33,792 bases of DNA from NCBI GenBank assembly GCA_001512865.1, contig LFSY01000012.1, forward strand, positions 3,141 to 36,932. The letters are read 5' to 3'. Source of the stretch: Rikenellaceae bacterium DTU002. Its GTDB lineage: Bacteria; Bacteroidota; Bacteroidia; Bacteroidales; UBA932. The notes under the pieces were generated by a model. The model made no database searches. It saw nothing but the letters and a program-made list of their open reading frames with translations, and was not told where the DNA came from. Positions 1 through 33,792 of the stretch are shown in pieces (within the stretch, counting starts at the first letter, position 1; every line of letters begins with the position of its first letter). The position numbers were made by a program, and so were the translations under genes.

Positions 1-272
1 ATCTTTTCGCCCTGGGACACCGCACTTACATAATAATAATTGAAATAGTTGGATATGGCTTTAAGAATTAATGTATCGGATGTCAGCTGGTTCTTGAGCT
101 CGATGTCTTCTTCCGTGATCTTCACGTTCTTATAATTCTGAACCCTGCCAATGGTCCCTGACAGCTCCGTATTGTCTGTTTTGGGAAAATCTACCAGAAC
201 CCCTGCGAAAAAGCCTACGGCCAGTGATACAAGCACTACCAGCACTGTTAATGTTACTCTATGCGTTTTCAT
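1..272 (-). CDS. Membrane-anchored protein of unknown function, C-terminus outside window
   Basis: A reading frame starts at the ATG at 272 and stays open to the window edge, giving the first 90 residues. The N-terminus (MKTHRVTLTVLV...) is followed by a hydrophobic segment at about residues 6-28, so it is either an uncleaved signal anchor or a signal peptide. After that comes a hydrophilic, probably periplasmic stretch containing a tyrosine-rich patch (FNYYYVSAV). I do not recognise the family. It lies 60 bases downstream of the anti-sigma-like gene on the same strand with no promoter box visible between them, so it is probably the last known member of the sigma/anti-sigma operon. That is an inference from position only. 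Confidence 0.75.
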   Translation of the reverse strand, partial: MKTHRVTLTVLVVLVSLAVGFFAGVLVDFPKTDNTELSGTIGRVQNYKNVKITEEDIELKNQLTSDTLILKAISNYFNYYYVSAVSQGEK

Positions 273-332
273 GATATTGTGTAAATAAGATTGATTTCAC
301 TAATAAATAGGCACACGGGGTAAAAAAGTTGG

Positions 333-1037
333 TTAAAATTTTATTTTATGGACCCGTTTCCCGTTACTTAAAAAAAACAATTCTGAATTACCGGGAGGAT
401 TCGTTATTGTAAAAATAGCATTTTCTCCGCAAACAGCATACACCTGGCGATCCTGTATCAAACCTGTTTCCGGTTCGTTCCCGGGCCATATCCTCTTAAA
501 ATACAGGCTCTCTGAATGATCCCGTCCGGAAACAAACTCCACATGCAGGCTGTCCCGGCTTTTTACAAAAAGCGTATAGATAAGCAAACCCTCTTTCCGG
601 TATGCTTCCAGATCAATTTCCACACCCGCTTCCTGATCTTTGAATGCGTCGGTGTGCTTACCGGCCATCGTCCCGGTAAGTTCTTCATTGTTTAATGATC
701 CCAAAGGGGGAATCAGGTAATTGGCTGCCAGGACCCCCAAGGCAAATACCAGAACAAAGAGGGCGGCAAACGCATAATATTTTTTCAATACGCCGGGAAA
801 CACAGCGCTCACTCCTGCTTTATGTCTGATAGCGGACATCACACTCCCGGTGACATCCATGGCCGGTATCCGGGCGGCATCATCACGTAACTTTTGTTGC
901 ACGCATAACAGTTCTTCATACAATGCGGCTGCGTCGGGATTGGACCCTGTCAATGCATGAAACACCGCTTCTTCTTTTTCGGTCAGTGTATCGTCAACCT
1001 TTCCCTGGATGATCAATATATCATTATCAGTCAACAT
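333..1037 (-). CDS. Single-pass membrane protein, probable anti-sigma factor
   Basis: This 234-residue protein has an acidic cytoplasmic N-terminal part (about residues 1-85), one membrane segment (about 87-109, YYAFAALFVLVFALGVLAAN) and a C-terminal periplasmic part of about 125 residues. That is the usual topology of a membrane anti-sigma factor. The zinc-binding HxxxCxxC motif of ZAS-type anti-sigma factors is absent, so the assignment rests on topology and context. Its ATG overlaps the end of the ECF sigma gene by 11 bases (1027-1037), which suggests translational coupling and a matched pair. The expected role is to hold the sigma factor at the inner membrane until an envelope signal triggers proteolysis. 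A PrsW-type protease is encoded immediately upstream of the pair. The residues that would contact the sigma factor cannot be identified by eye. Confidence 0.7.
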   Translation of the reverse strand: MLTDNDILIIQGKVDDTLTEKEEAVFHALTGSNPDAAALYEELLCVQQKLRDDAARIPAMDVTGSVMSAIRHKAGVSAVFPGVLKKYYAFAALFVLVFALGVLAANYLIPPLGSLNNEELTGTMAGKHTDAFKDQEAGVEIDLEAYRKEGLLIYTLFVKSRDSLHVEFVSGRDHSESLYFKRIWPGNEPETGLIQDRQVYAVCGENAIFTITNPPGNSELFFLSNGKRVHKIKF

Positions 1038-1572
1038 ACTGCAAATTTTTACTTAATTTATCTTTCAACAACATCCGGGCATCAAACAACCTTGATTTCA
1101 CTGTTTTTTCAGGTATTTCCAGGGTCTCTGCAATTTCTTCGTAGGATAATCCGGCATAATATTTCAGCAAAACCACCGTTTTATACATTTCTTTCAAGCT
1201 TTCAATCGCTTTTTCCACCATCGCATCCCTTGTTTTAAGGTCATATTCCTTGTCCGGTCCGGGGCTCGTTTCTTTCTGAAAGGCTATTTTTTCCAAAGGC
1301 ACATACGTTTTTTTGTTTCTTATGAAAAGCAAGGCCCTGTTGATGGCTATACGGTATATCCAGCTGAAAAATTTAAATTCCGGATTGTATTGGTGCAATG
1401 ATTCGTAAGCCTTCACAAAAACATCCTGCGTCAATTCCACGGCATCCTCATAATTATTCACCATATTGCATATTACCCGAAACACCTGGTTTTGGTACCG
1501 TTCCACCAGGACCCCGTAATATGCGGTCTTACCGGCAATGATTGCCTTAATGATCGTTTTCTCGTCTTTCAT
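1027..1572 (-). CDS. ECF-subfamily RNA polymerase sigma factor
   Basis: The 181-residue length is typical of ECF (group 4) sigma factors. Region 2 covers roughly residues 20-90 and includes the core-binding and -10 recognition helices (AVELTQDVFVKAYES, then FKFFSWIYRIAINRAL). Region 4 covers about 125-175 and has the helix-turn-helix YEEIAETLEIPEKTVKSRL. It would direct core polymerase to a small envelope-related regulon. The ATG at 1572 is the only start that preserves region 2. It lies 66 bases downstream of the PrsW-family gene on the same strand and overlaps the anti-sigma-like gene. I could not find a clear TAnnTTTG box in the 66-base gap. Autoregulated ECF promoters need not have one. 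The subgroup and the regulon are unknown. Confidence 0.93.
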   Translation of the reverse strand: MKDEKTIIKAIIAGKTAYYGVLVERYQNQVFRVICNMVNNYEDAVELTQDVFVKAYESLHQYNPEFKFFSWIYRIAINRALLFIRNKKTYVPLEKIAFQKETSPGPDKEYDLKTRDAMVEKAIESLKEMYKTVVLLKYYAGLSYEEIAETLEIPEKTVKSRLFDARMLLKDKLSKNLQYVD

Positions 1573-1638
1573 AAAGATCCCTGGCGGTCACTTCTGTTAT
1601 AAATAGCATCACACCCGCCAAATGTTGGTAAAAAACAC

Positions 1639-2628
1639 TTATTGTAACAGATTCAGTTTCCAAAGGTCCCTGTAATTCATTCGAATCAGGGGCGATAACG
1701 CGATTTCACCCACCGGTCCTATCCGTTTGTGCAAGGCCCTTAACTCGGCAAGTTTGCCCCTGATCCCGGTTTCGGGAAGCACGGGAAATCCGTTTTCCCG
1801 GAGCATGATGTTTCGTTTGGCTTTCAGAGACAGTTCCAGGTACAGCTGCAGGTAACAGTACATATCCAGGATTACTTCCCCGGAAAAACGGTCTTTCAGA
1901 GAAGCCAGGTAACCCCCGGCACGGGTAGCAGAGAACCTGCCCTGACGGATCATTTTCAACAATTCCACTTCACTGCTCAGCTCCAGCTCCATCCAGTCCC
2001 TCAGCAGGATCTCATTGTGCCTGAAAATCAAAACAAACAGCATGGGTAAAGATACCAGAATGGCCAGTGTCTGAATAATTGGATGGACATAAAAATGATT
2101 GAAAAGAGCGTGAACGGCATAGGCCAAAGCCAGTCCCGAGAGTACCCGGGGTACAACCATCCGGTCCCTGGATTTTGCGCCTATGTAAATGATGGCAAAC
2201 AAAGCCGTACACCCCCCGTGCATGACCGCCGTTCCAAAACCGCGAATAATCCATGTAAGCATGGATGTCTCCGACAGGGCATATACATAAAAAAGGTTTT
2301 CGCATAACGCGAACCCGGTTCCGATGGCAAACCCGTATATGGCGGCATCTACCATAAAGCCTATGCGTTTTTTTGAAATCAGAAAGAACAGAAAACCCGC
2401 TTTGAGCATCTCCTCTACAGCAGGTGCCAGATAACGCGACAGGTACTCAAAGGCAGCTCCCGCAGTATCCTGCAAAAAAGAATTGATCAGGTAACTGAAC
2501 AGGGCACAGACACATCCCCAAAGCAGGGAAAAAGCGATCATCTTTTTGATGACCAGCTTATAACTGTCCATCAAAAACAGGAAAACCAGAAAAAGTAATA
2601 CAGGAAAGACGCTGAACACCATTTTCAT
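1639..2628 (-). CDS. prsW: PrsW-family intramembrane metalloprotease
   Basis: This 329-residue protein has several membrane segments in its first 200 residues and a soluble C-terminal tail (about 205-329). It carries the family's motifs in order: EExxK at 72-76 (EEMLK), FxxxEN at 106-111 (FALCEN), a conserved His at 137 (VMHGG) and HxxxxH at 173-178 (HALFNH). These Glu and His residues are thought to bind the metal within the membrane. In Bacillus subtilis, PrsW makes the first cut in the anti-sigma factor RsiW. Here the gene lies directly upstream of an ECF sigma/anti-sigma pair, so the neighbouring anti-sigma protein is a natural candidate substrate (inference). The ATG at 2628 sits four bases after a TATATTTA box. 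PrsW proteins belong to a wider superfamily including CPBP proteases, so the target is not proven. Confidence 0.85.
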   Translation of the reverse strand: MKMVFSVFPVLLFLVFLFLMDSYKLVIKKMIAFSLLWGCVCALFSYLINSFLQDTAGAAFEYLSRYLAPAVEEMLKAGFLFFLISKKRIGFMVDAAIYGFAIGTGFALCENLFYVYALSETSMLTWIIRGFGTAVMHGGCTALFAIIYIGAKSRDRMVVPRVLSGLALAYAVHALFNHFYVHPIIQTLAILVSLPMLFVLIFRHNEILLRDWMELELSSEVELLKMIRQGRFSATRAGGYLASLKDRFSGEVILDMYCYLQLYLELSLKAKRNIMLRENGFPVLPETGIRGKLAELRALHKRIGPVGEIALSPLIRMNYRDLWKLNLLQ

Positions 2629-2632
2629 TGCG

Positions 2633-2640
2633 TAAATATA
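2633..2640 (-). promoter_or_regulatory. -7 box of the PrsW-family gene
   Basis: On the minus strand this reads TATATTTA, matching the Bacteroidota -7 consensus TAnnTTTG except for the last base. It ends four bases before the ATG at 2628, which predicts a leaderless or nearly leaderless transcript. No convincing -33 element was found. Confidence 0.45.
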
Positions 2641-2673
2641 GATTTCATTTTTTTAAGAGCAATAAAAATTCCA

Positions 2674-2681
2674 TATCTTCG
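2674..2681 (+). promoter_or_regulatory. -7 box of rocD
   Basis: TATCTTCG differs from TAnnTTTG at one base and ends five bases before the rocD ATG at 2687. With the divergent prsW-family box it shares a 58-base intergenic region. Confidence 0.5.
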
Positions 2682-2686
2682 TAATC

Positions 2687-3907
2687 ATGAAATCTCAAGA
2701 CTATATTACACTGGAATCCGAATACGGAGCACATAATTACCATCCGCTACCGGTCGTCCTGAGCAAGGGAAAAGGTCCTTATGTATGGGATGTTGAAGGA
2801 AAAAAATATTTTGACTTTCTCTCTGCCTACTCGGCCGTGAACCAGGGACATTGCCATCCGAAAATTGTTAAGGCACTGACTGACCAGGCCAAACAGCTGT
2901 GTCTGACCTCGCGTGCGTTTTACAACGATTGCCTGGGCCCTTACGAAGAATATGTGACCCGCTTTTTCGGTTACGACAAGGTTTTGCCCATGAACTCCGG
3001 GGCCGAAGCGGTGGAAACTGCCCTGAAGCTGGCCCGGCGCTGGGGGTATGAAAAAAAGAACATTCCGGAAAACGAGGCCCTGGTCGTATGCTGCGAAGGC
3101 AACTTCCACGGCCGGACCATTACGGTAATTTCCCTTTCCACGGATCCCGACTCATACGGAGGATTCGGGCCTTATACTCCGGGATTTGTCAAGATCCCGT
3201 ACAACGATGTGCCTGCCCTGGAAAAAGTGCTTCAGGAACACGGTCCCCGCATTGCCGGATTCCTGGTGGAACCCATCCAGGGAGAAGCCGGGGTATTCGT
3301 CCCTGATGACGGGTATGTAAAGAAGTGTTTCGATCTGTGTAAAGAACACAACGTCCTGTTTATGGCCGATGAGGTCCAGACGGGTATCGCACGTACCGGC
3401 AAACGCATTTGCTGTGACCACGAAGGCGTACATCCCGATGTGCTCATTCTGGGAAAAGCCATTTCCGGGGGCGTACTGCCGGTATCGGCCGTACTAGCCA
3501 ACGATGATATTATGCTGACTATCAAGCCTGGTGAACACGGGTCTACTTTTGGAGGGTTTCCCCTGGCTTGCAAAGTGGCACATGCTGCATTAAAAGTGGT
3601 AGAAGACGAGAAACTTGCCGAGAAGGCCGCCTATCTGGGCGAAATTGTCCGCCATTTTCTCAGGGAAATACCGTCAGACAGGATTCAGAGCGTTCGTGGC
3701 AAAGGACTTTTGAATGCCATTGTCATTACCCCAAAGAACGGGGTGCAAGCCTGGGATGTCTGTCTGGCCATGGCTAAAAACGGGGTACTGGCCAAACCCA
3801 CCCACCAGGACATCATTCGCCTGGCCCCGCCACTGGTTATCAAGGAATCACAGCTGATGCACGCCCTGGAGGTCATACGCAAAACCATACTGAGCTTTGA
3901 TGAGTAA
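2687..3907 (+). CDS. rocD: Ornithine aminotransferase
   Basis: This is a PLP-dependent class III aminotransferase of 406 residues, the usual length for the family. It transfers the delta-amino group of ornithine to 2-oxoglutarate, giving glutamate semialdehyde and glutamate. Visible landmarks are SGAEAVETA at 104-112 (phosphate binding), NFHGRT at 139-144, Asp228 in ADEVQTG (contacts the pyridine nitrogen) and Lys257 in LGKAISGG (Schiff base). The N-terminus [13 protein letters not shown] is characteristic of ornithine rather than acetylornithine aminotransferases. The start is fixed by homology and by the promoter box five bases upstream. The stop overlaps the next gene's start by eight bases (ATGAGTAA), so the two are probably co-translated. 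With the citrulline hydrolase-like neighbour it would feed citrulline or ornithine into glutamate and proline metabolism in the cytoplasm. Confidence 0.95.
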
Positions 3908-4793
3908 ACTGCTGATGGTACGCCCGTGCTGTTTTGGATACAATCCGCAAACGGCCGTCAACAATGCCTTCCAGGTTTCTACCGGCGAAGATCCTTCCCT
4001 GGTGCAGGAAAAAGCCCTCGCCGAATTCGATGATTACGTGGCCCTGCTGCGTACACATGATATGGAAGTCATAGTGGTTCAGGATACCCCCGAGCCGCAT
4101 ACCCCCGACTCGGTGTTTCCCAACAACTGGATCTCTTTCCATCCGGGACAAACGGCCATTCTGTATCCCATGTATGCTCCCAACCGGAGGCTGGAACGGA
4201 AAAAGTCCGTATTCCAGGCCATACAGGAACACGCTCCGCGCATCCGCTGGATAGACATAAGCCCGCGTGAACGTGAAAACCGGTTCCTGGAAGGGACAGG
4301 CAGCATGGTCTTTGACCGGGAAAACCACAGGGCATATGCATGCCGCTCTCCCAGGACAGATGAAGGCTTGTTCCGGAATATCTGTGAAACCCTGGGCTAT
4401 GAACATGTCTGTTTTGACGCCATGGAAAAGGGTGCCCCCGTATACCACACCAATGTCATGATGTGCATGGCTAAAAATTACGTGGTGATCTGCCTGGAGA
4501 CCGTCCCTGCAGAAAAAGACAGGGACATGCTGTTGGATGTTTTTAAAAAGGACAACAAAAAAGTAGTAGCGATATCTTCCCGGCAGATGAATGATTTTGC
4601 GGGCAACATGTTCCAGGTTTTTTCACGGGACAATACGCCGTATCTGGTAATGTCCCGCCGTGCCTACAATGCATTAACCCTCTCACAACGCAGGATCCTG
4701 GAATCATTCAACAAACTGATCACGCCGGAACTCGATACCATAGAAACACACGGCGGCGGCTCAGCCCGCTGCATGCTGGCCGAGGTGGTTTAA
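3900..4793 (+). CDS. ctlX: CtlX-type amidinotransferase family hydrolase (probable citrulline hydrolase)
   Basis: This 297-residue protein belongs to the guanidine-modifying (amidinotransferase/arginine deiminase-fold) superfamily, CtlX subgroup. Family landmarks are SVFPNNW at 71-77, [10 protein letters not shown] at 131-140, the catalytic His183 in YHTNVMM and the nucleophile Cys291 in [12 protein letters not shown]. CtlX members have been linked to citrulline use, with ornithine as the product. That fits the overlapping ornithine aminotransferase gene, since the two steps would run citrulline to ornithine to glutamate semialdehyde. The ATG at 3900 overlaps the rocD stop by eight bases. A TTG one codon earlier is less likely. 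Arginine or methylarginine hydrolysis is a possible alternative specificity that cannot be excluded. The TAA stop shares the palindrome TTAA with the stop of the convergent U32 gene. Confidence 0.85.
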
Positions 4794-6031
4794 CCGGCCG
4801 TCTCCAGGCGGTACACCTTATCTGAACGGCGCAGTTTTTCAGAAACGGGAACAGAACAGACCGACCCCTGGGGGGCGGTCTGTACGGCCAAATCGTCCAC
4901 CCGGATCTCGCGGACTGTTTCTTCTACCACGCCTGTGGTGGGCCCGGTGATCAGGAGACTGTCTCCCACATGAAGCGGAACGGCTTCCACCTTCAACTCG
5001 GCAATGCCTGACCTGGTAAAGTAATTCGTAACACGCGCCACATACGTTTTCTTTTGAGTTGCCTGGTTTCCGTACGCATCACTCCACTGTCCCAACCGTT
5101 CTCCAAGGTAATACCCCCCCCAGAACCCGCGGTTGAAGACAGTTTTTAATCGGGTTTCCAATGCAATGGCCAGTTCCGGAGTATAGGTGCCGTCCATTAC
5201 GGCACGGACCCCTTTTGTGTAAACCTGGACCGTCGTTTTCACATATTCCGGGGAACGTGCCCTCCCTTCAATTTTAAGTACGTCAATACCGGCTTCAAGT
5301 ATCCTGTCAAGGAATCCCACAGTACAAAGGTCTTTCGGGGACATGATATATTTGTTGTCCACTTCCAGGGCTGCTCCCGTTTCGTTGTCCGTAACCGTAT
5401 AGGAACGGCGGCATATCTGGTAACATGACCCCCTGTTTGCCGATTTGTTATATTCGTGAAGGCTCAGGTAACATTTGCCCGAAACGGCCATGCAGAGGGC
5501 CCCGTGGCAGAAAAGCTCCAGCTTTACCGGGTTTCCCGACGGGCCGGTGATTCCGCGTTCCCTGACCTGAGCGGCAATGGCACGGATCTGGTCCAGTGTC
5601 AGTTCCCTGGCCAGGACCACAACCTCGGCGAACTGCGCATAATAGGCAAGTGCTTCCGTATTGGAAATGTTCAACTGGGTTGAAATGTGCACTTCAAGCC
5701 CCAGTGACCGGGCTGCCAGAATGGCGGCCATGTCCGATGCGATCACGGCAGACACGCCTGCCCGGGAAGCTGTTTCCAGCAATGACCTTAAATCTTCCAG
5801 GTCCCTGTCGTAAAAAATGGTGTTGACCGTCAAATAGGAACGCATCTGATGCTTCTGGCAAAAAGCGACTATTTCCGGCAAATCATCCAGGGCGAAATTA
5901 TGGGCAGCGTGGGCACGCATGTTCAATTTGCCTACCCCAAAATACACCGACCGGGCACCAGCCCGGGCAGCCGCGGTCAAACTGGCCCAATTCCCGGCAG
6001 GGGCCATCACCTCGGGGTAGTTTTTACTCAT
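4790..6031 (-). CDS. Peptidase U32 family protein (TrhP/YegQ-like)
   Basis: With the start at 6031 this is a 413-residue U32 protein. The family signature lies at about 172-190 (ELFCHGALCMAVSGKCYLS). The four conserved cysteines C180, C187, C203 and C207 could bind a metal or iron-sulfur cluster. The N-terminal barrel (PEVMAPAGNWASL, VYFGVGKLNMRA) and a C-terminal beta domain are present. Although called peptidases, several bacterial U32 proteins act in hydroxylation of tRNA uridine-34 or of rRNA. That is the best guess here, but the substrate is unknown. The frame extends upstream to 6244, but that part only shadows the GT9 gene. The ATG at 6031 overlaps the GT9 stop by eight bases (ATGAGTAA), while another ATG at 6040 is also possible. 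It is the last gene of a four-gene minus-strand operon. Confidence 0.88.
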   Translation of the reverse strand: MSKNYPEVMAPAGNWASLTAAARAGARSVYFGVGKLNMRAHAAHNFALDDLPEIVAFCQKHQMRSYLTVNTIFYDRDLEDLRSLLETASRAGVSAVIASDMAAILAARSLGLEVHISTQLNISNTEALAYYAQFAEVVVLARELTLDQIRAIAAQVRERGITGPSGNPVKLELFCHGALCMAVSGKCYLSLHEYNKSANRGSCYQICRRSYTVTDNETGAALEVDNKYIMSPKDLCTVGFLDRILEAGIDVLKIEGRARSPEYVKTTVQVYTKGVRAVMDGTYTPELAIALETRLKTVFNRGFWGGYYLGERLGQWSDAYGNQATQKKTYVARVTNYFTRSGIAELKVEAVPLHVGDSLLITGPTTGVVEETVREIRVDDLAVQTAPQGSVCSVPVSEKLRRSDKVYRLETAG

Positions 6032-7007
6032 AACCGACATGGCATAACACTTTTTCTTCGGTGAGTTCTTCCATACAGGCATACGTTCCTTTCCGGCATG
6101 GTTTGGCTCCAAAGACGGAACAGGGACGGCATTCCATAGGCAGCTGAACCGCCCTTGACGGGTCCTGTCTCCACCCGTAAAAGCCTGCTTTGGGGTGCGT
6201 GGCACCCCATACGGACACGACCGGGATGCCCAGGGCCGAGGCAAAATGCATATTGGCCGAATCCATACTGATCATCACGTCCAATGTCCTGATCACGGCC
6301 AGTTCGGCTTCAAAACCTTTTCCCGGCTGTACTGCAAGAACAATGCGGTCGTTGTCCTTCGTCCATGATTCCATCAGGCGGACCTCCTCTTCTCCTCCCC
6401 CAAAGAGGAAAACCTGTCCGCCGCCGGAGGCGATCCGGTTCGCAACCCTGCGCATTTTGTCCAGAGGCCATTGCTTCCCCCTGTGACGCGCAAAGGGAGC
6501 TATGCCTACTTTTTTCAACGGACCGCGCTCCAGTGATATGATGTTTGCATCTGACAATGACAGGGCCTCAAAACCCAGCCTCCCCAGGGTGACGGCATAA
6601 CGTCTGTACATGGGGATCAGGGACGGGGAGCCGGTCGGGTCTTTGAGCAACCGCCGGCGGGCCTGTCTTCCTTTATGAAGATAAGACACCGGAACTCCCC
6701 TGAAAAAAAACAGGGTTCTCAGAAAAAAGGACCGCACAACGCTGTGCAGGTCGGCTATATGTGTGGGCTGTGTCCTTGCCAGTATTTTCATGATCTGCAG
6801 AAGCGGCTGGCCCTTGTCCACCGGCAACATACGCAGGTTGGGGAGCCCTTCGAACAACGGGGCAAGCAATCCGGGACCGGCCAGGGTAAATTCCACTTCG
6901 GGATAATCCCGGGCACAGGTCTTCAGTACCACAGAAGCTATGGCCACATCTCCCAGGGCCGAAAACCTGAGACAGAGAATGTGCGGCTGTTTACGTCCCT
7001 TTCCCAT
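6024..7007 (-). CDS. Glycosyltransferase family 9 (heptosyltransferase-like)
   Basis: This 327-residue protein has the two Rossmann domains of GT9 (GT-B fold). The N-terminus ILCLRFSALGDVAIAS (about 10-25) is the typical acceptor-domain opening. The C-terminal domain has MDSANMHFASALGIPVVSVWG (about 249-269), the nucleotide-sugar binding region that includes the D/S-x-x-x-H motif. GT9 enzymes add heptose or a related sugar to the lipid A core at the cytoplasmic face of the inner membrane. The exact sugar cannot be read from the sequence. The start overlaps the end of the DUF4254 gene by 17 bases and the stop overlaps the U32 gene by eight, so it is part of a compact operon. The DUF4254/GT9 pairing is common in Bacteroidota, which supports an envelope glycan role for both. 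Confidence 0.9.
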   Translation of the reverse strand: MGKGRKQPHILCLRFSALGDVAIASVVLKTCARDYPEVEFTLAGPGLLAPLFEGLPNLRMLPVDKGQPLLQIMKILARTQPTHIADLHSVVRSFFLRTLFFFRGVPVSYLHKGRQARRRLLKDPTGSPSLIPMYRRYAVTLGRLGFEALSLSDANIISLERGPLKKVGIAPFARHRGKQWPLDKMRRVANRIASGGGQVFLFGGGEEEVRLMESWTKDNDRIVLAVQPGKGFEAELAVIRTLDVMISMDSANMHFASALGIPVVSVWGATHPKAGFYGWRQDPSRAVQLPMECRPCSVFGAKPCRKGTYACMEELTEEKVLCHVGYE

Positions 7008-7602
7008 ACAGTACCGGGTTAAGAAGGGGATCGTTGTACATCTTCATCTGCCTGTAAAGTTTCATGAATTTTCTGCCGGACTTCAAATCCGTCAGCAGCT
7101 GGTCTATGGCCGTTGACAGATCATTACGCTGTTCGGTCAGAATATCCCATTTCTCCCGGCAGGAAGCAGCTTTGACTGAATCCGTCCTTCCCGACTCGAT
7201 CCGCATGTGGTATATTTTCAGGGACAGGATAGACAGACGGTCCACGGCCCAGGCTGGCGTTTCCGTATTGAGTGTGGCACCCTTCAGAAGCGGAATGCCC
7301 GAAAATTCACTGTAAAAGACCGTATCCAGCTTTTCAACCAGATCTGTCCTTTCCTGGTTGGAGGCATCTATCCGGCGCTTGATGCGTAAAGCCTCCTGCG
7401 GGTCTATGGACGGATCCCGTATCAGATCCTCCAGGTGCCATTGCACGGTATCGATCCAGTTTTTTTGGTACAGCAGACTGTCCAGAGAATGACCGGGAAA
7501 GGGGTCGGGACAGGCGGCATCCACGGAGTCCGTTTTGTGATAATCCCTTATGACTTTGTCAAACAGGCTGTTGCAATGTGTGCTGAAAGAAGAGACGTCC
7601 AT
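6991..7602 (-). CDS. DUF4254 domain protein
   Basis: This 203-residue, highly charged, mostly helical soluble protein has no signal peptide or membrane segment. Characteristic pieces are LLYQKNWIDTVQWHLEDLIRDP near residues 43-64, LKIYHMR near 127-133 and an E-K-W-D-I-L-T-E-Q-R-N-D-L helix near 149-161. I recognise it as DUF4254, a family of unknown biochemical function found almost only in Bacteroidota and often next to heptosyltransferases. Here it lies one base after the polyprenyl synthase stop and overlaps the GT9 gene by 17 bases. Coupled translation and a role in the same envelope-sugar or lipid-linked pathway are therefore plausible. No catalytic motif is evident. Confidence 0.85.
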   Translation of the reverse strand: MDVSSFSTHCNSLFDKVIRDYHKTDSVDAACPDPFPGHSLDSLLYQKNWIDTVQWHLEDLIRDPSIDPQEALRIKRRIDASNQERTDLVEKLDTVFYSEFSGIPLLKGATLNTETPAWAVDRLSILSLKIYHMRIESGRTDSVKAASCREKWDILTEQRNDLSTAIDQLLTDLKSGRKFMKLYRQMKMYNDPLLNPVLYGKGT

Positions 7603-7603
7603 A

Positions 7604-8575
7604 CTACCTAACCCTGTTCAGCAGACTTTGTATGTATTCTATAAGCAATCCGGTTCTTTCCGGGCGGGCTTCCAGGCCCTCGAGTGCCGCAATGGTTTTT
7701 CCCATGTAGAGGACTACTTGTTCCTGCGCTGCCTCCCTGACTCCCAGCTTGTTGTAAATCCCTATGATCTTTGCGACCCGCTCCGGGTCCTCCCTGTTTG
7801 TCAAGAGTCCGTTCAGTCTGACCAGGTCCTCCCCCGCAGCTTGTCGCAGCGCATAAGTAAGAAGCCATGTTTTTTTATTGTTGGCAATATCTGTGCCTGT
7901 CGCTTTCCCGAACACGTTGGGATCACCGTAAATATCCAGGTAATCATCCTGGATCTGGAAAGCTATGCCCAAAGAGATCCCAGCGTTGTACAGGTTGTTG
8001 ACAGCGCGGGGTGCAGCCCCTGCGCACAGGCCTCCCGTCTGAAGCGAACAGGCAATGAGCGCACCTGTTTTTTTGGAGATCATGTCTGCATATTCTTCCG
8101 CTGTTATGTAAGCCTGGTTTTCGTACTCCACATCCAGCTGCTGTCCTTCGCAAACATCCTCTGCCGCTTTGTGAAAAGCCTCGAGGACCAGGGGCAATAC
8201 CAGGGGCTCACATCTGCTCATATACCTGTATGCGAGCATGGACAGCGCATCTCCCGACAAGATTGCCGTGTTAATATCCCATTTTTTGTGAATTGTCTGA
8301 CGGTTTCTCCTCATATCAGCATGGTCCATCACATCGTCGTGTACCAGCGTGAAATTGTGGTACACTTCAAGACCGAGGGCCGGATACAGTACGGTAGGCG
8401 GCAAATTGTCAGAAAAGACATTGTAGCCCAGCAGGCAGAGCATGGGACGCAGTCTTTTTCCCCCGGCAGAGAGCGCATATTCTACCGGTCCAATCAGCCT
8501 GCTATGCCGGTAAGAGGCTATAAGACTTTGAATACCCTGGTTTACAAAGCCTTGTATTTCGTTTACAGTAAACAT
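7604..8575 (-). CDS. Polyprenyl diphosphate synthase (FPP/GGPP synthase type)
   Basis: This 323-residue trans-prenyltransferase condenses isopentenyl diphosphate with allylic diphosphates. The first aspartate-rich motif is DDVMD at 80-84, preceded by Phe75 five residues upstream. The second is DDYLD at 210-214. The substrate-binding GGKRLRP is at 38-44 and the KKTGALI loop at 168-174. An aromatic at the -5 position is usually read as limiting chain length to C15-C20, but the product is only inferred. The product would supply undecaprenyl or quinone precursors. The ATG at 8575 is preferred over one nine codons earlier because a TACCTTTG box ends four bases upstream of it. It is the first gene of the operon with DUF4254, GT9 and U32, and is divergent from rsgA. 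Confidence 0.92.
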   Translation of the reverse strand: MFTVNEIQGFVNQGIQSLIASYRHSRLIGPVEYALSAGGKRLRPMLCLLGYNVFSDNLPPTVLYPALGLEVYHNFTLVHDDVMDHADMRRNRQTIHKKWDINTAILSGDALSMLAYRYMSRCEPLVLPLVLEAFHKAAEDVCEGQQLDVEYENQAYITAEEYADMISKKTGALIACSLQTGGLCAGAAPRAVNNLYNAGISLGIAFQIQDDYLDIYGDPNVFGKATGTDIANNKKTWLLTYALRQAAGEDLVRLNGLLTNREDPERVAKIIGIYNKLGVREAAQEQVVLYMGKTIAALEGLEARPERTGLLIEYIQSLLNRVR

Positions 8576-8579
8576 ATTA

Positions 8580-8587
8580 CAAAGGTA
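8580..8587 (-). promoter_or_regulatory. -7 box of the polyprenyl synthase operon
   Basis: The minus strand reads TACCTTTG, a perfect TAnnTTTG match, ending four bases before the ATG at 8575. It argues against the upstream ATG at 8602, which would lie on the wrong side of the promoter. Confidence 0.65.
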
Positions 8588-8607
8588 GTCTTTTTTAAAC
8601 ATTTTCG

Positions 8608-8615
8608 TACCTTTG
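8608..8615 (+). promoter_or_regulatory. -7 box of rsgA
   Basis: TACCTTTG is a perfect TAnnTTTG match located 20 bases before the ATG at 8636. It lies 20 bases from the outward-facing box of the polyprenyl synthase operon, so two polymerases would compete for this 60-base intergenic region. Confidence 0.65.
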
Positions 8616-8635
8616 CACCCTTAAGCTCCGGATCA

Positions 8636-9601
8636 ATGGAACAGCAAGTCTTTCAGAATGCGACTGTTATCAAACAGACAGGGTCTCTCTACCGGCTTAC
8701 TTTTCTGCCCGGGTGGGAACCTTTCACGGCGATCCTGAGCGGCAGACTCAGATTGAAAGGTGACCACCTTACCAATCCCTTAGCCGTGGGAGACAGGGTA
8801 AACGGGTACTTGCAGGCGGCGGCCCGTCAAAATGACGCGGCTGTGATCACCGAAATCCTTCCCAGGAAGAATTACCTGATCCGGAAATCGGCCAATCTTT
8901 CACGTCAGGCCCATATCATCGCGGCCAACCTGGATTGGGCATACATCATCCTGAGTGCCACCGAGCCCCAGACCCCTTTTCCCTTCATTGACCGTTTCCT
9001 GGTTACCTGCCAGGCGTACCGTGTCCCTGCAACACTTGTCCTGAACAAGACGGACGAGCTGGACCTGGCAGACGGATACCGAAGCCAGGCGGCTCATTGC
9101 AGGAACATATACCAAAGGGCAGGATACGAAGTTCTGGAAGTCTCGGCAAGGACAGGTTTCGGAATGGACCTGCTGGCGGGCAAGCTGAAAGATAAAATAT
9201 CGCTGTTCTCAGGTATTTCCGGAGTAGGGAAATCAACGCTTGCAAACAAACTGGATCCTTCCCTGAACCTGAAGACCGCTTCCATTTCCTCGGCCCATCT
9301 CACAGGAAAACACACCACCACCTTTTACCAGATGCACCCCCTGGTTACAGGCGGGTATATCATTGACAGTCCGGGGATCAAAGGGTTCGGACTGCTGGAA
9401 ATGACAAAAGAAGAACTGTATCACTATTTTCCCGAGATCTTTGCCGCCTCGTCCTCGTGCCGCTTTAACGGCTGCCTGCATGCCGGAGAACCCGGCTGTG
9501 CCGTGAAGGAGGCTGTCCTGAAAGGAGTGGTCTCCACGGAGCGCTACGACAGTTATCTCAAGCTGTTGGATGATCCCGATGGCGGAAAATACCGTATCTG
9601 A
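8636..9601 (+). CDS. rsgA: Ribosome small subunit-dependent GTPase A
   Basis: This 321-residue late 30S-assembly GTPase has an N-terminal OB-fold (about 1-80), then the circularly permuted GTPase order typical of YjeQ/RsgA. NKTD (G4) is at 137-140, the P-loop GISGVGKST (G1) at 193-201 and DSPG (G3) at 244-247. The C-terminal zinc finger has the expected ligands C275, C280, H282 and C288 (C-x4-C-x-H-x5-C). The frame is open for over 1 kb upstream, but that part is antisense to the polyprenyl synthase and unrelated to RsgA. The start at 8636 gives the family's normal length and sits after the TACCTTTG box. The MATE transporter gene follows seven bases later and is probably co-transcribed. Confidence 0.95.
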   Translation: MEQQVFQNATVIKQTGSLYRLTFLPGWEPFTAILSGRLRLKGDHLTNPLAVGDRVNGYLQAAARQNDAAVITEILPRKNYLIRKSANLSRQAHIIAANLDWAYIILSATEPQTPFPFIDRFLVTCQAYRVPATLVLNKTDELDLADGYRSQAAHCRNIYQRAGYEVLEVSARTGFGMDLLAGKLKDKISLFSGISGVGKSTLANKLDPSLNLKTASISSAHLTGKHTTTFYQMHPLVTGGYIIDSPGIKGFGLLEMTKEELYHYFPEIFAASSSCRFNGCLHAGEPGCAVKEAVLKGVVSTERYDSYLKLLDDPDGGKYRI

Positions 9602-9608
9602 ACCTTTT

Positions 9609-10919
9609 ATGAAATCAAAAACCCTTAACCGGCAGATCCTCGACCTGGCCCTTCCCAGTATATTGGCGGGCATTACAATCCCTCTTGTTGGAATGGCAGA
9701 TACGGCCATATCAGGACGCCTTGGCTCGGCGACCGCCATCGGCGGCATTGCCATAGGATCCACTTTATTTGATCTTTTATACTGGAATTTCGGATTCCTG
9801 CGAATCGGGACTGCCGGCCTTACGGCTCAGGCATTTGGGAGGGGGGATAAGGCCGAGATGGTAAGAACGGGGCTGCAGGGCCTGGCGGTAGCCCTCGGAT
9901 TTTCCCTGGTGCTGTTGCTTATACAATGGCCCTTCGCACAGGTCATTCTCTGGCTTTCGCCTTCTTCTGCCGAGGTGGAGGCCCTGGCCAGGGAATATTT
10001 TTTTATCAGGATCTGGGCCGCTCCGGCGGTACTCGCCCTGTTTGTCTTCAGGGGATGGTTCATAGGCATGCAGAACACCGTTGCCTCGATGGTCATGGAT
10101 GTTGTGATCAACGTTTCGAACATCGGGCTGAGCATCTATCTGGCCCTATCCCTGGGAATGGGGCTCCGGGGGATCGCCCTGGGAACGGTGGCAGCCCAGT
10201 ATATCGGAATCTTGTGCGGTTTGGTCCTTCTGCTGATCTCCTACCGGAACATGAGCCGGTACGTTTCCCTTGGATCAGTTTTCAGAAAGGACGGCTGGAA
10301 ACGGTATTTCTCCCTGAGCGGGAACCTGTTCATCCGTTCAGTCTGTATGCTTTTGATCTATACCGGTTTCACTTTTCTGGCGGCCAAATACGGAGACACG
10401 TTGCTCGCGGTCGCGACCATCATGATGAAACTGCTGCTGCTGTTTGCCTATTTTGTGGACGGTTTTGCCTATGCCGGAGAAGCCCTGACCGGGAAATTTA
10501 TTGGGGCTGGCAACAAACTCTTGCTCATGCGTTCGGTGAAGCTGCTGTTTGTATGGAGCGCTGTGGTGGGGATCGTTTCCACCTTCCTCTATATAATTGG
10601 AGATCAGTGGCTCCTGAGGCTGATGACAACGACGCCCGAGGTTATCCGGGCGGCTCAGCCGTTCCTCCCATGGCTCTACAGCATGCCGCTTATTTCCTGC
10701 CTGACTTTTATGTGGGACGGAATTTTCATTGGAGCCACGGCAGGAAAGGCATTACGAAATACCATGATCATATCGGTAGTGGCATTCTATGCCGCTTACA
10801 TGATCACGGAAGGTCAAATCGGGATCCAGTCGCTGTGGGTGGGATATGCAGCTCACCTGGTGGCAAGATCTGCCGCCCAGACGCTGATGGCCCGCAAACA
10901 TGTTTTCAACGCAATCTAA
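9609..10919 (+). CDS. MATE family efflux transporter (DinF-like)
   Basis: This 436-residue integral membrane protein has about twelve hydrophobic segments. The N-terminal motif GMADTAISGRLG at 28-39 is the hallmark of the DinF branch of MATE transporters, which export cationic or organic compounds in exchange for protons or sodium ions. The substrate cannot be inferred. The start at 9609 (MKSKTLNRQILDLALPS) fits the family. An in-frame ATG at 9579 would add ten residues and overlap rsgA. The gene begins seven bases after the rsgA stop, so the two likely share a transcript although their functions are unrelated. Its stop is three bases from the stop of the convergent bactofilin gene, with no hairpin terminator between them. 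Confidence 0.93.
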   Translation: MKSKTLNRQILDLALPSILAGITIPLVGMADTAISGRLGSATAIGGIAIGSTLFDLLYWNFGFLRIGTAGLTAQAFGRGDKAEMVRTGLQGLAVALGFSLVLLLIQWPFAQVILWLSPSSAEVEALAREYFFIRIWAAPAVLALFVFRGWFIGMQNTVASMVMDVVINVSNIGLSIYLALSLGMGLRGIALGTVAAQYIGILCGLVLLLISYRNMSRYVSLGSVFRKDGWKRYFSLSGNLFIRSVCMLLIYTGFTFLAAKYGDTLLAVATIMMKLLLLFAYFVDGFAYAGEALTGKFIGAGNKLLLMRSVKLLFVWSAVVGIVSTFLYIIGDQWLLRLMTTTPEVIRAAQPFLPWLYSMPLISCLTFMWDGIFIGATAGKALRNTMIISVVAFYAAYMITEGQIGIQSLWVGYAAHLVARSAAQTLMARKHVFNAI

Positions 10920-10922
10920 AAG

Positions 10923-11360
10923 CTACTTTTTTTCGGGAATCCTGGTCTCGGGTCCGCCTGCCGAAGCAGGGAGCGAGTGAGAAATCACTTTCTTGTCGTT
11001 GTTTTTAGACAATTCCGGAGATATGATCTGACCGCTTATGCGCACAGAAGGTTCTATGGATAGCTGATCGGAATGCAATTCTCCCGTAAATACGCATTTA
11101 TCCCTCAGGGAGGCAAGTTCGCTTACCTTTAAAACACCATCAAAACTTCCGCTAACGTCAACGCTTTTACAGTCCACTTCTCCCACACATTTTCCGGTCT
11201 CTCCTATAACCAGTTTTCCTTCTGTCTTGATCTTCCCTTCCAGGTATCCGTCTATACGAATGTCATGTTGGGTTTCAATGTTGCCAATGATCTTAGTGTT
11301 CCCGCAAATACGGGTTACGTTGTTCATCTGTGATGAGCCGCTCTCTTTGTCTAGTGCCAT
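10923..11360 (-). CDS. Bactofilin (polymer-forming cytoskeletal protein)
   Basis: This 145-residue protein has a central beta-helix domain (about 14-115) made of short repeated turns with regularly spaced glycines and valines (GNTKIIGNIET, DGYLEGKIK, GSFDGVL, FTGELHS, RISGQII). That is the bactofilin (DUF583) pattern. Bactofilins self-assemble without nucleotide into filaments that anchor cell-wall enzymes and affect shape. The C-terminal 30 residues are hydrophilic and probably disordered. The start at 11360 (MALDKES) is chosen over 11393 because the family rarely has the extra N-terminal hydrophobic residues, though both are possible. The gene follows the S41 protease gene by 35 bases on the same strand. 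It may also have its own promoter, since a TATATTTA box lies 21 bases upstream. Confidence 0.9.
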   Translation of the reverse strand: MALDKESGSSQMNNVTRICGNTKIIGNIETQHDIRIDGYLEGKIKTEGKLVIGETGKCVGEVDCKSVDVSGSFDGVLKVSELASLRDKCVFTGELHSDQLSIEPSVRISGQIISPELSKNNDKKVISHSLPASAGGPETRIPEKK

Positions 11361-11381
11361 TATCGTTTTTCTATTACCGGG

Positions 11382-11389
11382 TAAATATA
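11382..11389 (-). promoter_or_regulatory. Possible -7 box of the bactofilin gene
   Basis: The minus strand reads TATATTTA, one base off TAnnTTTG, ending 21 bases before the ATG at 11360. It would let bactofilin be expressed independently of the upstream S41 protease gene. A box within AT-rich spacer is weak evidence by itself. Confidence 0.35.
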
Positions 11390-11395
11390 ACATTA

Positions 11396-12955
11396 TTATT
11401 GATTTGTCTTCAATATTGACATTGCTTTTTCCAATTGCAGATCATCGCGTATCATGCTTCTCAGGCGGCCTTCCTGCAGGTAATAACGGCTACAGATCTC
11501 TTCTTCCAGGAGGGGCTGGATTTCCTTGCGGTAATGCATCAGGTCCGTGGCCTTATCTGCATGCAGGCGTTCCTGCAATGCCTGGATCTCCTTTTCAAGC
11601 AATTCTTCGTATCCTTCTGCTTTTGCTGTCCGGCTAAAAGATTCAAGCAGGATCTCGGTGGCACTGCGGTCATCAAATTCCTTACCCGAAGTTTCCTTAA
11701 CGAAATCGGCATACTCTTCATCCGAAATATAAAACATTCCGGCTTGCGGGATGGTTCTGTTACGGGTGAAATAGCGCAGGGAATACTCATGCAGGTAGTC
11801 CCTGGCCACCAACTCCATCGCTATGCGGCTGTACATGGGAAGCGACACCACGGAATCGGGAACGATCCCTCCGTTCTCGTTCCTTTCAGGCGTTCCGTCC
11901 CCGTTACGTCTGCCGTAATCCAGGGACTGTACGCACCGTCCGCTGGGGATGTAATATTTTGCGGTCGTGATCTTCAGGTTGGCATTATAGCTCAGGGGCC
12001 GGATGGTTTGTACCAAACCTTTGCCAAAGGTTTTTTCTCCCACGATCACCCCCCTTTTCAGATCCTGTATAGCTCCGGCAACGATCTCGGAAGAAGATGC
12101 CGAACCCCTGTTCACCAGAACGACCAGGGGCGTTTCGGTATCGAGCGGTTCTTCTTTGGTGTAGTGTTCCACATCAAAACGCTCCTGGCGTCCTCTTGCC
12201 GAAACCACCATGGTGTTGCGGGGCAGGAAAACCGACAGCAGTTTTACCGCCTCGTCCATCAGTCCGCCGCCGTTACCTCTCAGGTCCAGGACAATGCCCC
12301 TGACCGGATGATCGTTCTTCATATCTTTAAGGGCCTTCCTCACATCGGCGGCTCCACCCTGTGTAAATCCCGTCATTCGGATATAGGCAACGCTGTCGGG
12401 GAGCATGCATGCCAGGCCGACGTCAGAGATGTGCACCTTCTCTCTGATAACCCTGATGGTGACGGTATCACCGCCCATCAGGCGCTGCACCAAAAAATCC
12501 ACCCCGGTCCCCGGGCTCCCTTTCATACGCGAACTGCATTCATCGGCACTCAGGTCCATGACGGATTCCCCGTCAATGGCCAGGATCACGTCTCCGGCAA
12601 TAAGGCCAGCCCTTACGGCGGGCGAACCGGCATAAGGTTCAGAGACAAGCACTCCTTCTCCGGGACGTTTTTTGATCAGAGCCCCAACCCCTCCGTAACT
12701 TCCGGTGGTCATCATTTCAATGGACTCATTGTCTTCTTCGGGGATAAATTCGGTATAGGGGTCCATGGTGGACAGCATCGCTTCAATCCCGGTGTACACC
12801 AATTGATCCATAGCCACTGAATCGACGTAATACAGCGATATCTCACGCAACAGTGAATGAAAGATGTCCAGACTTTTTGAAGTATTGAATTCGGCACTCT
12901 GGGCTTGGAGCAACAGGGGCATGAAGAGGGCCGGGAGAATTGCTTTGAGTCTCAT
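11396..12955 (-). CDS. S41 family C-terminal processing protease
   Basis: This 519-residue periplasmic protease of the CtpA/Prc type begins with a signal peptide (about 1-18, MRLKAILPALFMPLLLQAQ). A PDZ domain follows at about 85-170 (YGGVGALI, AGLIAGDVILAIDGESV), then the peptidase core. The catalytic pair is Ser287 in NRGSASSSEIVAGA and Lys312 in GEKTFGKGLVQ, with Gln316 nearby. The C-terminal charged helical region is typical of Bacteroidota homologues. It degrades or trims periplasmic proteins from their C-termini, often affecting cell-wall enzymes. The start at 12955 is set by the signal peptide. Bactofilin lies 35 bases downstream on the same strand. A protease/cytoskeleton pairing is suggestive for wall remodelling but is unproven. 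Confidence 0.94.
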   Translation of the reverse strand: MRLKAILPALFMPLLLQAQSAEFNTSKSLDIFHSLLREISLYYVDSVAMDQLVYTGIEAMLSTMDPYTEFIPEEDNESIEMMTTGSYGGVGALIKKRPGEGVLVSEPYAGSPAVRAGLIAGDVILAIDGESVMDLSADECSSRMKGSPGTGVDFLVQRLMGGDTVTIRVIREKVHISDVGLACMLPDSVAYIRMTGFTQGGAADVRKALKDMKNDHPVRGIVLDLRGNGGGLMDEAVKLLSVFLPRNTMVVSARGRQERFDVEHYTKEEPLDTETPLVVLVNRGSASSSEIVAGAIQDLKRGVIVGEKTFGKGLVQTIRPLSYNANLKITTAKYYIPSGRCVQSLDYGRRNGDGTPERNENGGIVPDSVVSLPMYSRIAMELVARDYLHEYSLRYFTRNRTIPQAGMFYISDEEYADFVKETSGKEFDDRSATEILLESFSRTAKAEGYEELLEKEIQALQERLHADKATDLMHYRKEIQPLLEEEICSRYYLQEGRLRSMIRDDLQLEKAMSILKTNQ

Positions 12956-12976
12956 TTCAGCGGGTTCTAATTCGGA

Positions 12977-12984
12977 CAAATTTA
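12977..12984 (-). promoter_or_regulatory. -7 box of the S41 protease gene
   Basis: The minus strand reads TAAATTTG, a full TAnnTTTG match, ending 21 bases before the ATG at 12955. It is divergent from the rdgB box within a 53-base intergenic region. Confidence 0.5.
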
Positions 12985-12997
12985 CTAAAATTCTTCA

Positions 12998-13005
12998 TAT
13001 CTTTG
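12998..13005 (+). promoter_or_regulatory. -7 box of rdgB
   Basis: TATCTTTG is a full TAnnTTTG match and ends only three bases before the ATG at 13009. This is the shortest such distance in the window. The protein's conserved N-terminus starts right at that ATG, so a leaderless mRNA is the simplest reading. Confidence 0.65.
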
Positions 13006-13008
13006 CAT

Positions 13009-13578
13009 ATGAATTTGTTGTTTGCAACAGCCAACGCGCACAAGTGTCAGGAAGCACGAACCATTCTGGGTTCTTCCATATCAATAATTATGCCGTCATC
13101 CATGGGGTTCACCGCAGAGATCCCCGAAACGGGACTGACCCTGGAAGAAAACGCCCTGCAAAAAGCCCTTTTTATATGGAACACGTTCCATCTTCCCTGC
13201 TTTGCCGATGACACAGGCCTGGAAGTAGATGGTCTCGACGGAGCCCCCGGCGTTTTTTCGGCACGTTATGCGGGTCCGTCGTGTACTCCTGCCGACAATG
13301 TGCGGAAATTGCTGGAAGAAATGAAAGACATGAAAGACAGGACGGCACGCTTTCGTTGTGTCATAGCCCTTATCCGTAGAGGTGAACCGGTCTTGTTCCA
13401 GGGAATCGTCCAGGGGTCGATCCTGTATGAACCTGTGGGAACGGGCGGCTTCGGATACGATCCGGTATTTCGGCCCGAAGGATATGACACATCGTTTGCT
13501 CAGATGACCGAAAAAGAAAAAAACCACATATCCCACAGAAAAAGGGCACTGGAAATAATGGCCCTTCAGTTCACATGA
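13009..13578 (+). CDS. rdgB: Non-canonical purine NTP diphosphatase (HAM1/RdgB family)
   Basis: This 189-residue enzyme hydrolyses dITP, ITP and XTP to monophosphates, keeping deaminated purines out of DNA and RNA. Family motifs are present in order: LLFATANAHKCQEA at 3-16 (substrate lysine region), ETGLTLEENALQKA at 40-53, FADDTGLEVDGLDGAPGVFSARYAG at about 65-89 (metal-binding aspartates), GGFGYDPVF near 145 and HISHRKRAL near the C-terminus. The ATG at 13009 matches the conserved start. A TTG two codons earlier lies inside the promoter box and is rejected. The stop overlaps the recO start by four bases (ATGA), suggesting translational coupling between two genome-maintenance genes. Confidence 0.95.
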   Translation: MNLLFATANAHKCQEARTILGSSISIIMPSSMGFTAEIPETGLTLEENALQKALFIWNTFHLPCFADDTGLEVDGLDGAPGVFSARYAGPSCTPADNVRKLLEEMKDMKDRTARFRCVIALIRRGEPVLFQGIVQGSILYEPVGTGGFGYDPVFRPEGYDTSFAQMTEKEKNHISHRKRALEIMALQFT

Positions 13579-14303
13579 TTACGCCCCTGAAACTGATAGT
13601 CCTCAATACCCGGCCATACAGAGAAACAAGTCTGCTGGTAAACGCCTATACTGACATATGGGGTCGCGCGGATTTTATTGTCAGGGGAATACGGACTGCA
13701 CGCAACAAGGCTGCAGCGGCCATGTTCCATCCGCTTAGCATTCTGGATACACGCACATACTACCATGAAAAAAAAGACCTCAACCAGCTGAAGGAGTACC
13801 AGAAAATATACCTGCTGGACGGATTGTGTTCAGATGTACGCAAAAGCAGTGTGGGTTTGTTCATAGGGGAATTGTTGTACAAGACGGTAAGAGAATCGGA
13901 AGAAAACAGGGCCTTGTTCGGATTTGTGGCAGATACCATCCTGGAGCTCGACCGGGCAGGAGTGGAGCTGGCGGACCTGCATCTGTATTTCGCTGCCCGT
14001 CTTTGCCGATACCTGGGATATGCTCCTGACCTATCTGCTCCTGCACAGAAAAATATATTCTTCGACATAAAAGGAGCCTGTTTCAGGGATACGCCAGACA
14101 CTTCATACGGGGCTTTTGATCTGGATGCCTCCCGGTTGTTCCGGCAAATCCTCACCTGTCCTCCGGGCGAAGCGACTCCCCTCCAATGCTCGGGGACAAA
14201 ACGTCATCATTTCCTGAACTGCCTCATGAATTATTACGGGTATCATATGGGGAAAACACCCGATATCAGGTCCGTGGACATATTACATCAGGTTTTTCTT
14301 TAG
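13575..14303 (+). CDS. recO: DNA repair protein RecO
   Basis: This 242-residue protein has the RecO layout. An N-terminal OB-fold (about 1-78, LKLIVLNTRPYRETSLLVNAYTDIWGRADFIVRG) is followed by a helical C-terminal domain (LFIGELLYKTVRE, LADLHLYFAARLCRYLGY). RecO works with RecR and RecF in loading RecA on gapped DNA and in strand annealing. The C-terminal zinc-binding cysteines of some homologues are not evident here, as in many Bacteroidota RecO proteins. The ATG overlaps the rdgB stop in ATGA. The next gene starts 15 bases later but has its own promoter box, which lies directly after the recO stop. Confidence 0.9.
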   Translation: MITPLKLIVLNTRPYRETSLLVNAYTDIWGRADFIVRGIRTARNKAAAAMFHPLSILDTRTYYHEKKDLNQLKEYQKIYLLDGLCSDVRKSSVGLFIGELLYKTVRESEENRALFGFVADTILELDRAGVELADLHLYFAARLCRYLGYAPDLSAPAQKNIFFDIKGACFRDTPDTSYGAFDLDASRLFRQILTCPPGEATPLQCSGTKRHHFLNCLMNYYGYHMGKTPDIRSVDILHQVFL

Positions 14304-14311
14304 TAACTTTG
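14304..14311 (+). promoter_or_regulatory. -7 box of the GH3-family gene
   Basis: TAACTTTG is a full TAnnTTTG match starting at the base after the recO stop and ending seven bases before the ATG at 14319. It suggests that the GH3-LuxE pair forms its own transcription unit. Confidence 0.6.
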
Positions 14312-14318
14312 CACCTCC

Positions 14319-15851
14319 ATGTCATTGATCAACGCAGTTTACAGATTATATAACAGAAGACTTCTGACAGAGCTTGACCTTTCCTCGGAGGACCCTTTCC
14401 CCTTCCAGGAAGCGACCTTTCGTTACCTCACCTCCCGTGGAGCCGGAACTGTTTTCGGGGAAAAATACAAAATGGGAGAGATCCGTGATATTGAAACCTT
14501 TCGCCAAAGGATCCCCCTCCATGATTACAACAGTCTGGAACCCTACATACAAAACATTCTCAAGGGGGCACAGAATGTCCTTTGGGACAGGCCTGTTTCC
14601 TGGTTTGCCCTTTCCAGCGGCACTTCTTCTTCCCGGTCCAAGTTCATTCCAATGAACATGGAAAATCTTCAGTTCTGCCACTACAAGGGAATGCTCACCA
14701 TCCTTTCCAGCTACGTCAGAACCTTTCCCTCTTCGCGTCTTTTCAGGGGAAAATCCCTTACCCTGGGCGGGAACCGGCACATAGACAAAAGCGTGGACAC
14801 CAATTGTTGTTACGGCGATCTGTCTGCCTTCCTCCTGATAAACACGCCCCTTATAGCACGGACGTTCACCACTCCTCCCAAAAAAACCGGCCTGATCCCC
14901 GATTTTGAGTACAAGGTCGAACAGGTAAGCAAGCTGATTGCCCGTCAGAACCTGGTAAGCTTTTCGGGTGTTCCCTCATGGAACCTTATCCTGATGCGCA
15001 AGGTACTTGAGCAAACCGGAAAAAGAAACCTGCACGAACTATGGCCGCACATGGAGCTGTTTATGCACGGAGGTGTTAATTTTGAACCTTACCGGGTCCA
15101 TTACAAAGCGTTATTCCCCTCCCCGGGTATGCATTACCTGGAAACATACAACGCTTCTGAAGGATTCTTTGCCTTCCAGACAGACCTGAACGATCCGGGA
15201 CTTCAATTGCTCCCCAACGTAAGTGTCTTCTATGAGTTTATTCCGCTTGAAAAACTGCAGGCGGCAGAGAACGGAACATTTACAGATTTCCTGACCATGG
15301 CGGATGTGGAAACAAACAAGCCGTATGCTATGGTAATATCTACCAATTCGGGCCTATGGCGGTATCTGATCGGAGATACGGTCCGGTTCACACAGCTTTA
15401 TCCGCACAAGATCCGGATCATCGGACGCACCAAGTTGTTTATAAACACGTTCGGAGAAGAACTGATGATAGAAAATGCAGAACGGGCCCTGTCCAGAACC
15501 TGCGACCTTACCGGAACCAGTGTGCATGAATATACGGTAGCTCCCGTATTTATGGACACCCGCAGGAAAGGGGCTCATCAATGGCTTATTGAATTTGAAA
15601 CCATGCCACAGGACCTGAAAACCTTTACGGAGATCCTGGATAAGGAACTTATGCAGGTGAATTCAGATTATGAAGCCAAGCGTCTTCATACCGGGACCAT
15701 GGACCCGCCCCGTATAGAACCCATGAAAAAAGGATGTTTTTACCGGTGGATGGCCCTGAATGACAAATTGGGAGGACAAAGCAAGGTGCCGCGTCTCTGG
15801 AATAACAGGGATTATGTGGAAGACCTGCTCGGGATCAATGAAAGCTTGTGA
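14319..15851 (+). CDS. GH3-family acyl-adenylating enzyme
   Basis: This 510-residue protein resembles plant GH3 (auxin/jasmonate-amino acid synthetase) proteins, a branch of the ANL adenylating superfamily. The nucleotide-binding loop FALSSGTSSSRSKFIP lies at about 96-111. A middle motif HGGVNFEPY, the YNASEGFFAFQ region and the GLWRYLIGDTVRF motif are also present. GH3 enzymes adenylate a carboxylate and then transfer it to an amine, often an amino acid. The substrates of bacterial members are largely unknown. The start at 14319 is preceded by a TAACTTTG box. Its stop overlaps the following LuxE-family gene by 14 bases, so the two adenylating enzymes are very likely co-translated. I see no carrier-protein or reductase gene beside them. 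Confidence 0.9.
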   Translation: MSLINAVYRLYNRRLLTELDLSSEDPFPFQEATFRYLTSRGAGTVFGEKYKMGEIRDIETFRQRIPLHDYNSLEPYIQNILKGAQNVLWDRPVSWFALSSGTSSSRSKFIPMNMENLQFCHYKGMLTILSSYVRTFPSSRLFRGKSLTLGGNRHIDKSVDTNCCYGDLSAFLLINTPLIARTFTTPPKKTGLIPDFEYKVEQVSKLIARQNLVSFSGVPSWNLILMRKVLEQTGKRNLHELWPHMELFMHGGVNFEPYRVHYKALFPSPGMHYLETYNASEGFFAFQTDLNDPGLQLLPNVSVFYEFIPLEKLQAAENGTFTDFLTMADVETNKPYAMVISTNSGLWRYLIGDTVRFTQLYPHKIRIIGRTKLFINTFGEELMIENAERALSRTCDLTGTSVHEYTVAPVFMDTRRKGAHQWLIEFETMPQDLKTFTEILDKELMQVNSDYEAKRLHTGTMDPPRIEPMKKGCFYRWMALNDKLGGQSKVPRLWNNRDYVEDLLGINESL

Positions 15852-16785
15852 TATTATAGAAACGTTCCGCTACCAGGCAACGCATACGGCTGTATATGCC
15901 CGTTACCTGGAACTGCTGGGTGTTGATCCGCAGCAGGTTGAAATCCCGGAGAACATTCCTTTCCTCCCTATACGGTTTTTCAAAACACATCACATATACA
16001 ACCTGCCGGGTCAGCCACAGCATATCTTTACAAGTTCAGCCACTACGGGCATGGTCCCTTCCCGTCATCCGGTGGACAGCCTGGCACGCTACGGAAAAAA
16101 CGTGCTGGACATTTTCCGCTTTTTTTACGGGGAACCCGGCGATTATACCATCCTTGCCCTGCTTCCTTCATACCTGGAAAGAACGGGATCATCGCTGGTT
16201 TACATGATGAAAGAACTGATGGAGCGAAGCAGCGGAAAGGCAGACGGATTTTATTTATACGACCGGAAAGCTTTATACCTCCGACTCCTGGACCTGGCCC
16301 GGGCAAACCGTCCGGTCTGGCTTCTGGGTGTGAGCTTTGCCCTTTTGGATTTTTCAGCGGAATATACGGTCCGCCATCCCGGGCTGATCGTTGTGGAAAC
16401 AGGCGGAATGAAAGGAAGGGGCGACGAATTGTCACGTGAGGAACTGCACGGCCGGATCAGTAAAGGATTTCCTGAAAGTCAGATTCACAGTGAATACGGA
16501 ATGGCCGAATTGTTCTCTCAGGCATACGCTTGCGGGAATGACCCGTTTTTCAGGTGTCCTCCCTGCATGCAGATCCTGATCAGGAACCTGCAGGACCCGT
16601 TCCTGCTACAGCCCCATGGTGCCCGTGGGGGCATAAACATCATTGACCTGGCCAACAGCCATTCCTGTTCCTTCCTGGAAACGGAAGACCTGGGCTGCCG
16701 TTTGTCCGACGGCCGCTTCCAGGTCCTTGGAAGAATCCCCGACACTGAACGGCGGGGATGTAACATGCTTATTGATAAGCCTTAA
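15838..16785 (+). CDS. LuxE/acyl-protein synthetase family enzyme
   Basis: This 315-residue protein is related to the N-terminal adenylating portion of LuxE-type acyl-protein synthetases. The motif PIRFFKTHHIY is followed by FTSSATTGMVPSRHPV (the SSGTTG-like ATP loop, about 60-75). Later come VETGGMKGRGDELSREELHGRI and SEYGMAELFSQAYA (about 219-234), which match the adenylate-forming core. A short C-terminal segment contains ETEDLGCRLSDGRFQVLGR. LuxE activates a fatty acid as acyl-AMP and passes it to a protein thiol. Whether this enzyme does the same is inferred. The ATG at 15838 overlaps the GH3 gene by 14 bases. The 3' end overlaps the convergent DUF2723 gene by 17 bases. Confidence 0.85.
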   Translation: MKACDIIETFRYQATHTAVYARYLELLGVDPQQVEIPENIPFLPIRFFKTHHIYNLPGQPQHIFTSSATTGMVPSRHPVDSLARYGKNVLDIFRFFYGEPGDYTILALLPSYLERTGSSLVYMMKELMERSSGKADGFYLYDRKALYLRLLDLARANRPVWLLGVSFALLDFSAEYTVRHPGLIVVETGGMKGRGDELSREELHGRISKGFPESQIHSEYGMAELFSQAYACGNDPFFRCPPCMQILIRNLQDPFLLQPHGARGGINIIDLANSHSCSFLETEDLGCRLSDGRFQVLGRIPDTERRGCNMLIDKP

Positions 16786-19700
16786 AAAACGTTTCTATTC
16801 TTTCCGAATAAGACTCGGACAGCTCTGCATCTCCGTTAACCTTCAGGATATCATTCATATGCACATAGGTGCTGATGGCGGATTCAGCGTCAGAAGAAGA
16901 AAGAAACCCTCCTTTGTACGACCCCAGGAAATACCCTATCGCCTTATAAGTTTCTTCCAGGAAAGGAACGGCAATATCCCGGGCTTTTTCCGGTCTTTCA
17001 AGAAAATAATACAACTCGACGGTTTCCATGACACCCACTTCGTTCAAAGAAGGCTGCACCGCGTAGTTGAGCGGATAGCGCTTCATAATTTCCATGCCCC
17101 TGTCGAGGATCTTTTCTGCCTTATCCGTTTTGCCTTCCAGGATAAGAGCCTTGGCCACCTGGGAATACATCTGTCTGACAGCCTGCTGCACAAGAAAGAG
17201 GTAGGTGACATGATAATCCAGCAATACACCCGGTTCTTCCATCCTTCCCCAGCGGTACCCTTCCATCAGCAAGGGATATAATTTGTCCGTATCCATGTAC
17301 GGAACCTCGGGACGGATGTTTTCCGTCTTAAAAGGCATGAGCTTATAGGCCATTCCGTCATAGCGCAGGTAATCACGGATCCCGATGTTCAGGTCGCCTC
17401 CGCGGGAAACAATATATATGGGCCTGTCCCACTCGTAGTTGGCCAGCATATCCAGAAACATCATTTCCACCTTCATAAGCGTATGTTTGTTTTCCGGAAT
17501 ATCCAGATCCATGTATTCCGGGATCAGATGGGCATCCTTTTGAGGAACGATCCCGCAGGCAAGTACATTTTCCTTGTTCACGGGGATTCGTAATTTTCTT
17601 GCCGGAAGGTAATTGATCATGGTCCCGTCGTTCAATTGCAGCTTTGCCCTGGGATTTCCCATTACACTCACAGCCTGTATGGCGGGAACCCGGTCCGTAA
17701 CCCTTTCGTATACGGGCAGGATCTCATTGGTACCGTAAAGGTAAGATTCCCTGGGAATGGAAAACTTCACGGGTGCCGAGGTATACATCTTCCATTGCAT
17801 CTGGTCAATATACCAGTCTGTGCCAAGCAGGGATGTGTTCATCACCCTGACATCGGTCCTGATACCTTCCACTTCCTGGGCATACCACAGCGGGAATGTA
17901 TCGTTGTCTCCGTGGGTAACAATAATGGCATTGCAATCTTCACGGCAGGTGGTCAGGAAATTGAAAGCAAAATCTCTTGCCGTATAACGGCCGCTCCGGT
18001 CATGATCGTCCCAGTTCTGCGCCAGCATCTGGAAAGGCACAAACAGGCAAAGAGCCGAGGCAAGGGAACCGGCCAGGATGCCGGGCAGTTTTTTTCGCAA
18101 CAAGTGGTACAGGGCCACGACACCCAGGCCCACCCAGATGGAAAAGGCGTAGAATGAACCTGCATAGGCGTAATCTCTCTCTCTGGGCTGGTACGGGGGC
18201 TGGTTCAAATAAACCACAATCGCCAGACCGGTCAGGAAAAAAAGCAGGAACGTGATCCATGCATTCCGCCGGTCTTTTGCCGTTTGGTATAAAAGACCGG
18301 CTATTCCCAGTAACAGGGGCAGCATGTAGTAATGGTTCTTTGCTTTGTTTCCGGCAAGCATCTCGGGTGCCTTTGACTGATCCCCCAGCCTGGCCCTGTC
18401 CAGAAATCCGATTCCGCTCTCCCAGTTCCCCCTGACGGGATCTCCGGGGATGGTGCCCTGAATATCGTTCTGACGTCCTGCAAAATTCCACATGAAATAA
18501 CGCCAGTACATATAATTGACCTGGTAATCGAAAAAGAAGACCATGTTGTCCCCGAAGGAAGGCATGCTTTTTCCTTCCGAATTGACTTTTCCTTTCCCCG
18601 TGTTGTAAGAATCGTAGAAAGACCCGTGGGTTTCGCGTTTGCTCCACATACGCGGAAAAAACATTTTATCGGCATCCTTGTACAGGGGTACCTCGGGTCC
18701 CTTGACACGGGCGTACTTCCCGTCCATTTTTACATATTGCCTGGTATTCTTCCATGTGTCATAGGGAGAATTGTATATCCCGTCATACAGAAGCGGGGCC
18801 GCCCCGTATTGCTCACGGGCCAGGTATTTGTCGAGGGCAAACGGATTGTCGGGCTGGTTTTCGTTGGTTGGGGTTTTTGCACTGGAGCGGATCACGACCA
18901 TGGCAAACGAAGCATATCCTATAATAATGACCGTCAGACACAAGAGGATCGTATTCCACAGTACTTTCCCTTTCCGGTGTGTGGCAACAACCCCCCAAAA
19001 CAAGGCGGCAACCAGAGATACAACAAAGAACAACATCCCGCTGTTGTAGGGAAGTCTGAAAACATTGACGAACAAAAGGTCAAACCATCCCGATATCCTG
19101 GGGAGCCAGGGAATAATCCCGTAAAGAATGATCACGATGATGACCACCGATAAAAGAAGTGTCAGAACCGCCCCTTTCCAGGAGAAAGTGTATTTTTTGT
19201 AAAAATAAATAAAGACAAGTGCCGGGATCGTCAACAGGTTGAGCAAGTGGACCCCTATGGAAAGCCCCATCAGGTAGGCGATCAGCACGATCCATCTGTT
19301 AGCATGCGGTTTGTCGGCATTTTCTTCCCACTTCAGCATGGCCCAGAATACGGCGGCCGTAAACAGGGAAGACATTCCGTACACTTCTGCCTCTACGGCC
19401 GAAAACCACGCCGTATCGGAAAAAGAATAGACCAGGGACCCGACTGCCGCGGCCCCCCATATGGCAATGGCATTGCCCGTATTAAGACGGATCTTCTGTG
19501 TTTCAAGCAGACGTCTTCCCAAATGGGATATGGTCCAGAACAACAGCAGTACACAAAATGCCGAGGCCAGTGCACTCATGGCATTGATCAGCATGGCTGC
19601 CTGCTGGTTGCTTCCGAACATGGAAAACAGCCTGCCCAGCAACTGGTAAGTGGGATTTCCGGGAGGATGCCCTACTTCAAGTTTGTATGAAGATGCTATG

Positions 19701-19822
19701 AATTCACCGCAATCCCAGAAACTGGCAGTCGGCTCTATGGTTGCCAGGTATACTGCTGCTGAGATGGCAAAAACCACCCACCCTATCAGGAGGTCTGTCT
19801 TTTTGAATGTCCTTGTTTCCAT
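16769..19822 (-). CDS. DUF2723 multi-pass membrane protein (GT-C glycosyltransferase type)
   Basis: This 1017-residue protein has a dozen or more membrane segments in its first 580 residues and a C-terminal soluble part with helical, TPR-like repeats (about 900-1010). The N-terminal loop has the DUF2723 pattern FWDCGEFIAS (35-44) followed by GHPPGNP (51-57). A later loop has NQPPYQPRERDYAYAGSF, and the soluble part has GDNDTFPLWYAQEVEG. DUF2723 is related to eukaryotic TMEM260, reported to be a protein O-mannosyltransferase, and the acidic first loop resembles GT-C catalytic loops. A role in glycosylating secreted proteins, using a lipid-linked sugar at the periplasmic face, is therefore plausible but unproven. 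A TACATTTG box ends four bases before its ATG. Confidence 0.88.
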   Translation of the reverse strand: METRTFKKTDLLIGWVVFAISAAVYLATIEPTASFWDCGEFIASSYKLEVGHPPGNPTYQLLGRLFSMFGSNQQAAMLINAMSALASAFCVLLLFWTISHLGRRLLETQKIRLNTGNAIAIWGAAAVGSLVYSFSDTAWFSAVEAEVYGMSSLFTAAVFWAMLKWEENADKPHANRWIVLIAYLMGLSIGVHLLNLLTIPALVFIYFYKKYTFSWKGAVLTLLLSVVIIVIILYGIIPWLPRISGWFDLLFVNVFRLPYNSGMLFFVVSLVAALFWGVVATHRKGKVLWNTILLCLTVIIIGYASFAMVVIRSSAKTPTNENQPDNPFALDKYLAREQYGAAPLLYDGIYNSPYDTWKNTRQYVKMDGKYARVKGPEVPLYKDADKMFFPRMWSKRETHGSFYDSYNTGKGKVNSEGKSMPSFGDNMVFFFDYQVNYMYWRYFMWNFAGRQNDIQGTIPGDPVRGNWESGIGFLDRARLGDQSKAPEMLAGNKAKNHYYMLPLLLGIAGLLYQTAKDRRNAWITFLLFFLTGLAIVVYLNQPPYQPRERDYAYAGSFYAFSIWVGLGVVALYHLLRKKLPGILAGSLASALCLFVPFQMLAQNWDDHDRSGRYTARDFAFNFLTTCREDCNAIIVTHGDNDTFPLWYAQEVEGIRTDVRVMNTSLLGTDWYIDQMQWKMYTSAPVKFSIPRESYLYGTNEILPVYERVTDRVPAIQAVSVMGNPRAKLQLNDGTMINYLPARKLRIPVNKENVLACGIVPQKDAHLIPEYMDLDIPENKHTLMKVEMMFLDMLANYEWDRPIYIVSRGGDLNIGIRDYLRYDGMAYKLMPFKTENIRPEVPYMDTDKLYPLLMEGYRWGRMEEPGVLLDYHVTYLFLVQQAVRQMYSQVAKALILEGKTDKAEKILDRGMEIMKRYPLNYAVQPSLNEVGVMETVELYYFLERPEKARDIAVPFLEETYKAIGYFLGSYKGGFLSSSDAESAISTYVHMNDILKVNGDAELSESYSERIETFFKAYQ

Positions 19823-19826
19823 GTCA

Positions 19827-19834
19827 CAAATGTA
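19827..19834 (-). promoter_or_regulatory. -7 box of the DUF2723 gene
   Basis: The minus strand reads TACATTTG, a full TAnnTTTG match, ending four bases before the ATG at 19822. This again implies a very short or absent leader. Confidence 0.6.
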
Positions 19835-19846
19835 GGCGATTTTTTT

Positions 19847-19854
19847 TACCTTTA
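19847..19854 (+). promoter_or_regulatory. -7 box of the DUF4271-hemD-rnpA operon
   Basis: TACCTTTA, one base off the consensus, lies 22 bases before the ATG at 19877. It is the only candidate promoter for the operon's first gene in the 54-base divergent gap. Confidence 0.45.
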
Positions 19855-19876
19855 CCGTCTGATTTGCCTTAAAATT

Positions 19877-20506
19877 ATGGATTACATCGTCCTGGCGCTC
19901 ATCGTCTGTTTCTGTTTCATCCTCATTTATACAAGAGCACCCCTGACGTTATTGCTCACGGGCTGTTTCCGCTACAACATATCGATTGAGAACGAAGAGC
20001 AGGGGAACATCCGTTTTTCACGTAACTTTCTGTGCTTTTTCATCATGGCGGTCTTTTCCTTTTTTATTGCTTATCACGAACATCTGCTTTCCCCTCTTCC
20101 CTTACCCCTGAGGGGCTTGCCCGGCCCGTTGGTCTTCCTGTCACTGACAGGTGTGTTCTGTGTTTTTTTTCTGTTTAAGGTAATCCTTCTGCGGATCATA
20201 GGATGGACCATCGATTCTCCTGCCTTTATCAATTTTCTGGGCCGGACCGGGCAGGATTTCTGCATTCTTTCAGGTCTCATTTTCATCCCGTTTCTGATCC
20301 TTTTTTCGTGGATCGGGGGTCCGTCCGGGTATGGCGCCCCCATAGCGGCGGCAGTCATAGCTTCTGCCGGCTACCTGATATATGCCTTACGTTGTATCCG
20401 ACTATTTCTTTCAGCCGGTTTTTCTCTTTTTTTCTGGATTTTGTATCTTTGCACCCTTGAACTGGTGCCCTTAGGGGTGTTAATTCATTATGTTGCGGGG
20501 ATATGA
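19877..20506 (+). CDS. DUF4271 integral membrane protein
   Basis: This 209-residue, very hydrophobic protein has about six membrane segments (near 3-22, 50-65, 82-103, 126-147, 153-172 and 176-205). The family is DUF4271, found in Bacteroidota and typically directly upstream of uroporphyrinogen-III synthase, exactly as here. Its biochemical role is unknown. The constant linkage to hemD, together with rnpA and yidD, suggests operon conservation more than a haem function. The stop overlaps the hemD start in ATGA. A perfect TATCTTTG box (20444-20451) lies inside its 3' end and could give hemD an internal promoter. Confidence 0.85.
   Translation: MDYIVLALIVCFCFILIYTRAPLTLLLTGCFRYNISIENEEQGNIRFSRNFLCFFIMAVFSFFIAYHEHLLSPLPLPLRGLPGPLVFLSLTGVFCVFFLFKVILLRIIGWTIDSPAFINFLGRTGQDFCILSGLIFIPFLILFSWIGGPSGYGAPIAAAVIASAGYLIYALRCIRLFLSAGFSLFFWILYLCTLELVPLGVLIHYVAGI
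20444..20451 (+). promoter_or_regulatory. Possible internal -7 box upstream of hemD
   Basis: TATCTTTG followed by GCACCCTT closely resembles the boxes before the tRNA and rsgA genes. It lies inside the DUF4271 coding region, 51 bases before the hemD start. Chance occurrence within TTT-rich coding sequence is possible. Confidence 0.4.
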
Positions 20507-21249
20507 CAATGAAAATCAGAAACATACTAATTTCACAACCAACGCCAAACGGATGTTCCCCCTATGTCGAAGTCAAGGAAAAATTCGGTCTGCACATTGA
20601 TTTTGTTCCATTTATCCGTGTAGAAGGTCTTACGGCAAAAGATTTCCGGACACAACGCGTAAATATTTTGGACCATACCGCTGTTGTATTCACCTCCCGT
20701 TCAGCCATCGATTCTTTTTTTCACCTGTGTGAAGAATTGCGAATCAATATTCCCGAGACCATGAAATACTTCTGCATGACCGAAGCCGTGGCATTCTACC
20801 TGCAGAAGTATATTGTATATCGCAAACGGAAAATATTTTTCGGGAAGGGAAACATTCCTTCACTCGTAGAATCCATAGGCCCGAAGCATAAGAACGAAAA
20901 GTTCCTGCTGACACTGGCAGACTGCTACAAGCCGGAACTTCCGCTTGCTTTTGAAAAAGCAGGTTTCAAATTCACCAAAGCGATCCTCACGCACACCATT
21001 ATGGAAGACCTGTCGGGGCTTGACCTGAAAAAATACCAGATGCTGGTGTTTTATTCCCCCGCAGACGTGAGGTCTTTGCTTGAGAATTTTCCTGAATTCA
21101 GCCAGGACGGCATCCTTTTCGGAACATTCGGCAATGCAACTGCCTCGGCCCTGAAGGAAGCCAGCCTTCAATCCTGTTTTGAGGCCCCGACTCCCGAGGC
21201 ACCTTCCATTGCCCAGGCCCTGACCCTCTACCTGGAAAAGAATAAATGA
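20503..21249 (+). CDS. hemD: Uroporphyrinogen-III synthase
   Basis: This 248-residue protein matches the Bacteroidota form of HemD: NILISQPTPNG near the start, VEGLTAKDFRTQRVNILDHTAVVFTSR at about 43-69, ETMKYFCMTEAVAFYLQKYIVYRKRKIFFG in the middle and YSPADVRSLLENFP near 185. The enzyme closes hydroxymethylbilane to uroporphyrinogen III in haem and corrinoid synthesis. Sequence conservation in the family is low, but this subgroup is distinctive. The ATG at 20503 overlaps the DUF4271 stop in ATGA. A second ATG two codons later (20509) matches the usual N-terminus and could be the real start. Its own stop overlaps the following lipoprotein gene. Confidence 0.9.
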   Translation: MTMKIRNILISQPTPNGCSPYVEVKEKFGLHIDFVPFIRVEGLTAKDFRTQRVNILDHTAVVFTSRSAIDSFFHLCEELRINIPETMKYFCMTEAVAFYLQKYIVYRKRKIFFGKGNIPSLVESIGPKHKNEKFLLTLADCYKPELPLAFEKAGFKFTKAILTHTIMEDLSGLDLKKYQMLVFYSPADVRSLLENFPEFSQDGILFGTFGNATASALKEASLQSCFEAPTPEAPSIAQALTLYLEKNK

Positions 21250-21644
21250 TCATGAAACGGACATTTTGTCTGTCTTTGGCCTTTCTTGTTGTCCTTATGA
21301 CCGCATCTTGCCAAAAGAATTATAACCATTACAGGGAACTGGCCTATGGCAGATGGGATCTTGTCTCGGTTGACGGGACGGCTCCCGGGGATGCGGAACA
21401 ATTGTATTTCACCACAAGCACTTCGGTCACCCTCACCCGCGATGGCCAATCGTATCAGGGCCAGTACCAGTTCTATTGCAATATGCTGACTACGTATTTT
21501 GAACAATACCAGGGTCTGTTCCAGGAATGGCGTGTTGAAAAAATGGAAGATTCGCTGATGCGGGCGGTGGTGGAGTTTTGCGAAATTGACGGCGACACGC
21601 TCTGTACAGGTACCGTATTGGAATACCGGAAACTGCCGCAATGA
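21246..21644 (+). CDS. Small lipoprotein of unknown function
   Basis: The product is about 130 residues. The signal sequence ends in a lipobox (LMTASC), so the mature protein should be lipid-anchored through Cys22, or Cys20 if the second ATG at 21252 is used. The mature part begins KNYNHYRELAYGRWDLVSVDG and runs through alternating beta-strand-like segments (VTLTRDGQSYQGQYQF, MRAVVEFCEIDGDTL). That is compatible with a lipocalin-like barrel, but I do not recognise a named family. The ATG at 21246 overlaps the hemD stop in ATGA and the gene's stop overlaps rnpA in ATGA. It is therefore embedded in a fully overlapping hemD-lipoprotein-rnpA-yidD run. Confidence 0.85.
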   Translation: MIMKRTFCLSLAFLVVLMTASCQKNYNHYRELAYGRWDLVSVDGTAPGDAEQLYFTTSTSVTLTRDGQSYQGQYQFYCNMLTTYFEQYQGLFQEWRVEKMEDSLMRAVVEFCEIDGDTLCTGTVLEYRKLPQ

Positions 21645-22075
21645 AAACGGAAATATCATATGCATTCCCAAAAAAAATGCGTTTGTCTTCCCGGAAAGAA
21701 ATCGAATCGCTTTTTTCCGGAGCGGACACTTTCGTGGCAGGACCCTACCGGGTTTTTTACAAGGCTTTCCCGCTGAAGGAAACCCATGCCTGTGCCTGCA
21801 GTATGACGGCAGCCGTCCCAAAGAAACACATCCGTTCTGCCGTCAGGCGGAATCTGATCAAAAGACGTATCCGGGAATCATTTCGTCTTCATTTTCCCGT
21901 TTCTCTTGCACCTGCTCTCAGTTCAAGGAATATCAGGCTCATCTTTTTATGTCTATATTTACCTCATGAAGTCAGACCTTTTGAACCACTGGAGGAAAAA
22001 ATGCGCACATTGCTGGAACGTTTTAGCGATATGCTTGAAAAAGGTATTGACCTTTCCCCTGATCCTGTTGGTTAA
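21641..22075 (+). CDS. rnpA: Ribonuclease P protein component
   Basis: This basic protein of 144 residues is slightly longer than usual. It has the RnpA signature [16 protein letters not shown] at about 66-81 (the RNR motif that contacts the RNA subunit), preceded by the central strand [15 protein letters not shown]. With the catalytic RNA it removes 5' leaders from precursor tRNAs. The RNA subunit gene is not in this window. The start at 21641 overlaps the lipoprotein stop (ATGA). The 3' end overlaps yidD in another frame. In many bacteria rnpA sits beside rpmH and dnaA at the origin, but here it is linked to hemD, as in other Bacteroidota. Confidence 0.93.
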
Positions 22076-22256
22076 GTGCTACCAGCTTTGCATATCTCCT
22101 TTTACGCCTCCTTCCTGCCGGTTTACTCCAACCTGTTCCCAATATGCTCTGGAGGCCCTGAAAAAACATGGTCCCGTGAAAGGGCTTTACCTGGCGGTAT
22201 GGCGTTTTTTACGCTGCAATCCCTGGGGAGGAAGCGGCTACGATCCGGTCCCCTGA
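21966..22256 (+). CDS. yidD: Membrane protein insertion efficiency factor
   Basis: The conserved YidD core is clear: [33 protein letters not shown], then [24 protein letters not shown]. The three core cysteines (PSC, PTC, LRC) are present. YidD is a small membrane-associated protein that helps Sec/YidC insertion. Starting at the ATG at 21966 gives 96 residues and a 110-base overlap with rnpA. A TTG at 22035 would give 73 residues beginning [17 protein letters not shown], closer to the family's normal length, with a 41-base overlap. The true start is unresolved. The 3' end overlaps the convergent uvrC gene by 19 bases. Confidence 0.9.
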
Positions 22257-24058
22257 CAGAAGGACTCCTTGATCTTCCTGGCAATTTTCACGGACACTAC
22301 TGCGGCAAGTTCTTCTTCCGGGGCCAGGGCGATTTGTTTCAGGCTTCCAAAACGACCCAGCAGCTTTTCCATCAAAACCGGACCGATTCCGGGGATATCG
22401 AGCAAGGCCGACCTGGTAAAGCGGGCGCTTCTTTTTTGTCTGTGAAACGTGATCCCGAAACGATGTGCCTCGTTGCGCAACTGCATCAACAGCCTGAGTG
22501 AAGAAGAGTTTTTATCCAGAAACAACGGGGTCTTGTCTGTTGCCAGGTAAATTTCCTCCAGACGCTTAGCCAGGCCAACCAGGGTAATGTTTTTGGACAA
22601 GCCGAGGCTTTCCAGGGCATTATAAGCGGCAGAGAGCTGCCCCTTTCCCCCGTCTATGACAACCAGCTGGGGCAGCGGGTCATTTTGTTCCAGCATGCGT
22701 TTGTACCTTCTGGCAACAACTTCGGTCATAGAGGCGAAGTCGTCCGGTCCCGTTACGTTTTTTATGGTGAAGTGCCGGTACTCCTTTTTACTGGGGAGGC
22801 CGTTCCTGAAAACGACACAGGCGGCCACCGGATGGCTGCCCTGAAGGTTTGAATTGTCAAAACACTCCATATGCAAGGGCAATTCTTTCATCCGAAGATC
22901 TTCTCGTAACCTCTCCAGGAGTTTTTTTGTCTTCTGTTCCCTGATAGTCTCGTTTTCACCCGTTTCGCTCAGACGCACCTGCTCCCGCATATAATTGAGC
23001 GCGTTCCTCATACTCAGTGAAACCAGTGTTTGCTTGTCTCCCCTGCGGGGAATGTGCACCTTGCTGTTTGCGGGAACGGCTTCAGGCAGAAAAGGGACAA
23101 GAATGTCCCCCGAAAGTTCCCCAAGCTGCTCTTTCATATCGGCCAGGAACAGACTCAGGACCGTTGCAGGCGTTTCCTCAATATGCAACTTGTACTTCAC
23201 GTTGAGCGACTGTATCACCGCCCCGCCCGATACCCGCATAAAATTCCCAAAGGCCATGGAGGATGACGGATCCAGGATCGTGCTGAAAACATCCAGGTCC
23301 GAGATTCCCGGATTGACGATTACCGACTTTGTCTGGTAGCGTGTCAGTATGTCCCATTGCTCCTTGTATTTTTGTGCCTGCTCAAAATCCAGTGATGCCA
23401 CAGCCGTTTTCATCTGTTCTTCAAGCAGTTTTCTCACAGAAGCCAGATCTCCCTTAAGAATGCTCAGGACCGAACGAATGTACCGGTCATAATGCTCCCT
23501 GCTTTCTTCCCCCACGCAGGGAGCCAGACAACGCCCTATATGTGCCTGCAAACATTTCCTGTACCTGCCCGAGGCAATGGCGGCCGGTGTCAGGGGCAGG
23601 GAGCACGTTCTCAGGGGATACAGGGTATGCAGCAGCTGCAGCAGCTGTTTGCAGTAGAACGCACTGGTATAGGGCCCGAAATAGTGCGATCCGTCCTTAA
23701 CCGCCCTGCGGGTTTGCAAAACCCGTGGAAACGGTTCGTTCTTTACACAGATCCACGGAAATGTCTTGTCGTCCTTGAGCAGGATGTTGTACCTGGGCCG
23801 TAAGGTCTTGATAAGGTTGTTTTCCAGCAACAACGCGTCGCTTTCTGTCTCTACAACGGTATATTCCAGGGTTCGTATCTGGCTGACCATCCTGTTTGTT
23901 TTGACCGAAAGGTTTCTTCCGCGCGCGAAATACTGGGAAACCCTTTTTTTCAGATCCTTTGCTTTTCCCACGTAAATTACCTTGCCGTCCTTGTTCAGAA
24001 AACGGTACACCCCGCATTGATGGGGTAAAAGGGCCAATTGCTCGGACACATTAACCAT
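22238..24058 (-). CDS. uvrC: Excinuclease ABC subunit C
   Basis: This 606-residue protein has the full UvrC architecture. A GIY-YIG nuclease occupies about 14-95 ([20 protein letters not shown], Glu80 in LLLENNLIK). A cysteine cluster (C152, C169, C177, C181) matches the iron-sulfur ligands reported for UvrC. A UVR helix hairpin at about 205-240 binds UvrB. The RNase H-like 5' incision domain has Asp401 in ECFDNSN, and tandem helix-hairpin-helix motifs lie at the C-terminus ([20 protein letters not shown]). It makes both cuts in nucleotide excision repair after UvrAB damage recognition. The gene is monocistronic on the minus strand. A weak TAATTTTA box lies seven bases before its ATG, within the 36-base divergent gap. 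Confidence 0.97.
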
Positions 24059-24075
24059 TACTTTGTAAAATTACA

Positions 24076-24083
24076 TATATTTG
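24076..24083 (+). promoter_or_regulatory. -7 box of the fused acyltransferase gene
   Basis: TATATTTG is a full TAnnTTTG match ending 11 bases before the ATG at 24095. It supports 24095 over the in-frame ATG at 24038, which lies upstream of the box and inside uvrC. Confidence 0.6.
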
Positions 24084-24094
24084 CCAAACCTTTT

Positions 24095-25879
24095 ATGAAA
24101 AAACTAATCGAAACAAAAGATCTGCGACAGGTCTTCGGAGAAAAATCTGTAGTCGGGTTTTTTCTTGCTCCTGCCCTGATGAAATGGATGAAGCTTGACA
24201 AGATCAACAAGCTTTATGACAAGGTGGCAGATTTTCAGGGTCGTGATTGTCTGGAAGCGTTTCTTGCCGAAATGCGGATCTCTTATGAAATCCCGGCATC
24301 AGATCTTGCCAACCTCCCAAAAGAAGGTCCGTTCATCACCGTGTCCAATCATGCTTACGGCGGTTTGGACGGGATCATCCTGATGCACCTAATCTCGGAC
24401 GAAAGACCCGATCTGAAGATTATTGTCAATTTTCTTTTATCCAGGATCAAACCGCTGCAGGAGTTTTTTCTGCCTGTGAACGCTTTCGACAAAAGCGTTT
24501 CCTCCCGCTCCAGTATCAAAGGGATACGCCTGGCGAAAGAATCCCTGGAAAAAGGCAATCCGCTGGGCCTTTTCCCTGCCGGAGAGGTCTCTCACATAGG
24601 TCCTGCCGGACAAGTGGAAGACATTCCCTGGCACACCCCCATAGTAAAATTCATTCAGAACGCCGGCGTGCCTGTTGTCCCCATTTATTTTGACGGACAC
24701 AACTCGGCAAAATTCATGCGCAAGGCCAGGATCCACCCCATGCTCCAAACGGCCAGCCTCCCTGCCGAGGTTTTGAACAAGAAAGGACAGCGGATCTCCA
24801 TTCGCATAGGCGCACCGGTGAGCGTGGCAGAGCAGCAGCGTTACACCGATTACAGGGACCTGGGGGATTATCTTCGGGCCCGTACGTACGTCCTTGCCGC
24901 CAACATTGAAAAGGAAGACAAATACAAGAACCTGGAAAACGCCGCCCCCATCGCCCCTGCCAAACAGCAGGATCTGGCTGCCAGGGAAATTGAACAGCTA
25001 CCCTCCCGCAACTGCCTGTTCAGAATCAATAATTTTGCGGCATATTTTGCTCCTTATTCCTTTATCCCCAATCTTATGTACGAGATTGGCAGAAAACGGG
25101 AAGAAGCGTTCCGAACCGTAGGGGAAGGGACATACCAGCCGCTTGACCTGGACACTTACGATCGAAATTACCACCATCTGATCCTTTGGGATACAGAGAA
25201 AAAAACGATCGTCGGAGCTTACCGCATAGGGATGGGGGCCGAATTGATGAAACGGTTCGGTATTCCGGGATTCTACAACAGCTCCCTGTTCAGGTTCGAC
25301 GAAAAATTTGCCCCCGTGCTGCGACAAAGCCTGGAACTGGGGAGGGCTTTCATAAGTCATGAATACCGGTACGAGACCATACCCATGATGCTTTTGTTCA
25401 AGGGGCTGTTTCATATTATGCTCCGTAACGAAGAATACCGCTATTTCATTGGCCCTGTAAGCATATCTTCCTGGTATCCCAAAATGTATCAGTCCCTGAT
25501 CTGCAAATATATCATGGAGCATCACACCACGGCCGATTATCACGACTGTGTCCACTCCAGGACCCCTTTCACCCCTGATTTCGGGGTGGTAGATCCCGAT
25601 GTGCTCCTGCGGGACGTACAGACCCCGGAACAGCTGGACCGGCTGCTTTTACGCATGAGCAACCGCCAGTACCGTCTTCCCTCCCTGGTCAAACGGTACC
25701 TCAAGCTCAACGCAAAGGTGGTGGTTTTCAACATCGACAGGGAGTTCAACGATTCTTTGGACGGATTCATTGTTTGTGACGTAAACGAAGTTTCGAAAGA
25801 AGAACTGCTGATGGTGACTAAGGATATTTCCGATCCTTCGGTAATCGAAAAACGCTTTGGAAAGTCCCTCACAAGATAA
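24095..25879 (+). CDS. Fused lysophospholipid acyltransferase-GNAT acyltransferase (aminolipid synthase type)
   Basis: This 594-residue protein carries two acyltransferase domains. The N-terminal half is a PlsC-like O-acyltransferase: NHAYGGLDG at 85-93 (His-x5-Asp catalytic motif) and FPAGEVS at 160-166. The C-terminal half (about 330-530) is a hemolysin/OlsB-type N-acyltransferase of the GNAT fold (YHHLILWDTEKKTIVGAYRIG, then LELGRAFISHEYR). The two-domain order resembles OlsF, which makes ornithine lipids by N- then O-acylation. Bacteroides glycine lipids use separate GlsB and GlsA proteins. A phosphorus-free ornithine or glycine lipid is therefore the likely product, but the amino acid is not known. 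The protein should act at the inner membrane. TadA overlaps its 3' end. Confidence 0.85.
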   Translation: MKKLIETKDLRQVFGEKSVVGFFLAPALMKWMKLDKINKLYDKVADFQGRDCLEAFLAEMRISYEIPASDLANLPKEGPFITVSNHAYGGLDGIILMHLISDERPDLKIIVNFLLSRIKPLQEFFLPVNAFDKSVSSRSSIKGIRLAKESLEKGNPLGLFPAGEVSHIGPAGQVEDIPWHTPIVKFIQNAGVPVVPIYFDGHNSAKFMRKARIHPMLQTASLPAEVLNKKGQRISIRIGAPVSVAEQQRYTDYRDLGDYLRARTYVLAANIEKEDKYKNLENAAPIAPAKQQDLAAREIEQLPSRNCLFRINNFAAYFAPYSFIPNLMYEIGRKREEAFRTVGEGTYQPLDLDTYDRNYHHLILWDTEKKTIVGAYRIGMGAELMKRFGIPGFYNSSLFRFDEKFAPVLRQSLELGRAFISHEYRYETIPMMLLFKGLFHIMLRNEEYRYFIGPVSISSWYPKMYQSLICKYIMEHHTTADYHDCVHSRTPFTPDFGVVDPDVLLRDVQTPEQLDRLLLRMSNRQYRLPSLVKRYLKLNAKVVVFNIDREFNDSLDGFIVCDVNEVSKEELLMVTKDISDPSVIEKRFGKSLTR

Positions 25880-26300
25880 ATTCTTTATGCAAAAGGCGCT
25901 TGAAGAAGCGCGCATAGCCTTCGGAAAAGACGAGATTCCCGTGGGTGCGGTGATCGTGTGCCGCGGTAAAATCGTTGCCCGTGCGCACAACCTGACCGAA
26001 ACGTTGAACGATCCCACCGCGCATGCCGAAATGCAGGCCATTACGGCAGCCTGCAACACGCTTGGCGGAAAATACCTGGATCAGTGTACCCTGTATGTTA
26101 CCCTGGAGCCGTGCCTGATGTGTGCAGGCGCATTGGCCTGGGCACAACTGGGCCGCCTTATATATGCCGCACAGGATCCCAAAAAGGGCTATTCCCTTTG
26201 TCAGGAAAGGGTCCTGCATCCAAAAACTGAAGTGTCAGGAGGTTTGATGGCCGGAGAAGCAGGAACGCTGCTAAAAGATTTTTTTGCGTTGAAACGCTAA
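25857..26300 (+). CDS. tadA: tRNA-specific adenosine deaminase
   Basis: This zinc-dependent deaminase has the CDA-fold motifs HAE (His56-Ala-Glu58) and PCLMC (Pro85, Cys86, Cys89), plus KDEIPVGAVIV near the N-terminus as in TadA. It converts the wobble adenosine of tRNA-Arg(ACG) to inosine and is essential in most bacteria. The start is uncertain. A TTG at 25857 gives 147 residues and keeps the D-x-F-F-M-x-x-A-L block conserved in homologues, overlapping the previous gene by 23 bases. The ATG at 25887 would give 137 residues. A cytosine or guanine deaminase is less likely from the motif spacing and length. Confidence 0.9.
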   Translation: MESPSQDKFFMQKALEEARIAFGKDEIPVGAVIVCRGKIVARAHNLTETLNDPTAHAEMQAITAACNTLGGKYLDQCTLYVTLEPCLMCAGALAWAQLGRLIYAAQDPKKGYSLCQERVLHPKTEVSGGLMAGEAGTLLKDFFALKR

Positions 26301-26305
26301 TATTA

Positions 26306-26313
26306 TATCTTTG
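26306..26313 (+). promoter_or_regulatory. -7 box of the tRNA-Gln pair
   Basis: TATCTTTG, a full consensus match, ends 11 bases before the mature 5' end of the first tRNA-Gln. That leaves a very short leader for RNase P to remove. Confidence 0.6.
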
Positions 26314-26324
26314 CACCCTCCGAT

Positions 26325-26395
26325 TGAGCTATGGTGTAATGGTAGCACTACAGATTTTGGTTCTGTCTGTCTAGGTTCGAATCCTGGTAGCTCAA
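26325..26395 (+). tRNA. tRNA-Gln (anticodon TTG)
   Basis: A 71-base cloverleaf. The acceptor arm TGAGCTA pairs with TAGCTCA. The D-arm is GTGTAATGGTAGCAC. The anticodon arm is ACAGA-TTTTGGT-TCTGT with TTG at loop positions 34-36. The T-arm is CTAGG-TTCGAAT-CCTGG, and A is the discriminator base. CCA is not encoded. A second tRNA-Gln follows seven bases later. Confidence 0.95.
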
Positions 26396-26402
26396 CAACG
26401 GA

Positions 26403-26473
26403 TGAGCTATGGTGTAATGGTAGCACTACAGATTCTGGCTCTGTCGGTCCGGGTTCAAGTCCTGGTAGCTCAA
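26403..26473 (+). tRNA. tRNA-Gln (anticodon CTG)
   Basis: A 71-base cloverleaf almost identical to the preceding gene, with about seven substitutions, all in the 3' half from the anticodon onward. The anticodon arm is ACAGA-TTCTGGC-TCTGT with CTG at 34-36. The T-arm is CCGGG-TTCAAGT-CCTGG. No CCA is encoded. It is probably co-transcribed with tRNA-Gln(TTG) and arose by tandem duplication. Confidence 0.95.
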
Positions 26474-26488
26474 CTTAAAACAATCAGT

Positions 26489-26496
26489 TACCTTTA
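26489..26496 (+). promoter_or_regulatory. -7 box of the large outer-membrane protein gene
   Basis: TACCTTTA, one base off TAnnTTTG, ends four bases before the ATG at 26501. It separates this gene from the tRNA unit just upstream. Confidence 0.5.
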
Positions 26497-26500
26497 CATC

Positions 26501-29404
26501 ATGAACAGACTGGTTGTCTCTCTCACCCTCACTTGTTGCCTGGTATTCGCTGCCGTTCCGGCCCGGGCGCAGTACTACAGCACCGGAGAGGATCCGTCCC
26601 GGCTGAAATGGAACCGCATTCAGGCAGGTTCTCTGCAGGTGGTCTACCCCAGAGGCCTCGATTCACTTGCTTTCCGTTATGCCTGGCTGTTGGAGCAGGC
26701 CGCTCCGCCGGTGATGTCAACCCTCGGGTCTTCCGCTCCATCGCTGCCCGTGATCATCCGGCCTTACAATGTAAACAGCAACGGCATGGTCGTCTGGGCT
26801 CCCAAACGTATGGAGCTGTTCACCACGCCTCCTTCATCGGGGACCATGCACAACTGGGAAAAACAACTTGTCGTGCACGAACTGAGACATGTGGCCCAGA
26901 TGCACAGGGCCGGGGAACATTTTTTCCGGGTTTTCGGATGGTTGTTCGGTCAGCAGTCGGAAGGGATATCGGTGGGATTGTATTTCCCCAAATGGCTTCT
27001 GGAAGGAGATGCGGTCATTACCGAAACTGTTCACTCATATGCGGGCAGGGGCCGGGAGGCTTCGTTCCTGATGCCATACAAGGCCTATTTTGCGGAAAAC
27101 AAATCCTTTTCTTATGACAAATGGCGGTACGGATCGTTCCGCCACCAGATCCCTGACCATTACGCGCTGGGATATATGAAGCTTTCTGTGGCAAGACTGT
27201 TTTCCGGGGAAGAGGCGCTGGGTCGCATTTTTTCAGATATCACCAAATATCCCTTCTGGCCTGTCATATACGGTCAGACTTTCAGAAAAAATTACGGCTA
27301 TTTTGCCGTCAAACTATGGGACCCTGCCGCAGAATATTACAAGCAGCTCTGGGAAAAGTCGGCCGCCCTGAAAGATCCGTTTGATCCCGGATCGCAGATC
27401 AACAGGCCAGTAAAAGACTATGTCAGTTACACGTCTCCTTCGCTGGTAGTGCATGAAGACGGAAAAGAGGTCCTGTATGCCGTGAAATCCTCACTGTCGC
27501 GGACTGCACGTCTTGTCCGTTTCCCGGAACAGGAAACCGGCCGGGAAGAGACGGTCTGCCTGCTGGGACACATCAATTCCTCCCTGAGTGCTTCAGGTCC
27601 GTTCCTTTTTTGGAGCGAGAGGGTGAGCGGTCACCGCTGGGCACATGAAAATTTCTCGGTAATCATGGTTTACAACGCCGTGACGGGAAAAAAAAACCGG
27701 CTTCTGTCACGTACCCGTTATTTCAACCCTTCTCCCAGCCATGACGGCCGGTGGCTTGCAGCCGTGTATTACCCGCCCGAAGGAGGGTCGGAATTGCACC
27801 TGCTGAATCCCTATACCGGGGAACTGCTTGAAAAGCACAGAATACCCGGGGGAGAACAGCTTACAGACATCGCCTGGTCAGACAACAACACCCTGTTCCT
27901 GCTGCTGACCGGGGAAGAGGGCACCGGCATCTGCCGGTTGGACAGACAGAAAAAGGAATGGGAAACGGTACTTGCTCCGGATTTTCACTCCCTGACGGGA
28001 CTGCAGGAAGCCGACGGCCGGCTGTATTTTAAAAGTGACTGCCGGGACAACACGGACAACATATTCTGCCTGGATCCGGAAACAGGGCGTATCATGCAGC
28101 TTACCGATGCAAGGTTCGGAGCTTTTGATCCCCTGCCCGCCGGCAATGACGGGGGCAATTACCTGTACTATGCCAACTATACCGCGCAGGGTTACCAGTT
28201 GACACGGCTTCATCCGGACAGTCTTCTTTGGAAACCCGCAGATTTCCGGGAACCGCAGGAGGATCCCTTCATTTTGGCTCCTTCCCCCGATTTCAACATT
28301 GATACGCTGCGGGTGCCTGACCGGGTGTCCTACCCGGTCAGGAAATTCAACAAGGTGCTGAACGCTTTCAGGATACACTCCTGGATGCCTTTCTATTTCA
28401 ATTACGACGATATTGAAAATTTCACTTTTCAGAAATACTATCAGACCATCGCCCCCGGAGTGACCCTCATGTCTCAAAACACCCTGGGAACGCTGACCTC
28501 TACGGCGGGCTATTCCTATCATAAGGGATTCCACGCCGGACACCTGAGAGTGGACTATTCCGGTTTGCTGCCTGTCATCTCCCTGAAGTTCGATATCAAC
28601 GACCGCTTCCGGACGCATACTTTTTTACGGAATGACGGTCAGGACTCCCGGTGGGTGTCTGACACAACGGGAACCTCCTATATGGAAGCCTCCCTGCATG
28701 CATACATTCCCTTTACATTCAACGGCCATGGCTGGCAGAGAGGACTGGTGCCTTCTGTAAGGTATCGGATCTCCAACGACAGCTATGGCATACCCGGTAC
28801 ACCTGCCGTACCCGTGAGCCAGACGCTGCAGGCGGGCATCCAGTACTACCAGGTGGTCAACAGGGCACCACGGGACATTTTTCCAAGACTGGGATTCGGC
28901 CTCAACGTACAAACCTCCTTTGCTCCCGGAACAGCGTCCCTTTTTACCGGAATCCTGTACCTGCAGGCCTACGGATACCTTCCGGGGATCCTGAGGAACC
29001 AGGCCCTGAAGTGGAATGTTGGCTGGCAGGAACAATGGATTAAGGACCGGTATTTATATCTGGGAACCTTTCTGGCCGCTCCCCGGGGGATCAACACCCG
29101 TATCCTGTCCCCGGTTACTTTTTCGGCCTCTCTGGACTATGCCATCCCCCTGTGGGCCGGAGACCCGTCGATCCCGGACATCATTTACATAAAACGTTTT
29201 CAGCTGATACCTTTTGCCGACTTCATGCAGACGCGGCAGCAAGACGGGACAAAAACCCGGTATTGGTCGGCAGGTGCAGACCTGTTGATGGATTTTCATC
29301 TGTTCCGCATTGGTGTCATGCTGACGGCAGGAGTACGGTATGCGTGGACATGTGAAAACAAGCACCATGTTGAATTCCTGTTCTCGTTCCCGGCCTTTAA
29401 TTGA
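26501..29404 (+). CDS. Outer-membrane protein: gluzincin-like peptidase, TolB-like propeller and beta-barrel
   Basis: This 967-residue protein begins with a signal peptide (MNRLVVSLTLTCCLVFAAVPARAQ, about 1-24). The first domain (about 30-300) looks like a zinc metallopeptidase of the MA clan: HELRH at 126-130 and WLLEGDA at 165-171, where Glu168 could be the third ligand. The middle (about 305-600) has repeated blades with phrases such as FNPSPSHDGRWLAAVYY and IAWSDNNTLFLLL, typical of a WD40/TolB-like propeller. The last 330 residues alternate aromatic beta-strands (GTLTSTAGYSYHKGFHAGHLRVDY, AGVRYAW) and end in Phe-Asn, consistent with an outer-membrane barrel. Domain borders are by eye. 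Its substrate and the side of the membrane exposed are unknown. A reading frame from 26402 runs through a tRNA and is not real. PnuC follows eight bases later. Confidence 0.8.
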   Translation: MNRLVVSLTLTCCLVFAAVPARAQYYSTGEDPSRLKWNRIQAGSLQVVYPRGLDSLAFRYAWLLEQAAPPVMSTLGSSAPSLPVIIRPYNVNSNGMVVWAPKRMELFTTPPSSGTMHNWEKQLVVHELRHVAQMHRAGEHFFRVFGWLFGQQSEGISVGLYFPKWLLEGDAVITETVHSYAGRGREASFLMPYKAYFAENKSFSYDKWRYGSFRHQIPDHYALGYMKLSVARLFSGEEALGRIFSDITKYPFWPVIYGQTFRKNYGYFAVKLWDPAAEYYKQLWEKSAALKDPFDPGSQINRPVKDYVSYTSPSLVVHEDGKEVLYAVKSSLSRTARLVRFPEQETGREETVCLLGHINSSLSASGPFLFWSERVSGHRWAHENFSVIMVYNAVTGKKNRLLSRTRYFNPSPSHDGRWLAAVYYPPEGGSELHLLNPYTGELLEKHRIPGGEQLTDIAWSDNNTLFLLLTGEEGTGICRLDRQKKEWETVLAPDFHSLTGLQEADGRLYFKSDCRDNTDNIFCLDPETGRIMQLTDARFGAFDPLPAGNDGGNYLYYANYTAQGYQLTRLHPDSLLWKPADFREPQEDPFILAPSPDFNIDTLRVPDRVSYPVRKFNKVLNAFRIHSWMPFYFNYDDIENFTFQKYYQTIAPGVTLMSQNTLGTLTSTAGYSYHKGFHAGHLRVDYSGLLPVISLKFDINDRFRTHTFLRNDGQDSRWVSDTTGTSYMEASLHAYIPFTFNGHGWQRGLVPSVRYRISNDSYGIPGTPAVPVSQTLQAGIQYYQVVNRAPRDIFPRLGFGLNVQTSFAPGTASLFTGILYLQAYGYLPGILRNQALKWNVGWQEQWIKDRYLYLGTFLAAPRGINTRILSPVTFSASLDYAIPLWAGDPSIPDIIYIKRFQLIPFADFMQTRQQDGTKTRYWSAGADLLMDFHLFRIGVMLTAGVRYAWTCENKHHVEFLFSFPAFN

Positions 29405-29412
29405 CCTGTATT

Positions 29413-30105
29413 ATGAAGTATCTTAAATTTTTTTCTCCCTATGAATGGTTTTTGCTGCTGACCATCGTCTCCCTCAATTTTGTGGTTTTCTTCATTACGG
29501 GCGAATGGGACATTTTATCTGCCATAGCTACCGTCTCAGGGGTCCTGTGCGTGGTGCTGGTGGCAAAAGGACATATTTCCAATTACCTCTTCGGCCTTAT
29601 CCAGGTCAGTTTATATACATACCTTTCCTGGGGAGTGGGCTATTGGGGAGAAGTAGCCCTGAACGGACTGTACTACGTTCCCATGCAATTCATCGGTTTT
29701 TTCATGTGGAGGAAACGTACGCGTGAAGGAAGCCGCACGCGGGTTACTGCCAAAAATCTTTCAGGAACACAAAGACTGGTACTGACCGTAGTCTGTACCT
29801 TCCTGATCCTGGGAGGCGGACTGGTCCTGAAGCATTACGGAGATCCGGCTCCCTATCTCGACTCGACCACTACTTTTCTGTCTGTCGTGGCTATGTTCCT
29901 GATGGTAAAAACATACGCGGAACAATGGTACCTGTGGATCACGGTAAATGTGGCGACCATTATCATGTGGAGCATGGCTTTTGTTCGCGAACAGGACGCG
30001 GGACATCTGATCATTGCGTCCATGTGGTGTGTCTACCTGCTCAACTCCATACACGGTCTGTTTGAATGGAAAAGAGCTGCCAAAACTGCGTCGCTGACAA
30101 ATTGA
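29413..30105 (+). CDS. pnuC: PnuC-family vitamin/nucleoside transporter
   Basis: This 230-residue inner-membrane protein has about seven membrane segments and PnuC landmarks: GLIQVSLYTYLSWGVGYWGEVALNGLYYVPMQFIGFFMW at about 63-101 and YAEQWYLWITVNVATIIMW near 167-185. PnuC classically takes up nicotinamide riboside for NAD synthesis. Relatives (PnuT, PnuX) carry thiamine or riboflavin, so the substrate is not certain. No thiamine or flavin riboswitch is visible upstream and no thiamine pyrophosphokinase gene follows. The ATG at 29413 comes eight bases after the outer-membrane protein stop, so the two probably share a transcript. A TTG at 29401 is an unlikely start. Confidence 0.88.
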   Translation: MKYLKFFSPYEWFLLLTIVSLNFVVFFITGEWDILSAIATVSGVLCVVLVAKGHISNYLFGLIQVSLYTYLSWGVGYWGEVALNGLYYVPMQFIGFFMWRKRTREGSRTRVTAKNLSGTQRLVLTVVCTFLILGGGLVLKHYGDPAPYLDSTTTFLSVVAMFLMVKTYAEQWYLWITVNVATIIMWSMAFVREQDAGHLIIASMWCVYLLNSIHGLFEWKRAAKTASLTN

Positions 30106-30199
30106 CAGATTTCCTGCCGTGGCATTGATTTTGCGTTATCTCGATTCGTTGAAAGAAAACACACATATCAAATAACAAATCATTTAAATTTTATCAAAG

Positions 30200-30469
30200 A
30201 TGAAAATCAAACCTTTAGCAGATCGAGTAGTCGTTCAGCCGCAGGAAGCGGAAACCAAGACAGCTTCGGGCCTCTACATCCCCGACACCGCAAAAGAAAA
30301 GCCCCAGCGTGGAAAAATCGTAGCAGTAGGCAGCGGAAAAAAAGATGAGCCTATGGAATTGAAAGAAGGTGACATGGTTCTCTACGGCAAATATGCCGGT
30401 ACCGAGATCAATGTTGACAACGAAGAATACCTTATTATGCGTCAATCGGACGTTTTAGCCATTATCTAA
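30200..30469 (+). CDS. groES: Co-chaperonin GroES
   Basis: This 89-residue protein is a typical GroES. The N-terminus is [11 protein letters not shown], the mobile loop [21 protein letters not shown] (about 17-37) binds GroEL, and the C-terminal strand is [16 protein letters not shown]. It caps the GroEL chamber. The 94-base gap before it has no CIRCE inverted repeat and no clear TAnnTTTG box, so the heat-shock control element is not identified. No Shine-Dalgarno sequence stronger than AAAG is seen. GroEL follows 27 bases downstream. Confidence 0.97.
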
Positions 30470-30475
30470 AATTAA

Positions 30476-32125
<1,650 letters not shown>

Positions 32126-32152
32126 AAAACGGGCTCAGTACCGTTACCGAGG

Positions 32153-32187
32153 ACACGGGAAGCACCATCTTCCCGTGTTCTTTTTTT
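32153..32187 (+). terminator. Rho-independent terminator of groESL
   Basis: A perfect 10-base stem, ACACGGGAAG (32153-32162) with CTTCCCGTGT (32169-32178), encloses the six-base loop CACCAT. It is followed by the T-rich tract TCTTTTTTT. It is the only strong intrinsic terminator I found in the window. It insulates the GH95 gene, whose promoter box begins four bases later. Confidence 0.9.
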
Positions 32188-32190
32188 GTG

Positions 32191-32198
32191 TATCTTCG
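32191..32198 (+). promoter_or_regulatory. -7 box of the GH95 gene
   Basis: TATCTTCG, the same sequence as the rocD box and one base off the consensus, ends five bases before the ATG at 32204. It lies immediately after the groESL terminator. Confidence 0.5.
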
Positions 32199-32203
32199 TT
32201 CTT

Positions 32204-33792
32204 ATGAAGATTATACGCCTTCTCCCCTGGCTTTCTCTTCTTATGGCAGGCTGTCAGTCAGAAATTCCCCGGGAATCAGAGGTGCTGGCCATTGTCTTTG
32301 ACCGGCCTGCCGGCATATGGGAAGAAAGACTCCCCCTGGGTAACGGGAGGCTTGGAGCTATGCCCGACGGAGGCGTTGAACAGGAAAACATCATCCTGAA
32401 CGAGATATCCCTCTGGTCAGGATCCCCTGCAGAAGATATTCGTCAGGGCACATACAGGATCCTGCCCGTGGTCAGGGAATTGCTTTACAAGGAACGCATT
32501 CCCCGGGCCCAGGAACTGATGTACCGGTATTTCACCCCCCGTATCCCGGGATCCGGGGGAAGCAGCGGGGCGGAGAATTCCTTCGGAAGCTACCAGGTTC
32601 TGGGAGAGGCCGTTCTGCACTTTTCCTACGGACAATCCACATCACAGGTATCTGACTACTCCAGGATGCTGGACATTTCGACCGCAACGGCATTTACTTC
32701 TTTCAGCATTGACGGCGTTACCTATACCAGGGAATATTTTACTTCGCTGGACAACGATGTCCTGATCATGTATATGGCTGCATCCTCGCCCGGTGCCCTT
32801 ACTTTTTCCGGGACGTTACAGCGACAGGAACGGGCCCGGGTATATACGGCTGCAGGATCCCTGTTCATGGAAGGCTCTTTGCATGCGGGACAGAACGGGA
32901 TCCGGGGAATGCGTTTCTATACACGGATGGACGTGATCCCTTGCCGGGACGGCGAGGTTTCCGTCGGCGACGGTTCCATCACCCTGACAGGCGGTACCGA
33001 GGCCTGTGTGATCCTGTCCGCGGCAACGGATTTCGATGTAAGTGCCATGTCGCTGCGTCAGGATTCAACATTCAGGGTCAGGGCCGATTCCCTTTCCGAG
33101 CACGCAACCGGGGAATCATTCCCGGATTTGAAAAAAAAACACGTCGATGCATACCAGCGACTCTTCCACAGGGTACGCGTACAGCTTCCCGATTCCTCAG
33201 ACCTGTATTTCCAGTTAGGCAGGTACCTGCTCATATCCTCTACCCGCCCGGGCTCACTGCCACCCAATATGCAGGGGCTGTGGACACCTTCGGTGCAGAC
33301 CCCGTGGAACGGAGCCTATGATCTGAACATGCAACTGCAAATGACTTTCTGGCCTGCCCTTACAACCAATCTGGCCGAATTGCACCTGCCCCTGCTTGAT
33401 TTTACCGGATGGCTATCCGAAAAAGGGATCCGGACCGCTCGGGAATATTACGGTGCCCCGGGCTGGATCGTGCACGCACACACCAATATCTGGGGATTTA
33501 CCGCTCCCGGAGAGAACACGGCATGGAGTGCCCAGTATACGGGAAGTGCCTGGCTGTGCTCCCGTTTGTGGAAACATTATACCTATACCCTGGATGTGGG
33601 TCCCCTGAAAAAAACTTACCCTGTGATGAAAGAGGCCGCCCTTTTCTTTCTAAACATGCTGATGGAAGATCCCCAATACGGATGGTGGGTCCCGGCTCCT
33701 TCCATGTCCTACGGGAACACCTATTACATTATGGACGAGACAGCGCCAGATAAACTGTCGGTCCCTTTGTTTCTCTGTATGGGCTCCACCGC
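32204..33792 (+). CDS. Glycoside hydrolase family 95 lipoprotein, C-terminus outside window
   Basis: An open frame of 529 codons runs from 32204 off the window. The signal peptide ends in a lipobox (LLMAGC, Cys17), so it should be lipid-anchored. The N-terminal domain has the GH95 opening WEERLPLGNGRLGAMPDGGVEQENIILNEISLWSG (about 39-73). The catalytic barrel has NMQGLWTPSVQTPWNGAYDLNMQLQMTFWPA (about 355-385) and HTNIWGFTAPGENTAW (about 426-441). GH95 enzymes are inverting alpha-L-fucosidases or alpha-L-galactosidases acting on plant or host glycans. Here the usual N-x-N motif is Asn375-Met-Gln377, and the usual P-S-x-S-P-E-N reads PSMSYGN (499-505), so activity or specificity may differ. 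The gene context downstream is not visible. Confidence 0.9.
   Translation, partial: MKIIRLLPWLSLLMAGCQSEIPRESEVLAIVFDRPAGIWEERLPLGNGRLGAMPDGGVEQENIILNEISLWSGSPAEDIRQGTYRILPVVRELLYKERIPRAQELMYRYFTPRIPGSGGSSGAENSFGSYQVLGEAVLHFSYGQSTSQVSDYSRMLDISTATAFTSFSIDGVTYTREYFTSLDNDVLIMYMAASSPGALTFSGTLQRQERARVYTAAGSLFMEGSLHAGQNGIRGMRFYTRMDVIPCRDGEVSVGDGSITLTGGTEACVILSAATDFDVSAMSLRQDSTFRVRADSLSEHATGESFPDLKKKHVDAYQRLFHRVRVQLPDSSDLYFQLGRYLLISSTRPGSLPPNMQGLWTPSVQTPWNGAYDLNMQLQMTFWPALTTNLAELHLPLLDFTGWLSEKGIRTAREYYGAPGWIVHAHTNIWGFTAPGENTAWSAQYTGSAWLCSRLWKHYTYTLDVGPLKKTYPVMKEAALFFLNMLMEDPQYGWWVPAPSMSYGNTYYIMDETAPDKLSVPLFLCMGST

Follow-up and report, generated by a model that had tools for sequence, protein, structure and literature searches.

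A predicted gluzincin-like peptidase, a TolB-like propeller and an Omp85-like barrel joined in one chain in Bacteroidota

What might be the role of a protein that appears to carry a peptidase, a propeller and an outer-membrane barrel on a single chain? The question is raised by one gene of a 33,792-nucleotide stretch of DNA (the window) from Rikenellaceae bacterium DTU002. A first-pass annotation had placed this gene at 26501-29404 of the forward strand, and these limits were confirmed: 967 amino acids are encoded, followed by a stop, in a reading frame which is already open from 26402, upstream of the gene start. The AlphaFold2 model of the full chain (pLDDT 91.2, pTM 0.89) displays a peptidase-like domain at about residues 25-290, a TolB-like propeller at 293-576 and a 16-strand barrel at 625-962, each modelled confidently. 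The three domains proposed by the first-pass annotation are thus found on one polypeptide, as also judged from fold matches, profile matches and conserved residues, and the structure prediction that it had called for did yield a closed barrel. We consider this single-chain arrangement of peptidase, propeller and barrel as nearly certain. The features discussed below are the following.

26501..29404, + strand: whole gene, signal peptide followed by gluzincin-like peptidase domain, propeller and Omp85-like barrel
26501..26569, + strand: Sec signal peptide, residues 1-23, read from the sequence (model helix 2-16, low confidence 16-24)
26573..27370, + strand: gluzincin-like peptidase domain, residues 25-290
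26876..26890, + strand: HELRH, residues 126-130, with putative zinc ligands His126 and His130 and putative catalytic Glu127
26993..27013, + strand: WLLEGDA, residues 165-171, in which Glu168 is the probable third zinc ligand
27023-27025, + strand: Glu175, invariant
27377..28228, + strand: TolB-like propeller, residues 293-576, probably six blades
28373..29386, + strand: 16-strand barrel, Omp85-like, residues 625-962
29081..29092, + strand: PRGI, residues 861-864, in the loop between barrel strands 11 and 12
29413..30105, + strand: PnuC-type nicotinamide riboside transporter (PF04973, E 5e-47; TIGR01528, E 1.1e-45), a neighbour not counted in the system

Cleavage of the signal peptide is probable, from the sequence, between ARA and Q24, a residue that is invariant in alignment A1 described below. 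In a Pfam profile search, no family matched the window protein at E 1, and phmmer with the whole protein against the PDB gave two weak matches only (E 0.024 and 0.044). Weak Pfam matches to unrelated families, as well as an NCBIfam match to Dpp5 (E 0.071), were discarded as evidence.

Conservation was read from a main aligned set of 97 sequences, in which two pairs (L041/L032 and L042/L038) appear to be duplicates. The filtered alignment A1 has 92 rows besides the query, 21-72% identical to it, 4 of the 96 homologues (L025, L034, L041 and L042) having been dropped as at least 85% identical to another; L085, whose sequence letters were discordant between versions, was excluded from alignment A3. 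Two further sets of 20 homologues were picked by hand, one lower-ranked, among the matches listed without locus (E about 1e-88 to 1e-72), and one from outside the class. The family is widespread in Bacteroidota, and apparently unstudied. It is not universal, since it was undetected in 120 of the 295 genomes of the order, and tblastn in plasmids gave no match.

The N-terminal domain was examined on its own. Residues 22-298, folded alone with AlphaFold2, gave a pLDDT of 92.3 and a pTM of 0.89, and the 50 Foldseek matches listed for the domain against the PDB were by title gluzincin-type zinc peptidases (best E 5e-4), including collagenases, aminopeptidases and LTA4 hydrolase (families M9, M1, M30 and M61). 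With VIA, the best match was to the M30 lugdulysin (Z 13.2, rmsd 6.9, 231 aligned), a collagenase was matched with Z 12.3, rmsd 3.7 and 213 aligned, and Z ranged from 11.3 to 13.2 across the 50 matches listed, values of 11-13 which in a mostly helical domain may reflect only a common arrangement. No match was found at E 10 when the domain alignment was run against the PDB by hmmsearch. The predicted zinc-dependent protease family DUF2268 (PF10026) was matched at E 1 by 14 of 92 peptidase domains (best E 1.7e-5), the window protein not being among them at that threshold.

Residues H126, E127, R129, H130, E168, D170, A171, E175 and G182-G184 are identical in all 97 aligned sequences, and of the three domains the peptidase has the most columns with at least 90% conservation: 35 of 268, where the propeller has 3 of 284 and the barrel 18 of 343. 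A regular expression for HExxH plus EGxA retrieved 94 of the 97, compared to 97 of 97 by aligned columns: two of the rows missed have EA or ES for EG, with the Glu kept, and one has a long N-terminal extension reaching beyond the scanned part. In ten rows the expression halted at an earlier EGxA, so that its count of 84 for the second Glu is too low, the aligned columns giving 97 of 97. All 20 lower-ranked homologues have the same two motifs, and so do all 20 out-of-class ones. The catalytic set is therefore taken as real, and HExxH, which the first-pass annotation proposed to survey in homologues as a possible refutation, was conserved in every sequence tested. Its other reservation concerned the 37 residues separating His130 from Glu168, a distance longer than in M1 peptidases. 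This distance is 37 in 72 of the 97 aligned sequences, 33-39 in all of them and 36-37 in the 20 lower-ranked homologues (it is 55 in 10 of the 20 out-of-class ones), so that a long spacing characterises the family. Three features of the MA-clan gluzincins, HExxH, a downstream Glu and the predicted fold, are found here. A gluzincin-like peptidase domain with conserved putative zinc and catalytic residues, as first read from HELRH and WLLEGDA, is thus supported, and we consider it very probable that the domain is an active peptidase.

The propeller matched the TolB profile with E 5.2e-17, and VIA aligned it to TolB with Z 22.0 and rmsd 2.8 over 237 residues, which upholds the TolB/WD40-like assignment made at first. 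Matches to TolB and Pizza6 suggest that it probably has six blades. The whole-chain VIA matches span mainly the propeller, and therefore say little about the other domains.

The C-terminal barrel had also been anticipated, and a closed barrel of 16 strands is modelled; its likeness to Omp85 had gone unnamed. This likeness changes the likely biology. The L6 motif of Omp85 proteins is RG(F/Y), between strands 11 and 12, and the PRGI loop occupies what we take to be the same place. R862 is found in 77 of 93 sequences and G863 in 90 of 93, the commonest form being PRGY (31 of 93) and that of the window protein PRGI; a conserved HSW (residues 626-628) lies at strand 1. TamA is among the Foldseek matches listed (best E 3.6e-6), with modest TM-scores (0.47 by target length for the barrel-only chain 8us4) and rmsd of 8.6 (8us1) and 8.8 (8us4). 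We also compared profiles with hhalign, using 17 of the 27 Omp85 loci of relatives (5 BamA-like and 12 others). Left out were six loci with wrong longest ORFs, L144 and L145, which match under Pfam's cut-off, L147, and also L149 because of its short length. The barrel matched this alignment weakly (score 36.2, probability 28.6%, 61 columns), above all controls: the best of 20 column shuffles scored 17.4, the reversed profile 20.7, the propeller 11.5 and the peptidase 17.5. With the TamA-like set alone the probability was 8.8%, and with BamA alone it was 0.3%, at a score of 17.5 that is level with the controls.

We regard the barrel as very probably akin to Omp85, and call it Omp85-like rather than filing it as a member, because the window protein has no match to Pfam Omp85 (PF01103), a search of its own genome at E 10 giving three other places only, and because no POTRA domain is visible in the model, where residues 577-624 form one short strand with no obvious room for one. 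At least one POTRA is counted among Omp85 features where these are introduced in work on PlpD (PMC11116518) and in a BAM review (PMC13067283); section 10 of PMC4104836 describes several Omp85 subfamilies without POTRA.

On which side of the membrane would the peptidase lie? Mean conservation of the barrel is 0.50 in the turns on the N-terminal side and 0.27 in the loops on the opposite side (p-value 2.5e-13 with L6 excluded, indicative only, as columns were treated as independent). This is as expected if the peptidase and propeller sit in the periplasm below the barrel. The enzyme domain of PlpD, an enzyme-Omp85 protein, is kept in the periplasm (PMC11116518). Of the two locations originally offered, surface or periplasm, the second is therefore preferred, and we hold it likely that the peptidase faces the periplasm.

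The predicted combination of an Omp85-like barrel and a peptidase suggests a cutting enzyme held at the outer membrane, on its inner face. After export by Sec the protein would lose its signal peptide just ahead of Gln24, the 16-strand barrel would enter the outer membrane, and the peptidase and propeller would remain beneath it in the periplasm, as barrel topology and conservation point to. There, the putative zinc site His126/His130/Glu168 and catalytic Glu127 may cut polypeptides, and the propeller may bind clients or assembly machinery, by analogy with the propellers of TolB and BamB, which bind partners. The whole could be a one-chain counterpart of BepA, a zinc peptidase at the BAM complex, of BamB, a propeller, and of an Omp85 barrel. 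Our best reading, in which confidence is about evenly divided, is a periplasmic metallopeptidase, anchored by its barrel, that would process outer-membrane proteins or control their quality, with location, activity and substrate deduced indirectly; the job itself, most likely quality control or processing of outer-membrane or exported proteins, we hold slightly short of even. A bolder picture, a Bacteroidota-wide proteolytic Omp85-like machine in which the propeller catches a client, the barrel receives it and a stalled client is cut, seems to us unlikely.

Other readings share part of this evidence. The barrel could act like TamA or FhaC in assembly or translocation, the propeller guiding a client and the peptidase trimming it in passage. 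The RG motif, the conserved HSW and the conserved turns on the N-terminal side agree with this, and protein assembly or translocation is what was known of Omp85 proteins in work earlier than that on PlpD (PMC11116518); however, no client gene recurs beside the 21 loci with wider flanks, no POTRA domain is seen in the model and the sequence is distant from BamA and TamA, so that we rate this reading as a minority prospect. It is improbable that the barrel brings the N-terminal part of its own chain to the surface as an exposed scavenging protease (the type Vd idea), even if this was first proposed for PlpD, which is also an enzyme joined to an outer-membrane barrel, and collagenases are among the nearest peptidase folds. 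The domain of PlpD turned out to be periplasmic (PMC11116518, as above), the present barrel varies on its far side like ordinary surface loops, and an Omp85-like pore would seem unlikely to let a folded propeller and peptidase through. Still less probable is a pseudo-peptidase that would bind without cutting, as chaperone or scaffold: the lack of any Pfam peptidase family matching the window protein at E 1 would agree with it, but Glu127 and the three putative ligands are invariant, and both motifs are kept in the two further sets. Inactive scaffolds seldom retain the catalytic Glu together with the zinc ligands.

The least credible reading, with a probability close to nil, is the nutrient-acquisition unit that the first-pass annotation had raised from the PnuC gene eight bases downstream. 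That spacing is correct, the first ATG being at 29413, and both genes stay together in 9 of the 10 named relatives, the locus of the remaining one being cut off by the contig end. Within the same GTDB family, PnuC follows immediately on the same strand in 10 of 29 loci, and is on the opposite strand in one. Outside the family, however, it adjoins none of 57 loci, 11 of which have less than 700 bases downstream; among the 21 loci with wider flanks it was found in 2 (L106 and L031), these flanks holding no common partner or pathway-hinting neighbour, and it was absent from those of two other loci of the family itself, L124 and L125. The pairing was thus seen only in the family and close named relatives, and the nutrient unit was rejected as the adjacency is not conserved. 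It looks instead like shared synteny, since 17 of the 29 family loci also have uvrC in their flanks.

If the barrel-anchored periplasmic peptidase is the right reading, a common unannotated protein of Bacteroidota would be a protease tethered to the outer membrane through an Omp85-like barrel and, after PlpD, a further Omp85-type scaffold bearing an enzyme. In Bacteroidota the BAM complex is remodelled and the outer-membrane proteins are unusually complex, as presented in the F. johnsoniae BAM paper (PMC12611786), whose main text has no word starting with peptidase, metallo, propeller or WD40. The abstracts and passages covered say nothing of how failed outer-membrane proteins are removed in Bacteroidota, and no description of the order peptidase-propeller-barrel was found among the titles and abstract openings listed in searches of open-licence PMC papers.

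Several known proteins resemble parts of the chain. BepA carries a TPR domain. It is an M48 zinc peptidase of the periplasm that acts at BAM, at the outer membrane (PMC8423444), and a similar role is proposed here; unlike the window protein it is soluble, with neither barrel nor propeller. PlpD, or patatin-Omp85, likewise has an N-terminal hydrolase and a C-terminal barrel of 16 strands (PMC11116518), but combines a patatin lipase with POTRA where the window protein has peptidase and propeller. Propeller-Omp85 proteins were described in 2014 by Heinz and Lithgow, and likened to a BamA-BamB fusion (PMC4104836): in this WD40-Omp85 subfamily, as here, a TolB-like propeller stands N-terminal to an Omp85-type barrel in a non-POTRA arrangement. 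Section 10 of that paper describes a WD40 N-terminus only, and mentions no MA-clan peptidase in front of the propeller such as is predicted for the window protein.

The gluzincins M9, M1, M30 and M61 share the predicted fold, HExxH and the downstream Glu, but are 9-17% identical among the matches listed, and gave no profile match at E 10. DUF2268 is matched by some peptidase domains of the family, not by that of the window protein. TolB resembles the propeller, by the profile and VIA values given above, and has no peptidase and no barrel; it is a soluble periplasmic protein with an N-terminal domain of its own. TolB was rejected as a name for the whole protein, whose N-terminal domain has a peptidase fold and whose C-terminal end is a barrel.

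The gene and its nearest neighbours in the window are as follows:

26325-26396 and 26403-26474, a pair of tRNA-Gln genes (anticodons TTG and CTG), six bases apart
26501-29404, plus strand, gene for the peptidase-propeller-barrel protein, 967 residues
eight bases past the stop codon of the peptidase gene, a PnuC-type transporter gene

The draft genome counts 1,905,321 bases in 146 contigs. A Pfam search of the protein gave no family at E 1, and the ten named relatives, 57-72% identical, are Bacteroidales or Bacteroidetes MAGs. In one-sequence searches, homologues were found in 57 of the 59 genomes of its own GTDB family, 175/295 of its order and 116 of 296 sampled across the phylum, some outside the class; the initial search was loose and some genomes are incomplete, so that in these counts a missing match is not proven absence. 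At one own-family locus (G008:C2:125496-131418, with matches also at 128485 and 130012) two copies apparently lie in tandem. At 20 out-of-class places hand-picked from the phylum-wide matches, an ORF matching the family profile was present each time. Ten of these ORFs encode 961-1000 residues, with EGxA 34-37 residues past HExxH; the other ten (L152, L155, L156, L157, L158, L162, L163, L164, L166 and L167) encode 1030-1393 residues, with HEFxH and EGxA 55 residues further on. This distant branch, whose barrel part matches poorly and which lacks the second Glu, may represent a subfamily of its own.

Residues expected of a gluzincin, His126, Glu127, His130 and Glu168, are invariant in 97/97 aligned sequences, as are Arg129, Asp170, Ala171, Glu175 and Gly-Arg-Gly 182-184. 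Between His130 and Glu168 lie 37 residues in 72 of the 97 sequences, and 33-39 across the whole set. As this set comprises the best-scoring homologues, 20 lower-ranked ones of the order were added, and HExxH, EGxA and the second Glu were kept in all. HExxH and EGxA were likewise kept in the 20 out-of-class sequences, the second Glu in 10/10 with the short gap and 0/10 with the long one. The HExxH motif, on whose conservation the first-pass annotation had made its peptidase depend, is thus retained in every set; the residue at the Arg129 position varies in the wider ones (HEFKH, HEYYH, HESTH, HELVH, HEFTH). Modelled by itself, the domain reached a pLDDT of 92.3, and the 50 Foldseek matches listed bear the titles of collagenases, M1 and M61 aminopeptidases and LTA4 hydrolase, with a best E of 5e-4. 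Structural re-alignment (VIA) gave Z 13.2 with M30 lugdulysin (rmsd 6.9, 231 residues aligned), 12.3 with a collagenase (rmsd 3.7, 213 aligned) and about 12 with M1 enzymes, values to be read with the tool's warning that, for helical domains, Z below about 13 can reflect a mere common arrangement. What speaks for the gluzincin assignment is that the listed matches fall within a single enzyme class sharing this motif; we infer that the domain binds zinc and is active. DUF2268 matched 14/92 family members at E 1 (best 1.7e-5).

The propeller profile matched TolB at E 5.2e-17; VIA gave Z 22.0 with TolB (rmsd 2.8, 237 residues) and about 21 with the designed Pizza6 propellers, from which six blades would be expected. 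Only 3/284 of its columns are conserved at 90% or more. The barrel announced by the first-pass annotation is predicted in the whole-chain model (pLDDT 91.2, pTM 0.89) as 16 strands, residues 625-962, and is Omp85-like, probably a divergent relative. The RG conserved within (P)RG(Y) sits in the strand 11-12 loop of the model, where Omp85 proteins have their L6 motif, and TamA is among the Foldseek matches listed (best E 3.6e-6), with a modest TM of 0.47 (target length, barrel-only chain). Compared profile to profile with 17 Omp85 proteins from relatives, the barrel scored 36.2, at a probability of 28.6%, over 61 columns in the C-terminal part; the top control reached 20.7. An earlier, less clean Omp85 set gave 32.0 (12.0%), the TamA-like set alone 30.2 (8.8%) and BamA alone 17.5 (0.3%); the RG motifs were in register in the alignments to the earlier and the BamA-only sets. 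BamA-like proteins from this genome and from relatives (L098, L127, L128, L132) have YPR.G followed by RGY, similar to PRWG then PRGY in the window family, whereas the remaining Omp85 loci mostly lack this pair. Against this evidence stand the lack of a PF01103 (Omp85) match and of any visible POTRA domain in the window protein, and we therefore call the barrel Omp85-like without filing it as an Omp85 member.

Signal-peptidase-I cleavage before Gln is reportedly common in Bacteroidetes, and fits Gln24, the predicted mature N-terminus, which is invariant in two alignments of family homologues (A1, 93 rows; A3, 92 rows) and not listed in a third, A2. In the model, inter-strand stretches have a mean conservation of 0.50 on the N-terminus side versus 0.27 on the other, and columns conserved at 80% or more number 14/80 versus 3/104, RG accounting for two of the latter three. 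Conserved turns below the barrel and variable outer loops are consistent with a periplasmic peptidase and propeller. We infer export, outer-membrane insertion and this periplasmic side; the last agrees with PlpD, whose enzyme domain proved to be periplasmic (PMC11116518).

The PnuC-type gene lies where the first-pass annotation placed it, and it also adjoins the gene in 9/10 named close relatives. The suggested coupling of the two as a nutrient unit did not hold up: PnuC is directly downstream on the same strand at 10/29 own-family loci (one further locus has it on the opposite strand) but at 0/57 outside the family, 11 of which extend less than 700 bases downstream. uvrC occurs within the flanks of 17/29 own-family loci, and across 21 loci whose flanks mostly extend about 7 kb either way, no cluster of genes (E 1e-8) other than the family itself recurred in more than three. 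By these counts no conserved operon is seen. Since the second tRNA-Gln gene ends 26 bases ahead of the start codon, the promoter probably lies within or ahead of the tRNA genes.

Sequence, conservation, predicted fold and distribution are directly established here; the substrate is presumed. An HExxH peptidase joined to a TolB-like propeller and an Omp85-like barrel points to outer-membrane or exported proteins as clients, whose quality control, as by the comparison system BepA (PMC8423444), or processing during assembly would be candidate jobs. PF00149 is the calcineurin-like phosphoesterase family, so that proteins assigned to it would not belong with ours. Such are the Omp85-metalloproteases of Heinz and Lithgow, who also report WD40-Omp85 proteins and compare them to BamA and BamB fused together (PMC4104836). 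In the paper on the structure of the Bacteroidota BAM complex, words starting with peptidase, metallo, propeller or WD40 are absent from the main text (PMC12611786), and the open-licence PMC literature searched, mostly titles and abstract starts, gave no description of the peptidase-propeller-barrel order.

Two other genes of the window deserve mention:

7550-9601, ORF of 683 residues, RsgA GTPase domain at residues 436-615 only
16769-19822, protein of 1017 residues, TMEM260-like O-mannosyltransferase domain (PF11028, E 2.9e-72)

RsgA normally has about half of 683 residues, so the ORF may be a fusion or have a misassigned start. The 1017-residue protein may be tied to protein O-glycosylation in Bacteroidota.
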